Source: Methanomethylovorans hollandica DSM 15978 (lineage in GTDB: Archaea > Halobacteriota > Methanosarcinia > Methanosarcinales > Methanosarcinaceae). From it: a stretch of DNA of 64,000 nucleotides. Under the pieces are notes generated by a model. The model saw nothing but the letters and a program-made list of their open reading frames with translations, ran no database searches and was not told the origin of the DNA. How positions within the stretch are numbered: the first letter of the stretch is position 1; every line of letters starts with the position of its first letter. The stretch covers positions 744,001 through 808,000 of the forward strand of contig NC_019977.1 of the NCBI RefSeq assembly GCF_000328665.1, in the 5' to 3' direction. The position numbers were made by a program, and so were the translations under genes. Of the stretch, positions 1-64,000 are shown one piece after another.

Positions 1-1410
1 TGTTTCCTTTTCCTGGCTCCATCTTGCACGCATGGCATCGGACTCTGCACGGATGTCGGCAAGTTCCTTCTCCAAAGCTTCCAGGCGGTCCTTGGATGCT
101 TCATCCTTTTCTTTCTTCAATGCCTCCTTTTCGATCTCAAGCTGCATTATCTTACGGTCGGCCTCATCCAGTTCCGCAGGCTTGCTGTCTATGGCAGTTC
201 TCTTCTTTGCGGCAGCTTCGTCTACCAAGTCTATGGCTTTGTCGGGCAGGAACCTGTCCGCTATGTACCTGTGGCTCATGACAGCCGCGGCCACCAGAGC
301 TGAGTCCTTGAGACGCACACCATGGTGCACTTCGTATTTTTCCTTAAGTCCACGCAGGATGGATATTGTATCTTCCACCGTAGGCTGTTCCACCATCACA
401 GGCAGGAAACGGCGTTCCAGGGCTGCATCTTTTTCTATATACTTACGGTATTCGTTCAGCGTGGTAGCGCCTATACAATGCAGCTCACCGCGTGCCAGCA
501 TGGGCTTGAGCAGATTTCCGGCATCCATAGCTCCTTCTGTGGCCCCGGCCCCTACTATGGTGTGGAGTTCATCAATGAACAGGATTATCTGGCCTTCCGA
601 TTCCGCAACTTCTTTAAGCACAGCCTTAAGCCGCTCTTCAAACTCTCCCCTGAACTTGGCGCCTGCTATAAGCGCTCCCATATCAAGGGCAATGATGCGC
701 TTCTCCTTCATGGCATCAGGTACATCTCTCTTTGCAATACGCTGTGCAAGTGCTTCGACTATGGCCGTCTTACCCACTCCTGCCTCACCGATGAGTACAG
801 GGTTGTTCTTCCTGCGTCGGGAAAGGATCTCTATGGTACGCCTTATCTCCTGTTCCCTGCCGATCACAGGATCAAGTTTGCCCTGTGAAGCCAGCTCTGT
901 GAAGTCGATACCATACTTCTTAAGCGGTTCCATTGTATCTTCCGGATTCTCTGAAGTAATGCGCCTACCCCCTCTTATTTCCTTGATGGCAGCAAGCAGG
1001 CGGTCCTTTGTGATGCCTTCTCCTGCAAGTATTTTACCTGCTATGGAATCCTTTTCCTCTGCGATCCCTATAAGCAGGTGTTCCACACTGACGAACTCAT
1101 CCTGCATCTTGCCTGCTGTCTTGCTGGCAGAATCCAGCACTCTCCTGAGTGTCTGGGTCATATACACCTGCTCTCCTCCGGGACCGGATACTTGCGGCAG
1201 GCTTGCCAGTTTGTCCTCTACCTTTTCTGTGATCCTGTCCAGGTCAACATCCAGCTTCTGCAACAACGTGGGCACTAAGCCCCCGGTTTGTTCCAGCATT
1301 TCTAGAAGCAGGTGTTCACAATCTATCTGCTGGTTGTGATATCTGGCAGCTATCGTGGTTGAGCCCTGGATAGCCTCCTGGGCTTTCTGAGTGAAACGAT
1401 TCAGATCCAT
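1..1410 (-). CDS. clpB: ATP-dependent disaggregase ClpB, N-terminal 470 residues (cut by window edge)
   Basis: AAA+ disaggregase that works with Hsp70/Hsp20 systems to resolubilise aggregated proteins in the cytoplasm. The gene starts at 1410 ([14 protein letters not shown]) and runs off the left edge in frame. Visible are the double Clp N-domain (about residues 1-145), then the first AAA+ module with Walker [10 protein letters not shown] near residue 205 and Walker [11 protein letters not shown], and the beginning of the coiled-coil middle domain (charged [20 protein letters not shown]). The second AAA+ module lies outside. GGGG-rich ribosome site precedes the ATG. It is downstream of hsp20 and groEL on the same strand, so part of a heat-shock block. 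ClpB is bacterial in origin and patchy in archaea; presence in Methanosarcinales is known. Confidence 0.95.
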
Positions 1411-1449
1411 ACTTTTTCCCCTATGGTTCTATCCCAAATGATCAATGAA

Positions 1450-1468
1450 CTTTATATGTCTTATAAGC
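1450..1468 (-). promoter_or_regulatory. Probable TATA box of clpB
   Basis: On the minus strand two overlapping A/T boxes (CTTATAAG and ACATATAAAG) lie 40-58 nt before the clpB ATG, which would place the transcription start about 20-25 nt ahead of the gene. This suggests clpB has its own promoter rather than depending only on hsp20 read-through. Confidence 0.4.
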
Positions 1469-1641
1469 GCTGTTCGACTCACTGTACTTAAAAATGGATA
1501 TTAATCATCCGGAGGGATTTCTCCAGATGACTGACTGTGCTGCTGCCATGGACCAGCATGTAAAAAGGATGGTAGGGCCATGGCCCGAAGGTCATGCCCC
1601 GCACCCAGATACAGGTGCAATAAAAATATAGCCCTTTATGC

Positions 1642-2103
1642 TTACTCGATGAGGATTTTCTTCTTCTCTTCAATCTGCAGTTTTGGCAGTTCCACAGTGA
1701 GCACACCGTTCTCCAGTTTTGCCTTAGCACCCTCTGATGTTACCGCTTCAGGCAGGGTAAGTGTCCTTGAGAACATCTTATATGTACGCTCCCTGCGCAT
1801 GTATCCCTCTTCCTCGCTCTCTGTCTCCGTACCGGACTTTGCCGAGATGCTTATGAGGTTCTCCTGGACGTCGATGTTGACATTCTGCTTGTCAACTCCC
1901 GGAAGGTCGGCTGTCACTAAGAGCTTATCTCCCCGGTCCTGAACATCCACAAGGGGTGCCAGAGTATCAGCTTCGGTCCAGCGGTCTCCCATAGTCATGT
2001 CCTTGAACATACTGTTCAACTGCTGCTGCATCTGTCTCATCTCGTCAAAGGGATCCCATCTTGCTGTTCTAACTGGAGTCCATCCTGTCAGTCCAAACTT
2101 CAT
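1642..2103 (-). CDS. hsp20: Small heat-shock protein, Hsp20/alpha-crystallin family
   Basis: ATP-independent holdase that binds unfolding proteins. 153 residues, the usual size. The alpha-crystallin domain spans roughly residues 45-145: it starts after a Met-rich segment (DEMRQMQQQLNSMF) and contains the typical LLVTADLPGVDKQNV core and the conserved A-x-x-x-n-GVL signature AKLENGVLTVELPK; the C-terminal IEEKKKILIE provides the oligomerising I-x-I/V-like tail. Start chosen at 2103 because GAGGTGA sits 7 nt upstream. It lies 66 nt downstream of groEL and 230 nt upstream of clpB, all on the minus strand, consistent with a coordinated heat-shock cluster. Confidence 0.94.
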   Translation of the reverse strand: MKFGLTGWTPVRTARWDPFDEMRQMQQQLNSMFKDMTMGDRWTEADTLAPLVDVQDRGDKLLVTADLPGVDKQNVNIDVQENLISISAKSGTETESEEEGYMRRERTYKMFSRTLTLPEAVTSEGAKAKLENGVLTVELPKLQIEEKKKILIE

Positions 2104-2168
2104 TGTCTTTCACCTCTGTATTTCAGATATAGTACAGTTGATCTTTATTTTCCAATAAAGGAAGGCGA

Positions 2169-3824
<1,656 letters not shown>

Positions 3825-3831
3825 CTATTGC

Positions 3832-4107
3832 TTATTTTTCAATTACCGCAAGCAGATCCTTAAAGTCAACGAATACGTGCAGCTCGCCGTCTATATCTAT
3901 TTCATCGCTTTTGTAACCACCATATATCACGTGGTCCCCTTTTTTCACAGGCAATTCACGTCCATCCTCAAACGTGCCTACAGCGACAACAATGCCTTCT
4001 TTCTTTTCTTCTTTGGCTGAATCTGGCAGGTAAATGCCGCTATCGGTCTTCTCGGCCTGTTTGACCACTTCTATTAATATTCTCTCTCCAATTGGTTTGA
4101 TGATCAT
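3832..4107 (-). CDS. groS: Co-chaperonin GroES
   Basis: Heptameric lid of GroEL. 91 residues, normal for the family. Seen: MIIKPIGERILIEVVKQAEKT at the N-terminus, the mobile-loop region KTDSGIYLPDSAKEEKKEGIV, then VVAVGTF and KKGDHVIYGGYKSDEIDIDGE near the end. The ATG at 4107 has GGAGG at 4117-4121, 9 nt away. First gene of a groES-groEL unit read from the promoter near 4180; the leader also holds a short GCTGG/CCAGC stem (4134-4151) that could affect expression, although that is only a guess. Confidence 0.97.
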   Translation of the reverse strand: MIIKPIGERILIEVVKQAEKTDSGIYLPDSAKEEKKEGIVVAVGTFEDGRELPVKKGDHVIYGGYKSDEIDIDGELHVFVDFKDLLAVIEK

Positions 4108-4177
4108 TGTAGATATCCTCCAAATGAAACTAGGCTGGTTTTCTGGCCAGCTTGTTACGCAATTATACTGTCACGCT

Positions 4178-4190
4178 AGTATATAAGCAT
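4178..4190 (-). promoter_or_regulatory. groES-groEL promoter TATA box
   Basis: Minus-strand GCTTATATACTA, with the expected start of transcription near 4158 and a leader of about 50 nt. It is back to back with the promoter of the divergent winged-helix gene; only about 60 bp separate the two TATA boxes, so one bound regulator could control both directions. Confidence 0.6.
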
Positions 4191-4250
4191 ATTGTGTTTT
4201 ATGTTAATTGTTTAGATATTATTCATATCATATGTACAAAAATTAGTAAC

Positions 4251-4260
4251 TTTTATATAC
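4251..4260 (+). promoter_or_regulatory. TATA box of the divergent winged-helix gene
   Basis: TTTTATATAC centred 26 nt upstream of the ATG at 4282, which predicts an essentially leaderless transcript. Confidence 0.55.
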
Positions 4261-4281
4261 GTTATATGAGATCGGTTATAT

Positions 4282-4698
4282 ATGACTCCACAGAACTCGC
4301 AGATAGTTCTCATAAGCCTTGAAAAACCCAAGTATGAGAACCTTGAGGATGATGTCAGGTGGTTGTGTGACAGCTTCGGGCTTTCATCCGGAAGGGACAC
4401 TGAGAACATGGCCACCAGGATAGTAATGGATATGCTACGGATGCTGGCTGAGGAGGACAGGGTTACCTCCGAGTCTATAGCCGATAACCTTGATGTGCGG
4501 CTGGCACGTGTCAACCATCATCTGCGCAACCTCATAGATTCAGGGATGATATACAGAAGAAAAAGGTTGCTCTACCTGCGTGGCGGAAGCCTCAAAGCCG
4601 CAGTTCAGGAAATGAGAAAAGATTCAGAGCGCATTTTCGATGAACTGGAAGTCATGGCCGAAGAGATCGACAGAAAAATGGGCCTGAAGAACAGGTAA
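4282..4698 (+). CDS. Winged-helix (ArsR-like) DNA-binding protein, candidate heat-shock regulator
   Basis: 138 residues. The centre (about 50-100) reads as a winged helix: VMDMLRMLAEEDRVTSESIA, then the recognition-helix stretch DNLDVRLARVNHHLRNLIDS and the wing GMIYRRKRLLYLRGG. The C-terminal third is a charged helix (QEMRKDSERIFDELEVMAEE) that may dimerise or form a coiled coil. No metal-binding cysteines. It is divergent from groES-groEL and shares the intergenic control region; position suggests, but does not prove, that it regulates the chaperonin operon. Function is inferred from context only. Confidence 0.8.
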   Translation: MTPQNSQIVLISLEKPKYENLEDDVRWLCDSFGLSSGRDTENMATRIVMDMLRMLAEEDRVTSESIADNLDVRLARVNHHLRNLIDSGMIYRRKRLLYLRGGSLKAAVQEMRKDSERIFDELEVMAEEIDRKMGLKNR

Positions 4699-4721
4699 TT
4701 GCACAGATCCATCTCTTTTTA

Positions 4722-5555
4722 TCATTTCTCCACATCATGTACCCAGAAGTCGCCTTCAATTGTAAGTTCTTTTTTCCATACGGGCACTTCTGCTTTTAAC
4801 ATTTCCAGGGCATCAGTAAGGGCTGTGAACAGTTCCTGCCTGTGGGCAGCGGCAACAACTATGTATACGATATCTTCTCCCTGCTTTATGGTGCCTGTAC
4901 GATGGTGCATCCTTATATCCAGAACTCCTTCTCTTTGCATCAGGTCGTTACAAATCTTTTTCATTGCCTCTTCCGCAACCTTTTCATATTTCTCGAAATG
5001 CAATGCCTTTGTTTCCACGCCCTCGGAAAATTGTCTGACGATGCCGGTGAATGTACCGATACCCCCTGCCTGTTTTATTCGTGGGTCCAGCTTTACTTGT
5101 TCGATGAGCAGGCCGAGTGTGGCCCATTCATCCTGCTGCATCACGAGTTCAGCAAGGGTATCAATATCCCAGTCTGCTCTTGCTGGCAGCCTGGCGACTA
5201 TATTTTGCACCTCGTCGATATTGTCAAGATCCCCCAGAACGATCTTTGGCAGGCTGCTTTTCTTAGCGCCTTCAACTATAGCAAAATCCATGCCGCTGTC
5301 TGCCAGGGCATCAAGGGCCTTGCTGAGGGATGGGTTGCGTCTCACAAGTACAAGTTCACCATCTGTTATTGCTGCCACAGCCGCAGCCCCTGCATCAAAG
5401 TGTTTACCTGTATCGGTGTTCTCCGGATTGAACCGATGATGGCACATCTGCTTTACAGTACCAACCTTGCCTTTTCCGGAAAGTTTTTCCACAAGCCGTG
5501 TGACCAGTGTCGTTTTACCTGTTTTCTTATAACCGACCACGCTGATTACTTTCAT
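4722..5555 (-). CDS. MobB-MoaE fusion for molybdopterin cofactor synthesis
   Basis: 277 residues joining two cofactor proteins. Residues 1-140 are MobB-like: MKVISVVGYKKTGKTTLVTR carries a P-loop, and the DFAIVEGAKK stretch is typical of the MobB GTPase that assists guanine-dinucleotide attachment. Residues 150-277 are MoaE, the large subunit of molybdopterin synthase: GTFTGIVRQ, HHRTGTIKQGEDIVYIVV and the catalytic-lysine region VPVWKKELTIEG. Start at 5555 rather than 5618 because the TATA box TTTATATCA lies about 26 nt upstream, giving a leaderless mRNA. The fusion probably serves molybdenum/tungsten enzymes such as formylmethanofuran dehydrogenase. MoaD is not in the window. Confidence 0.9.
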   Translation of the reverse strand: MKVISVVGYKKTGKTTLVTRLVEKLSGKGKVGTVKQMCHHRFNPENTDTGKHFDAGAAAVAAITDGELVLVRRNPSLSKALDALADSGMDFAIVEGAKKSSLPKIVLGDLDNIDEVQNIVARLPARADWDIDTLAELVMQQDEWATLGLLIEQVKLDPRIKQAGGIGTFTGIVRQFSEGVETKALHFEKYEKVAEEAMKKICNDLMQREGVLDIRMHHRTGTIKQGEDIVYIVVAAAHRQELFTALTDALEMLKAEVPVWKKELTIEGDFWVHDVEK

Positions 5556-5708
5556 GAATATTCCTATGCAAATTAATGATATAAATAGAACGTAAGGTTT
5601 GGCAGGCTTTGCAGCCAATGGTCAAAGGCCACAGTTAATTATATTTTGTTAATTTTAACTTATATAAATATAGAATACTTTATATTGTATTAAGTGATTT
5701 TGCAGGCT

Positions 5709-6398
5709 ATGAGCGATTACAGGCTGAGGATGCATGACATTCCTGTTGATGACAGGCCCACTGAGCGTCTGTTGAAATATGGTCCAGAGTCTTTGTCCAC
5801 TGCCGAGCTTCTGGCTGTGGTCCTCAGAACAGGAACGAAGAAGGAAAATGTAGTAAATATGTGCCAGAGGATCTTCTCTGAGTACAACGTAAAGCAGTTG
5901 AGCCAGGCAGAAATATCAAAACTTATGCAGATATATGGTATAGGTCCCACTAAAGCTGCTCAGATCGCTGCAGTGTTCGAGCTTGCACGCAAGCTGGAGA
6001 GGCATGTGGATGGACCTAAGCGCAAGATATGCTCGCCTGCTGATGTTTATTCAATGCTGTATCCGGGTATGAGGGAGCAGAAGCGTGAAAAGCTTGTGGT
6101 GCTTTACCTGGACACAAAGAATCAGGTACTCAAGGAAGAAGTTGTTTCCATCGGCAGCCTGAATTCTAGCATTGTGCATCCCCGGGAAGTCTTTAAATCC
6201 GCGCTCATGGAGTCGTCTGCATCAGTTATCATATCTCATAATCATCCTTCTGGTGACCCGACTCCCAGCAAGGAGGATATAGCAATTACCGAAAAGCTCA
6301 TAGAGGGTGGCAAAATACTGGGTATCGATGTGCTGGACCATGTAATCATAGGTGATGGCAGGTATGTGAGCCTCAAGGACGAGGGTCTTGTCAGTTAA
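5709..6398 (+). CDS. radC: RadC/JAB-family protein
   Basis: 229 residues. The N-terminal half has helix-hairpin-helix elements (LMQIYGIGPTKAAQIAAVFE); the C-terminal half is the JAB/MPN domain with the metal motif H-x-H-x7-S-x2-D in SHNHPSGDPTPSKEDI. Once called a DNA repair protein, RadC has no proven repair role; a metal-dependent peptidase or nuclease activity is possible. The ATG at 5709 is preferred over the GTG at 5694 since the TATA box near 5680 fits a leaderless start there. The family is mainly bacterial, so this is a likely acquired gene, as in other Methanosarcinales. Confidence 0.93.
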   Translation: MSDYRLRMHDIPVDDRPTERLLKYGPESLSTAELLAVVLRTGTKKENVVNMCQRIFSEYNVKQLSQAEISKLMQIYGIGPTKAAQIAAVFELARKLERHVDGPKRKICSPADVYSMLYPGMREQKREKLVVLYLDTKNQVLKEEVVSIGSLNSSIVHPREVFKSALMESSASVIISHNHPSGDPTPSKEDIAITEKLIEGGKILGIDVLDHVIIGDGRYVSLKDEGLVS

Positions 6399-6444
6399 AG
6401 GAAAACAAAACCTTTAAGGTATTTACTATCAATTAGGCAATCAG

Positions 6445-7362
6445 ATGAAAGATATAGAACTTAATGACCCTTATACAACTCCATATAGAGGTATATACGC
6501 AATATGCGATAAACACAATGAATATGTAGAGATCGTTGAGCATTCCAATTGTTATGGCGGTGCTGCATGGTCAAAGTTCCATTATTCGCATTCTCCTCTC
6601 ATCTTAAAGACAAGGTCCATAGGGAATATGGTCAGGTATCTTGCAAAGACAGGCACATGCAAACTTGAACTTAAACCTTCAGTTGCAGCTGCTGGCATAG
6701 AATCTATTATTGTGGATAAAGATGAGGTCCATATCACATATGCAGGTCTGGGTGGTGGGGGTGTAGGCGCCACTAAGTGCCGGGCCTTTGCACAGGGTGT
6801 CCTGCGCTGCGACTACAGTGAATCAGGGGGAGGGCGTGCAGCAAGGGGTAAGGTCATCGTTCCCAGAAGGGAAAGAGTGCTCATAGGGATCGATGATACG
6901 GACTCTAAGGAAACGGGGGCAACATGGACTCTTACTCACAATATCGCAAAAGCGCTGGATTGTCCCGAGGCGGTCTATCTTTCACATTCTCTTGTTCAGC
7001 TTTTTCCCGTATCTGCAAGGACACAGAACTGTGTATCCACAGTGCTTGAGTTCGGGTGTGTGGACGCAATATCCACTAAAGAGCTGCTTGAAAGCATAAA
7101 GGCAGCACTTCTGAAATACAGTGTTTCAGATGAGACCGGCATGGTTGTGCTTCGGAATTTCAATGCACATGAGATCTATCCGTATAGCAGGGAGTGTCGC
7201 AGTGGTGAGCTCAGCAGGGAATATGCAGTGCAGTACGCTATCGATAATGGTGTGGAGATATGGCTGAACGGCAATGGGGTTATAGGTGCGCTGGCTTCTC
7301 TTGCATGGTTCTCAAGGCCGGATGAATCTATCAGGATGGACGCTGAGATAAATGACCCCTGA
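6445..7362 (+). CDS. Methanogenesis marker protein 11
   Basis: 305 residues. Recognised by the combination PYRGIYAICDKHNEYVEI, the Gly-rich YAGLGGGGVGATKCRAFAQG and the nucleotide-site-like segment LIGIDDTDSKETGATWTLTH, which resembles the IDDTD motif of TiaS-type tRNA-modifying enzymes. The family is found essentially only in methanogens; its biochemical role is not settled. The neighbouring IorA-like gene overlaps its end by 11 bp, implying translational coupling. An A/T box near 6413-6426 could drive the pair from a very short leader. Confidence 0.9.
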   Translation: MKDIELNDPYTTPYRGIYAICDKHNEYVEIVEHSNCYGGAAWSKFHYSHSPLILKTRSIGNMVRYLAKTGTCKLELKPSVAAAGIESIIVDKDEVHITYAGLGGGGVGATKCRAFAQGVLRCDYSESGGGRAARGKVIVPRRERVLIGIDDTDSKETGATWTLTHNIAKALDCPEAVYLSHSLVQLFPVSARTQNCVSTVLEFGCVDAISTKELLESIKAALLKYSVSDETGMVVLRNFNAHEIYPYSRECRSGELSREYAVQYAIDNGVEIWLNGNGVIGALASLAWFSRPDESIRMDAEINDP

Positions 7363-8890
7363 CACAGTCTCAAGCATGAAAGAAACAACTGGTCTTGAAG
7401 CTCTTTTGCTTGCTTCCTTTGACAGCAATGTGCTACTTGTGACAGGTGTTGCTGGTTATCCTGCAACTGCTGTTATGGAATTGCTGGTAGAGCGCTCAAG
7501 TGAAGGATACGTTGCCTGCTGGATGACCAATGAAAAAGCAGCCCTTGAAAAAGCTCTGGGAGCATCGGTTACGCAACAGCGTTCCATGGTGGTAGTAAAA
7601 CATGTAGGCATGAACGTGCTCAGTGATCCGCTAATGACCTCAGTGTACCACACCATCGGAGCAGGTGTTGTTATTATTGCCGGAGACGATACCGGAGCAC
7701 GAGCTTCCCAGAACGAGCAGGATTCCCGTTATTATGGGTGCCTTGCAGAGGTCTCTTTATTCGATCCGGCAACACCTCAGGGAGCATATGATGCAGTCAT
7801 GCGTGCGTTTAAGCTATCAGAACAGTCAAAGGTTCCTGTGATCATCAGAGTGACCGACAGATTGCTGGATAGTAAAGGAGCTGTTCTCAGAAGCCGACAA
7901 AATAAATCAACAGCCACTTTCGACAAGGATATCTGGAAACTTACTACAAAAGGCAAACATCAGCGATTCCACAGGATATCCATGCCTTTGCTTGAAATGG
8001 CTGTTCAGACTACTTCTCTGAACAGGCTTCATCCGGGAGACAGTGGGATAGGCATAATCTCATCAGGTTATCTTTCAGTGCTTGTGGGTAAAGCACTCTC
8101 CAAAGCAAAGTGGTCAGGTCATGCGCACCTTGCTCTGCAGATGTTGTCTCCTTTTCCTTTTGCAATGGTACAGCAGTTCATCAGCAAATGCAACACGGTG
8201 CTTGTGGTGGAGGAAACGGAGCCTTACATAGAATCCCACATTGCGGTAACTGGAAAAATACGGGGTAAAATGACAGGCCATCTTCCTTATGGTCAGGTGG
8301 GGATCGAGCATATTGATTATGCACTGGATCACCTGCACGAGGACAGGATAGAGAAGTATACTGAAGTGCAGACCATAAAGAGCAGAGGTTCCAGACCTTT
8401 GTGTCAGGATTGCCCTTTTATGCCTCTTTACAAATGCCTGGCTAATATCGATGTTATGGTTGCCGGGGATATGGGTTGTTCGATCAGGGCAGCTCCGGAA
8501 CCATTACAAGCTGTTGATACGGGATTCGCTCTTGGTTCAGCTATATCTACTGCCTGTGGTTTCAAGGATAAGGGCATTGCAGTGATCGGTGATTTCGCAC
8601 TCGCTCATTCAGGCATTGTTGGCCTGATCAATGCCGTGGGTTCTGAAGATGATGTTGTTGTCGTCATATTGCAGAATCGGATTGCTGCTATGACGGGCGG
8701 ACAGGAGGCTCCTGATCTGATGTCTGTTGTAAAGGCACTGGTATCGGATGTTACTGTCATGGAAATGCCAGTCTTTTCGACAGAAATATCAAGTTATACA
8801 GAAGGTCAACTACAAGAACTGCTTCTCTGCAAACTGGCTCAAAAGGGAATATCTGTGATATATCTCCTGGGTAAATGCACAAAATTATAG
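7352..8890 (+). CDS. IorA-like thiamine-pyrophosphate oxidoreductase subunit
   Basis: 512 residues resembling the alpha subunit of indolepyruvate:ferredoxin oxidoreductase. N-terminal pyrimidine-binding fold (LLVTGVAGYPATAVMELL), C-terminal diphosphate-binding fold with the GD...N motif in VIGDFALAHSGIVGLINAVG and VVVILQNRIAAMTGGQEAPD, preceded by a Cys pair CQDCPFMPLYKC. Unlike standard IorA it ends after this domain and lacks the C-terminal two-cluster ferredoxin module, and no IorB gene is adjacent. Overlap with marker protein 11 suggests a joint role in methanogens. The alternative start at 7376 has no better ribosome site. Actual substrate unknown. Confidence 0.8.
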   Translation: MTPDTVSSMKETTGLEALLLASFDSNVLLVTGVAGYPATAVMELLVERSSEGYVACWMTNEKAALEKALGASVTQQRSMVVVKHVGMNVLSDPLMTSVYHTIGAGVVIIAGDDTGARASQNEQDSRYYGCLAEVSLFDPATPQGAYDAVMRAFKLSEQSKVPVIIRVTDRLLDSKGAVLRSRQNKSTATFDKDIWKLTTKGKHQRFHRISMPLLEMAVQTTSLNRLHPGDSGIGIISSGYLSVLVGKALSKAKWSGHAHLALQMLSPFPFAMVQQFISKCNTVLVVEETEPYIESHIAVTGKIRGKMTGHLPYGQVGIEHIDYALDHLHEDRIEKYTEVQTIKSRGSRPLCQDCPFMPLYKCLANIDVMVAGDMGCSIRAAPEPLQAVDTGFALGSAISTACGFKDKGIAVIGDFALAHSGIVGLINAVGSEDDVVVVILQNRIAAMTGGQEAPDLMSVVKALVSDVTVMEMPVFSTEISSYTEGQLQELLLCKLAQKGISVIYLLGKCTKL

Positions 8891-8910
8891 ATGTGCATTA
8901 TAGAGAAGGT

Positions 8911-8980
8911 GGGTGCCCGGTTGGTAGGAGGAAGGATTTTAGGAACCCCATATTAAGGCTAGGTTATATCGTTGGCACCC
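8911..8980 (-). ncRNA. Candidate small RNA with terminal stem and C-rich loop (copy B)
   Basis: Minus-strand 70 nt segment beginning GGGTGCC (8980-8974) and ending GGCACCC (8917-8911), a perfect 7-bp closing stem that extends by G-U pairs. Inside are a short AACCT/GGGTT stem and a 25-nt unpaired C/U-rich tract containing TCCTTCCTCCTACC, complementary to Shine-Dalgarno sequences. A TATA box (TTATATAT, 9010-9003) is centred about 26 nt upstream of the first stem base, where archaeal initiation is expected. It shares CCTACCAACC with CCTATCCAACC of the candidate at 11968-12041. No known RNA family recognised; expression is inferred. Confidence 0.45.
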
Positions 8981-9002
8981 GTTTCAATATATGTTGGTAT
9001 AA

Positions 9003-9010
9003 ATATATAA
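9003..9010 (-). promoter_or_regulatory. TATA box of candidate small RNA B
   Basis: Minus-strand TTATATAT placed so that the predicted start coincides with the first base of the 8980-8911 stem. The region is generally AT-rich, so on its own the box would be weak evidence; the spacing gives it weight. Confidence 0.4.
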
Positions 9011-9152
9011 ATTTATTGTATATTTATTTCAGGCACTTTACTGTTATATTATTTTGACATTTTCAACACTCATTCTGCTTTAGTCCAGTATGGTTAAATA
9101 AGATGGTCCGGTATTGTGGCGTATAATTCATTTTTACATTTAGGTGACCTTT

Positions 9153-10217
9153 TTGATCGGAATACTTGTCAATGACCGGGTTAAAGCTGGTAAACAGGCT
9201 ATCAATGAGTTGTACAATGTTGGATATTACGGACGTCCAAAAGGTGATACATTAGAACTTACACTCATTGAAGCTGCATATCTGCACTACAAAAAAAAGC
9301 TTGAGATACAGATAGATGACAGATCATTGTCATTTGAGGAGTTCTTTACTGAGGCATCAAAAAGGCAGCAGTATTTTGACCTTAAATATATCGTTTATAA
9401 AGATCTTCGAGAAAGAGGTTTTTATGTCCAGCCTTCTGTGACGGATTTCAGGGTCTATCCCAGAGGAGGGCATCCGGGAAAAACCCCGGCAAAGTTCTTT
9501 GTCCATGTTATCTCGGAGCGTATACCTTTATCTCTCAAGGAGTTACGCATGTCGCTGGAAGCCGCACATAACGTGCATAAAACAATGGTCCTTGCCATTG
9601 TTGATGAGGAAAGCGATATAACTTTCTACGAGATAAGGAAAGTGGAACCAGCGGGAAGCGTGGAATCCATTGAACAGGCAGTACAGGGTAAACGTGGAAG
9701 GTCCACATTCCTTGAAGACCGCGTGGTGGTCTGGAACAGTGATTTTTCCAGTTCATTACACGCCGCAGGTTTCTATGGTCATCCCCTTGATGCGGATCGT
9801 CTGCAGTTATCTCTTGTGGAATCAGGCTATCTGCTTAAAAAAGGTATACTGGAGGTTGCCGATATGTCCGGTACTTCTTCTCTTGGATTCTCTGAATTTG
9901 CTGCAAAGGCCTCGGTCATAGAATCGGAATTCATGCTTAAGTACATGGTATACGAGAACCTCAGGGACAGAGGCCTTGTCCCCAAGACCGGTTTCAAGTT
10001 CGGCAGCCATTTCAGGGTATATCTGGATTTCAGATCGGTGGATAAGCTCCCCCATTCGGAGTACCTGGTCCACTCCATAGCTGAAGAATATGAGTTCATG
10101 CTGCCGGTGATGTCAAGGGCGGTGCGCCTGGCCAATAGTGTGCGCAAAAGAATGATATATGCAGTATATGATAACGTTCACTGTGCCTATATTGACATTG
10201 GCAGGATAAAGATGTGA
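9153..10217 (+). CDS. endA: tRNA-splicing endonuclease EndA, double-length form
   Basis: Cleaves introns from precursor tRNAs. 354 residues made of two related halves, the euryarchaeal duplicated form that works as a homodimer. Repeat traces: YYGRPKGDTLELTLIEAAYL versus FYGHPLDADRLQLSLVESGY, and LKYIVYKDLRERGFYV versus LKYMVYENLRDRGLVP. The second half carries the catalytic pattern: Tyr in FGSHFRVY, His in HSEYLVHSI and Lys in VRKRMIYAVYD. Start: GTG at 9144 gives 357 residues, but AGGTGA at 9142-9147 is a ribosome site overlapping it and fits the TTG at 9153 with 5-nt spacing. An A/T box at 9093-9102 predicts a leader of about 25 nt. Confidence 0.93.
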   Translation: MIGILVNDRVKAGKQAINELYNVGYYGRPKGDTLELTLIEAAYLHYKKKLEIQIDDRSLSFEEFFTEASKRQQYFDLKYIVYKDLRERGFYVQPSVTDFRVYPRGGHPGKTPAKFFVHVISERIPLSLKELRMSLEAAHNVHKTMVLAIVDEESDITFYEIRKVEPAGSVESIEQAVQGKRGRSTFLEDRVVVWNSDFSSSLHAAGFYGHPLDADRLQLSLVESGYLLKKGILEVADMSGTSSLGFSEFAAKASVIESEFMLKYMVYENLRDRGLVPKTGFKFGSHFRVYLDFRSVDKLPHSEYLVHSIAEEYEFMLPVMSRAVRLANSVRKRMIYAVYDNVHCAYIDIGRIKM

Positions 10218-10226
10218 ACGATACTC

Positions 10227-10688
10227 ATGTTCGATATTATTGCCGTGGATATTTCTGGAAGACATGTAGAAGATGGAGAATACTTCATGGTATGCGTGGC
10301 AGTGTCATTTTCTGTGTTTCCTGACCATATCGATAAGACGCATCAGATCAATATCCGCCATTTCACAAGCAGGAATGCCCCTGAAATTAATGATGTGGCC
10401 ACAATGGTAGAAAAGACCGTGGAAGGCCTTAATCCTCAGGCTACCATCGTAATGGAGGCAGGGGATATGTTCAACAGGCCCCAGTGGCTGGTCACAGGCA
10501 TGTTCTCCCGGGATTTTAAATACCAGGAATCTCTGAGCGAGCGCAGGGCCATAGAGATAGCACACCATATTTCCATGAGCGCCAGAAGGCTACTCAAGGT
10601 AAAGTGCGCCTTTAGTCTTCAGTCTGATAAAGAGGATCTTATAAATGAAAAAAGTGATCGTTGTGCAGAGGGTAGATCCCGACAGTGA
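10227..10688 (+). CDS. Conserved archaeal protein, DUF2209-like
   Basis: 153 residues. Starts MFDIIAVDISGRHVEDGEYF, a strand-rich beginning with an Asp as in RNase H-like folds, followed by a helical segment ending SERRAIEIAHHISMSARRLL. I recall similar archaeal proteins filed as DUF2209 but cannot verify it. It sits 9 nt behind endA and its last 44 bp overlap the start of hflX, so these three genes form a translationally coupled operon. No function can be given. Confidence 0.7.
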   Translation: MFDIIAVDISGRHVEDGEYFMVCVAVSFSVFPDHIDKTHQINIRHFTSRNAPEINDVATMVEKTVEGLNPQATIVMEAGDMFNRPQWLVTGMFSRDFKYQESLSERRAIEIAHHISMSARRLLKVKCAFSLQSDKEDLINEKSDRCAEGRSRQ

Positions 10689-11889
10689 TGATCTCAAGAA
10701 CAAAAGACAGTTAGCTGAGTTGAAGGACCTGGCCTTTGCTGCTAATTACTCTGTTACAGGAGAGGTCATACAGTCCCGGTACCCTGATAAAAAATATCAG
10801 CTGGGCAAAGGTAAGGTGCAGGAACTTGCATTGTCCGTGAAAGCTCTGGATGCAGAAAAAGTGATCTTCTGCAATGAACTGAGCAGTATGCAGCTATATA
10901 ACATTACAGATACCTGCAAATGTGCGGTCATTGACAAGTTCCAGCTTATCCTGGAAATATTTGCGCTGAGGGCTACCACAAGGCGCGCCAAGCTGCAGGT
11001 TGAGCTTGCAAGGCTTGAATATGAGATACCCAGGGCAAAGATCATTGTATCTCATCTGAAAAAAGAGGAAAGGCCGGGTTTTATGGGTCTGGGTAGCTAT
11101 GAGGATTCCTATGAGCAGGATATCAAAGGGAGGATAGCTCGCATCAAGGGCGAGCTAAGCCACGTGCAGGGCCACAACGAATCCCTGCGCACTTTCAGGC
11201 ACGCTCATGGTCTGTCTATGGTGGCTCTTGCAGGCTATACTAATGCCGGAAAAAGTACGCTGTTCAATGCTCTTATGGAGGAGGATGTGGACGTGGCTGA
11301 TATGCTTTTCACGACCCTCTCTCCGGTTGCCCGCTCCATGGATGTTATGGGGCGCAAGGTAATTCTAACTGATACGGTAGGTTTTATAGAGGACCTGCCT
11401 CACTGGCTCATAGATGCCTTCCGTTCGACCCTGGATGAGATCTTTTTCGCAGATATCATATTGCTTGTAGTGGATGCAAGTGAGCCTCTGGACATAATGC
11501 ACGATAAGTTGCTCACATGTCATGAAACTCTGTGGGAACAGGTACATGATGCGTCTGTGATTACTGTAATGAATAAAACTGATCTCATCAGCCAGGAAGA
11601 GCTTAATGAGAAAATGGAAGCTCTTGGATACCTTGTTCCTAATCCGGTCTATATCTCTGCAAAGACCATGGGCGGTCTGGGTGATCTTAAACAGGCTATA
11701 AGATCTAAGCTTCCAGTATGGGAAAGAAAGGAAATATCAATGCCTTTTTCAAAGCATTCCATGTCAGTTCTTTCCTGGCTTTTCAAAGAAGGGGTAGTAC
11801 ATTCTGTAAAATATACGGATCAGATCCTAGTGGATCTGGAAGCAAGGGAGGAGGTAATAAACAAAGTAATATCTTTTATAGATGTGTAG
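10645..11889 (+). CDS. hflX: Ribosome-associated GTPase HflX
   Basis: 414 residues. N-terminal HflX domain (KYQLGKGKVQELALSVKALD, then VIDKFQLILEIFALRATTRR and the Gly-rich linker ERPGFMGLGSYEDSYEQDIK), long helix, then the GTPase domain from about residue 190: G1 GYTNAGKSTLF, G2 region FTTLSPVARSMD, G3 DTVGFIEDLP, G4 NKTD, G5 SAKTMGG. HflX splits stalled or stressed ribosomes. Last gene of the endA-DUF2209-hflX operon. The reading begins inside the preceding gene, which points to translational coupling. Confidence 0.96.
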   Translation: MKKVIVVQRVDPDSDDLKNKRQLAELKDLAFAANYSVTGEVIQSRYPDKKYQLGKGKVQELALSVKALDAEKVIFCNELSSMQLYNITDTCKCAVIDKFQLILEIFALRATTRRAKLQVELARLEYEIPRAKIIVSHLKKEERPGFMGLGSYEDSYEQDIKGRIARIKGELSHVQGHNESLRTFRHAHGLSMVALAGYTNAGKSTLFNALMEEDVDVADMLFTTLSPVARSMDVMGRKVILTDTVGFIEDLPHWLIDAFRSTLDEIFFADIILLVVDASEPLDIMHDKLLTCHETLWEQVHDASVITVMNKTDLISQEELNEKMEALGYLVPNPVYISAKTMGGLGDLKQAIRSKLPVWERKEISMPFSKHSMSVLSWLFKEGVVHSVKYTDQILVDLEAREEVINKVISFIDV

Positions 11890-11935
11890 GGAAAATTAAT
11901 TACAAAATATATTTTAAATCCTTAGATTTGGATAT

Positions 11936-11946
11936 GTTTATATAAT
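11936..11946 (+). promoter_or_regulatory. TATA box of candidate small RNA A
   Basis: GTTTATATAAT centred 27 nt upstream of position 11968, the first base of the long stem described next; no protein gene starts at that position. Confidence 0.5.
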
Positions 11947-11967
11947 ATCAAGTATGTTAGTGAACAT

Positions 11968-12041
11968 GCGAACGGGTCTCTTCTCAAATGTACCACCAAT
12001 CCTATCCAACCACCCAATACACAACTCCTTAACCCGTTCGC
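11968..12041 (+). ncRNA. Candidate small RNA with 10-bp terminal stem and C-rich loop (copy A)
   Basis: GCGAACGGGT at 11968-11977 pairs perfectly with ACCCGTTCGC at 12032-12041. The 54-nt loop contains almost no G, so it should stay unpaired, and holds ACTCCTTAA, complementary to a Shine-Dalgarno core, plus CCTATCCAACC. Downstream is a T-rich run (TTGCTTCTTATGCTTGTTTA) of the type that ends archaeal transcripts. A well-placed TATA box precedes it. No C/D or H/ACA boxes are present. Design resembles a trans-acting antisense RNA presenting a seed in an open loop, but no target or expression can be shown from sequence. Confidence 0.55.
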
Positions 12042-12157
12042 TTGCTTCTTATGCTTGTTTATTCTAATGAAAACCTTTGTTGTGTTCTCATATGTTTTGG
12101 TACTTTCCGGTAAACAGATGCAGACAATTTATAAGTGATAATCTTTAATCTCATCAT

Positions 12158-12829
12158 ATGAAATTCGACCTGCACGTCCATACGCGTTTTTCAAAAGACA
12201 GTGATGCAGACATTGATGCGATCATTCTTCATGCTAAAAAGAATGGTCTTGATGGTTTTGCAGTATGCGACCATGATGTAACTGGAGGAGGTCCTTTTTC
12301 TGTGCAGCGGGCAGCAGAGCTGGGCTCTGATCTTGTGATCATTCCGGGTGTGGAAATAAGCACTTCAGAGGGGCATCTGCTGGTGCTGGGTATAAAGGAA
12401 AGTATAGAACCAGGTCTCTCCCCGGCTGAGACCATACTCCGGGCAAGAGCACAGGATGCGGTGGTAATATTACCTCATCCTTTCAAGCTCACATCTCATG
12501 GGATAGGATATATCGCGGGTCTTGATGTGGACGCTGTGGAGGTCCTGAATTCCCGCTGCCTTACAGATGGTCCTAATAACAAGGCATGTGCTGCAGCAAC
12601 TTCTCTTGGGATCGCTCAGGTTGGTGGCAGTGATTGCCATGTGCCTGAAATGGTGGGTATTTCGTACACTGAAATAGATGTGCAGGAGAGGTCCTTGGAT
12701 GCTGTCCTTGATGCTATCCGGCAGGGCAAGGTAAGGCCGGGCGGCGGCAAAACCCCAAAGGTATTTGTGATGCGCCAGATGATGAAAAACGCACAAAAAA
12801 GAACAGCTAAAATACTGGGTCTGGATTAA
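12158..12829 (+). CDS. PHP-domain metal-dependent phosphoesterase
   Basis: 223 residues. Starts MKFDLHVHTRFSKDSD with the H-x-H-x-R/H PHP metal motif, then VCDHD, VEISTSEGHLL, LPHPFK and the late GGSDCHVPEMVG motif, so the metal-binding set is complete. Related to the TrpH/YciV group that hydrolyses phosphoester substrates such as nucleoside bisphosphates or short RNA; the substrate here is unknown. A TATA box ATTTATAAGTG at about 12128 predicts a leaderless transcript. Converges with the DUF447 gene so tightly that the two stop codons share the sequence TTAA at 12826-12829. Confidence 0.88.
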   Translation: MKFDLHVHTRFSKDSDADIDAIILHAKKNGLDGFAVCDHDVTGGGPFSVQRAAELGSDLVIIPGVEISTSEGHLLVLGIKESIEPGLSPAETILRARAQDAVVILPHPFKLTSHGIGYIAGLDVDAVEVLNSRCLTDGPNNKACAAATSLGIAQVGGSDCHVPEMVGISYTEIDVQERSLDAVLDAIRQGKVRPGGGKTPKVFVMRQMMKNAQKRTAKILGLD

Positions 12830-13419
12830 AGAAAGGTATGCAGTAGACGAATAGCCTCTTTCTCTCTTTCTCCGCCGCACTTGTTTATTATGTCCTCGTA
12901 GAAATCTATTAGTTTCATATATTTTTCTTCTTCATTCATCTTATAGCGTGTGGCATGAATGGTCGCCTCTATGACAGCGTTCAATCCTCTGTTAGGTGCT
13001 TTTGGCTGGAATGATCCCACATGTCCTCTTAATGGTCTCAGTTCCGCAACAAGAGCTTCAGATGTGATCTTGGTATTGATACATTCAAAAGCTATCCAAC
13101 TCTGAGCCGCCTTAAGGACGGGAAATTCTCTTCCAGGAGACGATATGTTCTCTATATCTTCCGGCTGAACCTCAGAAAAAGTATATCTGACAAATGCCAC
13201 AGGATCGTTCGTTATATTGACGACAAGAAAATTCTCTGCCAGAACATTCTGATAGGTCCTGGAGCCTTTGAAAAGCCTTATAAGGGTCGTATCCTGTTTT
13301 CTGATGATGCCCATTGGGGCTGCATTGGGAGACAAGCCTTGGTGCGTGGTAACAATGGTTTCAGAGATACCTTCAAAGAGGCCAAAGTCCTCAAGTTTAA
13401 GTCTCTTTTCTGTCAGAAT
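12826..13419 (-). CDS. DUF447-family flavin-reductase-like protein with apparent ATT start
   Basis: About 197 residues. The frame has no ATG, GTG or TTG before TTG 13335, which would delete conserved sequence: upstream the frame reads FGLFEGISETIVTTHQG, which continues into LSPNAAPMGII and is typical of this family's N-terminus. The best placed start is ATT at 13417-13419, six nt after GGAGG (13426-13430); CTG at 13416 is a second option. Fold expected is an FMN-binding split barrel; function unknown. Third gene of the minus-strand unit with marker protein 9 and the CitG-like gene; the start overlaps the end of the latter, so termination and restart are probably coupled. Confidence 0.75.
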   Translation of the reverse strand: MLTEKRLKLEDFGLFEGISETIVTTHQGLSPNAAPMGIIRKQDTTLIRLFKGSRTYQNVLAENFLVVNITNDPVAFVRYTFSEVQPEDIENISSPGREFPVLKAAQSWIAFECINTKITSEALVAELRPLRGHVGSFQPKAPNRGLNAVIEATIHATRYKMNEEEKYMKLIDFYEDIINKCGGEREKEAIRLLHTFL

Positions 13420-14387
13420 CTCATTCCTCCAAGAAGAGATATAAAAAGGCCACCTATTATTATATCCGCCGTAGAACCTGGATTAATATTTCTTGTGAGC
13501 AGCTCCTCGTCAAAGTTGTATATATCTAATAATACATCTTCCATATTATATCCGGAATGTTCTAAGTTAGTAATAATTCTCCTTGCCCTTGAGGATACTT
13601 CTTCAGCTATCTGCATGTCGAACTTTGTTTCTATGAATGTGTCCATGTTCATTGCAAGCATCTTCACAAAAGCGTAGACTATAACCTGATTGATCCTGGA
13701 GTTACCGGTATGGATAAGTGTTGCATCAACATCCATCTCTTTTGTAAGTATCCCGGAGCACTGTGCACAGCTTCTAAAACCACTAGTCCACTCCCGTGCA
13801 ATCAGGTCATAAGAGCTGGATATCTCCATTAAATGGTATAGTGTAGTACACTTGTTCTTTATATCTATAATGGCTTTTGTATTGGACAGGTCGAATTCAT
13901 CTACCTTGCGCACTTTGACCCCTGCCGGCCCAAAAGACAGGTATATCTGCACCGCGTCTTCTACATCTGTTTCTTTTACAATGTTGAACGCTTCTTCAGT
14001 AATATTTTCAGGTGTAAGTTCCCTGGAGTTCCGAATAAGTTTTCCGGCTGCCATTGCAAGGGGAAATAAAAGTAGAAAAGCACCGAAATGTGTATTACCT
14101 CCTTTCTGCCAAGCCATACTTTCAAGCACTGACTTGTGGACATATTGTCCAATTCCATGTTCTTCTTCGGCAGCTTTCTCAAATATTGGGTATACTGCTA
14201 CAGAAGATGTGAGGAAATGTTCAAAGGTCGTATTCTCATAATCATGATCCCTGTCGACATTTCCAGGTTTGGGATGAGCAGATACTTCAAGCAGCATGGC
14301 AAGCTGTGCACATCGTGCCACATAGGCAGCAGTCCGGTCGGCAGAAGCATTGTCATGCTTCGTCTTTGTTCCTTGCTCGTTCCTCAT
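13413..14387 (-). CDS. CitG/MdcB-like triphosphoribosyl-dephospho-CoA synthase family protein
   Basis: 324 residues. Seen near the N-terminus: the family sequence LEVSAHPKPGNVDRDHD, and later KGGNTHFGAFLLLFPLAMAA, both typical of CitG-type enzymes that make a triphosphoribosyl-dephospho-CoA prosthetic group precursor. No citrate or malonate decarboxylase genes are near, so archaeal members probably do a different ribosyl transfer. CitG-like and DUF447 proteins occur in gene sets linked to tetrahydromethanopterin-dependent C1 metabolism, as I recall from methylotroph work, so a cofactor role is a reasonable guess. Start ATG overlaps the stop of the upstream gene (ATGA). Confidence 0.8.
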   Translation of the reverse strand: MRNEQGTKTKHDNASADRTAAYVARCAQLAMLLEVSAHPKPGNVDRDHDYENTTFEHFLTSSVAVYPIFEKAAEEEHGIGQYVHKSVLESMAWQKGGNTHFGAFLLLFPLAMAAGKLIRNSRELTPENITEEAFNIVKETDVEDAVQIYLSFGPAGVKVRKVDEFDLSNTKAIIDIKNKCTTLYHLMEISSSYDLIAREWTSGFRSCAQCSGILTKEMDVDATLIHTGNSRINQVIVYAFVKMLAMNMDTFIETKFDMQIAEEVSSRARRIITNLEHSGYNMEDVLLDIYNFDEELLTRNINPGSTADIIIGGLFISLLGGMRF

Positions 14388-15517
14388 TTACCGGTAACCT
14401 TGGGATGGTCAAGAATGTAATCTGCAAGTTCTCTTTTCAGTTCCATATAGTCTGCATCGGAAAGTCCAATCATTTCAAGGACTCCGTCCCTTAAAGGACA
14501 CATTTTTGTGATCTTACAGCACCACACCAGACTTCCGAAACAGGTGCTATCGCCGTACTCAAGAGGTGTTCCCTTTGCGAATTCCATCTTCACATCAGCG
14601 AACTCCTTAGGTGAAAGCCCTATCTTCTTTACATTTGAATGTACAGGGCACGGCTTGACTGGCATACAGCAGAATGCAAGCCCACGAAGGTCACCTTCTC
14701 CTCTGCATACATGCTTAGGTGCATTGTACCATCCGAGTTCTTTCTGTATCAGAGTAGTTTCATTTACAAGGTGGGTTATCAGAGATGGGTCTTCCATGAT
14801 CCCTCTTCCCACAGAAACTATGTCTGCACCTCTGGTAAACATCTCTTTTGCGGTATTGAGATCATTTACAGAATTATTACCTATCAGAAGGAGTCTTGTA
14901 GCATCTCTTATCTTCCTGATGGCTTCTATATCGGCTCCTGCTCCTTCTTTCATAGCATCCACGTGCAGTATGTCAGCACCTGCATCTTCGATGGCTTTGG
15001 CCATTTTGATATTATCAACCACATTGGCACGTACTTTCACTGACACAATGGCTCCTGTTTCTTTAACCTTAAGGATAGTATCACGGAGCTTGGGCAGATC
15101 ACTTAGAAATGCTTCGCCTATGCCTAATTCCGTCATTTCAGGCTGCCTGCAATGCGCGTCTATCTCTATTATAGCATTTGCATTCCTAGCCATAATGGCA
15201 GCTTCGATCAGTGGCTCCAGTGTTGCGCTTCTTACATTTATGGCAACTACACTTTCAGTTTTCACTGATCTTAGTTCATTATCTATCAGTTGCAAAGGTT
15301 CATCTGAAATGAACTCCTTTCGCCCTCTTTTAACTATTTCTGAAGCTGCATGGTTAGTTGCAGCATCGAGGTTATATCCTCCAAGTATGACAAGTCCCGC
15401 ATCTTCTGCGAATTCATTTGCAAAGCGGCTGTCTGTTATTCCTCCCATTGAAGCAAGAGCTATGGGGTTCTTTATAGCAAGATTTCCTACATTAATTTTA
15501 AAAAGATCATCAGACAC
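14384..15517 (-). CDS. Methanogenesis marker protein 9 (Dus-like barrel plus cysteine-rich C-terminus)
   Basis: 377 residues. The first 255 resemble a dihydrouridine synthase or dihydroorotate dehydrogenase TIM barrel (NPIALASMGGITDSRFANEF, then SVKVRANVVDNIKMAKAIEDAG and GADIVSVGRGIM). The last 110 carry the marker-9 cysteine arrangement: HVCRGEGDLRGLAFCCMPVK, then STCFGSLVWCCKITKMCP, probably binding Fe-S or metal. Starts with GTG at 15517 behind GAGGG. It heads a three-gene coupled operon with the CitG-like and DUF447 genes. Enzymatic activity has not been established, to my knowledge. Confidence 0.88.
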   Translation of the reverse strand: MSDDLFKINVGNLAIKNPIALASMGGITDSRFANEFAEDAGLVILGGYNLDAATNHAASEIVKRGRKEFISDEPLQLIDNELRSVKTESVVAINVRSATLEPLIEAAIMARNANAIIEIDAHCRQPEMTELGIGEAFLSDLPKLRDTILKVKETGAIVSVKVRANVVDNIKMAKAIEDAGADILHVDAMKEGAGADIEAIRKIRDATRLLLIGNNSVNDLNTAKEMFTRGADIVSVGRGIMEDPSLITHLVNETTLIQKELGWYNAPKHVCRGEGDLRGLAFCCMPVKPCPVHSNVKKIGLSPKEFADVKMEFAKGTPLEYGDSTCFGSLVWCCKITKMCPLRDGVLEMIGLSDADYMELKRELADYILDHPKVTGK

Positions 15518-15768
15518 GTTTTTCCCTCTGGAAAATGTAAATTATCATGTATGCCGCTGAATAATGGCAGATTCTATTATTAATATGACGCTGCACTTTT
15601 AGTGAGTTCTTTCTATGCTATATAGAAATTATGGACATTGTGGATGATGGGTGTTGTAAGTATAATGCTCAAAACCTAAATATGATTAGCACAAATATTA
15701 GAAATGAATATAGGTATAAATGAATATAGGCCAACCCCAAAGGTAAGGTCAATTGTGGAGGTTATATT

Positions 15769-15975
15769 ATGAAATGTCTGGTTTGTGGTATTGAAAGCGA
15801 GACCAAGTATTGTAGCACATGCGGAAAAGTAATGGCCGATGTCATAAAGGCCGTGGGCGAAGAACGCTGGAGCAATATCGATGACTGTTCCTTTATCTAT
15901 CCTACAGTGCTGCGTGTTGCAAAAGGGGAACTTACTGTAAATGATGTTATACAGGCACTGGAAGCAGAGGATTGA
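15769..15975 (+). CDS. Small zinc-ribbon protein
   Basis: 68 residues with one four-cysteine knuckle pair at the N-terminus: MKCLVCG and YCSTCGK (Cys 3, 6, 15, 18). The rest is a short helical segment (GELTVNDVIQALEAED). A strong ribosome site GTGGAGG lies 7 nt before the ATG, and a TATA box GGTATAAATG at 15711-15720 gives a leader of about 30 nt, so it is a real, independently transcribed gene. Function unknown; size and fold fit an RNA- or protein-binding accessory factor. Confidence 0.8.
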   Translation: MKCLVCGIESETKYCSTCGKVMADVIKAVGEERWSNIDDCSFIYPTVLRVAKGELTVNDVIQALEAED

Positions 15976-16202
15976 ATTCTTTGCCTCTTCCATTTTACTA
16001 TATATTATCGGAATGAATAGCATTATTCTTTTTTCATTCTTTTTGCACTTTTGAAATGACCTTCTCTCTAAAATGAACTATAGCGTTTTCCGATCTCTTT
16101 TCTTGTTATTTTTGTGCAGTAACTAACAGAAAACATATTATAGTTTGAAGTCGGTTACTTCTCACCTAATGGGTATATACGTAGCATGTAAGAGGAAGAG
16201 TA

Positions 16203-17450
16203 ATGACTTTAGAAAATCCATTTGAAAATTCAAGAAAACAGTTAGCAAAATGTGCTGATATTCTTGGTCTGGATGAAAGCGTACATGAAATGCTAAGACA
16301 CCCGATGCGCGAACTGCGTGTCACGCTCCCTGTTCGCATGGATGATGGCACTATCAAGGTTTTCGAGGGTTTCAGGATACAGTACAACGATGCCCGGGGT
16401 CCTACAAAAGGCGGTATCAGATTCCACCCTGAAGAAAACATCGATACCGTGAGGGCACTTGCAGCGTGGATGACCTGGAAATGTGCGGTAGTAGATATAC
16501 CATTGGGTGGAGGCAAAGGCGGAGTCATCTGTAACCCTAAGGAAATGTCTGAGGGTGAACTTGAGCGCCTCAGCCGCAAGTATATTTCAAGCATTGCCCA
16601 GATAATCGGTCCTAGGAAAGACATTCCTGCGCCTGACGTATACACAAATCCGAAGATCATGGCATGGATGGTTGACGAATTCTCAAAGATATCTTCCTTC
16701 AATCAGCCTGGTGTGGTTACAGGTAAGCCCCTTACAATGGGTGGGTCACTTGGAAGGGGAGATGCAACAGCAAGAGGAGGTCTCTACACTGTTCGTGAGG
16801 CTGCCAAGGTTCTAGGTATCGATCTTAAGGATGCAAAGATAGCCATTCAGGGATTTGGAAATGCCGGATATTATGCAGCAAAGCTCGCAACTGAAATGTT
16901 CGGCAGCAAGATAGTGGCCATCAGTGACAGCAGAGGCGGTGTCATGAACATGGATGGCATCGACCCTGAAGCTGCAAACCAGTACAAGGCAAAGACCGGC
17001 TCAGTTACGGGTATGCCAAACACAACACCCATCAGCAATGAAGCTATTCTTGAGTTAAATGTGGAAGTGCTGATTCCCGCAGCCCTTGAGAACGTTATCA
17101 CAGAGAAGAACGCACACAAGATCAATGCTAAGATCGTTGCAGAACTCGCAAATGGTCCGACAACGCCTGCAGCAGATGAGATATTGTTCCAGAGGGGTAT
17201 TCATGTTATTCCTGACTTCCTCTGTAATGCAGGCGGAGTGACAGTATCATATTTCGAAATGGTCCAGAACTTTTATATGTACTACTGGAGTGAGATCAGG
17301 GTTCACACCCGTCTGGACAGGAAAATGACTGATGCATACAAGGCAGTATACAGTGCATCACAGAAGTACAACATTGATATGAGGACAGCTGCTTACGTTG
17401 TTTCTATCGAACGTGTCGTAACTGCAATGAAAGACCGTGGATGGATCTGA
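16203..17450 (+). CDS. gdhA: Glutamate dehydrogenase
   Basis: 415 residues, a hexameric-type enzyme interconverting glutamate and 2-oxoglutarate plus ammonia. Substrate domain: GFRIQYNDARGPTKGGIRFH, then the catalytic-lysine loop VDIPLGGGKGGVI. Coenzyme domain: Rossmann motif IQGFGNAGYYAAKL followed by AISDSRGGV. SD GAGGAAGAG precedes the ATG; TATA-like CATATTATAG near 16135 suggests a leader of about 40 nt. The next gene makes NADPH from reduced F420, a sensible supply if this enzyme uses NADPH, though coenzyme choice cannot be read reliably here. Confidence 0.96.
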   Translation: MTLENPFENSRKQLAKCADILGLDESVHEMLRHPMRELRVTLPVRMDDGTIKVFEGFRIQYNDARGPTKGGIRFHPEENIDTVRALAAWMTWKCAVVDIPLGGGKGGVICNPKEMSEGELERLSRKYISSIAQIIGPRKDIPAPDVYTNPKIMAWMVDEFSKISSFNQPGVVTGKPLTMGGSLGRGDATARGGLYTVREAAKVLGIDLKDAKIAIQGFGNAGYYAAKLATEMFGSKIVAISDSRGGVMNMDGIDPEAANQYKAKTGSVTGMPNTTPISNEAILELNVEVLIPAALENVITEKNAHKINAKIVAELANGPTTPAADEILFQRGIHVIPDFLCNAGGVTVSYFEMVQNFYMYYWSEIRVHTRLDRKMTDAYKAVYSASQKYNIDMRTAAYVVSIERVVTAMKDRGWI

Positions 17451-17491
17451 TCCTTCTTGGATTCAGTTCTGCAATACAACTGAGCAACATT

Positions 17492-17521
17492 TATATGTGT
17501 CTGGGTTCACAGACACATATA
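17492..17521 (+). terminator. 12-bp perfect hairpin after gdhA
   Basis: TATATGTGTCTG (17492-17503), loop GGTTCA, CAGACACATATA (17510-17521), followed by the pyrimidine run TTCCTTCCTTTTC. Position between two same-strand genes fits termination of gdhA; it could equally be an RNA stability element or a DNA dyad used by a regulator of the downstream gene. Confidence 0.6.
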
Positions 17522-17579
17522 TTCCTTCCTTTTCAGATAGGATAATTGATATAGTTGTATTGTTGTTGATGGGATTATC

Positions 17580-18308
17580 ATGAAGATTGCACTAATTGGC
17601 GGTACAGGCAGCATAGGCAAAGGTTTTGCTCTCAGGTGGGGGCAAAAACATCAGGTGATAGTAGGTTCAAGGAATCAGGAAAAAGCTCAGGCCAGGGCGG
17701 CTGAGTATAATTCTATATTAAAGGATCATGGTTTCAAGGCGGACATAACAGGTGAGGTCAATGCAAAGGCGGCTTCAGAAGCTGATGTGGTGCTCCTCGC
17801 CATCAGATACGGTCAGCTAGCTTCTACCATGGAGCAGATAAAACCGGAACTTGAAGGTAAGGTCGTCATATCTGTGGTCGTGCCGATGGAAAAGAATTCT
17901 TGCATCATCGTTCCGGGCGGGGTTCCTCTCGAAATATCAGCAAATTCCCGGGAAGACTATAAAGCAGAATATTTCTGTTATGTCACCCCACCTTCGGGAA
18001 GCGCTGCACAGGAAATAGCTACTTTATTGCCTGGAGGGGCTACTGAGCTGGTTTCAGCTTTCCATACGGTTCCGGCTGCCAAGCTCTCTAACCTCGACAT
18101 AGAGCTTGATTATGACGTAGGGGTCTGTGGAAACAGCATGCATTCTAAGAACATCGTCTTTGACCTTGTCAGAGATATTCCTGGAATGAGGCCTATGGAT
18201 ATAGGCCCACTTGAAGCCTCTTCTATGATAGAATCAATTACCCCTCTCCTTGTCAATGTGGCTATCCGCAATAACATGAAAGATGTCAGCATCAAATTCG
18301 TAGATTAG
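17580..18308 (+). CDS. npdG: F420-dependent NADP oxidoreductase
   Basis: Transfers hydride between reduced F420 and NADP, feeding biosynthesis with NADPH. 242 residues. N-terminal Rossmann fold MKIALIGGTGSIGKGFALRW with the typical VIVGSRNQEKA loop that accepts the NADP 2'-phosphate; later VVLLAIRYGQL, then the C-terminal half with SNLDIELDYDVGVCGN. Follows gdhA after the hairpin at 17492-17521. Its end converges with the RecA-like/ATP-grasp gene, separated by 23 bp containing a T-tract. Confidence 0.93.
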   Translation: MKIALIGGTGSIGKGFALRWGQKHQVIVGSRNQEKAQARAAEYNSILKDHGFKADITGEVNAKAASEADVVLLAIRYGQLASTMEQIKPELEGKVVISVVVPMEKNSCIIVPGGVPLEISANSREDYKAEYFCYVTPPSGSAAQEIATLLPGGATELVSAFHTVPAAKLSNLDIELDYDVGVCGNSMHSKNIVFDLVRDIPGMRPMDIGPLEASSMIESITPLLVNVAIRNNMKDVSIKFVD

Positions 18309-18331
18309 TATCCCTTCGGGAATTTCTTTTT

Positions 18332-21049
18332 TTATTGCCATTGTCCCTTCAGCTTGTCCAGTTTCCATGTTCTTGCAACCGTAGGTTTTTCAAGGTAGCA
18401 GATGGCATTCTGTTCATACAGGTTCGCGATAACTACTGCATTACCTCCGCCGGATGCCTCACGGACATTGATCACCTTGACCACAGTGCTAAATCTTTCA
18501 TGGTCAGGCAGGATATCTTTGATCATGTTGCCCGAGTTCCTGAAGAAAGCTTCGTTGAAGCTAGAGTTTTTCATGTCCGGATAGACAGGCATGTAGATGA
18601 TCTCTTCTTCAACTATGTCCTGGAAGAAATGTGTCCCATAGGAGACTTCCGGAATATGGCCTGCTTTCTCAAGCGCAATCTCGACAAGCAGTGATGTGTG
18701 ATCTATCTCGCTATATGTTGCATTGACGCCCAGTTCTATGTTGCTGCTTCCCCATCTTCCAGGCCCCATCAATATGAAATTAGTGTCCATAGTGCTCATT
18801 TTTTCGTTGATGCTTCCTACAATACGGCCTATGGACCTTTTTGTATCCATATCTGCAATTTCATATGCCTGGGGGTCAATGTAAACTATATACTCAATAT
18901 TTTCCACTTTTCCCTCATTGATGAGCATGTTGGACCGGAACAGGATATTATCCTCTTTTATGTTGTCTGGTATGGTTATATTCTCGCTGTTGCCTGGTGT
19001 TGTCATGGGTCTGCACTGGACTATGTTTATCCTTATATTTCCCCTTTGATCAGCAGATGCTGTAAATTCGATATCTACCGGATGCTCATATACTTCTTCT
19101 ACTATCCTTAGTATTTCTCCTATAGTATCAACGAATTTTGTGTTCTTTATGAGGTTGTTGAATGTTAGCACTATTTCCTGTGAGCAGTCTATGGAATTGG
19201 TGTACGGATCAGTAAGATATCCTTCGTTCATGACCGAAACGAACAGTCTGAGCCCAGGGTAATCACAGTCTTCAATAAGGTTGCGGAAAGATATGGTTCT
19301 GAGTTCCCTTTTATCAAGGTCCAAAACATCGACGTCCCACTGCGAGTATTTTATGACCTTCAGGCCGGTCTCAGGGCGCAATGTCGGCTGGCTTACTGCG
19401 ATCATTCTGGGGTAGTCCCTGCCGACACGATCCACAGCTCGGGTTCCAAGTCCAAAGACAAGCCGGATCATTCCTTTTCCAGGGTCTATCCTCTTTGTCC
19501 AGCGGAAGAGGTTCTTTGAGAAAGCGACCCCTGCAAGCGCCGGGAAGAAATATTGTTTATAGGGCATGCCGGACACGCGCTGCACCAGTATGGCCATCTG
19601 CTCATCCTGGTAGTGAAGTCCTCTGGTCCTTCTGTAAGCAAGGGCATCCGGGTTAAGGGCACTGGCATAGACAAGTTTGACTGCATGCATAAACTCTTCA
19701 AGACGCTCTTCCGGACTTCCCTGATTGGGGCAGAACTCACTTCTATATTTGCCTGCAAAAGCATTTCCATAATTGTCTTCCTGCAGGCTGCTTGACCTTA
19801 CAATAATGGGGGCCTGTCCAAAGTAATCCATCAACTCCCTGAACTGCTCTACAATATCTTCAGGGAACTTGCCTTGCAGGAACCTTCTTTCAACCTCTTC
19901 GAATTCTTCTTTTGTCATGCTGGAATTGTCTGACAGCTTTATCTTGAGGAGAAACAGATCATTATTGATCATGAAGGTGAAAAATACATCTGAACCAATG
20001 TAGAATGAATCATGCGGTTCGATTATATCTGCAAACTCTTCTTTTTTTTCGCTTGCTAGGATAATGTTGCGTGAGAGCAGCATTCCTACAGCTTTCCCAC
20101 CAATACGACCGGAACCTATCATCCTGTCTCGTATGCTGAGCAGATCTTCCAGTGACAGGTAGGCATCAGCAAGGCGGTTGAAGCGGGGATGGTCACCGAT
20201 GATCATCCTTGACAGTTCCTGTTTCAGTGCAATTATCTCGGGCTGTGGTAGAGTGTCCAGTGTTTCCATATCATGATGGAACTTCAGTTTCGTGTACACT
20301 GTTTCCCAGGGGGATGTACCACTTTTCCGCGTACGTATGATCTTTCTACGATCGCTGGATGATATTGTGGCAGCCTTTGAACTGTCTAATATAGGTTCCC
20401 ATGCCTCTCCAGTTACCAGGTGGGGAAGGAACATACTCTGAGAATAGCGATCGTAGACCTTAAGTGGATGAATGTATGCCTTTCCGTTGATGTGGTAGTA
20501 ATCTATAAGCACTTGAGTTGTTTCTCGGATGCCAGCTACAGTGGAATGACTATGCTTTCCGCGGGTAAGGCAGAAATAACCAATGGTCTCAAGTTCGAAC
20601 AGATAGGGACATGTGGCTTTGAAGAAATTGGCTACCAGTTCATCGGTGGCCCACTCCACCATGAGTGATGAAAGATTATCAAATACGTAATAGACCTTCT
20701 CTCCATAATACTCTATTATCCTGTGGACCTGGCTACTAAAAAAGTCAAAGCCGCTACCAGGATCTACTTTTACGATCTCCAGTCCTTCCATTGGCTGGAG
20801 AATGGGCTCATGTGGTGCGAACCTTACATATATACACTTAGAGCTGGACCTGATAGCTTGTCTGATAAGTCTTACAGCAAAATGTCTGTAATCTTCAAGC
20901 TCCTCTACTTCCCACACCACGTTATCCCCCAGGCGCAGAGAGTGAATTATATCATCGAGCTGGGGGATTCCGCTTGTTATTCTATCTTTATCTGCGTACT
21001 TAAGGAACTTGGTTTTTGTACTGCTGTTTTTATTCACATTTTTCTCCAT
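18332..21049 (-). CDS. RecA/KaiC-like domain fused to PEP-synthase-type ATP-grasp domain
   Basis: 905 residues. Residues 1-230 look like a KaiC/RadA fold (SGIPQLDDIIHSLRLGDNVV; Walker B-like VYYVFDNLSSLMVEW), but the usual GxxGxGKT P-loop is replaced by EVEELEDYRHF, so ATP binding there is doubtful. Residues about 310-860 resemble the N-terminal ATP-grasp of pyruvate phosphate dikinase: GRIGGKAVGMLLSRNI, VRSSSLQEDNYGNAFAGKY and MGPGRWGSSNIELG. The phosphohistidine swivel and PEP/pyruvate TIM barrel of real PEP synthase are absent. Possibly a nucleotide-dependent phosphotransferase with a sensor domain. Starts ATG 21049, 38 nt after the glutamate synthase gene on the same strand. Confidence 0.8.
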   Translation of the reverse strand: MEKNVNKNSSTKTKFLKYADKDRITSGIPQLDDIIHSLRLGDNVVWEVEELEDYRHFAVRLIRQAIRSSSKCIYVRFAPHEPILQPMEGLEIVKVDPGSGFDFFSSQVHRIIEYYGEKVYYVFDNLSSLMVEWATDELVANFFKATCPYLFELETIGYFCLTRGKHSHSTVAGIRETTQVLIDYYHINGKAYIHPLKVYDRYSQSMFLPHLVTGEAWEPILDSSKAATISSSDRRKIIRTRKSGTSPWETVYTKLKFHHDMETLDTLPQPEIIALKQELSRMIIGDHPRFNRLADAYLSLEDLLSIRDRMIGSGRIGGKAVGMLLSRNIILASEKKEEFADIIEPHDSFYIGSDVFFTFMINNDLFLLKIKLSDNSSMTKEEFEEVERRFLQGKFPEDIVEQFRELMDYFGQAPIIVRSSSLQEDNYGNAFAGKYRSEFCPNQGSPEERLEEFMHAVKLVYASALNPDALAYRRTRGLHYQDEQMAILVQRVSGMPYKQYFFPALAGVAFSKNLFRWTKRIDPGKGMIRLVFGLGTRAVDRVGRDYPRMIAVSQPTLRPETGLKVIKYSQWDVDVLDLDKRELRTISFRNLIEDCDYPGLRLFVSVMNEGYLTDPYTNSIDCSQEIVLTFNNLIKNTKFVDTIGEILRIVEEVYEHPVDIEFTASADQRGNIRINIVQCRPMTTPGNSENITIPDNIKEDNILFRSNMLINEGKVENIEYIVYIDPQAYEIADMDTKRSIGRIVGSINEKMSTMDTNFILMGPGRWGSSNIELGVNATYSEIDHTSLLVEIALEKAGHIPEVSYGTHFFQDIVEEEIIYMPVYPDMKNSSFNEAFFRNSGNMIKDILPDHERFSTVVKVINVREASGGGNAVVIANLYEQNAICYLEKPTVARTWKLDKLKGQWQ

Positions 21050-21087
21050 TGTGACAAGGTCAGAAACAAATCCTGTGTTTTACGGGA

Positions 21088-22683
21088 TCAGCTTTCAAGT
21101 ATCTCCTCTGCAATGTCCCTGTACGCATCCATAACATAGGCAATTCCGGATACCTTTGATGCTTCTTCGGTGAGCGCCATGACATCTTTTCGTGAGATGG
21201 CATGGATGTTGAATCTTCGGGAGCCTGCCATAAGCTGTTGTAATCCTACTTTGATCCTCTCCGTATATGAATAGATGCCCACTGCTCCAAGAGGTATGTT
21301 TTTCATTTCTTCGCCATATTTCTCTTTCAATTCCTCATAGTGCACGAAGATCTCCTCTTTGGTACTACCAAACTCGGATACCGTCTTTGGAAGGTCTTTT
21401 TCTTCTATCCATTTACCTATGTTCTTACCCACCATTCCAGGGATCATGAGGCCACGACCCATGCATACTGCCTTGAAATAGGGTGATCCCATTGCAAGTG
21501 CCTTATAGACTCCGTCCTCACTGGAGAAACCGCCTGCCATTGCCAGATCAGGCACTTTCTTACCTCTGTCTGATAGTTTTTGCGCAAATTCGTAGACCTG
21601 GGACTGCAGGTAGAATGTCGGCACTCCCCATTCTTCCATCATGGGCCAGGGGCTCATGCCGGTGCCTCCGGGTGCTCCGTCATATGTGAGCAGATCTATC
21701 CTGGCCTCTGAGCTATATTTTATGGCCATGGCGGTCTCTGCCATAGAATATGCTCCTGTCTTGAGGGTTATACGTTTAAAACCAAGGTCCCTAAGCCTTT
21801 CGCACTCCTCGCAAAATCCTTCTTCTGTGACAAACCCAAGCCTGGAATGCCTTTCAAATTCCTTTATGGCACCCATTCTGAAAGCTTCCTGGACGGAGTG
21901 AAGCTCAGGGTCCGGAGTGACTATGTATCCTCTCCTTTTCAGCTCCATAGCACGGTCAATGTCTGCAACCTTGATTTCGCCGCCAATACATTTTGCTCCC
22001 TGTCCCCACTTAAGTTCGATGCTTTCCATATTGTGCTTGCTTGCAAGGTACTCTGCAACACCAAGCTTTGTATCCTCTACATTCATCTGGACAAGCATCT
22101 CTCCGTATCCATCATAGAATTTGTTGTAAAGTTCGATCCGACGGTCCATTTCCGGTGATTCTTTAACAAGGCCATCACATCCCAGTTTCAATTCCGGGTC
22201 CACTCCACACACATTTTCTCCACATACGATGGTGATGCCTGAGATCGCCGCACCTATAGTAAAATGTTCCCAGTTGTTCCTTGCGATATCTGTTGAACCG
22301 AGTGCGCCGGTAAAGATAGGCAATTTCATCTTGACCTTTCTTCTCCAGCCGTATTCTACCTCTGTATTGACGTTAGGGAACCTTGCAGTTTCAGGACCCG
22401 GGATCATGCCTTCTGGCATACCCATAGCACCGACTGCATATCCCTGGATATTAAGATGTGAGTAATCGATGGGGTAATTCTTGTCCCCGCCGGCAGTGAT
22501 CTCCCCGAAAGGTCCGGGATATATCACTTCACGTCCCCGGAAGGATGACTTGAATATTTCACAGTTGCCGCGGCATCCGTCCAGACAACGTGTACAGATT
22601 CCTGACATTGGTGTTACGTTCTTTGATCTGTTGAAGGTCCTGGTGGCTTCATTGGCATTTGGTTGTCTTAGGTTTCCCATCAT
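21088..22683 (-). CDS. FMN-binding glutamate synthase-like protein (archaeal GltB core)
   Basis: 531 residues covering only the FMN TIM-barrel (synthase) part of glutamate synthase. An N-terminal cysteine set CTRCLDGCRGNC may bind a cluster. Barrel signatures: LPIFTGALGSTDIARNNWEH, ELKWGQGAKCIGGEIK, LLTYDGAPGGTGMSPWPMME and AMAGGFSSEDGVYKALAMG. In archaea the amidotransferase and beta domains are encoded separately and neither is here, so ammonia or a partner must supply nitrogen. SD AGGAAGTGA precedes the ATG; the second ATG at 22680 is also possible. A TATA box near 22770 implies a leader of about 60 nt. Confidence 0.88.
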   Translation of the reverse strand: MMGNLRQPNANEATRTFNRSKNVTPMSGICTRCLDGCRGNCEIFKSSFRGREVIYPGPFGEITAGGDKNYPIDYSHLNIQGYAVGAMGMPEGMIPGPETARFPNVNTEVEYGWRRKVKMKLPIFTGALGSTDIARNNWEHFTIGAAISGITIVCGENVCGVDPELKLGCDGLVKESPEMDRRIELYNKFYDGYGEMLVQMNVEDTKLGVAEYLASKHNMESIELKWGQGAKCIGGEIKVADIDRAMELKRRGYIVTPDPELHSVQEAFRMGAIKEFERHSRLGFVTEEGFCEECERLRDLGFKRITLKTGAYSMAETAMAIKYSSEARIDLLTYDGAPGGTGMSPWPMMEEWGVPTFYLQSQVYEFAQKLSDRGKKVPDLAMAGGFSSEDGVYKALAMGSPYFKAVCMGRGLMIPGMVGKNIGKWIEEKDLPKTVSEFGSTKEEIFVHYEELKEKYGEEMKNIPLGAVGIYSYTERIKVGLQQLMAGSRRFNIHAISRKDVMALTEEASKVSGIAYVMDAYRDIAEEILES

Positions 22684-23159
22684 TTCACTTCCTATTAATC
22701 AGTCTGCCTGCAATGCAGGAGATATCACTTTGTTTCCTTCTTAATTATTTGGCAATAGGATAGTGGTTAGCTAGTACTACTATTTATACCTATTTAAAGT
22801 CCTATTCTGTTATGGTCAAATGTAAGTATACATAAACAAAGCATTGATTTCACTCAGCTGGATCTGCATACAGGTTACATTTTTTTATTTTTTAATATAC
22901 GTTAAATAGTATTCTTAAAGCTTGACAAATAACTGCAATTCAGATAATTGGCAAAATTCTAGGACATCTGCGGAATATATGATTATAGTTTTCTTGAGTT
23001 AATTTTATATTCTAAGATGAGGTTTAACCCAATAAAATGACGAAAATAGTACTGTCTTTAGGGAAGACTATTTGAATATAATACAATACTTAATAAAGAA
23101 AACCTGATCTTTGAAAGAGCTTCTTAAAAAGGTCAGTCCCGTTTTTAAGGAGTCTATAA
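22684..23159. other. AT-rich intergenic region with a hairpin at the downstream ribosome site
   Basis: No gene found on either strand. Contains the minus-strand glutamate synthase promoter (GTATAAATAG near 22770). Next to the plus-strand gene, CTTAAAAA (23123-23130) and TTTTTAAG (23142-23149) form an 8-bp stem with an 11-nt loop whose 3' arm overlaps the ribosome site AAGGAG at 23147-23152. Folding would partly hide that site. Confidence 0.5.
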
Positions 23160-25094
23160 ATGCAGGAAAAGAAGATCGGTACAATCCATAAACTGTTAGG
23201 ATTTATTGCAAGTTTTTTCCCTTTATTCATCATTGCGGTGGTTGCTGCTGGCATTGCTATAGCCTATGTCATAAACCGTCCTGATTTTGCTATCAGAGGC
23301 TTGTTAGTAGCTGTACCGGCAATATTTTCTGCCATATTTTTGTCAAAAATGTTTAGGGAAGACCTGAATCATGATGAATCTCTTCTCAAAAGGATCCCTT
23401 TGAACCAAAGGAATACGGTTTTAGCCTTTATAACTCTCTATGTCTTGTCCATTATAATTCTATTTCTGAGTGCCGAAAGGACATTGTATTACTTTGGAAT
23501 GATGGCATTGATCTATGTACTGATCCTTAACCAGATCTTCTCCAAGTCGTCAAAAGCCCATATCGTTTTGATAGAGCTATTTCTTTCAAGTTTAAACTTG
23601 ATCTATAGCGTCACGTTAAAATATCCATTATATTTTGGCGGCACTGATATTATTCCGCATCTATTTCTCTCAAAAGTAACTTACCTTTCGGGTCACCTGG
23701 CTCCGTCGGATATGAGCACTCTTTATGCCAGTTTTCCCTTATTCCACATTTTAAGCTCTGAATTTGCTCACTTATCAGGACTGGAAATGCAATCAGCTTA
23801 CTTCATTGGCTTAGGTTTAGTCTATTCGATACTTATAGTTTTCATATACTACTTCTTTATGAAAACTACAAAAAACTCCACATTTTCTCTGTTGGCATGC
23901 ATGGTGTATTCAGTTAGTGGTGTTGTTATCTATTATGGAATGTATGTGATCACAAGGACTTTAGCCTATGCAGGATTTATCATAATCCTGTACCTGCTAT
24001 ATAAAAAAGATGCCAACAATCGTGGTTTTGCGTATCAGGGACTTGCTATACTCCTCACTGTATTTGTAGTGCTTGTTCATCAGGTTTCTGCTGCTCAGAT
24101 CGCAGTTATACTGTTCCTTCTTTTAGCATGTGAACACATCTTGTCGGATGAAAGATATATTAACTTAACATATTTCTCATTGTTCTGTTCAATGTTCGTG
24201 GGGTACTGGTTCTACTTTGCAAATGTTTTCTTAGAAGAGTTGTTGCTGAGCCGGTCTAACATTCAGTTATATGAAGAATTCCAAATTAAAGATACTGTGC
24301 AGATCGGTTATGAGTGGATATATATATTTAATCACCTTGATGTTTCCATATTTTTGTTCTTTGCTCTAATTGGAATTGGTTATCTTCTATGGGATCGTAT
24401 CAAAGCCAATAAGAGGCACTACATGGATTACTTCTCTGTTTTCGCACTCTTTGCCTTAATTACACTTGTACTTTATATTCCAACTCCAATTCAGACTCTT
24501 TGGCAAACAATGACCTTATTCCGATTTGATCGGTTCATGTTGCTGATAAGTCCTTTCATGGCCTTTGCCATGGCTGCAGGTATTTACATTCTTTATTCGC
24601 ACCTGTCAAACAGTGGTAAAAAGCCAGTCTGGATAATCTTGATTTCTGTATTGATGGCTATTTTTGTGTTCACTTCAGTTTACTATAATGGTCCGGAATC
24701 AAAGCCGATTTTGTCAACTCCTGTTAGAGAATACTTTACTGCAGATGAGATACAAGGATTTAATCATATTATGGACCATGTTGAACCCGGATCAGTATTG
24801 TACTCTGATTATCATACGCAAAGGTTCTTCACCCAGGAGAACTTTAGTTTGTCGGAAGAATTAGGTTTGACTTTCTTTAGAAGTTATACTATTCTGAACG
24901 TTGAAACCATTCCTACATATAGGGGTTATGTGATCGTAAGACAAAAACAGTTTTTGGATGGCGGTATCTATACTGGTTCGGGTTCCTCTAATTTCCTCTT
25001 TGGGCCGGAAGATGGCAATGATGCAGTACTGTTGAGTGCATTATCAAAGGACGCAAAGATATATTCTAATTCAGGGGTTGAAGTGTATCGTTGA
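23160..25094 (+). CDS. Polytopic membrane protein, probable glycan/GT-C-type protein
   Basis: 644 residues with about 12-13 hydrophobic helices over the first 510 residues (for example LLGFIASFFPLFIIAVVAAG and TVLAFITLYVLSIIILFLSA) and a soluble tail of about 130 residues (EYFTADEIQGFNHIMDHVEP onward) that begins after the last helix. An acidic segment after an early helix, GGTDIIPHLFLSK, recalls the catalytic loop of lipid-linked GT-C glycosyltransferases. Next gene is a GT4 glycosyltransferase, so surface glycan or glycoprotein synthesis is likely. Codon use is more AT-rich than the neighbouring housekeeping genes, in keeping with an accessory region. Confidence 0.7.
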   Translation: MQEKKIGTIHKLLGFIASFFPLFIIAVVAAGIAIAYVINRPDFAIRGLLVAVPAIFSAIFLSKMFREDLNHDESLLKRIPLNQRNTVLAFITLYVLSIIILFLSAERTLYYFGMMALIYVLILNQIFSKSSKAHIVLIELFLSSLNLIYSVTLKYPLYFGGTDIIPHLFLSKVTYLSGHLAPSDMSTLYASFPLFHILSSEFAHLSGLEMQSAYFIGLGLVYSILIVFIYYFFMKTTKNSTFSLLACMVYSVSGVVIYYGMYVITRTLAYAGFIIILYLLYKKDANNRGFAYQGLAILLTVFVVLVHQVSAAQIAVILFLLLACEHILSDERYINLTYFSLFCSMFVGYWFYFANVFLEELLLSRSNIQLYEEFQIKDTVQIGYEWIYIFNHLDVSIFLFFALIGIGYLLWDRIKANKRHYMDYFSVFALFALITLVLYIPTPIQTLWQTMTLFRFDRFMLLISPFMAFAMAAGIYILYSHLSNSGKKPVWIILISVLMAIFVFTSVYYNGPESKPILSTPVREYFTADEIQGFNHIMDHVEPGSVLYSDYHTQRFFTQENFSLSEELGLTFFRSYTILNVETIPTYRGYVIVRQKQFLDGGIYTGSGSSNFLFGPEDGNDAVLLSALSKDAKIYSNSGVEVYR

Positions 25095-25192
25095 GATGTT
25101 GGCATCCCGGACCTTTAATAATATTCTTTTTATGGGGTATATTTGACCTAAAATTAGTATCGCGCATGAAATAAAATATTTGACCTTCTATA

Positions 25193-26365
25193 ATGTTGTT
25201 TCCCATGGCATCTAAAAAAGGATTCATATCAATGGCTACTGTGCCATCTTATAGTGTTGTGCAGTCATCGAGGGCCTTGCATATATTCTCTGAACTCAGC
25301 AAAGAGTTCCAAGACATGTACTTGATCATGCAACACTATGAAGTGAATGAGGTCAAACTTGATAATTTGATCCAGGTACGGCCTTTGATACCTATTGATG
25401 GTCGTTTTTCCCTGGTAAAAGGAATGCTCTACAGGCTGCAATTATCACTTTCTGCATTCTGGTTCGCGATCCGTTCTCATCGGGATTTTGCGATATTAAG
25501 AGGATATGACTCAATTATGCTGCTTATCTTATTGAAGCTCGTAGGTGTCAGGGTATATTCTGATTTTCATGGAAAGTATGATCTGGAATTGTCTCAGCGG
25601 GGAAAACACCTGAGAAGTTTTTTTGTGAAATATATTGATATGATCACTCTGAAGTTGAGTGACCGCATCATTGTTGTCAGCGAAGGCATTGAGGCTCAGA
25701 TACAGGAGTATAAAGATAAGTGTATTTTAATACCCAATGGTATAGATGTGCAAAAGATCGATGATGCTAATACTGGTATCAATACTTTGGACTTCAAGGG
25801 CTATAAGAAGATTGTGGGTTTTGTCGGTAATTGGGAATCTTTTATGAACGTAGAGGATATGTGCCAGGCAGCTGCATATACTCCAGAAGTTTTATTTGTC
25901 ATCGTAGGTGAAGGGTTCAATGCCTCCGCATTGATGGATAAGTACAGAAGCTATGAAAATGTGCTCTTTGCGGGTCGCAGACCTCAGAAAGAAGCATTTT
26001 CAATAATGCACATGTTCGATATTTGCATTTTGCCCTATGATAAAATGGACTCTCATTCAAAATATCCAGGTTTCTTTTCTTCCAGAAAGACAAAAGAATA
26101 CATTGCTGCAGGCAAACCTATCATCGTTGCTGATGTTATTGGAAAGGAATCCTGCCTGATCCCCGGTCATAACTGCGTACTATATGAATCAAGGAATCCC
26201 CGGGATCTCGCAGATAAGATATCAGAGCTATTTAATGATACTACACTGCTCGCTTCCATGGGACTGAATAACTTTGAAATGCGAGAGCATTTTACATGGG
26301 ATTATTTGATACAAAATTCTGGTATTGTTGAAGACCTACAGAATAATGGATCATCACCGGAGTAA
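25193..26365 (+). CDS. Glycosyltransferase family 4-like protein
   Basis: 390 residues. GT-B fold: the donor-binding C-terminal half has KIVGFVGNWESFMNVEDMCQ, FVIVGEGFNASAL and the E-x7-E-type region FFSSRKTKEYIAAGKPIIVAD, plus LIPNGIDVQKID in the linker. The N-terminal half binds the acceptor. No membrane helix is obvious. It lies 98 nt behind the polytopic membrane protein. Acceptor and sugar unknown; likely part of surface polysaccharide or protein glycosylation. Confidence 0.85.
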   Translation: MLFPMASKKGFISMATVPSYSVVQSSRALHIFSELSKEFQDMYLIMQHYEVNEVKLDNLIQVRPLIPIDGRFSLVKGMLYRLQLSLSAFWFAIRSHRDFAILRGYDSIMLLILLKLVGVRVYSDFHGKYDLELSQRGKHLRSFFVKYIDMITLKLSDRIIVVSEGIEAQIQEYKDKCILIPNGIDVQKIDDANTGINTLDFKGYKKIVGFVGNWESFMNVEDMCQAAAYTPEVLFVIVGEGFNASALMDKYRSYENVLFAGRRPQKEAFSIMHMFDICILPYDKMDSHSKYPGFFSSRKTKEYIAAGKPIIVADVIGKESCLIPGHNCVLYESRNPRDLADKISELFNDTTLLASMGLNNFEMREHFTWDYLIQNSGIVEDLQNNGSSPE

Positions 26366-26622
26366 AATTTTATTCATATTCATTCTTTTCTTTTAGGTAT
26401 TATCTTTTTTATAAAACTATGCGTGTTCCCTTATGTTCAAAAAGGGTCCAAAAATCATGCATACTCAAATACGTAGCTATCTATATATACACTATATTTT
26501 GCATTCTAATATATATTCAATTGTGAGTATCTATTTATTGACTTGAGTTCTCTTGCTATTTGAAGGGCTTGAGACCTTCGAAGTATCGAAGAATACAGAC
26601 CAGAGAAACATGTGATGATAAC

Positions 26623-26937
26623 ATGCTATTTGAAACAGAAGCTACAAACCTCCTTACAAAAGCAAAGAGGTCAGTCATTGAACGTGATAACGTCACCGCA
26701 GAACAAGTATCCTACGAGGCACTGGATTTTGGCGTAAGCCCACTGGAGGTCATAGAACTTGGTTTTATTGAAGGAATGAAAGTATTAGGTGACCTTTTCG
26801 AACATGGTGACATAGATATCCAGGATATATTTGCAGCATCCTTTACCATGAATGCAGGTATTGATGTACTAAGACCATATATTATGGCCTCTGCGGACAA
26901 TGCATGTGCATTTGAGGATCTTGTGCTGAGGATCTGA
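26623..26937 (+). CDS. Truncated corrinoid protein: B12-binding cap domain only
   Basis: 104 residues from MLFETEATNLLTKAKRSVI. It matches the N-terminal four-helix cap of methyltransferase corrinoid proteins (LDFGVSPLEVIELGFIEGMK and LGDLFEHGDIDIQDIFAAS), but ends at FEDLVLRI and lacks the Rossmann-like domain with D-x-H-x2-G that holds the cobalamin. I looked in the other frames after 26937 and saw no remnant of the second domain. So it is either a decayed corrinoid gene or a free-standing cap protein. It precedes an MtaA paralogue, hinting at a once complete methyltransferase unit. A longer reading from 26560 exists but has a charged, unlikely N-terminus. Confidence 0.65.
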   Translation: MLFETEATNLLTKAKRSVIERDNVTAEQVSYEALDFGVSPLEVIELGFIEGMKVLGDLFEHGDIDIQDIFAASFTMNAGIDVLRPYIMASADNACAFEDLVLRI

Positions 26938-27153
26938 TATCCAGGCAGAGATCTATATTTTTATTTATTATTTTGCATATAATGTGTAAGGGCATCCAGA
27001 GTATCGAACATTTGAAATATGAGATGATCAGAACCTTATATGATCGGAGACTTGGATGTGTAAGTGGTTTACATTAAAATGAATTAGTAATTAAGTTATT
27101 TCAATAATAATGATCCAATATGGGCAATTATAGCATTTATGGAGGAACCGTTC

Positions 27154-28182
27154 TTGTCAGACCTAACTTTGAAACAGCGTTTTATCGCTTCTCTTGAAAG
27201 AAAAGATGTTGATAAGGTACCTGTCTGTTCAGTAACTCAGACAGGAACTGTGGAGCTCATGGAAATGACAGGTGCAAAATGGCCCGATGCGCATTATGAT
27301 CCTGAGAAAATGGCAACTCTGGCTATTGCGGCACACGAGATTACAGGACTTGAGGCGGTAAGGTATCCTTTTTGCAACACTGTGATGCCTGAGACTCTTG
27401 GTTGCACTGTCAGGGAGGGTTCTCTGGACAGCCAGCCCCAGATCATAGATTTCCCATGCAAGGAAAAGAAAGATGTTGCAGGTCTGCTGGTACCTGATAA
27501 CTTGCTTGAAAGTAAAAGAATAAAAACGATTCTCCAGGCTACTGATATTGTAAAAGACAGACTCTCGGATGAAGTTCCGATAGTTGTTGGTATACTGGGC
27601 CCTGCTGCTATTGCCTGTTGTCTGTGTGGTGTGAACAATTATCTAATGTGGTGTATCACTGCACCTGAAGTCCTTAAAGAACTGTTGGTCTTGGGTACAA
27701 GTGTTTGCAAGGAATATGCAAATGCCTTGTTTGACAGGGGTGTGGATGCGGTGGTGATAATAGATTCAGAGGCAGGTCCTGATCTATTCCCTCCTCCTCT
27801 GTTCCAATCCATGATATTACCTTTTTACAGGTCGCTTACAAAGGATATGAGAGGCCCTACGATCCTTCACATTTGCGGTGATGCTACGGAAATCCTGGAT
27901 GATATGGCAGATTCCGGTTTTCAAGGACTGAGCATAGAGGAGAAAGTGAACCTCGCCTATGCAAATCAGGTGGTTGCAGGTAGAGCCTGTCTTGTAGGCA
28001 ATATCTCTCCTGTTTTTACATTACTGGAAAGATCTCCGGAACAGGTAAAAAAAGAAGCAAAGGAATGCATAGCGGATGGAGTCGGTATCCTTTCCCCGGG
28101 TTGTGGGATAGCCCCCCATACATCAATTGAAAATATCAGGGCATTTGTGGCTGCCAGGGATGAATATTACGGTTTGGGGTAA
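27154..28182 (+). CDS. Methylcobamide:coenzyme M methyltransferase paralogue (MtaA/MtbA family)
   Basis: 342 residues. Zinc ligands of the family are present: His and Cys in TILHICGDATEI and Cys in LSPGCGIAP, so it should be catalytically competent in moving a methyl group from a corrinoid protein to coenzyme M. The start is TTG at 27154, not ATG 27139: GGAGG at 27142-27146 is a ribosome site 7 nt before the TTG, and the resulting N-terminus SDLTLKQRFIASLERKDVDK aligns with SDLNMKERFLKALKCEEVDK of MtaA at 44774. Partner is unclear; the adjacent corrinoid protein is truncated. Could serve another methyl donor. Confidence 0.85.
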   Translation: MSDLTLKQRFIASLERKDVDKVPVCSVTQTGTVELMEMTGAKWPDAHYDPEKMATLAIAAHEITGLEAVRYPFCNTVMPETLGCTVREGSLDSQPQIIDFPCKEKKDVAGLLVPDNLLESKRIKTILQATDIVKDRLSDEVPIVVGILGPAAIACCLCGVNNYLMWCITAPEVLKELLVLGTSVCKEYANALFDRGVDAVVIIDSEAGPDLFPPPLFQSMILPFYRSLTKDMRGPTILHICGDATEILDDMADSGFQGLSIEEKVNLAYANQVVAGRACLVGNISPVFTLLERSPEQVKKEAKECIADGVGILSPGCGIAPHTSIENIRAFVAARDEYYGLG

Positions 28183-28322
28183 TTTCCCCTCACTGTCCTC
28201 AGCTGAGAATATCAGTAAAGTGTGCTAGTAGTTTCCTAGATAATATACTTTTATCTAACAACTTATTTTGTTCCTACGGACCTAATTTGCTGACCTTCCT
28301 GTAACAGCAAGGTGTGGGGAAA
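28183..28322. repeat. Imperfect inverted repeat flanking an intergenic segment
   Basis: TTTCCCCTCAC (28183-28193), directly after the methyltransferase stop codon, matches GTGTGGGGAAA (28312-28322) in inverse orientation with one mismatch. The 118 bp between contain no gene. It may be a fold-back of the RNA trailer or a short element; no target duplication was seen. Confidence 0.4.
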
Positions 28323-28644
28323 ATTTTAAAATAGTTACACTAATTTAAACGTCCTTATTAATCAAAGATTGGTGTCATAATGCCATTTAGAACTATTTTT
28401 AAAATAATGTCTTCTGCTAGATCTTTTTTAAGAGTGAACATAAGGAGTATAAGGTTTAGAAAAAAAATGATGTTGGAAAAAAATGTATTCATTGGAAGGA
28501 ATGTGCTTATAGATCCGGGCTACAATTGGCTGGTATCTATTGGAAATAATTCTGTTTTATCATATGGGACTATTGTTCTGGCACACGATGGCAGTCTTAG
28601 GAATTATACAGGCTACACGCGGGTTGGGAAAGTTTCGATTGGTT

Positions 28645-28649
28645 CTAAT
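28645..28649. repeat. Left copy of target-site duplication
   Basis: CTAAT immediately left of the insertion sequence, repeated at 29925-29929. The next base is G on both sides, so the duplication could also be counted as 6 bp. Confidence 0.7.
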
Positions 28650-29924
28650 GAGAATCTCAAATTAGGATTTTGATTTAAAAACCTATTCCTTTTTTCGTTG
28701 ATACTGCTATTCTCTTTTTTTTTGGTCAGTGGTAGCTATAAATATAAAAAATTTTGCTTCTTTATGGATAAAAAATCTATCGAGTATAGAGGAGTCCTCT
28801 TCGAGGACTCCATAGAAAACTATCTTTACAGAGAAACTGCCTCTATTTGCCAATTTCTTCATTTTCTCTGTATAGAAGACATTTCACAATACGTTGAACG
28901 TACTGTGTATACCAACAAACGTTGGCATTTTAAATATAACGTTTCCTCAATGATAAAGCTCTTTATTGTAAAGTGCTTCAGGAATCTCTCTTATGAAAAA
29001 ACAGTATCCAGTTTAACAGAAGAAGAAGCTATTATGCTATCGTTCTGTGATAAAAATGGGCAAATAAGACTTCCTTCAGCTGGAACCCTCCATCATTTTG
29101 TAAAATATAGACTTGGAGAAGATGGGGTCAATGAACTAATAATAATGGTAGGCGAAAAGATTCTTAAAAGCTCAAAGTTAAAAGACGCCAAGATAGATTC
29201 AACACCTCTTGAAGCTTCACGATATGACAAATATGCGGATTATAATCCGCATTATAAATGTAAAATGGACAAAGCTCACATTACAATGATTGGAACTTAT
29301 CCGGTATTTATGACATATACTAATGGCCTTAGTTCTGATTCTACGGAACTTATCAAACACATACACGCATTAAAGAAAATGGAAGCTAATATTGAATTTT
29401 ATGCTGCGGATGGAGCTTATGACTCATTCCAAAACAATGCAGATATATGGTATCATCTGAATGCAAAACCAATTATTTCCTACTCTTGTGATGCAGTATT
29501 GCACAAAGAAGGTGAAGTAGAGAGGATTGATCATTGGGTGAACAAAATGTGGAAACTTGGTGGAGAGGTTCATACCAAAATAGAAAATAAGCTGAAGTTT
29601 CTGTATGAAAATGGAAGACAAGAACAAGTTGGGATGTACCTAAGAAATCAAAACATCCTCGATGAATTATTTTGGGAGTTATACAAGAAAAGAGTAGAAT
29701 GCGAAAAAGTACATGGCCACATGAAAGATACGATGAACTTCGATGTCAGAAGAATAAGAGTAGAGAGCAGAGCTCTCTACTCTCTGCTGAATTTCGTTTC
29801 CTATCAACTATTAGTGCTTACTGAATTGCAAAATAAAGTTAAACTCAGGAATTCGTTTGGGAGGCTATTCTAAAAAAGTACATCAAATTAGAATAGAAAT
29901 ATAAGGAGCTAATTTGATGGCCTC
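28650..29924 (+). mobile_element. Insertion sequence, about 1275 bp, IS4/IS5-type
   Basis: Left end GAGAATCTCAAATTAG and inverted right end GAGGCCATCAAATTAG agree at 12 of 16 bases, giving imperfect terminal inverted repeats, with CTAAT duplicated on both sides. One transposase gene fills the interior. Near the right end, CATCAAATTAG (29881-29891) and CTAATTTGATG (29909-29919) form an extra perfect 11-bp inverted repeat that includes the terminal motif. The intact transposase and clean duplication suggest a fairly recent insertion. Family assignment is by general resemblance only. Confidence 0.85.
28764..29873 (+). CDS. DDE transposase of the insertion sequence
   Basis: 369 residues from MDKKSIEYRGVLFEDSIEN. 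Likely DDE residues: Asp near 145 in LKDAKIDSTPLEASRY, Asp near 216 in FYAADGAYDSF, and Glu near 312 in KRVECEKVHGHM, spaced as in the IS4/IS5 superfamily with the basic stretch before the last acid. The TTG-started longer reading to 28698 adds an unlikely hydrophobic N-terminus. The frame is intact, so the element may still be active. Confidence 0.88.
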   Translation: MDKKSIEYRGVLFEDSIENYLYRETASICQFLHFLCIEDISQYVERTVYTNKRWHFKYNVSSMIKLFIVKCFRNLSYEKTVSSLTEEEAIMLSFCDKNGQIRLPSAGTLHHFVKYRLGEDGVNELIIMVGEKILKSSKLKDAKIDSTPLEASRYDKYADYNPHYKCKMDKAHITMIGTYPVFMTYTNGLSSDSTELIKHIHALKKMEANIEFYAADGAYDSFQNNADIWYHLNAKPIISYSCDAVLHKEGEVERIDHWVNKMWKLGGEVHTKIENKLKFLYENGRQEQVGMYLRNQNILDELFWELYKKRVECEKVHGHMKDTMNFDVRRIRVESRALYSLLNFVSYQLLVLTELQNKVKLRNSFGRLF

Positions 29925-29929
29925 CTAAT
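29925..29929. repeat. Right copy of target-site duplication
   Basis: CTAAT immediately right of the insertion sequence, matching 28645-28649; the acyltransferase frame resumes at 29930. Confidence 0.7.
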
Positions 29930-30288
29930 GCTTTCATTGGTGCAGGAAGCATTATAATGCCTGGTGTTAGTATAGGAGACAATGCAGTTATTGGTGCAGG
30001 GAGTGTTGTTACAAAAAATGTTCCAGATAATTCGGTGGCTATAGGCAATCCGGCAGTTGTAGTTGGTTCTATCTCCCAACTTATCAATAAGCACAAAATT
30101 AATATGCAGAATTGTCAAGTCTACGAAAAGATGTCAGAACAGACTGCGGAAATTATCAAAGAAGAGCTGAAAACAGGATCTGCATACATCCGTACTCATT
30201 TTGGGCAGGATCTGATTTCAGTAGACGATATTGATGAAAATAATAAGAGTATATAAGAAGCCGACTGACAGGTAATCCCTCGAGAGTA

Positions 30289-30314
30289 AGCCTTCTGAAT
30301 ATTGAAGGCTTTTT
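30289..30314 (+). terminator. Hairpin with T-tract after the split acyltransferase
   Basis: AGCCTTC (30289-30295), 8-nt loop, GAAGGCT (30304-30310), then TTTTATTAT. It lies between convergent genes and resembles an intrinsic terminator on the plus strand. Confidence 0.65.
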
Positions 30315-30346
30315 ATTATGAATATTTTTGGTCTACGTTATATTAA

Positions 30347-31288
30347 TTATGGCTGGGTTATTGCAATTCTGCAATTGTCCTTATTCCGGACACAGATCCG
30401 GAAAAGGTTCACCACACCATGACAGTTGCAGGATGTAGCGATAAAAAAGATGTTTTTTGTTCCATCAATATTATCTATCTTATTAGCAGCCGCATCAATA
30501 GAATGCACATATTTATACATTTCCAGTAAATTCAGTTTCATATCATCTCCTTTCATTGCTCCAATACCCGGTTTCATCTGGTAGCTTTCGAAAACCCAGC
30601 CTTTGATCAAGGGAAACAGGTCCCGTAAGTAATTTGTTATTGTCTTTGGTTTCTCTCTTCTGAAATTAGGACAAAACTTCTCAGGGCCAGGGCATCCATC
30701 AGGGCATATCTCTCCAGGTCTGGCGTATGATAACATAGCTATTCCCTGAGCAGGATAAAGGCCGGCTCTAATGTTCTCTGGAAAGTGTGATACGAATTGA
30801 TCAAAAAACTGTATCATATCTTTATTTTCAGGAGGAATCTCTATCTCTGTGACAGTTTTATCCTCTCTGTTAGAATAATTGAGATATTCCTTTGCAAGAT
30901 AAGCTGCCATATGGCAAGGAATAGCAGGTACGATATATTCAGGCATTCCAAAAGAGAGAATAAAAGGAAATTCATCGAGTTCTGAACAATAAAAATATAT
31001 ATGAGAGTTTTCTTGTTCAAGTGGAGATCTTAACTTTTCTTCCAGCAGTTTACGCAGGGAATTTACATCTTTTATGATCTCTGTACCGGAAGACGCTGGA
31101 GCATTTCTGTCATTGTCCACCACAATCACAAGGGGAAAGCTATGCTTGCGTGCATGCTCCGTGAAGCTTGTACCTATTTTTCCACCACCCACTACCAGAT
31201 AATATCCTCTGATAACAGGCAGGGACTGAAGATCTTTAATTATGTCGCCTGGATGCAGTAACCCATAAATTAGCTCATAATGTCCCAT
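30347..31288 (-). CDS. Unrecognised protein with Rossmann-like N-terminus and cysteine cluster
   Basis: 313 residues. The start resembles a nucleotide-binding fold (YYLVVGGGKIGTSFTEHARK, then PLVIVVDNDRN). Midway is CPDGCPGPEKFCPNFRR, a cysteine-rich segment that could bind a metal or cluster; ATSCNCHGVVNLF near the end adds more cysteines, and PAIPCHMAAYLAKEYL lies between. No family recognised. Ends 90 bp from the disrupted acyltransferase, and a long spacer separates it from the next gene. Redox or metal-dependent chemistry is a reasonable guess and no more. Confidence 0.6.
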   Translation of the reverse strand: MGHYELIYGLLHPGDIIKDLQSLPVIRGYYLVVGGGKIGTSFTEHARKHSFPLVIVVDNDRNAPASSGTEIIKDVNSLRKLLEEKLRSPLEQENSHIYFYCSELDEFPFILSFGMPEYIVPAIPCHMAAYLAKEYLNYSNREDKTVTEIEIPPENKDMIQFFDQFVSHFPENIRAGLYPAQGIAMLSYARPGEICPDGCPGPEKFCPNFRREKPKTITNYLRDLFPLIKGWVFESYQMKPGIGAMKGDDMKLNLLEMYKYVHSIDAAANKIDNIDGTKNIFFIATSCNCHGVVNLFRICVRNKDNCRIAITQP

Positions 31289-31526
31289 TGAATTGTAGGT
31301 TTTCTAACTGCTGGTACATGTATCATTTGCTCGTGCTAAAAAATACATCTGCATGTCTGAAATATCAGATCTTTTTGCATATTGGCTGCCTAACACTTTT
31401 TGAATACAGGCAAATGCTTTAAATATCTTAATCAACAGAACATTATTGAGAGGGTTCAGATAGGCAGAATGGTGAGAGCATATCTATCGTCTTGCCCGCT
31501 TTTATCATATTCGGAGAGTGGTATAA

Positions 31527-32447
31527 ATGGCATCAACACCAATACTTACTAGTTTATATGGAATGGTGGATCAAATCATTGCATTTGCTCCAACATTAAT
31601 TGCCATAATTATTCTTTTAATAGTAGGCCTTGTAGTTGGAAAGGCAATAGGTAAGATCGGAGCCAAGTTCCTGGATAAGATAGGACTTGATGATCTGATC
31701 AACAAGACTATCATCGGGGATATGATCAAAAGGACTGGAGGACATGTTGTAGACTTCTTTGATGTGTCTATCAGATGGTTCATTTATCTGATATTTGCAA
31801 TAGTCATCATCGACCTGCTGAATATCCAGATTGTTGCAGACTTCATTGCCTCTTTAGTTCTGTACATTCCTATCATCCTGGCTGCAATGATCACATTGAT
31901 CATAGGGCTTCTTATAGTGGATTTCCTGGCAGATCTGGTACGCAATGTCGTCATTGGTATGGGAATTGATGATAAGGTAGAGAGCACACCAATGGGAGCA
32001 ACTATCACAGCAAGTGGAATGAAGACTTCCAGCATAGTTTCGGGTATTGTCCGGGTATTCGGATATCTTATATTCATACTGGCTGCACTGAACATACTCA
32101 AGCTGACCATCATAGCGAATCTCGTACAGGATGTAATCAATTATCTGCCAAATCTGTTTGTCGGTTTGCTGATATTGATAGTTGGTTTGCTTGCCATTGA
32201 CTTCTTCGCTGACTACATAGCTAATATAATGAAAGGCATGTCAGTTGAGCATGCTGATATCCTGGTCCCTGCCTTCAGAGGAATTCTTTCTCTGGTGGTT
32301 ATGCTTCTGGCCCTGGACGCTATGCTTATAGATACGGGTATATTCTACCTATTCATAGGTCCTCTTGCATGGGGTCTGGCGGTTGTTGTTGCCTTTAAGT
32401 GGGGTATCAAAGACGCAATTGTTGCCTATGCCAGGGAAAAGAAATAA
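31527..32447 (+). CDS. Small-conductance mechanosensitive-channel-like TM-helix repeat protein
   Basis: 306 residues with about eight membrane helices. The repeated element LIAIIILLIVGLVVGKAIGK / IPIILAAMITLIIGLLIVDF / LPNLFVGLLILIVGLLAIDF is the conserved TM-helix repeat seen at the start of some MscS-like channels, but the cytoplasmic beta domain of MscS is missing. So it probably forms an integral membrane assembly of unknown conductance. GAGAG-type ribosome site upstream. The 80 nt before the start may be a leader from an A/T box near 31420. Confidence 0.8.
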   Translation: MASTPILTSLYGMVDQIIAFAPTLIAIIILLIVGLVVGKAIGKIGAKFLDKIGLDDLINKTIIGDMIKRTGGHVVDFFDVSIRWFIYLIFAIVIIDLLNIQIVADFIASLVLYIPIILAAMITLIIGLLIVDFLADLVRNVVIGMGIDDKVESTPMGATITASGMKTSSIVSGIVRVFGYLIFILAALNILKLTIIANLVQDVINYLPNLFVGLLILIVGLLAIDFFADYIANIMKGMSVEHADILVPAFRGILSLVVMLLALDAMLIDTGIFYLFIGPLAWGLAVVVAFKWGIKDAIVAYAREKK

Positions 32448-32454
32448 TCCCTGT

Positions 32455-32480
32455 TCTCTTTTTTTATCCCTTTTTTTCAT
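32455..32480 (+). terminator. Oligo-T terminator after the TM-repeat gene
   Basis: TCTCTTTTTTTATCCCTTTTTTTCA, two T7 runs without a hairpin, the typical archaeal termination signal. Confidence 0.55.
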
Positions 32481-32551
32481 TTATTCTTTCTGATTGTCCT
32501 TTTCACATCTTCACCCGTACATTTTAAGTGTATAAGATCTAATTGAAGCAC

Positions 32552-33694
32552 ATGTTGTCCCGTAATGTGATAGATATGCCTCCTTTTCATGTAATGGAAA
32601 TACTGGAAAGAGCACAGGAACTGGGGAGAGCCGGGAGGCACATCATACACCTGGAAATTGGGGAACCTGATTATCCTACAGCACCACATATATGTGAGGC
32701 GGTTTCTGTAGCCTTGAGTGCAGGTGAAACTAAATATACTCACAGCCAGGGTATCCCTCAACTGCGCGAGGCTATAGCTGATAATTATAACAGGAAATTT
32801 GGGCTGAACATTGAACCGGGGCAGATCATTGTGACTTCAGGGACAAGCCCTGGTATGCTATTGCTCTTCATAGCGCTGTTAGAGCGGGGAGATGAGGTGA
32901 TCATGTCCAACCCGCATTATGCATGCTATCCTAATTTTGTTCGGGCGATGCAGGCTATACCCCATTTCGTCTATACAAAAGAAGAGGATGGATTCATCCT
33001 GGAGCCTTCAGAAGTGTTCAAGGCCATAAATTCCAAAACCAAAGCCATACTTATCAATTCTCCTTGCAATCCCACTGGCCAGGTAATGACAGCAAAGCAG
33101 CTCGTGGAGCTGGCAGCGATAGCTGCAGATGTGCCTATTATATCTGACGAGATATACCAGGGATTGGTCTATGAGGGTGAGGACCATACCATCCTTGAAT
33201 ATACGGATAATGCCTTTGTGCTCAACGGTTTTTCTAAACTGTATGCTATGACAGGCTGGCGATTAGGGTATCTGATAATCCCAAAACAATATGTGCGCAC
33301 ATTGCAGAAGGTCCAGCAAAATTTCTTCATATCTACTAACTCTTTTGTTCAGCATGCTGGTGTGGCTGCACTTACAGGTCCTCAGGACCAGGTGCTTGAA
33401 ATGGTCAGAACCTATGACAAACGCAGGCGTTACATGCTTAAGAGGATCAGAGACATAGGAATGAAAGTAAGAACACCGCCTATGGGCGCTTACTATATAC
33501 TGGCAGATGCGCGCCAGTATGGCACAAGTTCACTGGAACTTAGCTGGCGGATCCTGGAAGAAACTGGAGTTGCAGTTACGCCGGGAATTGATTTTGGTGA
33601 AGGGGCCGAAGGTTATCTGAGATTTTCATATGCTAACAGTATTGAGAATATCTCAGAAGGTATGGACAGGCTTGAAAAGTATCTGAATGGCTGA
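32552..33694 (+). CDS. Pyridoxal-phosphate aminotransferase, class I/II
   Basis: 380 residues, a fold-type I aminotransferase of the aspartate/aromatic group. Seen: GEPDYPTAPHI at the substrate site, SGTSPGMLLL, NSPCNPTGQVM (Asn that contacts PLP), IISDEIYQGLVYEG (Asp-Tyr pair), the Schiff-base lysine in NGFSKLYAMTGWRLGYLI, and the carboxylate-binding Arg in YLRFSYANS. A TTG reading begins at 32543; the ATG at 32552 is preferred. No operon partners. Likely amino acids: aspartate, alanine or an aromatic one, not decidable from sequence. Confidence 0.92.
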   Translation: MLSRNVIDMPPFHVMEILERAQELGRAGRHIIHLEIGEPDYPTAPHICEAVSVALSAGETKYTHSQGIPQLREAIADNYNRKFGLNIEPGQIIVTSGTSPGMLLLFIALLERGDEVIMSNPHYACYPNFVRAMQAIPHFVYTKEEDGFILEPSEVFKAINSKTKAILINSPCNPTGQVMTAKQLVELAAIAADVPIISDEIYQGLVYEGEDHTILEYTDNAFVLNGFSKLYAMTGWRLGYLIIPKQYVRTLQKVQQNFFISTNSFVQHAGVAALTGPQDQVLEMVRTYDKRRRYMLKRIRDIGMKVRTPPMGAYYILADARQYGTSSLELSWRILEETGVAVTPGIDFGEGAEGYLRFSYANSIENISEGMDRLEKYLNG

Positions 33695-33844
33695 ACATCC
33701 GCTCAGTTGTCATCCTTTTTCGGGACAAATGCCTTCAAAAAGTATCCCTTCTTTCTTACTCTATAGTATCATGTCCTCTTTTTTAGTTAGTATATAAGCA
33801 AATCGCTATACTTAAATAGTAATGCAACTCTCATTCCAAATGTT

Positions 33845-33854
33845 ATTAGCTTAT
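33845..33854. promoter_or_regulatory. Candidate operator at the DtxR-like gene
   Basis: ATTAGCTTAT, a one-mismatch version of the palindrome ATTAGCTAAT found before feoA. It lies 20 nt ahead of the DtxR-like start, in the probable leader. Could serve autoregulation. Confidence 0.4.
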
Positions 33855-33873
33855 CAAGATAAGGTAATTCCCC

Positions 33874-34371
33874 ATGACAACTGAACGAACTGAAGACTAT
33901 TTGAAAGCAATTGAGAAAATAATCGAAAAAAAAGGTTATGCTCAGGTAAAAGATGTGTCCAGAGAACTAGAGCTAAGCTCACCCAGTGTCACAGGCATGT
34001 TCAAGAAGCTTACTAAGATGGGGTACATCAATTATGAGAAATATGGTGGGGTCACACTTACCGCTGAAGGCGAAAGGATAGCAAAGAAAACAATGGAAAA
34101 ACATAGCACTATCAGGGATTTTCTGTTGATAATAGGTCTTGATGAAGAAATAGCTAATCACGATGCGTGCAGGATAGAGCATATACTCACTCCCCAAACC
34201 TTCGACAGGTTCACAAAATTTGTGGAATTTATGAACTTCAATCACGAATTGCCTTTATGCCTTGACCACTTCAAATATTTCTATGAAACAGGTGAAAACA
34301 TCGATTGCACTCTTTCTTCACGGGGTCAGTGCCCTGTTCATGGTAAAGAGTACAAGACTGATCAGAAATGA
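33874..34371 (+). CDS. DtxR/MntR-family metal-dependent transcription regulator
   Basis: 165 residues. Residues 1-65 are the winged helix (TEDYLKAIEKIIEKKGYAQV, DVSRELELSSPSVTGMFKKL, MGYINYEKYGGVTLT). Residues 70-125 form the dimerisation/metal domain: EKHSTIRDFLLIIGL, then CRIEHILTPQTFDRF, with His and Cys/Glu residues able to bind Fe or Mn. No SH3-like third domain, as in MntR. A cysteine pair appears near the end (CTLSSRGQCPVHG). Lies before the feo operon and very probably represses it when iron is plentiful. Confidence 0.9.
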   Translation: MTTERTEDYLKAIEKIIEKKGYAQVKDVSRELELSSPSVTGMFKKLTKMGYINYEKYGGVTLTAEGERIAKKTMEKHSTIRDFLLIIGLDEEIANHDACRIEHILTPQTFDRFTKFVEFMNFNHELPLCLDHFKYFYETGENIDCTLSSRGQCPVHGKEYKTDQK

Positions 34372-34447
34372 TGCTTTGAGTGCTATTCTACATTGTTGTA
34401 TTATCCAGTATCTGTTTCAATTATAATGTTTTTGTGTACTTAACTAT

Positions 34448-34477
34448 ATTAGCTAATCCGAAATTGCTATATATCTA
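34448..34477 (+). promoter_or_regulatory. feoA promoter with palindromic candidate operator
   Basis: Perfect palindrome ATTAGCTAAT (34448-34457) just upstream of the TATA box CTATATATCT (34468-34477). A repressor bound at the palindrome would block transcription factor B. The predicted start near 34498 leaves a leader of about 30 nt and excludes the upstream ATG at 34490. Confidence 0.5.
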
Positions 34478-34528
34478 GAACCATGTTTAATGCTCAAAAA
34501 TAGCAGCTTTGTAAAAAAGGGAACTATA

Positions 34529-34768
34529 ATGGTGGAAAGTACACTTAATGATCTCCTGCCTGGGGAAAAGGCAAGAATAATCAAAGTTCTTGCTAAAGGT
34601 ACGGTAAGAAGGAAACTCATGGATATGGGGATGGTCCCTGGTTCAGAAATAGAGGTAGTAAGAACTGCACCTCTGGGTGATCCCATTGAGTTCCGCATTA
34701 AAGGTTACAGTCTTTCCATGAGGAGGCAAGAAGCTGTGAACATTGTGGTAGAGACTATTATTGCATAA
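34529..34768 (+). CDS. feoA: Ferrous iron transport protein A (FeoA)
   Basis: 79 residues with an SH3-like fold that modulates FeoB. Seen: LNDLLPGEKARIIKVLAKG, RKLMDMGMVPGSEIEVVRTA and EFRIKGYSLSMRRQEAVNI. The ATG at 34529 is used since transcription should begin downstream of the ATG at 34490. First gene of the feo operon, with feoB 77 nt later. Confidence 0.94.
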   Translation: MVESTLNDLLPGEKARIIKVLAKGTVRRKLMDMGMVPGSEIEVVRTAPLGDPIEFRIKGYSLSMRRQEAVNIVVETIIA

Positions 34769-34845
34769 TCTCGTGCAGCAGGATATTTTATAATGAAGTT
34801 AAAACGCTTTTTTGTGTGTTTCTATTGATCTATGATGGGGAGACA

Positions 34846-36840
34846 ATGGCAGATAACAGGATAAGAGTAGCTCTTACAGGTAATCCTAATGTGGGGAAGA
34901 CCACTCTTTTCAATGTGATAACCGGCTCCAGGCAGCATGTGGGCAACTGGCCGGGTGTGACAGTTGAAAAGAAAAGCGGTTTTAAGATATACAAAGGATA
35001 TGAAATAGAGGTCATAGATCTTCCCGGAACTTACAGCCTTACTGCTTATTCTCTGGATGAGGTTGTAGCCAGGGACTTCATTGTTGATGAAAAGCCCGAT
35101 GTAGTGGTACAGATTGTGGATGCTACCAATATCGAGAGAAACTTGTATCTGACCACACAACTCATGGAACTGGGTTCAAAAATGATCATTGCCCTTAATA
35201 TGTATGATCTGGCAGAAGAAAGGGGAGACAAGCTACATGTAGAGAAAATGGAAAAGATCCTTGCCATGCCTGTCGTTCTAACCATCGCAAGCGACAACGT
35301 AGGTATATATGAACTTCTGGACACCGTGATAGCTGAAAAGCAAAAGGAAAACTATCATAGCCGGGAAATAGGTTATGGTGATGAGATCGAATCCAGGATA
35401 ATAGAATTAGAGAAGGTGCTTTCTCAGGACAAGGGACTTGCTTCAAGGTATCCTTTAAGGTGGCTGGCTGTAAGGTTACTGGATGGGGATGAGAATATCC
35501 TGCGTAAGATCGCCGGAAGTAGTGTAGCCCCGGAGATAAAAAGCATCCTTTCGAGACTGGACATTGAAGAATATGAAGCTTTGATGGCAGACAAAAGATA
35601 TGAGGTCATAAGTGCCATGTTCCCTCAGATGTGCGAACGCTGTATGACGCGTATGACAACTTCGGATATGATCGATCGTGTCATGACCAATAAGTATCTG
35701 GGTATTCCTATATTCCTCGCTCTTATGTGGGGTGCCTTTGAACTTACTTTCAGTTTTGCAAACCCCTTTATGGCTATTATTGAACTGATCTTTGTATGGT
35801 TGGGGGAAGTGACTGCAGTTCATGTTCGTCCGGAATGGCTTGCATCACTGATAGGGGAGGGTATTATTGGAGGTGTAGGCTCAGTTTTCTCGTTCATACC
35901 CAATATCTTCATCCTTTTCTTCCTGCTTTCTATGCTTGAGGATAGCGGCTATCTGGCCCGGGCTGCTTTTATCGTGGACAGGGTCATGTATAAGATCGGA
36001 TTGCAGGGCAAGTCATTTATTCCGATGCTGCTTGGTTTTGGGTGCAATGTACCTGCTATCATGTCTACTCGCAGCATAGAGGATCGCATGGATCGGATGG
36101 CCACTATTATGGTGGTCCCTTTCATTTCCTGCGGGGCAAGATTGCCTATTTATATACTGTTTGCAGGTACTTTCTTCAGTAAAAATGCCGGAACAGTTAT
36201 CTTTTGCATATATCTGCTGGGTATACTTGTAGCTGTGGCTTCTGCAAAGCTATTGCGCACCACCGCTCTTAAAGGCCATCCGGCTCCATTCATCCTGGAA
36301 CTTCCACCATACAGGGTCCCAACTTTAAAGAACAGTATAAATCATATGTGGGACAATGGTTCGATGTATATTAGAAAAGCAGGGACTATTATCCTGGGGG
36401 GTTCTGTTGTTATATGGCTGCTAGCTGCCTTGCCATGGGGAGTTGAATATGGCAGTGAGGACAGTTTTATAGGCATTATAGGACATGCTATTCAGCCTCT
36501 TCTTGATCCTCTTGGCTTTGACTGGAAGATCTCTGTATCTCTGCTATTTGGATTCGTGGCCAAGGAGATAGTTGTGGCATCTTTGGGTGTGTTATATGGG
36601 GTTGGTGATGATCAGCTTGCTCTTACAGACAGCTTGCTTGCTGATCCCAATATGTATAGTATCACAGCACTGAGCATAATGGTTTTCAGTCTGTTGTATA
36701 TGCCCTGTGTGGCAGTGGTTGGGATCATCAAAAAAGAGACCGGATCATGGAAATGGACTGCTTTTTCCGTAGTTTATGGATTAGTCGTTGCCTGGATATT
36801 GGCCTTTGTAGTGTTCCAGGGAGGAAAGTTGCTTAATTGA
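34846..36840 (+). CDS. feoB: Ferrous iron transporter FeoB
   Basis: 664 residues: GTPase domain (GNPNVGKTTLF, G3 DLPGTYS, G4 NMYD), a helical spacer, then an integral membrane part with about 8-9 helices and two GATE-like regions, one around GFGCNVPAIMSTRSIEDRMD. The cysteine in GFGCNVPA and LYMPCVAVV could sit on the iron path. Imports Fe(II) under anoxic conditions. Start ATG 34846 has GGGGAGA just upstream, preferred over the TTG 34816. Confidence 0.96.
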   Translation: MADNRIRVALTGNPNVGKTTLFNVITGSRQHVGNWPGVTVEKKSGFKIYKGYEIEVIDLPGTYSLTAYSLDEVVARDFIVDEKPDVVVQIVDATNIERNLYLTTQLMELGSKMIIALNMYDLAEERGDKLHVEKMEKILAMPVVLTIASDNVGIYELLDTVIAEKQKENYHSREIGYGDEIESRIIELEKVLSQDKGLASRYPLRWLAVRLLDGDENILRKIAGSSVAPEIKSILSRLDIEEYEALMADKRYEVISAMFPQMCERCMTRMTTSDMIDRVMTNKYLGIPIFLALMWGAFELTFSFANPFMAIIELIFVWLGEVTAVHVRPEWLASLIGEGIIGGVGSVFSFIPNIFILFFLLSMLEDSGYLARAAFIVDRVMYKIGLQGKSFIPMLLGFGCNVPAIMSTRSIEDRMDRMATIMVVPFISCGARLPIYILFAGTFFSKNAGTVIFCIYLLGILVAVASAKLLRTTALKGHPAPFILELPPYRVPTLKNSINHMWDNGSMYIRKAGTIILGGSVVIWLLAALPWGVEYGSEDSFIGIIGHAIQPLLDPLGFDWKISVSLLFGFVAKEIVVASLGVLYGVGDDQLALTDSLLADPNMYSITALSIMVFSLLYMPCVAVVGIIKKETGSWKWTAFSVVYGLVVAWILAFVVFQGGKLLN

Positions 36841-36849
36841 GGGACATTT

Positions 36850-37329
36850 ATGGAACAATATTCAGGCATATCAAAAGATAAGATGCGATTTGCATTCCTT
36901 AATGGCTTCCTTTATGTACTCGCAGGGAGCATCCAGTTAGTTTTTAGCTTACTTACTATGTTTAATCTATGCTCGGTCAATTCCTTTGAAAACGGTCTTA
37001 TTGGGATACTCTTTGCTCCTTCAGATCTGATGGGCAGTTTGATACTGGTGCTTATTGGCAGTGTTTTTATTTACGGTTTAATGGAAATGAGGAATGGATT
37101 AGATGAAGGCATTGCTTATGTATACGTGGGTATACTTATCTCACTACTATTTGCAATGGTCTATGTACTTGTGATAGCAGGTAACTGGATGGAAATGTAC
37201 CTGTTAAATGTTCCGCAAATCAGCTACTGGGATATTTTATATGATCTCAGGCCAGCAATATATCTTGGGATACTGCCATTATGCGGATACCTTATATGGA
37301 AAAAAGAATTCAGGACTATGAACAAGTAA
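36850..37329 (+). CDS. Four-helix membrane protein of the feo operon
   Basis: 159 residues with four predicted membrane helices: AFLNGFLYVLAGSIQLVFSL, LMGSLILVLIGSVFIYGLME, AYVYVGILISLLFAMVYVLV and LRPAIYLGILPLCGYLIW. Starts 9 nt after feoB and its end is followed by the FeoC-like gene 14 nt later, so it is embedded in the feo operon. No family recognised; a FeoB accessory role is suggested by position only. Confidence 0.7.
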   Translation: MEQYSGISKDKMRFAFLNGFLYVLAGSIQLVFSLLTMFNLCSVNSFENGLIGILFAPSDLMGSLILVLIGSVFIYGLMEMRNGLDEGIAYVYVGILISLLFAMVYVLVIAGNWMEMYLLNVPQISYWDILYDLRPAIYLGILPLCGYLIWKKEFRTMNK

Positions 37330-37343
37330 ATCAGGGAATTTAC

Positions 37344-37601
37344 ATGATCTCCGAGATATTGAGGTATATATTTGTTGAGAGGATGTCACTGAACGAAACT
37401 GCTGATATGATGGGTATGTCAGGACAACAGTTAAAAGACAGGATAATGACACTGGAACAGATGGGGTATATCAGAAAGGCAAATACAACTGTTTCTCACG
37501 AATGTGGTTCGTGTGCTTCGTGCAATGCATGTAGCACTGATTTTGGAACCGTTCAATATATGATTACTGATAAGGGTTCAAAGCTAATTGAAAAAACTTA
37601 A
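37344..37601 (+). CDS. FeoC-like winged-helix protein with cysteine cluster
   Basis: 85 residues. Winged-helix part: MISEILRYIFVERMSLNETA, DMMGMSGQQLKDRIMTLEQM and GYIRKA, followed by the cysteine ladder C-x2-C-x2-C-x2-C (CGSCASCNAC), then YMITDKGSKLIEK. FeoC proteins of bacteria bind an oxygen-sensitive 4Fe-4S cluster via four cysteines and stabilise FeoB. Start at 37344 is chosen by its ribosome site CAGGGA and family length; a longer reading from 37281 overlaps the previous gene. Identification rests on position and pattern. Confidence 0.75.
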   Translation: MISEILRYIFVERMSLNETADMMGMSGQQLKDRIMTLEQMGYIRKANTTVSHECGSCASCNACSTDFGTVQYMITDKGSKLIEKT

Positions 37602-37731
37602 ATCTTTTTATTTTTATATATGAAGCAGGCTGACACTCATACTATATTAAGATATGTAGTTACTGACAAGATTTGGCAGTATTCTTATGGTAGATTTGTC
37701 ATTAATCATAATATATTACTTTCTTTTTCGG

Positions 37732-37757
37732 CAGAGGGATAAACCCGTCTGTTTTTT
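37732..37757 (+). terminator. Hairpin with T6 ahead of the RamA-like gene
   Basis: CAGAGGG, loop ATAAA, CCC-G-TCTG, then TTTTTT. Lies 130 nt after the FeoC-like gene and 80 nt before the RamA-like gene, so it separates the two transcription units. Confidence 0.65.
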
Positions 37758-37838
37758 CTAGGATGTGATGTAAAAGAATATATAGTTCTCTACGAGAAAA
37801 CAAATCATTTATAAGAACGAGTATCCAGAGGAATAAAA

Positions 37839-39455
37839 ATGAGACTAGGTGTTGCAGTAGATATAGGAACCAGTGGGATCCGTGCACAGAAGGTCGATCT
37901 TGATTCAGGGGAAATAAAGAAAACAGTTATTACACTGAGAAATCCCCTGCCTGGTGCAAACATCATGGACCATCTGGATTTTGCTATTAATTATGGGCAG
38001 GATCTTGCACACGGACTCCATGTGAATGCGGTACGGAAGGTCATCGAGCAGCTTGGGATCAAACCAGAGGAACTTGAAAGGTTGGCTATTTGCGGTAACC
38101 CTATTCAGTTATCGATTTTCCAGGGCATACCCATTGATGACCTTGCATACGCAGGTGAAAGGAAAAAGGAAAAACTGAATATCAAAGAGCAAAAAAGAGA
38201 TGCAGCTATCTTAAATTGCAGTGATGTACCTGGTCTTGAGGTCTATCCTAATGCAACTCTGAGGGTTCCTCCGGCCATAAGGCATGAAATAGGTGCGGAT
38301 GCTCTTGCTCTCATAATTAAATCCGGGTTTCTGGAAACTACTGATATTGCCATAGCTACTGACTATGGAACTAATGCCGAGATGGCTCTGATTGTTAATG
38401 GTACAATCTATACTGGTTCCGCAGCAGCAGGTCCTGCGCTTGAAGGTCAGCAGATAACTCATGGGAAGCTTGCTTCTCCCTTTGTGATATCTGATGTGGA
38501 GTTTGAGGATGGCAATCTAAGGAACTATGTGCTTGATGAAGAAATGAACACAATAAAAGCAAAACTGGTGGACCCAAAGAGTGGAGAGGTAGTTGAAGAT
38601 CATCCGCTCAAAGCCAAGGGGATAACCGGAACTGGTGTTATAGCGGTCGTTGATGCTGGTATGAAGGCAGGTGTAATACAACTGCCCAAGATCAATACTC
38701 CTGACCATATTCTCCACTTGCAGGATAAGGTAAAGTTCTTCGAGCAGGATGTGAGTGAAGCAGGACTTGCCATGGGTGCTCTTCGTGCTGGCCATCTTGC
38801 TCTCTGTAAGGCTGCAGGTATCGAAGTAAGTGATATACGCAAAGCATACATGTCCGGTGCCGCAGGAACATATATGGATGCGGTCAAGGCTCATCATGTA
38901 GGCATGGTACCCTTCAATGTGGATGAAGTGATACAAATTGGTAACACTTCACTTTCTGTTGCCAAGGATATACTGCTTTCAGAGGAGAGGCTCTGGGAAC
39001 TGCAGGACATCGCAAGAAAGATCCTGAGCAATCATGTAATGTTCGCAACAGACCCGGCTTTTAAGGATGCATACATCCAGGAAATATCCTACTGGACCGA
39101 AGGTATGCCCTTCAAGATGCTCCAGAAGATACTCAAGAAAAAAGGCTTGCCTATCATAGAAGAGGCTTCAAAGACGGTTAAAGTGGACAGGCGTGTGCAG
39201 AGAGATATACCTGTACTGGGGGAGGAAGGTCTTGAAGTGCTGGAACAGGTGGGCACTTATCTTACTATGAAAGTGGAATGCCCGGAGTGCAAGAAATGTA
39301 TAAAGGTCTGCCCGACAGATGCTATTTCCATAGATGATGAAGGCGTTGTGATGATAAGATCTGATCTATGTGATGGCTCAAATTGCAAGAGGTGCATCAG
39401 GGCATGCCCGCCGGATCAATTCCAGTGGAAGAACCTGAAGGTAATGGAGATCTGA
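37839..39455 (+). CDS. RamA-type corrinoid protein reductive activase
   Basis: 538 residues, matching RamA of methanogens in length. ASKHA-type ATPase core (GVAVDIGTSGIRAQKVDLDS; DYGTNAEMALIVNG; YMSGAAGTYMD) and two C-terminal cluster motifs: CPECKKCIKVCP and CDGSNCKRCIRACP, the latter with an unusual C-x4-C opening. Such proteins use ATP to drive reduction of Co(II) corrinoid back to Co(I). RamA serves methylamine proteins; MapA-like relatives serve methanol. Location ahead of mtaCB favours the methanol role. Ribosome site AGAGGA precedes ATG. TATA-like GAATATATAG near 37775. Confidence 0.92.
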   Translation: MRLGVAVDIGTSGIRAQKVDLDSGEIKKTVITLRNPLPGANIMDHLDFAINYGQDLAHGLHVNAVRKVIEQLGIKPEELERLAICGNPIQLSIFQGIPIDDLAYAGERKKEKLNIKEQKRDAAILNCSDVPGLEVYPNATLRVPPAIRHEIGADALALIIKSGFLETTDIAIATDYGTNAEMALIVNGTIYTGSAAAGPALEGQQITHGKLASPFVISDVEFEDGNLRNYVLDEEMNTIKAKLVDPKSGEVVEDHPLKAKGITGTGVIAVVDAGMKAGVIQLPKINTPDHILHLQDKVKFFEQDVSEAGLAMGALRAGHLALCKAAGIEVSDIRKAYMSGAAGTYMDAVKAHHVGMVPFNVDEVIQIGNTSLSVAKDILLSEERLWELQDIARKILSNHVMFATDPAFKDAYIQEISYWTEGMPFKMLQKILKKKGLPIIEEASKTVKVDRRVQRDIPVLGEEGLEVLEQVGTYLTMKVECPECKKCIKVCPTDAISIDDEGVVMIRSDLCDGSNCKRCIRACPPDQFQWKNLKVMEI

Positions 39456-39488
39456 TACTCCATTTCTCTTTTTATGGATGGTATTCCA

Positions 39489-40589
39489 ATGAGGGTAATA
39501 GTTATAGGTGGATTTCTGGGAAGCGGCAAGACCTCTACTATCATACGACTTGGTACAGAACTCAGTGCGCTGGGTAAAAAGGTCGCTATCATTGTTAACG
39601 AGATAGGTGAGATAGGGATCGATGGAGATATTATTTCTAAATATGGGCTTGACACCACTGAACTTACCAGTGGCTGCATCTGCTGTAGTCTTAAAGTGAA
39701 CATGAAGATAACTATCTCTCTACTCATGAAGGATTTCCAGCCGGATATTTTACTTATCGAACCAACTGGTATCGCTTTCCCTCAGGTGATCAAAAATGAG
39801 ATCAATCTTATGGATCTGAAAGGGACGGTAGTTGCACCGTTGGTAACGCTCATCGATGGCAGCAGGTTCAAGCAGCTCATGAAGGAAGTAAAACATTTCT
39901 CTATGAGGCAGATCATTGATGCAGAGGTCATGGGGATCAATAAGATCGACCTTATGGAACCACGTCAGATCCCTATTGTTGAGGCCTCGGTACAGCAGCT
40001 TAATCCAAAGGCAAGTGTTATCCGGCTTTCTACAAAGCTGCAGGATGAACATTGGTATGATTTTATCAGGTTGATATTAGAAGAAGATACAACAGGAACA
40101 ATTGCAGGTGCGCTTCGTACCGTAAGTCCGCAACTGCAGGCAATTGAAGGAGAACAGGATTCTGATGAGAGCATGGATTCCATAGAAGCTTCAGGTATCA
40201 GCAGTTATGCAACGGAGTTCATTGTGGATGGTGGGAATATACTCCCGGATGTTGCCCAGACTGTTGTGCAGGATACTATGGGATTGATCAAATCCAGGGT
40301 TATGGAACACAGTCCTGAGTTTGTTGGTCACATCAAGATGTTTCTGGAAAATGGTAGTGAGACAATCAAAATGAACATTACGGCCTATTACGAGGAACCG
40401 GTCATGGAACTCATAAGTTCGAGGACCGAGGTGCCAAGGTTCAAGATATTGTCTGCTGTTTCCAACATTGATAACACTGCTTTGATAGATCTCGTTGATT
40501 CCAGTGTTGTCGAAGCATTTGCTTTAAAAGGCATAAAAGTCCACAAAAAAAGTGACAAGCATAAACATCACGTTTCTTTGAGCTTATAA
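39489..40589 (+). CDS. CobW/G3E-family GTPase
   Basis: 366 residues. P-loop GGFLGSGKTSTII, the metal-binding motif C-x-C-C in SGCICCSL, and GTPase motifs IEPTGIAFP (G3-like) and INKID (G4). The C-terminal domain is diverged from classic CobW. G3E GTPases load metals such as zinc, nickel or cobalt. It starts about 33 nt after the RamA-like gene and is cotranscribed, upstream of mtaCB. MtaB and MtaA are zinc enzymes and MtaC uses a cobalt corrinoid, so a metal or corrinoid chaperone for methanol methyltransferase is plausible but inferred. ATG 39474 is a less likely alternative start. Confidence 0.85.
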   Translation: MRVIVIGGFLGSGKTSTIIRLGTELSALGKKVAIIVNEIGEIGIDGDIISKYGLDTTELTSGCICCSLKVNMKITISLLMKDFQPDILLIEPTGIAFPQVIKNEINLMDLKGTVVAPLVTLIDGSRFKQLMKEVKHFSMRQIIDAEVMGINKIDLMEPRQIPIVEASVQQLNPKASVIRLSTKLQDEHWYDFIRLILEEDTTGTIAGALRTVSPQLQAIEGEQDSDESMDSIEASGISSYATEFIVDGGNILPDVAQTVVQDTMGLIKSRVMEHSPEFVGHIKMFLENGSETIKMNITAYYEEPVMELISSRTEVPRFKILSAVSNIDNTALIDLVDSSVVEAFALKGIKVHKKSDKHKHHVSLSL

Positions 40590-41311
40590 TGTTAGGATGA
40601 AGCATTATAAGCTCACAACACTTCTTATTTTTATGCATTTGTATTTACAAAAAATATCTCTGTATCCAAACCTTCTACTTTTTATATTAGTATGTTTTCC
40701 CTAACAAAAAGCACAGAAAAAATGTAGTATATATTCTTTTTGGTATGGTCTCTTTCTGGCAGTTAAAGTTAAATATACTAATATTATTTTTTGCACAGTT
40801 AATGTCAAAACAAATTCAATTAAAACTTGTATTTTTTAATACTGAATATATATAGGCTAATACGGCTCGGTTTATGTTATATATATATTAATACTAAAAT
40901 ACATTTTAAATTTGCAAATAAACGTGCTTTATTGCTTTTTTTGATAATAAATGATTAATATGGCTTAAAATAAGTAATAAAAAATTAATTTACCCTTATA
41001 TCTCTATCTAGGCTCTATTAATAGATATAATTAACATAGTACTTAATATTATTTAATTAAAATTCAAAAAAAAACTTGTATTCTCTTTATCTAGTGTAAT
41101 TATTTAAAATATGATTGCAACAAAGGCATTGACCGTAATAGTTATAAGTGGGATAATGATACTTAGTTATGTGGAAAGAAGAAAAACAGGTAGAAGATGT
41201 CAGTTGTAAGGAGAAGCTCTCATTACAGCTTAATAAGCCTGTTATCTGAATGCCACATGTTTAAGTTGCAATGCGTTCATGCATGCAACGAGACAATAAG
41301 GAGGTAAATAA
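40590..41311 (+). promoter_or_regulatory. Long AT-rich upstream region and leader of mtaCB
   Basis: 722 bp without a gene, unusually AT-rich and full of TATA-like runs. The best promoter is GTTATAAGTG at 41141-41150, giving a transcription start near 41170 and a leader of about 140 nt. The leader ends with a strong hairpin, GTTGCA (41265-41270), A, TGC, loop, GCA, TGCAAC (41284-41289), just before the ribosome site AAGGAGGT (41298-41305). In Methanosarcina the mtaCB operons have long leaders and post-transcriptional control, so this region is likely regulatory. Confidence 0.6.
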
Positions 41312-42073
41312 ATGGATTTAGACCCCAGTAAAATACTAATTAGGTACAATGTGCAAATGGAGAAGGCACAGACACCTGAGGACATGGCCGCTGAGAAATA
41401 TCCAAAAGCTGAGCCAGCCAAAACAATTTCCAAGGCAATATTTGAGGGTGAAGAGGACGATGTCGTCGAAGGCCTCAAAAAAGCAGTTGCTGCCGGTGCA
41501 GACCCAATCAAGATGATTGACGATGTACTGATGCCAGGAATGAAGATTGTGACAGACCTGTATGACATTGGTGTCATATTCCTGCCAAACGTTATGATGT
41601 CTGCTGATGCAATGCTTGCAGGTATCGAATACTGTAAAGAAAAATCCGGTTCAGCCCCAACTCCAAAGGGCAAGGTTGTCTGCCACGTTGCAGAAGGTGA
41701 CGTTCACGACATTGGTAAGACCATCGTCGCAGCCCTGTTAAGAGCAGCAGGCTATGAGGTAGTTGACCTTGGACGTGATGTCCCAGTAGATGAGGTCATT
41801 GCAGCTGTCAAGAAAGAGAAGCCAATGATGCTTACCGGTACAGCACTCATGACAACAACAATGTATGCCTTTAAGGAAGTAAACGACAGGCTTCTTGAAG
41901 CTGGCATAAAAGTACCATTCCAGTGTGGTGGCGGAGCTGTGAACCAAGACTTCGTAGTCACATATGAGCTTGGTGTCTATGGCGAAGAAGCCGCAAATGC
42001 CCCACAGATGGCAGAAATGATTCTTGCTGGAAAGAGCTTGAAGCAGCTTAAAGAACACTTCCACATGCACTAA
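41312..42073 (+). CDS. mtaC: Methanol-specific corrinoid protein MtaC
   Basis: 253 residues. N-terminal helical cap (IFEGEEDDVVEGLKKAVAAG; LPNVMMSADAMLAGIEYCKE), then the cobalamin-binding domain with D-x-H-x2-G in AEGDVHDIGKTIVAALL (His is the lower axial ligand), and LTGTALMTTTMYAFKEV and CGGGAVNQDFV. Accepts the methyl of methanol from MtaB and gives it to MtaA. Order mtaC-mtaB as in Methanosarcina. Strong ribosome site AAGGAGGT and codon use richer in G/C than flanks suggest high expression. Confidence 0.97.
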   Translation: MDLDPSKILIRYNVQMEKAQTPEDMAAEKYPKAEPAKTISKAIFEGEEDDVVEGLKKAVAAGADPIKMIDDVLMPGMKIVTDLYDIGVIFLPNVMMSADAMLAGIEYCKEKSGSAPTPKGKVVCHVAEGDVHDIGKTIVAALLRAAGYEVVDLGRDVPVDEVIAAVKKEKPMMLTGTALMTTTMYAFKEVNDRLLEAGIKVPFQCGGGAVNQDFVVTYELGVYGEEAANAPQMAEMILAGKSLKQLKEHFHMH

Positions 42074-42089
42074 ACGAGAGGTGACAATA

Positions 42090-43481
42090 ATGACAGTAAA
42101 AAGATACACTGAAATGGCATACAGCAAGGCCGATGACATGCTCTTCGGTAACGCAAAGCACCCTGTAAAGGCAAAGTTAGGTTTGGAAGTCGGCGCCGGT
42201 TATGTTACAGCCGAGGTTAACTATGCACCAAGGCCAGAGGCCGGACAGAGCAAAGAGAAACTGGTTTCTGAATACCGCAGACTTACCACTGACATAATGG
42301 CCAGGGCTGTACAGATTGGTTTCCCATCTATCTCACTTGAGACAGAACACGTGCAGCAGATGACTAACAACCCCTCATGGGGAGGCGAAATTGCTCACGT
42401 CCAGAAGACCATTCTCGAAGAATATTATGAAGAGTATGGCATAAAGTGCGGTCTCAGGCACACCCCCGGTGACATCCGTGAAGAGCGTGACTACCTTGCA
42501 CTGATTGGTCCAAAGTATGACTTACTTATGGAATCCTTCGAAGCAGTTGCAGAAGGCGGAGCAGACTTCCTGTCCATTGAGACAATGGGTGGAAAAGAAG
42601 TTCTCGACTATGCGATCCTGAGAAACGATGTACCAGGCCTGATCTACTCTATCGGATGTCTTGGATCCCTCGACATGACCATGATCTGGCAGGACATTGC
42701 CAAGATCGCCCAGAAGAAGGGTGTAATCCCTGCTGGTGACACGGACTGTTCACAGGCAAACACTGCAATGTTCATTGCAGGCGGACTGCTTGACAAGAAC
42801 CTTGCTCACACTCTGGCAATCATTGCAAGGACAATCTCTGCATCAAGGACACTCTGTGGATATGAAGCAGGGGCAAAGGGCCCAGGTAAGGACTGTGGAT
42901 ATGAGAACACTATTGTAAAGTCCATAGCTGGTGTACCAATAGCTCAGGAAGGAAAGTCAGCAACATGTGCACACGCTGATGTCATGGGTAACCTGACAAT
43001 GCAGTGCTGTGACTTCTGGTCCAACGAGTCTGTTGAATACCACGGTGAGTTCGGTGGTACCTCAGTCCAGTGCTGGGCACAGACCCTGAGCATGGATGCA
43101 GCCCTCATGAACGTTGCACTCAACACCGGAAACGGCAAGATGCTCCGTGACATGATGTGTCTGTCCGACAAGTACAGAGATCCACAGGGATACGTTCTCG
43201 CATACGACAACGCATGGAAGGTTGGTGACGCAATTGCCAAGAACGGTAACGATCTGTACCTCCGTGCAAAGGCCGCTGCAGTTGAGACCGTGAAGATCCT
43301 GAATGCCTCAAAGGCCGAGGGTAAGCTCCAGATGTCCCGCTTCGAGACAAATGCACTTGCAGACGCAGAGAAGGCAATCAATGCACTCACTGACGAGTCC
43401 GACAAGTTCATGAGCGACATGCTCGCCCTGTACAAGTCTGAAGTAAAAGTATTCAAACCAGAAGAGAACTACAAGTTCTAA
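42090..43481 (+). CDS. mtaB: Methanol:corrinoid methyltransferase MtaB
   Basis: 463 residues, starting MTVKRYTEMAYSKADDML. Zinc enzyme that activates methanol; probable ligands are the Glu of SIETMGGKEV and the Cys of GDTDCSQAN and GPGKDCGYE. Other blocks: NYAPRPEAGQSKEKL, LETEHVQQMTNNPSWG, NESVEYHGEFGGTSVQCW. The ATG at 42090 is 6 nt after GAGAGGTGA; the GTG at 42081 lies inside that site. mtaC ends 16 nt before. Forms a complex with MtaC. Confidence 0.97.
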   Translation: MTVKRYTEMAYSKADDMLFGNAKHPVKAKLGLEVGAGYVTAEVNYAPRPEAGQSKEKLVSEYRRLTTDIMARAVQIGFPSISLETEHVQQMTNNPSWGGEIAHVQKTILEEYYEEYGIKCGLRHTPGDIREERDYLALIGPKYDLLMESFEAVAEGGADFLSIETMGGKEVLDYAILRNDVPGLIYSIGCLGSLDMTMIWQDIAKIAQKKGVIPAGDTDCSQANTAMFIAGGLLDKNLAHTLAIIARTISASRTLCGYEAGAKGPGKDCGYENTIVKSIAGVPIAQEGKSATCAHADVMGNLTMQCCDFWSNESVEYHGEFGGTSVQCWAQTLSMDAALMNVALNTGNGKMLRDMMCLSDKYRDPQGYVLAYDNAWKVGDAIAKNGNDLYLRAKAAAVETVKILNASKAEGKLQMSRFETNALADAEKAINALTDESDKFMSDMLALYKSEVKVFKPEENYKF

Positions 43482-43490
43482 ACTTGAGTT

Positions 43491-43513
43491 CCTTTCTTTT
43501 TTTCTTTTTTGTC
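43491..43513 (+). terminator. T-rich terminator of mtaCB
   Basis: TCCTTTCTTTTTTTCTTTTTTGT starting about 9 nt past the mtaB stop codon; a typical archaeal oligo-T terminator without stem. Confidence 0.65.
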
Positions 43514-43639
43514 TATAGCAATTATCCTATAGCTTATGTTTTAAAGATATAATTCATAGATTCTAAAAAGTTTTATAAAAATCACTTGTCATCAATATTC
43601 TTATAAGAAGCACTTATCAGGCCAGCCGCAGGACCTGAA

Positions 43640-43744
43640 ATGATAAACTCTATTGAAAGAGAAGAATATTTAAAATCGCATGGGATTTATTCAAAGAATA
43701 TATCTAAAAAAAGAAAAGGTATGTGGCCACAGTGGCCACATTGA
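43640..43744 (+). CDS. Possible 34-residue small protein beside mtaA
   Basis: Reads MINSIEREEYLKSHGIYSKN, then ISKKRKGMWPQWPH. A TATA-like CTTATAAG at 43601-43608 fits a start near 43630, and AGGAC lies a few bases before the ATG. Its last codons (MWPQWPH) fall in the palindrome at 43721-43741, which may be the mtaA terminator, so the reading could be accidental. Basic and charged. Weakly supported; would need expression or conservation evidence. Confidence 0.25.
   Translation: MINSIEREEYLKSHGIYSKNISKKRKGMWPQWPH
43721..43741 (-). terminator. 21-bp perfect dyad after mtaA
   Basis: ATGTGGCCAC-A-GTGGCCACAT. On the minus strand it begins 13 nt after the mtaA stop codon and is followed by ACCTTTTCTTTTTTTAG, so hairpin plus T-tract suits a terminator of mtaA. 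The dyad is also perfect as DNA and could bind a protein dimer. Confidence 0.6.
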
Positions 43745-43754
43745 TAAAAATAGT

Positions 43755-44774
43755 TTACTTGTAGTATTCGTTCCTTGCTTCGACCATTGCCTTAAGGTTG
43801 GCAACAGGTGTGTCCGGCGCGATACCGCAGCCTGGTGCAAGTACATCTACTCCTGCCTTAAGAGCATCTGTGGCTGCTTCCTTCACCTTATCAGGTGTTG
43901 CTCCAAGCAGAATGAAGGGGCTTGACACATTTCCACAAATGGCTACTTTGCCAGCAACCTTTGCCTTTGCGCCTGCCATGTCCTTTACCTTCTCTTCGAT
44001 ACTAATGGCCACGAAGCCACAGTCTGCCATTGCGGGGATAATTGGAGTTACATCACCGCAGATGTGGAGGATCATTGGAACCTTTACAGCTGCTGCGAAC
44101 TTTTGGAGCCTTGGCTTAAGATCTGCTTCAAAGGCAGCTGGTGGCATGAGGTCAGGAGAAGCTACTGGGTCTGGTACACTGATAGCATCTGCACCAGCAT
44201 CTGCCAGAGCATTTGCGTATGCAATGCATGCTTCAGTTGCGAAGTCGAGTATAGCATTGTATGAAGCTTTGTCCTTTAGGGACCATTTCATGAACCTCTT
44301 AACACCGCAGAGGTCTGATGCAAGGGTGATAGGTCCTTCCATACCTGCTATTACAGGGACCTTTCCGTCTGTTTTCTCCTTAAGTATCTTCATTGCTTCC
44401 AGCACAGCAGGGATCCTGCCCTGTTCAAGGAGATTCTCAGGCATCTTCAGGTTTTCAACACTGTCAGGGTATGGGTGTGCTGTAACAGATGGCTGTCTGT
44501 TCTTTGTACCCATGTTGACCTCACAGCCCATTGCCTGAGCAAGAACTGTAAGACAGTATGGTGCCCTTACGCCCTCAAGGCCACATTCCTCGTATGAGGC
44601 GTATGCGAGTGCTGCCATAAGCTTTGCGTCGCTGTGTGCCTCTGGCCATGCAGCTCCTGTTTTGTCCATGAGCTCGACAATAGCGGTCTGTGTAACTGAC
44701 AGAACTGGAACTTTGTCGACTTCCTCACATTTCAATGCTTTTAAAAACCTTTCCTTCATGTTTAAGTCGCTCAT
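43755..44774 (-). CDS. mtaA: Methylcobamide:coenzyme M methyltransferase MtaA
   Basis: 339 residues. Transfers the methyl group from MtaC to coenzyme M. Zinc ligands: His and Cys in MILHICGDVTPII, Cys in LAPGCGIAP. Other family blocks: VPVLSVTQTAIVELMDKTGA, GTKNRQPSVTAHPYP, MEGPITLASDLCGVKRFM. Converges on mtaCB, ending 270 bp from mtaB. SD GAGAAGGA precedes ATG; TATA boxes near 44834 and 44857. MtaA is favoured over MtbA by sequence likeness to Methanosarcina MtaA and by the location, though the two families are close. Confidence 0.93.
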   Translation of the reverse strand: MSDLNMKERFLKALKCEEVDKVPVLSVTQTAIVELMDKTGAAWPEAHSDAKLMAALAYASYEECGLEGVRAPYCLTVLAQAMGCEVNMGTKNRQPSVTAHPYPDSVENLKMPENLLEQGRIPAVLEAMKILKEKTDGKVPVIAGMEGPITLASDLCGVKRFMKWSLKDKASYNAILDFATEACIAYANALADAGADAISVPDPVASPDLMPPAAFEADLKPRLQKFAAAVKVPMILHICGDVTPIIPAMADCGFVAISIEEKVKDMAGAKAKVAGKVAICGNVSSPFILLGATPDKVKEAATDALKAGVDVLAPGCGIAPDTPVANLKAMVEARNEYYK

Positions 44775-44949
44775 AATTAATCCTTCTCTCCAATTAAAGA
44801 GTTAGTCACCTGAATTTGCAATACATCGAATATAAAACTATTGGGAATAGCGCTTTATACTAGGTTAAATACATTTCTGTTCAAAATTACATACTATGTT
44901 TGTAAAACCCGTTTTCTTTCCATGTGATAAGAGCATTTAAATACAATTC

Positions 44950-47781
44950 TCAATCCCAGAATTTCTTAGTTTTGGCATAGTTGCGCTCCGCTCCCATAAT
45001 ATCTCTATAGAAGTCTTCTTCATCAGGCCTGTTTTTCTGTATGATACGGGAAGCTATTTCAGGACCCACACCTCTGGAAGCAAGTGCAATAACAGCTTTT
45101 TTTCCATGTGACCTTACAAAATTAGCATTCCTATATACTCTTTTTATACGTTTTATTTCTTCATCGGAAGCAGATCCACCATGTTTCTTTACAAGTTTGA
45201 TCTCTTCATCTTCCCATGGCTTGAGGGCAGCCACCATTTTTGATCCGCATACAGGGCATATGATATCATCCGGTACATTCATCACTTTTCGGTGAGATAC
45301 CCATTTTTTACAGTGTATGCAGAATAATATTATGCTGTCTTGCATAATACGTTCCTTGAGGGCAAGAACTATCGATCTGTCTGCTTTTTCCGGAGCTACC
45401 AGATCACGTTTCATCGAGAATCCTGATGAACCGATGGGTGTTGAGACACTGATCACGATTTTGATCTCACCTGAAGATATCTGTGATAAAACCCCGCGGG
45501 CAGAATCCACATCCAGCATATCATGCAGGATCTCCCGGACCACCTCGTCATACATAGAAGTACCTTTGTATATCTCTAAAAGTTTTTTCATGCTGATCCT
45601 GTCATAATCCAGATCTTTGCTAAGCGCTCCGAACTTCCTTGCAACATGCACCATTTTCCACTTCATAAGAGACGTGTTCTTGAGGGTCATCTCTATGATT
45701 GGTTCAATGTGGTCAGGCCCAACATCAAGCAACATTGACCTGATGTCATCAGGTTTCAGCCTCCGTGGTCCTTGGAGTCGTATACGGTAGGGGTCCACTT
45801 CCTGTGCCACACTGCTTCCAAAACGTGCTGCAAGCAATGCCGTCAGTACTTTGGCTAAAGTTTCATTGGTGTTATGCCCAAAGCAAGCATTAATGATCAC
45901 CGCATCATCATCGCTTTCAATAACCAATGTTTTATCATCCGGCACTTTAAGCCCGACAGCCACATGTTCAGCCACAAGCGAGATCAACTCTGAAGCACCT
46001 GCCATGTCAACGTGGTACTTGCGCATAATATCTTCTGCTATTTTTTCTGGTTGCATGTCCTGAATAAGTGAATCCCGGATGAAAGCCCGCAGCTTTCCAA
46101 CTGCCTGAGCTACATCAAAAGGCACAGGTATTTCCTCACCCACCCAGCTGGGTATCTCACCCTTGGCTTTGACAGGTTCTACTTTTATCCTGTTCTTTTC
46201 ATTGTCTATATCAACTACTTTCCACATGTCACCCTTGGTGATGAACACAGCACCAGGAGTCGCGGAAGTAATAACAAAAGCTTCGTCCAGCATTCCTACC
46301 GGCCTGCCGGAAACCATATCTAATACCTCGTATTTTCTCTCATCGGGTATCATGGAGAGATTCTCATAATAATACTGCCAGCTCTTGCGCCGCCTTCCCA
46401 GTATGCTTGATCCTTCTTCCCTCCACACCAGCCTGTATTCTGTTACCTGTTCCACAACCCTTTCCAGTTCCTGCAGGGTCAGATCACGGAAAGGATATGC
46501 TCTTTTGAAGATCGAATGCAGGCGTGAAATATCAAGTTCTCCGAAATCAAGTACCATCCCGGATATCTGGTTGGCCAGCACATCCAGAGCCCCGGTCTGT
46601 ACTGATATCTTTTCAGCCTTTCCTTCAAAAGCGTACATTACGATCATCATGCTTTCCGCAACATCATCCTGTCCAACTGCAAGAATAGTTCCTCTGGAGA
46701 TCTCATGTATCCTGTGACCTGCACGTCCTACCCTTTGTAAAAGCCGGGAAACCTGTCTTGGAGATCCATACTGCACAACATGGTCCACCTTGCCGATATC
46801 AATTCCAAGTTCCATGGAAGATGTACATATAAGGCCTTTTATATCTCCTGCTTTGAAGGATTCCTCAGCTTCGATACGCGCTTCCACAGACAGGGATCCA
46901 TGATGCACTCCTATGGACTCGCCCATTATCCTGAAACCCGATGCCAAAGCTTCCGCACTTTGTCTCGTATTGACGAAAATAAGAGTTGACTCGTGCTTTT
47001 GTACTATATCACGGATACATCTCAGATGTGCAGCAAACTCAATATCACATCCGACCATCTGAGAGATCTTCATGTCCTCCGCTGCTATCTGCGGACGTAC
47101 CACATTGAATTCCAGGAGTTTGGACATGATGACCTGTAAGACCACTACATTTCTCTTTGATCCTGCAAGGAACCGTGCAACTTCTTCGGGATTACCTACA
47201 GTTGCGGAAAGCCCCACTCTCTGGAACTCACCTGCGAACTCCACCAGTCTTTCAAGACCTATAGCAAGCTGTGCTCCTCTTTTTGAAGCTGCCAGCTCAT
47301 GGATCTCGTCCACAACTACATGTTTCACATATCCCAGACTTTCCCGCAGCAGCCTGCCTGTGAACATTGCCTGTAAGGTTTCAGGCGTCGTGATCAAAAA
47401 ATCCGGTGGTCTGCGCGACTGTTTTTGCCGTTCGTTACGTGGGGTATCCCCGTGGCGGACCTGCACATCGATACCCAACTCCCTGCCCCACCATTGTATG
47501 CGTGAGAGCATGTCCCTGTTCAATGCCCTCAGGGGTGTAATGTACAGAGCAGATATGCCCTTTCTTTCTTCAAGGGATCTTGCGAGGATGCTATTAAAGA
47601 TCGGCAGTACTGCAGATTCTGTTTTTCCTGAACCTGTGGGAGCTATTAGAAAAGTGTGTTCTCCTTTTAGTATATGGGGGAAGGCTTTTTCCTGGGGTTC
47701 CGTAGGTGCCTTAAATCCAAGTTCCATCAAAGTCTCCTGAATTTTAGGATCAAAATCATCGAACATATTCCCAAAGCTCAT
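44950..47781 (-). CDS. Lhr-type superfamily 2 helicase
   Basis: 943 residues. Helicase core: Q-like [12 protein letters not shown], Walker [13 protein letters not shown], motif [11 protein letters not shown], motif [14 protein letters not shown], motif [10 protein letters not shown]. Then a Lhr winged-helix/beta-sheet region, and near the C-terminus a zinc-ribbon-like pair CIHCKKW and CPVCGSKM followed by an HhH-like end ([16 protein letters not shown]). Archaeal Lhr proteins act in DNA repair and recombination on branched or RNA-DNA substrates. Its start overlaps the end of the SbcD-like gene (ATGA), an arrangement that recurs in archaea. Confidence 0.93.
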
Positions 47782-48611
47782 CTGCGTCCCTTTTCCTTTC
47801 TTTTACGTTCTTTTTTCGGACCATTCAATTTGCGCACATGTTTCAAAAGCCCAAGCTTTGTGCCATCCAGCAGGTATATTTCTGCATTATCCAGTTCCAC
47901 TCCCCCGGATGAAAAAATCGGACCTAACAGGTCATCTTCCAGTGACTCGTTGAATGCAACGCCTCCGCACAGCTCGTTGAAAGATGGTACAATGAATACT
48001 CTCGGATCTTTCCATCCCTCACTCAGGTCCATGCTACTGTAATGTGCCTGTAATGCCTCTTTTTTCAGCCGGGTGCGCACCCAGGCAGGCTCCACTACCG
48101 CATGACCTAGGGGGTCTGTGAAACGGATCGTAGGATGGTTGTGGGCTGTAATGATATATTCAGCTTCAAGCAGTTCGGGAGCTGGCCAGGTATGACCGTG
48201 GAAGTAGCCCACACCGTCTATAACAGCACCTCTGGAAGAATGCAACTGCACATCCTTTCCTTCAGGGAGGAGGAACTCTATGCCTGCATCATGATTACCA
48301 GGAAGGATATCCACATGCGTGTGTTCTGCCAGGGTGCTCAGGAAATAGGGTAGTTCATCTCTTTCCTGCCAGGAGATCTGAGGCACATTGTGTTTGACGT
48401 CTCCAAGCAGTATTATCCTGTCAGGATCTACAGATCCTATATACCCCAGAATGCGGTCAAGTCCTTTTTGCATACGGCTGGGTATGGAAAAACCGCTGGC
48501 ATACAGGTCCCATTCTATTCCCAGGTGTATATCGGCTATCACCAGCGAGCTCACTTCATTTTCTACAACGAGTGTAGGTTCATTGAATATGGGTTTGATA
48601 TCTATTGTCAT
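47778..48611 (-). CDS. SbcD/Mre11-related archaeal metallophosphoesterase
   Basis: 277 residues from [20 protein letters not shown]. Metal motifs: [27 protein letters not shown] and TAHNHPT, a full calcineurin-type set. The basic tail [12 protein letters not shown] may bind nucleic acid. A TTG reading starts at 48647, but the ATG at 48611 fits the family beginning. It is directly coupled to the Lhr helicase, suggesting a joint nuclease-helicase function in repair. Confidence 0.88.
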
Positions 48612-48756
48612 TTTTGCGTAAGAGATGTTTTGCTTTGAATATGGCAATAATGCATTTTAAATTGTGCATGTATGAGTAAAATATATGAGTAGAATATATA
48701 TGAAGAAACCTTAAAACACATGAGTGTCGTAAAAGTACAAAAAGAAGGGCTTTTAA

Positions 48757-49707
48757 ATGGATCATCATTCAATAGAAAAAAGTCTTCAGTGTCCTATAAA
48801 CCAGACCAGGGTCACCGCTGGTATGAGTGTGGACGAACTGATGCATGCGCTGGATGGCTGTGCTTTTGGAGCAGGCAGGATAGCTGATGCAGTAAACATC
48901 TATCACGAGATGTTAAGTAACAAGAGCACCAGTTTCTTCGGACTTGCCGGAGCTATGGTGCCAGCCGGCATGAGGGCCATAGTAGCTGATCTAATAAGGG
49001 ATGGCTACATAGATGTACTAGTTACTACAGGGGCAAATATGGTGCATGAAGTGGTGGAATCCATGGGTCTGCACCATTACAAAGGTACCGAGCAAACAGA
49101 TGATCTGGAACTCAAGCATCAGGAGATCAATCGTATCTATGATGTATTCCTGCCCGAGCATCATTTCACGGATTTTGAAGAGAAGATGCAGGCCATATTC
49201 TCTGATATAGGGGACAAGACCATATCCATCAGGGAATTCATGACACATATCGGCAATAACATCGATGATAAGAATTCCATATTACGTACTGCTGCGGACA
49301 TGAACGTGCCTGTGTATTGCCCTGCCATACAGGATTCTATGATAGGGCTGCAAGCCTGGCTGTACAAACAGATGCATACTCTTAATGTAGATGCCTTCGC
49401 TGATATGAGGGAGATGATCGATATCTGCTATGAAGCAAAAAACCCGGGTGCATTGCTGATCGGCGGTGGGGTTCCCAAGAACTACATTTTCCAATCCATG
49501 CTTGTGACCCATCAGGAATTCGAATATGCTATACAGCTCACCATGGACACCCCTCAGACCGGAGGTTTGAGTGGTGCCACACTTGACGAAGCGCGGTCTT
49601 GGGGTAAGTTAAGTGAAAATGCCCGTTCGGTCACGGTCCACTCTGATGCGACTATTACTTTGCCTCTGCTTGTGGCAGCTGTAAGGAGCAGGCTGGCTAA
49701 AGCTTAG
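48757..49707 (+). CDS. dys: Deoxyhypusine synthase
   Basis: 316 residues. Makes the deoxyhypusine residue on archaeal initiation factor aIF5A using spermidine-derived aminobutyl groups and NAD. Active-site lysine lies in DEARSWGKLSENA, and NAD/spermidine blocks are SFFGLAGAMVPAGMRAI, VTTGANMVHEVVESMG, CPAIQDSMIGLQAWL and LLIGGGVPKNYIFQS. Only one tyrosine-rich start region, normal length. Its end is 23 nt before pyrF, so the two are likely cotranscribed. Confidence 0.95.
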   Translation: MDHHSIEKSLQCPINQTRVTAGMSVDELMHALDGCAFGAGRIADAVNIYHEMLSNKSTSFFGLAGAMVPAGMRAIVADLIRDGYIDVLVTTGANMVHEVVESMGLHHYKGTEQTDDLELKHQEINRIYDVFLPEHHFTDFEEKMQAIFSDIGDKTISIREFMTHIGNNIDDKNSILRTAADMNVPVYCPAIQDSMIGLQAWLYKQMHTLNVDAFADMREMIDICYEAKNPGALLIGGGVPKNYIFQSMLVTHQEFEYAIQLTMDTPQTGGLSGATLDEARSWGKLSENARSVTVHSDATITLPLLVAAVRSRLAKA

Positions 49708-49730
49708 AGATGACATAGAAAGTGATATAC

Positions 49731-50390
49731 ATGATAAAGGATACACGACTCATACTTGCCCTGGATGTTACGGACAGACATCAGGCACTTAAAATATCTC
49801 AGGATGTAAAAGGCTATGTGGATGCTATCAAGATAGGCTATCCTCTTGTCCTGGCAACGGGCAAAGACATCATAGGTGAAATTGCAGAAATGGTGCCCGT
49901 GATAGCAGATTTCAAAGTGGCCGACATACCTAATACCGATCGTCTGATCTGTGAGCAGGTGTTTAGTGCAGGGGCAAATGCATTGATTGTGCATGGTTTC
50001 ACTGGCTCTGACAGCCTTAAGACGTGTGTGGAAGTTGCTGAAGTGCATGGAGCCGATATATATGTCGTTACTGAGATGAGCCATCCCGGAGCCCTTGATT
50101 TTATGCAAAAGGTCGCAGAGGATATGGCGCAGCTGGCATCAAATGCAAAGGTCGCAGGAGTTGTTGCACCTGCTACACGTCCGGAACGTGTGCAGAAGAT
50201 CCGCAGTATTATCGGAAATGATATAGCCATCATATCTCCGGGTGTGGGTGTCCAGGGTGGCAGCGCTGCCGATGCCATCAAAGCCGGAGCTGACTGGGTA
50301 ATTGTCGGCAGGAGCATCTATCTGGCCGATGACCCAAAAAAAGCAGCTATGGAGATAGCAAAAGAGATCAAGGATGCAATCGATCAATAA
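49731..50390 (+). CDS. pyrF: Orotidine 5'-phosphate decarboxylase
   Basis: 219 residues; last step of UMP synthesis. Active-site motif D-x-K-x2-D in [25 protein letters not shown] at the start and [19 protein letters not shown] plus [12 protein letters not shown] near the phosphate site. ATG at 49731 behind GAAAGTGAT is used; the GTG at 49722 is possible. Its transcript apparently carries the C/D box RNA that begins 4 nt after the stop codon. Confidence 0.95.
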
Positions 50391-50394
50391 TAAT

Positions 50395-50462
50395 GTGTGC
50401 CTGTGATGAGCTTGTTTTCTGAACAGTGATGAACCCTATGAGTCCTGAGGCACACTTTTTTT
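50395..50462 (+). ncRNA. C/D box guide sRNA in the pyrF trailer
   Basis: Terminal stem GTGTGCC (50395-50401) with GGCACAC (50449-50455). C box GTGATGA 50403-50409, first guide GCTTGTTTT 50410-50418, D' box CTGA 50419-50422, C' box GTGATGA 50426-50432, second guide ACCCTATGAGTC 50433-50444, D box CTGA 50445-50448, then T7 (50456-50462). All four boxes are canonical. By the D-plus-5 rule the second guide would direct 2'-O-methylation of the C in GACTCATAGGGT. No own promoter is evident, so it is probably processed from the pyrF mRNA tail. Target rRNA/tRNA is not checked. Confidence 0.9.
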
Positions 50463-50467
50463 AGTGA

Positions 50468-51361
50468 TCATACAAAAGTCTGTTTGTGTTTATTGTACAA
50501 CATGTGAATGATACCATCTGCCAGTCCCATTTGCGGCACGAACATTTCAGTAGTGTCACTCCATTTCATCACTGACAGGTATATTTTTGCTGCGTGGACT
50601 ATTACATCTGCCCTGTCAGGCCGTATTCTCAGTTCTGATATGCGCTGTTCAATTGTGAAAGAATAAATAAATTTATATAATTTTTTTAGGTTGTTGTATT
50701 CAATTGGTTTACCATCTTTATTTTTGGACATATTGAATAGAAAATTTATGTTACCGCCACTTCCTATTGTGGATATTGGATGATAGCGGGAAGAAATATG
50801 TTTCACCCACAGCTTCATATCTTCCCAATCTCTCCTGGTAACCAATCCTTCTTGTATGCGTATGCTGCCAATGTCAAAAGACCGGCATTCCATTATCCTG
50901 TGTTCATTAAAAACTATTATTTCGGTGCTGCCACCGCCAACATCCACATACATGTGGCATGCATTGTTGTTGTCATCAGCCAGCCTTTCGACATGGTTAT
51001 AGTAAATGATCTCTGCTTCCCTTTTTCCACTGATGATGGAAAGCTCGATCCCGCTTCTTTTGCGGATAAGTTCAACTATCTCTCTGCTGTTGCTGGATTC
51101 CCGCATAGCTGATGTGGCACATGCCATATAATCTGTAGGTTCGAAAGCATCCATCAAATGCCTGAAGCCCGTCATTGTCTTGATAAGTTGCTGGGCTTTT
51201 TCTTCTGATATCCTTTTGTGAGGGAACGCATCTTCTCCCAGGCGGATAGGCATTCTTAAAAGAGCAACTTTTTCATACACAGGCTGCACACTCTCTTCTT
51301 CTACCCTTGCAAGCAAAAGCCTGACAGCATTTGAACCTACGTCTATGGCAGCAAATTTCAT
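50468..51361 (-). CDS. ppx: Exopolyphosphatase, Ppx/GppA ASKHA core only
   Basis: 297 residues. Seen: FAAIDVGSNAVRLLLARVEE, ACATSAMRESSN, YVDVGGGSTEIIVF and TIGSGGNINFLF, which are the phosphate and nucleotide/polyP binding loops. Removes terminal phosphates from polyphosphate (or pppGpp). The C-terminal HD-type domain of longer Ppx proteins is missing. Start overlaps the end of ppk (ATGA), so both are cotranscribed. Confidence 0.92.
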   Translation of the reverse strand: MKFAAIDVGSNAVRLLLARVEEESVQPVYEKVALLRMPIRLGEDAFPHKRISEEKAQQLIKTMTGFRHLMDAFEPTDYMACATSAMRESSNSREIVELIRKRSGIELSIISGKREAEIIYYNHVERLADDNNNACHMYVDVGGGSTEIIVFNEHRIMECRSFDIGSIRIQEGLVTRRDWEDMKLWVKHISSRYHPISTIGSGGNINFLFNMSKNKDGKPIEYNNLKKLYKFIYSFTIEQRISELRIRPDRADVIVHAAKIYLSVMKWSDTTEMFVPQMGLADGIIHMLYNKHKQTFV

Positions 51362-53439
51362 GGTACTTCACCTGTTTTGGAAGCTTTGTCACTGAAGAAT
51401 GTATACAGTTCGTCCTGCGATCTTCTAATACCACTTGAACGTTTCCTTTTCACATACCTGTTATTCTGGTCTTTATCAATGATACGTGCCTTAGTATTAT
51501 CAGCAAATTGGATCTCCATGAACTTTTTAAGTTCTTCCTGTATCGAAGGATCATATATCGGTATCGCGACTTCTACTCGCCTGTCAAGGTTACGCACCAT
51601 CCAGTCTGCAGAGGAAATGAAATATCTCTCATCACCACCATTACAAAAAATAAATACGCGTGAATGCTCCAGATATTTATCTACTATGCTTGTTATCTCT
51701 ATGTTCTCACTGAGTCCTTTGATTCCGGGTATAAGAGAACATATACCCCTTGTTACCATTCTGATCTTGACACCTGCCTGGCTGGCATTGTACAGTTTTT
51801 CTATCATCCTGCGGTCCACAAGATTGTTCATCTTCAGGTAAATATAAGCCTTTTTTCCGGCTCTGGCATTCCTTATTTCATCATTGATCAGCCTGTAGAT
51901 CTTGTTACGCATGTAGTGAGGTGCAACTATGAGGTGGTCATAACTGATATGCTTGTATGTATGCTCAAAGAAATCGAAAATATGTTTTACTTCGCTGGTT
52001 ATGGCAGGATTGGATGTAAGCAATGCATGATCACTATAAACGTGGGCAGTAGACTCGTTAAAATTACCCGTGCCTATACATGCGTATGTCACAGGGATAT
52101 CATTTTCTATCCTTGTGATCTTACAGAGCTTGGCATGTACCTTCAGTCCCGGGACGCCGTCTATAATTGTAGCACCTGCTTCTTCCAGTTTTTGTGTCCA
52201 GAAGATATTTGCCATTTCATCGAAACGCGCCTGCAGCTCGATGACCACTGTTACGGATTTACCGTTCTTCACAGCATTGATGAGGGCGTTCACCACATTT
52301 GAGTTCTTAGCTACTCTATAGAGCGTCATCTTAATGGTGGTGACATTCGGGTCAATGGCCGCTTCTCTTAACAGATCGATCATATGATTGAAAGAATGGT
52401 AGGGGTAACAAAGCATTACATCTTTACTGCGTATTGCTTCCATAATGCTGCGGTTAACTGGAAGATCAGGATGTCTTATAGGCTTATTTTTTTCATATAA
52501 CAGGGAGCTTTCACCTACTTCCGGGAAGTTTATGAAGTCCCGTGCATTGTGGTATCTTCCGCCGGGAACTATATTTTCAAAGTTTTTCATTTTCAGGCCA
52601 TCAAGTATGATGTTCAGCAGGTCTTCCGGCATTTCCCTGTCATATACAAATCTCACAGGTTCTCCTCTTTCTCTTTGCTTGAGACCTTCGGAGATCTTTT
52701 CAAAAAAGCTTTTCATAACATCATCTTCTATATCAAGTTCAGCATCCCTGGTCAGTTTGATGGTGTACGCAGTTATGGAATCATAATCAAATATAGAGAA
52801 AATGTTCGTGAGGCCGAAACGTATGACATCATCCAGCATTATTACATGATTAGTGCCAGAGTCCGATGGTAACGGAAGAAAGCGGGGTAGTACATCTGCA
52901 GGCACTTCTATCAGGGCGTAGTTGAAGTCCTGCGGGTCCCGATATTTATACATTGCGACTGCCAGATATATGGCCTGGTTCTTAAGATAAGGGAATTTTT
53001 TAAGTTCCCGGAACATGATAGGTACAAGCCTGGGACGCACTTTGGAAATGAAGTATTCCCTTACGAACTCCTGCTGCTGCAGAGTAAGTTCAGTTTCATT
53101 TATAATGAATATATTCGCTTTTTGCAGCTCATTCTCTATCTCTGTGAATACCTCATCGAACTTGTCTCTAAGCTGCAATACCCTTTTATGGATCATTTTC
53201 ATTGTTTTTTTTGGTGAATCTCCTATCGTTTCACTGGATTTCACGCCTGCATCTATCATTCTCTGGACAGTCCCCACTCTCACACTGAAGAATTCATCCT
53301 GGTTCGACGAGAAAATACCCAGGAACTTCAGGCGTTCCAGTAATGGTAATGAAGGATCTGCTGCCTCCTGCAATACCCTTTCATTGAAGGAAAGCCAGCT
53401 CATTTCACGGTTAACATATTTTTTTAATTTTTCCACCAT
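51358..53439 (-). CDS. ppk: Polyphosphate kinase 1
   Basis: 693 residues, full length. N-terminal MSWLSFNERVLQEAADPSLPLL, head domain, and two phospholipase-D-like C domains. Phospho-acceptor histidine lies in GLKVHAKLCKI (H-x-K); other conserved parts are YPYHSFNHMIDLLREAA, TLYRVAKNSNVVNALI, NFNESTAHVYSDHALL and IFCNGGDERYFISSADWM. Makes long polyphosphate from ATP, reversibly. Directly upstream of and coupled to ppx. Ppk1 is uncommon in archaea but is known in Methanosarcinales. Confidence 0.96.
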   Translation of the reverse strand: MVEKLKKYVNREMSWLSFNERVLQEAADPSLPLLERLKFLGIFSSNQDEFFSVRVGTVQRMIDAGVKSSETIGDSPKKTMKMIHKRVLQLRDKFDEVFTEIENELQKANIFIINETELTLQQQEFVREYFISKVRPRLVPIMFRELKKFPYLKNQAIYLAVAMYKYRDPQDFNYALIEVPADVLPRFLPLPSDSGTNHVIMLDDVIRFGLTNIFSIFDYDSITAYTIKLTRDAELDIEDDVMKSFFEKISEGLKQRERGEPVRFVYDREMPEDLLNIILDGLKMKNFENIVPGGRYHNARDFINFPEVGESSLLYEKNKPIRHPDLPVNRSIMEAIRSKDVMLCYPYHSFNHMIDLLREAAIDPNVTTIKMTLYRVAKNSNVVNALINAVKNGKSVTVVIELQARFDEMANIFWTQKLEEAGATIIDGVPGLKVHAKLCKITRIENDIPVTYACIGTGNFNESTAHVYSDHALLTSNPAITSEVKHIFDFFEHTYKHISYDHLIVAPHYMRNKIYRLINDEIRNARAGKKAYIYLKMNNLVDRRMIEKLYNASQAGVKIRMVTRGICSLIPGIKGLSENIEITSIVDKYLEHSRVFIFCNGGDERYFISSADWMVRNLDRRVEVAIPIYDPSIQEELKKFMEIQFADNTKARIIDKDQNNRYVKRKRSSGIRRSQDELYTFFSDKASKTGEVP

Positions 53440-53642
53440 CTAGATCACAATGTATATTTTAAATTACATTTAAATATTACAGTTATAATATACTCCACCA
53501 CCCGAGCATAATTTCATGGACTGTAATCCTAAAGGATATTCCCACAAAATATTAGTTCCCTTATAATTACATTTTATACTTATTAGCAATAGCTCTACAT
53601 ACATGTATATATTTTCTATATTATTCTGGAATGAATACCGTT

Positions 53643-55424
53643 TCAATTGTGGTATAGTTCAGCTATTACATTTGAGAACCTTACTCCGAAATCAGTTTCC
53701 ATTACTTTTGTCCATACTTCCGGGAAAGATTCAAGTAGCTCTGTTATCTCTTTTCTGCGATAAGCAAGATAATTTTCAACTCCAGGGTCAATTATTATCT
53801 GCTCTCCTACTGATTTCCTGCCTTCTGTGTAGTCCCACTTCCCATATTTCAGATAGTTTTCCAGTAGTTCCATTGCAACTACTGCATCATGGATATCGCC
53901 AAGAACATCCTGCAGTTCTTTAAGGTCTTTAATAAGGCTTTTTGTTTCCTCTCCAAGAACTTCATCGAAGAATTCCAGTGTGTATCTCAAAATCTTTATA
54001 TCTATGCGCAAAGCATGTAACATCTCAAAGGAAGGTTCATCTTCGCGTACCAGATCATCGTAGGCTCGCACTTTAGAGAGCTCATTATACAATAGAGGAG
54101 GAAGTACATCCCTTACTCTGTGGGGCAGGGGTCTGCCATCCCTGTCTACCAGTGATTCTTCCCATTGCCCCTCCTTTTCCAGTATTTTTGTGAAATTGAG
54201 CTTGAACTTATCATATTTAGTACTGTCAAGATGTAACAGCATAAGTCCTCTTGCCTTGTCTCTTTCTATCAGAAGAGTTCCAACAAGTTCGTCCAGTTCC
54301 GAAGTTCTATCTTCGGGAAGCGATCCGGTATAGTGTTGTATCTTTTCCATGAACACATCCAGGTCGCGGACAGCTCCAAGGGATCTGCGGGTATCTTTTA
54401 TGTTCCTGAAAATAGGCTTCATAGTATTCATATCCAGATGACCGTTGAACACCTGCAACACAGAACGCATGCGCATGGCTGCGACACGCATATCGTGTAA
54501 CTCTTCTATATCCTTACCCAGCATTGTGCCACGTTCATGTTTGAGCATTCTTCCAAAATGGAATCTCAGGATCTTGTGGGCAGCTTCTTTCATGTGGTCA
54601 TCTTTTCTTATATCAGTTCTTTTCATTGAAAAGAAGCTTTTACTTTTTGTTACAGCAGTAGCACTCTTTGTACCAGTTTCAGTTATTATTTCAAAAGTGT
54701 CTGTAGTCCCATTTGTTTCTATAGTTCCACTTGTTTCCGGGTCAATGTCCATCATTGTTTCCGGGAACATAGTTTCCGGGATATTTCCGGAAGATGAACC
54801 AGTTTCACAGATTTTTCCTTTTTCCTTATCATCCTGGATAATGTCATTGTTAATTATGTATATCTCATTTTCATTATCAGTAGAGTTCCAGCTTGCATAG
54901 CTATCTTCAGGATATAATATCCGGGATACCATCATACTACTGATAACTGCTACTAATTGGCTCTCACCGGCATACATGGTGTTCCCGGTTTCAATATCTT
55001 GCGGCTCGGATCCGCTCTCTGCAGGCATCGATGTATTTCCGGATTGTTGCAGCATGATATTGAACAATAACAGGAGTATCCCTGCTGTATAAGTGAGTAC
55101 TACATATGCCACTTTAGGATAGAACCAGTCTTCAGGGTAAAGGATTATAAAACCAAGTACACCGGAAATTGATAGTAAGGAGCCGCAAGCTAAAAAAAAA
55201 CCGGAGCTCCCTTTCCATGGAAATTTTGTGTTAAGGCCAAGTAGGATGACTAGTATCCCCGATCCTGCAAGTCCCAGGGATACAAGGATCTTTCCAGGTT
55301 CAGAAAATCGATTCATGTTCTCCAACATTGCATATGTGATAGCAGATGCAATTAAGATCAAGCCGGCAGCGATCATAAAAAGCGCAGGAGCTTTTTGATT
55401 ATTCTTTTTCCCCTCTCTATCCAT
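53643..55424 (-). CDS. Membrane-anchored CHAD-domain protein
   Basis: 593 residues. Four N-terminal membrane helices (ALFMIAAGLILIASAITYAM; ILVSLGLAGSGILVILLG; GFFLACGSLLSISGVLGFII; AYVVLTYTAGILLLLFNIML), a Ser/Thr/Glu-rich linker of about 140 residues, then a CHAD domain (from about 275): helical with conserved histidines and basic residues (LHDMRVAAMRMRSVLQVF; ALRIDIKILRYTLEFF; LQDVLGDIHDAVVAMELL). CHAD domains bind polyphosphate and associate with polyP granules. Position just ahead of ppk supports this. Start at 55424 has AGGGA upstream; TTG 55448 is less likely. Confidence 0.85.
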   Translation of the reverse strand: MDREGKKNNQKAPALFMIAAGLILIASAITYAMLENMNRFSEPGKILVSLGLAGSGILVILLGLNTKFPWKGSSGFFLACGSLLSISGVLGFIILYPEDWFYPKVAYVVLTYTAGILLLLFNIMLQQSGNTSMPAESGSEPQDIETGNTMYAGESQLVAVISSMMVSRILYPEDSYASWNSTDNENEIYIINNDIIQDDKEKGKICETGSSSGNIPETMFPETMMDIDPETSGTIETNGTTDTFEIITETGTKSATAVTKSKSFFSMKRTDIRKDDHMKEAAHKILRFHFGRMLKHERGTMLGKDIEELHDMRVAAMRMRSVLQVFNGHLDMNTMKPIFRNIKDTRRSLGAVRDLDVFMEKIQHYTGSLPEDRTSELDELVGTLLIERDKARGLMLLHLDSTKYDKFKLNFTKILEKEGQWEESLVDRDGRPLPHRVRDVLPPLLYNELSKVRAYDDLVREDEPSFEMLHALRIDIKILRYTLEFFDEVLGEETKSLIKDLKELQDVLGDIHDAVVAMELLENYLKYGKWDYTEGRKSVGEQIIIDPGVENYLAYRRKEITELLESFPEVWTKVMETDFGVRFSNVIAELYHN

Positions 55425-55530
55425 ACATATCCCTATGTTTCCTGACAATTAAAGTTTTTTGCATGCATTTGTGCTTTTTCATTTTCTTGTGCAATGACCT
55501 TATGTTCGTTTCCACATCAAGTTCCACTTT

Positions 55531-55753
55531 TTACTTATCCTTCAGTACGGCATGTACAGGGCAGACTTTCACACATTTGCCACAGTAAATAACATGTCTG
55601 GTCTTCAATAACTGCTTTACCTTTGGACATATAGATCGCATCTAATGGGCATTTCTTAACACACTTCTTACAAGCAATGCATTCCTTCTTTAATACCCAA
55701 GGTGTATTGTACCTCTTAATTAATGCAGCAGATAAAGAAAATGCCCTTAGAAA
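55531..55753 (-). pseudogene. Degraded ferredoxin-type two-cluster gene with a frameshift
   Basis: Minus-strand reading gives KRYNTPWVLKKECIACKKCV, then KKCPLDAIYMSKGKAVIEDQ and TC before breaking; after dropping one T near 55587 it continues IYCGKCVKVCPVHAVLKDK to the stop at 55531. So both C-x2-C-x2-C-x3-CP motifs are recognisable but lie in different frames, and there is no start codon in frame. The N-terminal part looks like the tail of a larger flavodoxin-ferredoxin protein. Either an inactivated gene or a sequencing error. Confidence 0.75.
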
Positions 55754-55886
55754 TCATATCTCTTGTGATACTGTTTCTTACTCCCCATCAATGTAATTTC
55801 TGCTTAGCAAATAAAAATCTATAGAAAATATATTATATATAGAGCATAAGATCTATTATTATTCTAAATATGTATAAGAAGGAATT

Positions 55887-57191
55887 ATGCAAATAATCGA
55901 CATAATTAATAATATTGGACTTGACCCTTTTCTTGTAACTTTTTTCAAGAAACTGGGAGTTTCTCTCATGATAGGGATACTCATCGGGATTGAACGCGAG
56001 CACTGGAGGACCAGCAAAAAGATCTATGCAGGGGTAAGAACCTTTACCATTACATGTCTTATCGGCATGCTAGCCACATTCATGCAACCTTATGTTTCCT
56101 TTGACATACTTCTTATAACTACTATCTTTATGTTTTCTTCCTGCGTTCTTATAATCTACTCAGTGAACATAGTCTATGGTCGTTCCGGCCTCACAAGCGC
56201 TATTGCTCTCTTTTTTACATACCTTTTAGGCATCCTTGTAGGCAGTGGCATGTTCCTGGTGCCAATAGTTTCTGCTGTTGTCCTCACATTTGTCCTAATT
56301 GAGAAAAAACCATTGCATGCATTAGCGGAGCACCTTTCTGAAAAAGATATCTCTGGAGCACTGAAATTCCTCGCAGTGGTTTTCGTCCTATATCCCATAG
56401 TACCTGCAGAACCCTTATATGATGTGCTGAATCTCAAATCCGCCATCCTCATCGTTGTCCTCGTGTCTTCCATCAGTTTTGTAAACTATCTATCTCTCAA
56501 AAAAATGGGTTCCAAAGGAGGTATAGCTTATTCCGGGCTTCTGGGAGGTCTGGTCAGCAGTGAAGCTACCATTGTAGCACTCGCAAACATCTCACGCAGG
56601 AGGATCAACCTCACAGAGAATATATACATGGGCTCCATGCTGGCGGTCATATCTATGCTTATCAGGGACATTGTCATAGCTATCATTGTGGACACCAGCG
56701 GTAGAACTGCATTACTTATGCTTCCTCCCTTCTTGATAATGGGACTTGTCACAGTGATGCTTGTACTCTTTGAAAGGCAGAAGATAGAAGTCACCCAGGA
56801 AACACTTGAGATTGGATCACCCTTTGCCTTGGGCCCTGCTTTTAAGTTTGGTTTGATCTTCGCTCTTTTCCTTTTACTGGCAAACACCACCAACAATTTC
56901 GCCGGATCCATAGGCACCTATGCTACAGCTTTGGGAGGTATAGTAAGCAGTGCAGCAGTTATTGCATCTGTGACATCTCTTGCACTTGGTGGTAATATCT
57001 CCTATCAGACTGCTGCTGAAACTGCAGTAATGGCAAGTATTATAAGCACATTGACAAAGCCTGTATTTATAAAAATAACTGGTTCCAAGGAGTTGTTCAG
57101 CAGATCCCTGAAACCTTTCATATTGATAGTTATTACCGGAAGCTTAGCCCTCATAGCCTGGAGCATATTCCAGCCTGGGTTATTAAGATAA
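55887..57191 (+). CDS. MgtC/SapB-DUF4010 family membrane protein
   Basis: 434 residues with about 11-12 membrane helices. The first 140 are MgtC-like (LGVSLMIGILIGIEREHW; YAGVRTFTITCLIGMLA), and the rest is a DUF4010-like block (GLLGGLVSSEATIVALANIS; ALGGIVSSAAVIASVTSLAL). The family links to Mg2+ homeostasis or stress but its activity is unproven. It lies between polyphosphate genes, divergent from the CHAD gene by a 460-bp region including the ferredoxin scrap, and 27 nt before the PPK2 gene, so the two are cotranscribed. Polyphosphate binds Mg2+, which fits. Confidence 0.85.
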   Translation: MQIIDIINNIGLDPFLVTFFKKLGVSLMIGILIGIEREHWRTSKKIYAGVRTFTITCLIGMLATFMQPYVSFDILLITTIFMFSSCVLIIYSVNIVYGRSGLTSAIALFFTYLLGILVGSGMFLVPIVSAVVLTFVLIEKKPLHALAEHLSEKDISGALKFLAVVFVLYPIVPAEPLYDVLNLKSAILIVVLVSSISFVNYLSLKKMGSKGGIAYSGLLGGLVSSEATIVALANISRRRINLTENIYMGSMLAVISMLIRDIVIAIIVDTSGRTALLMLPPFLIMGLVTVMLVLFERQKIEVTQETLEIGSPFALGPAFKFGLIFALFLLLANTTNNFAGSIGTYATALGGIVSSAAVIASVTSLALGGNISYQTAAETAVMASIISTLTKPVFIKITGSKELFSRSLKPFILIVITGSLALIAWSIFQPGLLR

Positions 57192-57217
57192 AGCAAAATT
57201 TCAAAGGAGATTATTAT

Positions 57218-58690
57218 ATGCTCAAGAATATTGATCTTTCTCTCTCTATGACCAAGACGGAGTACAAATCCCAGATAGATGATCTGTATATCCGTATAGG
57301 AGAACTGCAGCGTAAAGCCTGGAAGATGAGGATACCGATTGTCATTGTGTTTGAAGGATGGCATGCTTCCGGCATGGCAGAGATCATTAATCGTTGTCTG
57401 ATGGGATTAAACCCAATGGGGTTCAGGTACCATGTTACAACGAAACCAACATATGAAGATCTCAAAAAACCTCTTATTTGGAGGTTCTGGCAGGACATAC
57501 CTGCATATGGCAGCATTGCTATCTTTGACAGGAGCTGGTATAGCCGGGCTGTCATAGAATATTTTAACAGAAAAGGAAACAACGAACAATTTGAACATTG
57601 TGTTGAAAGGATAAATGTTTTTGAACGGCAGCTTGCAGACGACGGTCACCTCATAATTAAATTCTTTATGCATATAACCCAGAAAGAACAGCAGAAAAGG
57701 TTTCGGGAATATGAGAAGAAGATCATACCCCTCTGTGTTGTTGATGAGGAACTTGATTATCTCAATGAATATGACAACTATCTGCCTTTCATAGACCAGA
57801 TTCTTGAAAGCACACACAGGGGATATGCTCCCTGGACTGTCATAGAGGCCGAAGAATCTAATCACGCAACAGTAAAAGTGCTTTCTACGACCATAAGCAT
57901 GATGGAAGCACATATCGAAAAAATAAATGATAAAACCTTAAAACCCTTTAAGGATACTATCAGCAGTATAGATCCATCCGCCCCCAGACTTTCACAGGTC
58001 GATCTTTCCCTGAAGACCGAAGAGGATGAATATGAGGAAAAAAAGGATCAGTACCAGGAAAGGCTGGGTGAACTGCAGTATGAATTGTTCAACCAAAAAA
58101 TTCCCGTGGTAGTAGCCTTTGAAGGATGGGATGCTGCAGGCAAAGGTGGTAACATAAGACGGATAGCCAGGAAACTTGATCCCAGGCTTTATAGTGTTGA
58201 ACCTGTGGGGGTGCCCAATGATTTTGAAAAGAACCATCACTATTTGTGGCGTTTCTATCGAAAAATACCCGAAGCCGGACATATAACCATCTTTGACCGA
58301 AGCTGGTATGGAAGGGTGCTGGTGGAGAGGGTGGAAGCCTTTTCCAAGGAAGAACAATGGAAGCGGGCATACAACGAGATAAATGAGTTCGAGGAAATAT
58401 TGACAGATTTCGGGACGATCATAGTAAAGTTCTGGTTGCACATAGATGAGAACGAACAATTGAAAAGATTCAAGGAAAGAGAAAACACTTCTTATAAACA
58501 GTGGAAGATAACCTCGGATGACTGGAGGAACAGGGAAAAATGGGGCGAATATAGTGAAGCAGTAGATGAGATGCTTTTAAAGACGCATACTACTCATGCT
58601 CCCTGGACAATTGTCGAAGCAAATGATAAAAAATATGCAAGATTAAAGACCTTAAAAACACTTGTGAAAACCATTGAGAAAGAGCTGTAG
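57218..58690 (+). CDS. Tandem PPK2 protein, probable polyphosphate:AMP phosphotransferase
   Basis: 490 residues with two PPK2 domains, the class II arrangement. C-terminal domain has an intact Walker A, AFEGWDAAGKGGNIRRIARK, and FDRSWYGRVLVERVE. In the N-terminal domain the same loop reads FEGWHASGMAEIINRC, without the GK pair, while FDRSWYSRAVIE is kept, so the first domain has probably lost catalysis. Class II enzymes convert AMP to ADP with polyphosphate as donor. SD AAAGGAGA precedes ATG 57218. Follows the MgtC-like gene by 27 nt. Confidence 0.92.
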   Translation: MLKNIDLSLSMTKTEYKSQIDDLYIRIGELQRKAWKMRIPIVIVFEGWHASGMAEIINRCLMGLNPMGFRYHVTTKPTYEDLKKPLIWRFWQDIPAYGSIAIFDRSWYSRAVIEYFNRKGNNEQFEHCVERINVFERQLADDGHLIIKFFMHITQKEQQKRFREYEKKIIPLCVVDEELDYLNEYDNYLPFIDQILESTHRGYAPWTVIEAEESNHATVKVLSTTISMMEAHIEKINDKTLKPFKDTISSIDPSAPRLSQVDLSLKTEEDEYEEKKDQYQERLGELQYELFNQKIPVVVAFEGWDAAGKGGNIRRIARKLDPRLYSVEPVGVPNDFEKNHHYLWRFYRKIPEAGHITIFDRSWYGRVLVERVEAFSKEEQWKRAYNEINEFEEILTDFGTIIVKFWLHIDENEQLKRFKERENTSYKQWKITSDDWRNREKWGEYSEAVDEMLLKTHTTHAPWTIVEANDKKYARLKTLKTLVKTIEKEL

Positions 58691-58698
58691 TTAGCCAG

Positions 58699-59949
58699 TC
58701 AGGGATTCTGTTCAGCTGCTTTGAAAGTTATTTCATGTTCATACAGGATCCTCCATAGATCACTTTTCTCATCAGCTCTGGCAGCATCTGTTTGTGCACC
58801 AGGGCCCTGTACTGTGATCAGTATTTTCTTTTCCTCTATGGTGATCCTGTTCAACTGTGAATGCATGCGGCTATAATCCAGCCCATCAGCAATGCGTATG
58901 AGTGCTGCCAGCCTGAGTGTATTCTCCTGCATCTGCGCTGACATTTTTCCAAATGGCTTGAGCTGCAGTTTTTCCAGTTTTTCCCTGCTCATCTTCTTCT
59001 TGTGCAGGAAAGTTGTCCACACTGCAACTGGCCAGAACCTATGAGGTAACTCCCTGGGAGGGGAATGCATCAGTATATCCCTGCCAGTCTTATGGTGGTC
59101 TGCCATGTTGGTGTACACTCCCACATCATGTACCAGAGCAGCTATCCATATTACCCTGCGATACTCTTCTTCCAGGCCATGTACCTCTTTTAGCTCATCG
59201 AAAAGCTTAAGAGCATTTTCTGTGACCTTTCTAGCATGCACTCTTTCAACATGATGAATTTCAAAGAGTTTCTGCACAGAGAGAGGTTTAGATACAAGAT
59301 CCATGTTCTCTTTTAGAAAAGGACCTTCTTTTTCCACTTCTTGCATTAATTGCAGCGCATACTCAAACTTTGCGAGAGAATCAGGGGAAAGACTATAGTT
59401 TTTTTTAAGCTCATCCATCAGCTTTTCCATATCTCCCTTATTTCCTTCGGGAAGCATCTCCACTTCTATTTCCAGATATTCCAGCCTTTTTTCCCAGACC
59501 GTTATCAACACATCATCCAGGCTGAGCTCTGCCACATGCTTCTCCTTATTAAAGATATTTCTCACGTTCCTTATATGGGATACATTGAAGAGTGGTATAA
59601 GTTTGTTTTTTCCCACTATACCGGCAAGAAATTCTTTCATATCCGGATCGTTCCATTTTTCAAATGGTGTGTCCTGTTTCAGTAAGTACTCCATTTCTTC
59701 CCTATGCCTCACACCATTTTTTCGCATCCCTCCAAGGGATTTGATTGTGTAAATTATACTGTCTTCCTTTTGCCTGCGCCTGAGGTAATGTCCACTGGAC
59801 ATTATAGCCATGTCCACGGTATCCAGATAAGTGTCCTCCAGCCGGGCCTGAACAGCAGTACTTAGTGCAAAGGGGCCGATGCTTTGGGCAGACATAAGGG
59901 CTTCAAAAGTATCCTTTTTGGGAACCGAAAATTTAGCTTCTATTTCCAT
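58699..59949 (-). CDS. CYTH domain fused to Ppx/GppA-type HD domain
   Basis: 416 residues. Residues 1-195 are a CYTH triphosphate tunnel fold with the E-x-E-x-K signature MEIEAKF and paired basic/acidic strands (YLRRRQKEDSIIYTIKSLGG; EYLEIEVEMLPEG). Residues 215-415 match the HD-type C-terminal domain of Ppx/GppA (WIAALVHDVGVYTNMADHHK; LRLAALIRIADGLDYSRMHS). CYTH enzymes hydrolyse triphosphate/polyphosphate; the HD part could bind or guide the polymer. Converges with the PPK2 gene, 8 bp apart. Such a fusion compensates for the short Ppx at 50468-51361. Confidence 0.88.
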   Translation of the reverse strand: MEIEAKFSVPKKDTFEALMSAQSIGPFALSTAVQARLEDTYLDTVDMAIMSSGHYLRRRQKEDSIIYTIKSLGGMRKNGVRHREEMEYLLKQDTPFEKWNDPDMKEFLAGIVGKNKLIPLFNVSHIRNVRNIFNKEKHVAELSLDDVLITVWEKRLEYLEIEVEMLPEGNKGDMEKLMDELKKNYSLSPDSLAKFEYALQLMQEVEKEGPFLKENMDLVSKPLSVQKLFEIHHVERVHARKVTENALKLFDELKEVHGLEEEYRRVIWIAALVHDVGVYTNMADHHKTGRDILMHSPPRELPHRFWPVAVWTTFLHKKKMSREKLEKLQLKPFGKMSAQMQENTLRLAALIRIADGLDYSRMHSQLNRITIEEKKILITVQGPGAQTDAARADEKSDLWRILYEHEITFKAAEQNP

Positions 59950-60111
59950 TCAGTACCATAAAATGATTTGTTTATTGGTACTTAGTGTTTACTAAAGAAA
60001 AAGAAACTGGATTCAAAAAGTCATATCATTAATGTCAAACAAAGAAGGCAGGGTCTTAATTCCCGCTCTGAGCGTTTCATACAAATTGGTACAACTATTT
60101 AGTTTCATTAT

Positions 60112-60222
60112 CTAGAGCACGTTCCTCAGATCCAGCAGGATAAGCAATCTGTCATCAAGCTTTCCAACTCCCTTAATATAGTTGGCCGATACTCAGGATG
60201 TTATGATATCAGGTGAAGGGTA
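60112..60222 (-). pseudogene. Remnant of a CheW-type C-terminus
   Basis: Minus-strand reading gives PDIITS, an in-frame stop at 60193-60195, then VSANYIKGVGKLDDRLLILL and DLRNVL ending at 60112. The second part is the standard end of CheW (YIKGVGKL then LLDL). No upstream part or start is visible. The surrounding 430 bp hold no other gene, so this is a scrap of a lost chemotaxis gene. Confidence 0.7.
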
Positions 60223-60397
60223 GACGTAAACACAATAATTGTTCTGTTTATACCATAAAAAGCACTATTGAAGCCGGATAACCAGAAACTAAATATGATA
60301 TCATGGAGTATTAAGTACAATTTTAGCTTGAGCTGCACATCAAAGCGGCTCATTTACATTTATTATATTTAGTTTATTTATGTCCCAGAGGTGTCAC

Positions 60398-62125
60398 ATG
60401 AAAGTAAAAATTACAGAGACCGTCCTGCGAGATGCACACCAATCGCTCATAGCCACCCGCATGCGCACCCGCAACATGCTACCCATAATGGACAAACTCG
60501 ATCAAGTAGGGTATTATTCTCTTGAGATGTGGGGAGGTGCCACATTCGATACCTGCATCAGATATCTGAACGAAGATCCGTGGGAAAGGCTCAGGTCACT
60601 CAAAAAACAAATGCATAATACTTATGCTCAGATGTTACTTCGGGGACAGAACCTCGTGGGTTACAGGCATTATTCGGATGACGTTGTTGAGAAGTTCGTT
60701 CAGAAGGCCTATGAAAATGGTATAGATATTTTCAGGGTATTCGATGCTGTCAATGATATCCGCAATATGGAAAAGGCCATATCAGTAGCTAAAAAGCAGG
60801 GAGCTCACGTTCAGGGTGCTATATGTTATACTACAAGTCCCGTGCACACTATAGAAAAATACGTGGAACTTGCAAGAGATCTGGCGGAGCATGAATGTGA
60901 TTCTTTGTGTATAAAGGATATGGCGGGACTTATTTCTCCCCATCAGGCATATGAGCTTGTAAAGGCTATCAAGAAAGAAGTCAATTTGCCAGTGGACCTG
61001 CATTCTCATTGTACATCCGGTATGGCACCTATGAGCTACATGGCAGCATGCAGGGCAGGTGTGGACATATTGGACACTGCAGTATCACCTCTGGCGTGGG
61101 GAACTTCACAGCCTCCCACAGAATCCATAGTAGCTGCCTTGGAAGAGACAGAGCGTGCCACTGGTCTGGATATAGAGCTCATTACAGAGGTCGCAGAGTA
61201 TTTCAAGAAGATAAAAGATGAGCTGAGGTGTGTCCTTAACCCAATATCAGAACAGATCGATACTAATGTGCTGGTATATCAGATTCCGGGTGGCATGCTC
61301 TCTAACCTTGTATCTCAGTTAAAGGAACAGAATGCTCTGGACAAGTACAAGGATGTGCTCAAGGAAATGCCCCGGGTCCGTGCAGAACTGGGATATCCTC
61401 CGCTTGTGACTCCCACCAGCCAGATCGTGGGTACTCAGGCAGTACTTAATGTACTCATGGGGGAACGCTACAAGGTCATCCCCAAGGAGGTCAAGGACTA
61501 TGCCCGGGGGCTGTATGGCAGACCACCTCACAAGATAGATGAGGACATATTGGTTAAGCTCATACAGGACGAAGAGCCTATCACTTGCCGCCCGGCCGAT
61601 CTGCTTGAACCTGAATATGAGAAGATGAAAGCTCAGGCAGAGAAATTGGGCCTCATTAAGAAGGAAGAGGATGTCCTCACTTACATCTTGTATCCTGCAA
61701 TAGCCCCGGCTTTCCTGAGGGGCGAATCAAAAGAGGAAGAACTCACTCCCATCATGACAGAAATGCATCCCTGTGCAGTTTCCAGTTCTCAGGGAATACC
61801 CACAGAGTTCAAGGTGGAAGTGGATGGTGATGTTTTCAATGTGAAGGTCCATCCGGTGGATGGTTCCCTTACGGTGACAGAAAGCTCTGGAAAACCCTCT
61901 GCAAGATCGGTTGCTGGAGCGGTCACAAGCCATATGCAGGGCATGGTCCTCTCCATCAAGGTTGGCGTAGGCGATGATGTTAAGGAAGGTGACATTATAT
62001 GTGTCATGGAGGCCATGAAAATGGAAAATGCTATTCATGCACCACACAGTGGGATTGTTAAAGAGATCTTCTTCGGGGAAGGCGATCCTGTTGCCTCCGG
62101 AGATATATTGATGGCAATCGAATGA
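60398..62125 (+). CDS. pycB: Pyruvate carboxylase subunit B (carboxyltransferase plus biotin domain)
   Basis: 575 residues. Carboxyltransferase barrel: VLRDAHQSLIATRMRTRNML, MWGGATFDTCIRYLNEDPWE, CIKDMAGLISPHQAYELVKA, DLHSHCTSGMAPMSYMAACR; PPLVTPTSQIVGTQAVLN. C-terminal biotin carrier with CVMEAMKMENAIHAP, biotin on the Lys of EAMKM. Makes oxaloacetate from pyruvate for the incomplete reductive citric acid route. ATG 60398 is 5 nt after CAGAGGTG, better than ATG 60380. Split alpha4beta4 form typical of methanogens; order B then A. Confidence 0.95.
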   Translation: MKVKITETVLRDAHQSLIATRMRTRNMLPIMDKLDQVGYYSLEMWGGATFDTCIRYLNEDPWERLRSLKKQMHNTYAQMLLRGQNLVGYRHYSDDVVEKFVQKAYENGIDIFRVFDAVNDIRNMEKAISVAKKQGAHVQGAICYTTSPVHTIEKYVELARDLAEHECDSLCIKDMAGLISPHQAYELVKAIKKEVNLPVDLHSHCTSGMAPMSYMAACRAGVDILDTAVSPLAWGTSQPPTESIVAALEETERATGLDIELITEVAEYFKKIKDELRCVLNPISEQIDTNVLVYQIPGGMLSNLVSQLKEQNALDKYKDVLKEMPRVRAELGYPPLVTPTSQIVGTQAVLNVLMGERYKVIPKEVKDYARGLYGRPPHKIDEDILVKLIQDEEPITCRPADLLEPEYEKMKAQAEKLGLIKKEEDVLTYILYPAIAPAFLRGESKEEELTPIMTEMHPCAVSSSQGIPTEFKVEVDGDVFNVKVHPVDGSLTVTESSGKPSARSVAGAVTSHMQGMVLSIKVGVGDDVKEGDIICVMEAMKMENAIHAPHSGIVKEIFFGEGDPVASGDILMAIE

Positions 62126-62134
62126 GGAGATCCC

Positions 62135-63625
62135 ATGTTTAACAAAGTGCTCATTGCGAACAGAGGTGAAATAGCCATCCGGGCCATGAGGGCCTGCAGA
62201 GAGCTGGGAGTGAAGACCGTTGCCGTATATTCTGAAGCTGATAAGAATGCCCTCTTCGCAAAGTATGCTGACGAAGCATATCTTTTAGGCCCGGCACCTT
62301 CAAGCCAGAGCTATCTTAATATGGAGAAGATACTTGATGTAGCTGAGAAGACAGGTTCTGAAGCTATACACCCTGGTTATGGTTTTCTGTCGGAAAATCA
62401 TGTATTTGCATCCAAATGTGAAAAAGCCGGAGTAGTTTTCATAGGTCCTCCCGCAAATGTTATCAAGAAAATGGGTAGTAAGATCGAGGCTCGTAAGACC
62501 ATGAGCAAGGCAGGGGTCCCTGTAGTTCCAGGTACCGAAAATGCCATCTCTGAGGTCGACGAAGCTGCCGAGATCGCAGAAGATATTGGCTATCCGGTAA
62601 TAATAAAAGCGTCTGCAGGTGGTGGCGGTATAGGAATGAAGATAGTCCATTCCAGAGAGGAATTTGCCAACGCTATCGCTTCCATTCAATCTGTTGCAAA
62701 ATCTGCTTTTGGGGATCCAACTGTATTCATAGAAAAATACCTGGATGAACCCAGGCACATAGAGTTCCAGTTACTCGCTGACAGGTACGGGAATACGGTC
62801 CATTGCAATGAAAGAGAATGCTCTATACAGCGCAGACATCAGAAGCTGATAGAAGAAGCTCCTTCTCCGATCATTACCGAGGAGATGCGTGAACTTATGG
62901 GAGAAGCCGCTGTCAAAGGAGCAAAGTCTATAGGCTATGAAAATGCAGGCACCATGGAGTTCCTGTATTCCAAGGGAGAGTTCTATTTCCTTGAAATGAA
63001 CACGCGTCTGCAGGTAGAGCATAGTATTACAGAGCTGATAACTGGTCTTGACCTTGCTAAAAAACAACTATGCATTGCTGCTGGTGAGGAACTTGCATAC
63101 TCGCAGGAGGATATTCCTCTGTGGGGCTGGGCCATAGAATGCAGGATCAACGCTGAAGATCCTTTGAACGATTTCGCTCCTTCTCCAGGAAAGATACGCA
63201 GGTACCGTTCTTCAGGCGGGCCAGGCGTGCGTGTGGACAGCGGTGTACATATGGGATACACTATTTCCCCGTATTATGATTCGATGATCTCAAAGCTCAG
63301 TGTATGGGCGCCTACGCGTATTGAAGCTATACACAGGATGGACAGAGCACTTTATGAATACGTAGTCGTGGGAGTTGCAACTAATATACCGTTCCATAAG
63401 GCAGTGATCAGGCATGAGCAGTTCCTCAAAGGCAATCTTACAACCCATTTCATAGAGGACAATTCCATAATCAAAGATGTGGAAAGAGTTGTAAAGGAAG
63501 ATTCGGAAAAGGGAGCTACACTTGCATCTGCACTTGAGAACAAGTCGACAATGGTCGCTGCCGTCACTGCAGCTGTAGAGTCTTATATGCATGCGGCAAA
63601 GAATCAATCTAGTAATACAGAGTAA
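62135..63625 (+). CDS. pycA: Pyruvate carboxylase subunit A (biotin carboxylase)
   Basis: 496 residues. ATP-grasp enzyme that carboxylates biotin. Seen: [95 protein letters not shown] and [20 protein letters not shown]. Full length and intact. Starts 9 nt after pycB with a GAGGAGAT ribosome site. The SRE region corresponds to known bicarbonate and ATP sites. Confidence 0.96.
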
Positions 63626-63660
63626 ATATTCTATAGAGAGATGTTTATTGGTGGGATAAA

Positions 63661-64000
63661 GTGAGCACTAATTTAGCTGAGATCATACGGATATTGAAAG
63701 AAGCTGATGGAAAACCAGTATCAGGGGAGGAACTTGGAGAACGGTTAGGTGTTTCCAGGGCAATGGTCTGGAAGTATATAAGTTCCTTGAAGGAAGGGGG
63801 ATACGAGATCGAATCATCCCCAAAAACGGGCTATATTTTAAAGGTAGTCCCGGATATGCTTTACCCTGAAGAGATCAAAGACGGGCTAAATACCACTTTG
63901 ATAGGTAATAATATCTTTTACTTTGCAGAGTTGGAATCAACTAACAGCTTCGCTAAGGAAATGGCCAAGGAAGCAGAAGAAGGTACAGTGGTCATAGCTG
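63661..64000 (+). CDS. birA: Biotin ligase/repressor BirA, N-terminal part (cut by window edge)
   Basis: Starts GTG at 63661 and is cut at 64000 after 113 codons. N-terminal winged helix (LAEIIRILKEADGKPVSGEE; GVSRAMVWKYISSLKEGGYE; SSPKTGYIL), then the start of the ligase domain: IFYFAELESTNSFAKEMAKE, with the S/T-N motif that opens the biotin-binding fold. It would attach biotin to PycB; the DNA-binding domain could also repress biotin-related genes, perhaps the pyc operon just upstream. Lies 35 nt after pycA. Confidence 0.92.
   Translation, partial: MSTNLAEIIRILKEADGKPVSGEELGERLGVSRAMVWKYISSLKEGGYEIESSPKTGYILKVVPDMLYPEEIKDGLNTTLIGNNIFYFAELESTNSFAKEMAKEAEEGTVVIA

Follow-up and report, generated by a model that had tools for sequence, protein, structure and literature searches.

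The short interval behind an IorA-like gene in Methanomethylovorans hollandica DSM 15978 raises the question of whether it carries a small-RNA gene, on which strand, and what such an RNA would do. The DNA analysed here (the window) is a 64,000-nt stretch of a 2.71-Mb genome assembled in two contigs. A preliminary description of this interval had proposed a minus-strand RNA at 8911–8980 whose 7-bp GGGTGCC/GGCACCC stem closes a 56-nt loop holding the tract TCCTTCCTCCT, and coordinates, strand, stem, loop length and tract all proved exact. Comparison within the genus makes it very probable that Methanomethylovorans has an independent small-RNA gene, hereafter sRNA B, at window 8980–8911 read on the minus strand. 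The element lies 20 nt past the stop codon of the IorA-like gene (8890 to 8911), and the locus is composed as follows.

8911..8980, minus strand: sRNA B, RNA predicted to span both stem arms and the loop; 70 nt in the window genome and 70–78 nt in the relatives
8974..8980, minus strand: 5′ stem arm GGGTGCC, the predicted transcription start; identical in all six genomes of the genus
8911..8917, minus strand: 3′ stem arm GGCACCC; GGCGCCC in relative G003, giving U-G
8918..8973, minus strand: large G-poor loop of sRNA B, mostly unpaired in predictions
8922..8939, minus strand: near-invariant loop core AAATCCTTCCTCCTACCA, which holds the anti-Shine-Dalgarno tract
8955..8964, minus strand: second conserved loop segment ACCTAGCCTT, with one substitution in one genome
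9001..9011, minus strand: TATA box TTTATATATTT, starting at −31 relative to the stem in all six genomes
7352..8890, plus strand: gene for an IorA-related TPP-dependent 2-oxoacid oxidoreductase (below the curated cut-off), the convergent neighbour
9144..10217, plus strand: tRNA-splicing endonuclease gene endA (start about 9144), the divergent neighbour

Seen in one genome, the stem is unremarkable. Inverted repeats of 7 bp with at least six G/C and a loop of 40–75 nt occur three times in the window and zero to four times in ten Markov-shuffled windows, and the folding energy of sRNA B was no different from that of shuffled sequences (z 0.21 on the minus strand and 0.71 on the plus strand). The element rises above chance because it is conserved in all six Methanomethylovorans genomes compared, i.e. 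the window genome (G000) and five relatives, G003 and G005 among them. A DNA search matched the region in all five other genomes (E 1e-42 to 6e-18); loss of the stem and loop motif, the outcome that was to count against the preliminary description, did not occur in any of the six. Pairwise identity across the six genomes reached 1.0 and 0.95 in the two stem arms, 0.92 in the TATA box and 0.82 in the loop; it was 0.66 in the spacer and only 0.55 and 0.56 in the flanks (5′ flank 55%). A profile that peaks at TATA box, stem and loop reads as the footprint of a promoter and an RNA gene. This bears on the suggestion that the sequence is some other inverted repeat, such as a mini-transposon or a protein-binding DNA palindrome, or a chance stem: stems of this kind are about as frequent as expected in a 64-kb window, but this one is a single genome copy that lies at the same place behind the same gene, with loop and promoter conserved in six genomes, and we consider such an origin highly improbable.

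An RNA model (R1) built from the six genus sequences gave six strong matches among 111 family genomes (E ≤2.2e-15; E 1.7e-18 in its own genome) and no convincing sRNA B homologue in the 105 family genomes outside the genus (best E 0.23); three extra-genus matches at E 0.2–0.5 aligned poorly and were discarded by eye. The preliminary description had also proposed searching the genome for further copies, and that search returned no convincing second sRNA B, the next R1 matches in its own genome having E 0.92 and, for seven others, 4.7. These matches are weak. One of those seven, window 29140–29176, lies inside a transposase-like frame (28698–29873, plus strand); this short stretch is present at seven genomic places, all scoring alike with R1. 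A pattern scan of the genome contigs returned 12 stretches, five of them the known genus copies and seven short or weak (13.5–20.1 bits). RNAalifold found no pair of sRNA B changed on both sides among the six sequences, too few for this purpose.

The position of the promoter and the changes within the stem both bear on the strand. Relative to the first stem base, the TATA box TTTATATATTT runs from −31 to −21, a span that takes in the distance of about 26 nt given earlier, and its start lies at −31 in six of six genomes. In archaeal promoters, a TATA box at this distance sets the start of transcription; since the spacing is exactly −31 in all six genomes, we place the start at the first stem G. 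In G003, the one change inside the 7-bp stem turns U-A into U-G on the minus-strand RNA, keeping the pairing, and an eighth pair adjoining the stem reads U-G in four genomes and, in a fifth, U-A on the same strand (in the window genome it is broken on either strand). Read from the plus strand, the U-G states become C-A mismatches. Pairing would therefore survive these changes in a minus-strand RNA but not in a plus-strand one, which favours the minus strand.

These observations also weigh on the reading of the element as a cis element of a plus-strand mRNA, belonging to the 3′ end of the IorA-like gene or to the leader of endA. Its placement 20 nt past the IorA-like stop codon and ahead of endA would suit such a role, as would its retention behind the IorA-like gene in G003. 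Against it stand the minus-strand TATA box at −31 in all six genomes, the plus-strand C-A mismatches and the arrangement in G003, where endA lies on contig C51 while sRNA B and its TATA box still follow the IorA-like gene on C18. TATA box, stem and loop are all kept there despite the separation, which argues that the element does not serve endA. We therefore think a cis element very improbable, and the TATA position, the stem changes and the G003 arrangement together favour the minus strand. We infer that sRNA B is transcribed, with a 3′ end at or beyond the last stem base.

The RNA did not correspond to a described class. Rfam release 15 gave no matches at the gathering threshold in the window, and permissive scans returned nothing plausible at E up to 10 in the interval 5400–9300 or at E up to 1 in the sRNA B locus of a relative (L002) or in relatives of a second element, copy A (see below). 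The C box RUGAUGA and D box CUGA were absent from sRNA B in all six genomes, and ARAGORN reported no tRNA or tmRNA in the window. Among the titles and abstracts listed by literature searches, we recognised none that described a Methanomethylovorans small RNA. A small mRNA encoding a peptide from the ATG at RNA position 30 was also considered. In G000, G001 and G004 a frame of 17–19 codons opens at this ATG. However, the RNA contains no ATG in G003 or G005, G002 has no such closed frame, and indels shift the frame, so that a peptide-coding role is extremely unlikely. We regard sRNA B as an intergenic archaeal small RNA whose loop is probably directed against ribosome-binding sites. The earlier proposal of a minus-strand small-RNA gene that has a promoter of its own and carries an anti-Shine-Dalgarno tract in its loop is borne out at the level of sequence, each part being conserved in six of six genomes.

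What would such a loop do? It had been called C/U-rich, a label that suits its 3′ part only; the loop as a whole comprises 30% C, 27% T, 30% A and 12% G. Its core, AAATCCTTCCTCCTACCA, contains TTCCTCC, the complement of the ribosome-binding motif GGAGGAA, and GGTAGGAGGAAGGATT is present exactly on the opposite strand at the sRNA B locus in all six genomes. GGAGGAA is enriched 2–9 nt before ATG, with 102 places in G000 compared with 25 for the reversed pattern; the corresponding counts were 67 against 25 in G003 and 100 against 39 in G005. UUCCUCC, at the centre of the loop core, therefore complements a motif that behaves as a real ribosome-binding site, and masking of ribosome-binding sites is the likeliest mechanism. 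RNA polymerase would initiate on the first stem G, 31 nt downstream of where the TATA box begins, and a terminal stem of 7–8 bp would join the ends of the RNA and keep open a loop of 56–64 nt that is largely unpaired, although a GGGGTT within it is predicted possibly to pair with part of the anti-Shine-Dalgarno tract. The near-invariant tract AAAUCCUUCCUCCUACCA would then act in trans, pairing with ribosome-binding sites that are rich in purines (GGAGGAA, GUAGGAGGAA) and blocking initiation, so that translation would probably be dampened.

Masking of ribosome-binding sites is the reading that we favour, at somewhat more than even confidence. A real RNA whose loop binds a protein (Lsm/Sm-type or another single-strand binder), or which serves as a decoy or structural RNA without antisense pairing, is a possible but clearly less probable account. 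It would explain why 18 loop nucleotides are near-invariant when no extended matching target accompanies them, and in the copy A family, too, a long stretch of the loop hardly varies between two genera. The tract nevertheless complements the start-site motif GGAGGAA, and related methanogen small RNAs with regions directed against ribosome-binding sites act by pairing (PMC3510493, PMC5867862).

If the loop acts by masking, its mRNA partners might be recognisable, and candidates were sought in the six genomes. The complement of 16 core letters was exact at the sRNA B locus in all six; outside the sRNA B gene, no site matched it with fewer than two mismatches, and with two mismatches it occurred only at scattered other places. 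Allowing G-U pairs gave no more loop-complement matches than controls, which were equal or higher. A 9-nt seed complementary to the core, GGAGGAAGG, was present at 20 places in its own genome, none resembling a start region. It also lies within a repeated sequence (L115, L159, L132) that we presume to be 16S rRNA from its appearance, and we take its occurrence there as coincidence.

Pairing energies were examined for start regions selected by motif. The GGAGGAA places of G000 were taken as 10 loci and 80 stretches, with a few in the window, and 44 distinct frames of at least 50 codons were scored. The loop paired with these 44 regions at a mean of −18.9 kcal/mol compared with −17.1 kcal/mol for shuffled loops (5 of 100 shuffles as good), a comparison that the choice of regions for GGAGGAA tilts towards the loop, and the best single site was equalled by 61 of 100 shuffles. 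In the relatives, 22 of the 67 start places in G003 and 10 of the 100 in G005 were inspected. In G000 and G003 alike, GTAGGAGGAA stands in the mtrE start region and offers the loop a perfect complement of 10 nt. MtrE is one subunit of the methyltransferase that pumps sodium during methanogenesis, which makes its gene attractive as a target. With about 100 GGAGGAA sites per genome, chance would place GTA before one or two of them, and the conservation of the match is to be discounted, as strong start sites are conserved anyway; mtrE is thus a weak candidate, put forward on complementarity. The strongest candidate in G000, xseB (GGTAGGAGGAA, 11 letters), was dropped as G005 does not conserve its site. 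About eight of the G000 places listed (e.g. C2:336380, 337967 and 388433) have one repeated start region in common, GGAGGAA(A/G)CTGGTATG, which is probably a mobile element.

The preliminary description had regarded sRNA B as the second of two units of one design, the first, copy A, lying 3 kb away.

11968..12041, plus strand: copy A RNA, with stem GCGAACGGG/CCCGTTCGC and loop GTACCACCAATCCTATCCAACCACCC; TATA box at 11937–11946

The layout is indeed shared, i.e. a TATA box 31 nt before a terminal stem that closes a G-poor loop, seen for sRNA B in six of six genomes and for copy A, where the first TATA base is at −31 if the 9-bp stem is counted from 11968 (by hand). The sequences are not detectably related. 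R2 found relatives of copy A at E ≤1.4e-9 in 33 of 111 family genomes (six in genus g1 and 27 in g5, counted by hand). R3, a model of the copy A family from 26 aligned members, had a best E ≤1e-4 in 67 of 111 family genomes (hand count), with the reservation that the members used for training are bound to match and the E-values are approximate. The family has a terminal stem that covaries and a C-rich loop of CCA type, and variants of it are carried by genera g5, g8, g12 and g4. In set A7, 19 cells of the copy A stem were changed on both sides compared with 5.2 in shuffled alignments, and the covariation score was 0.315 compared with 0.156; this alignment was fitted to the model structure and left out L204, as well as L205, L208, L212, L213 and L214, the last five judged by eye to be chance matches in coding sequence. 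In the narrow set A6, covariation was no greater than in shuffles. Judged by these alignments, copy A belongs to a covarying RNA family that extends across the Methanosarcinaceae and is absent from Rfam.

Several further arrangements were seen among the copy A matches. Two members lie a few hundred bases apart in genus g8 (L173, 423–490 and 679–747; L174, 465–533 and 191–277). A second type in genus g5 (L195–L200) has the stem GGCCGG/CCGGCC, a loop running from GTACCACCA to CCAACCAACCACC and an AT-rich, TATA-like stretch upstream. R3 also matched one further place in many genomes with uniform scores, 34.9 bits over 69 nt in g8/g12 and 35.9 bits over about 56 nt in g5; these matches are either another conserved paralogue or other conserved sequence.

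Of the suggestion that A and B form one RNA family, the common layout and the membership of copy A in a family are borne out; membership of both in one family is not supported. In the window, R3 found copy A at 86 bits and did not find sRNA B, R1 gave no match on copy A, and alignment of the two loops was at chance relative to shuffles (p 0.14 in their own genome and 0.44 for the genus consensus). The motif CCTA(T)CCAACC that the loops were said to share is present as CCTACCAACC in the window genome only, at the level expected by chance from shuffled alignments; at that position, CCTACCACAACC or something very similar stands in four of the five relatives. The copy A family has in common with sRNA B the first TATA base at −31, a stem at the start, a G-poor loop of 50–60 nt and occurrence in the Methanosarcinaceae. 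It differs in stem and loop sequence, its GUACCACCAA...CCAACCACC loop being C-rich, of CCA type and devoid of CCTCC. By these comparisons, sRNA B is not detectably homologous to copy A. A more speculative proposal, which we regard as unlikely, is that the Methanosarcinaceae arrived at one design twice independently, in A and in B, with the ends clamped at the transcription start and a G-poor loop displayed; B would then mimic the CCUCC end of 16S rRNA and titrate strong Shine-Dalgarno sites in general (about 100 GGAGGAA start regions) instead of regulating a single target.

Masking of ribosome-binding sites has precedents in Methanosarcina mazei. A single-stranded linker of sRNA162 pairs with the ribosome-binding site of MM2441 and masks it (PMC3510493). 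Like sRNA162 (and sRNA171), sRNA B is an intergenic methanogen small RNA; sRNA162 is 191 nt long with three stem-loops (PMC3510493), whereas sRNA B has a predicted length of about 70–78 nt and one terminal stem. The 39-nt linker of sRNA162 (PMC3510493) is its most variable part, in contrast to the near-invariant loop core of sRNA B. Loop 2 of sRNA154 has an anti-ribosome-binding-site sequence that is reported to mask such sites (PMC5867862, PMC11456600), and this RNA is conserved within its own genus (PMC5867862), as is sRNA B; however, it is nitrogen-regulated, has two stem-loops and contains a small ORF (PMC11456600). sRNA41 is reported to mask ribosome-binding sites in polycistronic mRNAs (PMC5867862), and masking is the action proposed for sRNA B. 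Both sRNA154 and sRNA41 were compared by their published descriptions. By analogy with these three M. mazei RNAs, masking is the best mechanism available for sRNA B.

Archaeal trans-acting small RNAs of known mechanism are few, and the methanogen examples that we found described come from one species. sRNA B would offer a compact natural case, in which a promoter and a stem accompany a short tract that is near-invariant. As its genus has a named type strain, control of translation by base pairing would be testable there by point mutations. The nearby copy A adds a covarying RNA family of the Methanosarcinaceae that is missing from Rfam.

Follow-up and report, generated by a model that had tools for sequence, protein, structure and literature searches.

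OxyS-type small RNAs of E. coli act in oxidative stress and have a redox-sensing activator in control. In the archaeal family of the present locus, sRNA154 and sRNA41 of M. mazei are intergenic RNAs that reportedly act on ribosome binding sites (PMC5867862), and sRNA154, located between MM3337 and MM3338, has the NrpR operator GGTA-N6-TACC (PMC3177094). In the accessible part of the literature, M. mazei is represented by sRNA154, sRNA162 and sRNA41, and 195 sRNAs are described for M. psychrophilus, where the conserved, cold-induced intergenic sRNAs of strain R15 share a promoter motif, the 'cold box' (PMC5378194). The MsvR protein of M. acetivorans is a redox-sensitive V4R repressor that binds TTCGTA-N4-TACGAA or, more generally, TTCGN7-9CGAA (Isom et al. 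2013, PMC3729527), and it does so only in the reduced state. At the promoter of msvR itself the site sits upstream of the TATA box, over the B-recognition element (BRE), and the motif by itself is insufficient for MsvR binding (PMC3729527). The same report calls the oxygen sensing and response of strict anaerobic methanogens unknown.

The window, i.e. the whole 64,000-nucleotide stretch of the Methanomethylovorans hollandica DSM 15978 chromosome analysed here, carries a hairpin at 11968..12041 (plus strand) that sequence, fold and covariance model mark as the core of a candidate small RNA, the stem-clamp RNA. It resembles the OxyS-type RNAs in being short and intergenic and in that a redox-sensing transcription factor would be in control in its relatives, but the sequences are unrelated, the regulator would be a repressor released by oxidation and not an activator, and the window copy has no operator. 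It differs from sRNA154, which has the NrpR operator, in that the operator of its relatives is TTCG-N8-CGAA. The Methanosarcina orthologue was compared with sRNA41, and the family with the cold-induced sRNAs of strain R15 (PMC5378194, in its accessible part), by description only, and either pair could be identical. Most relatives carry TTCGN7-9CGAA just upstream of TATA, arranged as at msvR, whereas the published candidates of the MsvR regulon precede structural genes, with no RNA named in the accessible part of the report (PMC3729527). A report of the stem-clamp RNA family, its stem or its operator was not found in the open-access literature, and the RNA may already be present as an unnamed transcript in the supplementary lists for M. 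mazei or M. psychrophilus.

The hairpin and its surroundings in the window

The two arms of the closing stem, GCGAACGGGT (11968..11977, plus strand) and ACCCGTTCGC (12032..12041, plus strand), form a perfect 10-bp inverted repeat around a 54-nt loop with one G, giving an element of 74 nt, as the preliminary description had stated. The fold energy of the element is −19.6 kcal/mol, compared with −10.75 ± 2.65 kcal/mol for shuffled sequences (z = −3.3), and 0 of 200 shuffles were as good. Six perfect 10-bp inverted repeats with a spacing of 40-80 nt are present in the window and only this one encloses a loop with less than 5% G; 40 first-order Markov sequences of the window gave no 10-bp repeat at that spacing with such a G-poor loop. 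A tRNA scan gave no tRNA. The absence of a known family is also borne out: Rfam 15 at the gathering threshold gave no match in the window, and Rfam at E <= 1 gave none over the RNA in the window or at the Methanosarcina, Methanolobus B, Methanococcoides and g6 loci. By Rfam and rRNA complementarity the element does not look like a C/D or H/ACA guide RNA either: no guide-RNA family of Rfam matched it, and the longest complementarity of the loop to rRNA is 10 nt, within the range of shuffled loops (9-14 nt). With its stem GCGAACGGG/CCCGTTCGC closing a G-poor loop, the window element falls within the stem-clamp family, which comprises this stem or a compensated variant of it.

The element has the surroundings of a separate gene. 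A TATA box, TTTATATA (11937..11944, plus strand), is centred 27.5 nt upstream of 11968, with an A/T-rich TATA-like element at the equivalent position in the aligned relatives, and a T-rich stretch at 12042..12065 (plus strand) is the probable 3' end or termination region, the 3' flank being T/C-rich in relatives too. Upstream lies hflX (10645..11889, plus strand; domains GTP-bdg_N, GTP-bdg_M and MMR_HSR1), and downstream a PHP-domain gene (12158..12829, plus strand), both kept together with the RNA. The octamer TTTATAAG at 12128-12135 resembles a separate promoter for the PHP gene. The TATA box about 27 nt before the stem, the T-rich run and the two neighbours had all been noted in the preliminary description, and each was recovered here. 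Conservation of sequence, position and stem pairing, together with the TATA box and the T-rich end, argues for its proposal of an independent RNA gene of about 75-100 nt, of which transcription is predicted.

Between the TATA box and the stem (11945-11967) lies a GTTAGTA/GTTTGTAT-like element that is common, as a loose pattern, to 76 of 89 distinct RNAs.

Relatives, synteny and stem pairing

By DNA search, the element was found in five more species of the window's genus (93-96% identity) and in three of a second genus, g5 (77-82%). In the alignment of these nine genomes the flanks vary, and the stem and a 31-nt single-stranded loop core, AATGTACCACCAATCCTATCCAACCACCCAA (11987..12017, plus strand), are identical throughout. 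The covariance search in Methanosarcinaceae suggested in the preliminary description matched 6/6 genomes of the window's genus (g1) and 27/27 of g5 at E <= 1e-14, with weaker matches in other genera. When the whole order was searched, the model matched 66 of its 186 genomes at E <= 0.01, nearly all of them Methanosarcinaceae; the two weak matches outside the family, in G053 and G180, may be due to chance. A pattern made of the stem only, leaving the loop free, has further matches in Methanosarcina, Methanococcoides, a second Methanolobus locus and others, and the reversed stem pattern, used as a control, had 0 matches in 112 genomes. The genus names given for relatives are in part presumptive. 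The loop core was not found in viral contigs.

In most loci examined, the window included, the RNA follows hflX and precedes the PHP gene on the same strand, with between about 50 and 775 bp separating it from the latter. The same locus holds the RNA in g6, as well as in g12, there with a weakened stem; in g9, g7 and g14 the hflX-PHP spacer is only 80-176 bp long and has no such RNA inside. Methanolobus has, besides its hflX copy (type A), an extra copy (type B) elsewhere, beside an ABC permease gene and an inorganic-pyrophosphatase-like gene, and the B copies are dispersed, away from hflX-PHP. Because the hflX-PHP synteny holds, the element at 11968-12041 is, judged by sequence and gene order, one orthologous RNA gene across several Methanosarcinaceae genera, with a stem that barely changes and a loop that has diverged between genera.

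The stem is nearly invariant, the first nine bases of its 5' arm being near-constant across the 89 distinct family RNAs, and it is present in the minimum-energy fold of all 89, a set preselected by a stem filter. Among 20 chosen distinct stems, 98.9% of the cells pair, compared with 36-43% in slid controls, a figure that is inflated because the sequences were chosen by the stem filter. Changes on both sides were found at three of the nine stem pairs, with direct compensating changes in G117 (GTGAGCGGG/CCCGCTCAC) and in G008 (ACGAACGGG/CCCGTTCGT), and three pairs never vary in this sample, which makes them uninformative either way. The preliminary description had named a lack of compensating changes in the stem arms of relatives as evidence against an RNA; such changes are present.

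The MsvR box in relatives

The inverted repeat TTCG-N8-CGAA lies 5' of the stem in 55 of the 89 distinct RNAs, at −49 in 54 of them and at −50 in one; the boxed copies belong to Methanosarcina, Methanococcoides, the second Methanolobus locus (B) and others. This box fits the published TTCGN7-9CGAA motif and likewise stands upstream of TATA, over the BRE. In twelve genomes, a strict box-plus-TATA pattern gave 0-4 sites each, mainly at msvR and at this RNA. A V4R domain lies about 600 bp downstream of one strict site in G067, G106, G110, G010, G013, G011 and G016, and another strict site is this RNA in G067, G110, G022 and G084, the last of which we take to be M. psychrophilus R15, a genome with two copies of the stem-clamp RNA family. 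In G067 and G110 the strict sites are these two and no others, one at the msvR promoter and one at the RNA. In a collection of one genome per species (84,980 species), box and stem at the fixed spacing were found in 36 contigs, as against about 0.01 expected by chance (a hand estimate from base counts). Thirty-five of these contigs are titled Methanosarcina, Methanolobus, Methanococcoides or Methanosarcinaceae, and the title of the remaining one, L319, is only 'Euryarchaeota archaeon'.

The promoter of the window copy has no MsvR box, nor any TTCGN7-9CGAA upstream of its TATA, and the box is also absent from the window's genus, from every Methanolobus A copy and from some extra copies, so that the redox link applies to the relatives but not to the copy in the window. 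The genome of the window has an HTH+V4R homologue at C2:1523205-1523955 whose upstream box is only degenerate, which is consistent with rewiring in this lineage.

The ancestral form persists in Methanosarcina, Methanococcoides, Methanolobus copy B and others. There the thiol redox repressor MsvR, sitting on TTCG-N8-CGAA across the B-recognition element, would probably block transcription, and oxidation would lift the block. Since the operator was lost in the window's genus, the window gene is probably constitutive or otherwise controlled, and likewise the Methanolobus hflX copy. As most relatives carry the MsvR sign before the promoter, strict anaerobes may use the RNA under oxidative stress. 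We put forward tentatively, at a little under even chances, that with it the MsvR redox regulon would gain its first small RNA, one that is Methanosarcinaceae-wide, with the same operator as msvR, released by oxygen, reprogramming expression through an exchangeable loop on a constant stem, and out of redox control in the lineage of the window. A conserved RNA gene with the operator of msvR would give the oxygen response a second, post-transcriptional arm, and the RNA would be a concrete, easily tested member of the MsvR regulon in the genetically tractable Methanosarcina.

Two further sites touch on this control. Outside the window but in the same genome, at about 2352297 of G000:C2 (minus strand), an Fe-S biosynthesis (PF01521) gene has upstream of it a perfect TTCGTAATCGTACGAA box and then a TATA-like stretch, which makes this gene a candidate MsvR target. 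In many Methanolobus A copies (L007, L009, L048-L054) a near-palindrome, GCG(A/T)TATATATATATGC, forms the TATA region and may be another operator that took the place of the MsvR box.

The loop and its possible modes of action

We consider the most probable reading, at somewhat better than even chances, to be a small non-coding regulatory RNA whose loop would pair with mRNAs and which ancestrally would have been under MsvR-type redox control. The near-invariant 9-10 bp stem would close the molecule end to end and keep the long C-rich, G-poor loop single-stranded; type A loops are practically unstructured, at a mean of −0.07 kcal/mol. The loop would be the working part, most likely pairing with one or more mRNAs, and the constant stem would shield the ends and may serve as a handle for a common binding protein. 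Loops are G-poor throughout and their sequence diverges between genera, to a degree that makes one target common to all improbable; with its constant stem and variable loop, the family would be a natural system for studying how the target ranges of small RNAs shift between genera. Action by base pairing, with all its targets, is a prediction, and it was confronted with 2.4 Mb of the window's chromosome, one genome with 2307 predicted genes and start regions; the start calls came from a simple ORF and Shine-Dalgarno (SD) prediction, so a weak targeting signal could be missed. The target prediction suggested in the preliminary description was run on these 2307 regions: duplex energies of the loop showed no excess complementarity over shuffled loops, and a single long antisense target sought in the same genome gave no strong complement.

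The RNA could instead bind a protein, its C-rich single-stranded loop titrating or scaffolding an RNA-binding protein and no mRNA being paired, a reading that we hold to be unlikely, at roughly one chance in four. It would suit the long near-invariant core within two genera, of which the inner 25 nt, GTACCACCAATCCTATCCAACCACC, are intact by inspection in 30 of 33 species with window-type RNAs, the C-richness that the diverged loops have in common (33% C, 6% G), the variation of loop length by AACC/ACCC repeat units, the constant stem and the target search that gave nothing above shuffles. The 31-nt core exceeds a usual pairing seed, which counts against pairing and would also suit protein binding. 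However, beyond C-richness the loops of different genera are unlike, so that a sequence-specific protein would need to co-vary with them, and a candidate protein is lacking. A trans-acting RNA is proposed, with pairing favoured over protein binding, two modes which the evidence separates poorly.

The more specific proposal of the preliminary description, a translational regulator masking Shine-Dalgarno sites by means of ACTCCTT (12024..12030, plus strand), appears improbable, with about half the weight of protein binding. The complement of ACTCCTTA alone occurs in 24 start windows as against 7 mid-gene windows, an excess that any word complementary to AAGGAGT should show; CCUCC-like words are present in several diverged loops, and masking of ribosome binding sites has been reported for sRNA154 and sRNA41 of M. 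mazei (PMC5867862). On the other hand, the conservation of ACTCCTT ends at the window's genus, since Methanolobus type A has AAATTCTATT or similar in its place, and start windows are matched by wobble-allowed loop 8- to 11-mers less often than by most shuffled loops (51-56 of 60 shuffles did at least as well as the loop).

A cis element, i.e. a terminator, attenuator or riboswitch belonging to the hflX 3' end or the PHP leader, would account for the constant strand and position between the two genes, but the RNA has a TATA box to itself, accompanied in many relatives by a separate operator, the PHP gene has its own TATA-like box at a variable distance, and the Methanolobus B copies stand at a different locus. 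Dispersed B copies and separate promoters make a role in cis very improbable. A tiny protein gene is scarcely credible, for the ATG-started frame in the conserved core of the window loop (ATG TAC CAC CAA TCC TAT CCA ACC ACC CAA, MYHQSYPTTQ...) is invariant in the nine-genome alignment at third positions as well and the loops of other genera are unrelated. The short ORF was rejected: a one-base deletion breaks the frame in G081, and the ATG is lost in G091 and G092.

Additional copies of the RNA were also observed. Two Methanococcoides loci (L089, L091) have two tandem copies between hflX and PHP, each with its own MsvR box, and in L118 and L143 a second RNA lies near the first; it has the stem GCGGACGG/CCGTTCGC and a TTCG-N8-CGAA box to itself. 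Further copies without the box occur at L069:420-750, L071, L072, L073 and L079; within this set, a Methanosarcina-group genome has two copies in tandem whose stem is compensated, and g4 genomes have short copies sharing another promoter motif. Finally, L083:1914-1993, from a genome presumed to be M. psychrophilus, holds a G-poor hairpin whose stem (GGCCGGG/CCGGCC region) is unrelated and which may be a further RNA built on this plan.
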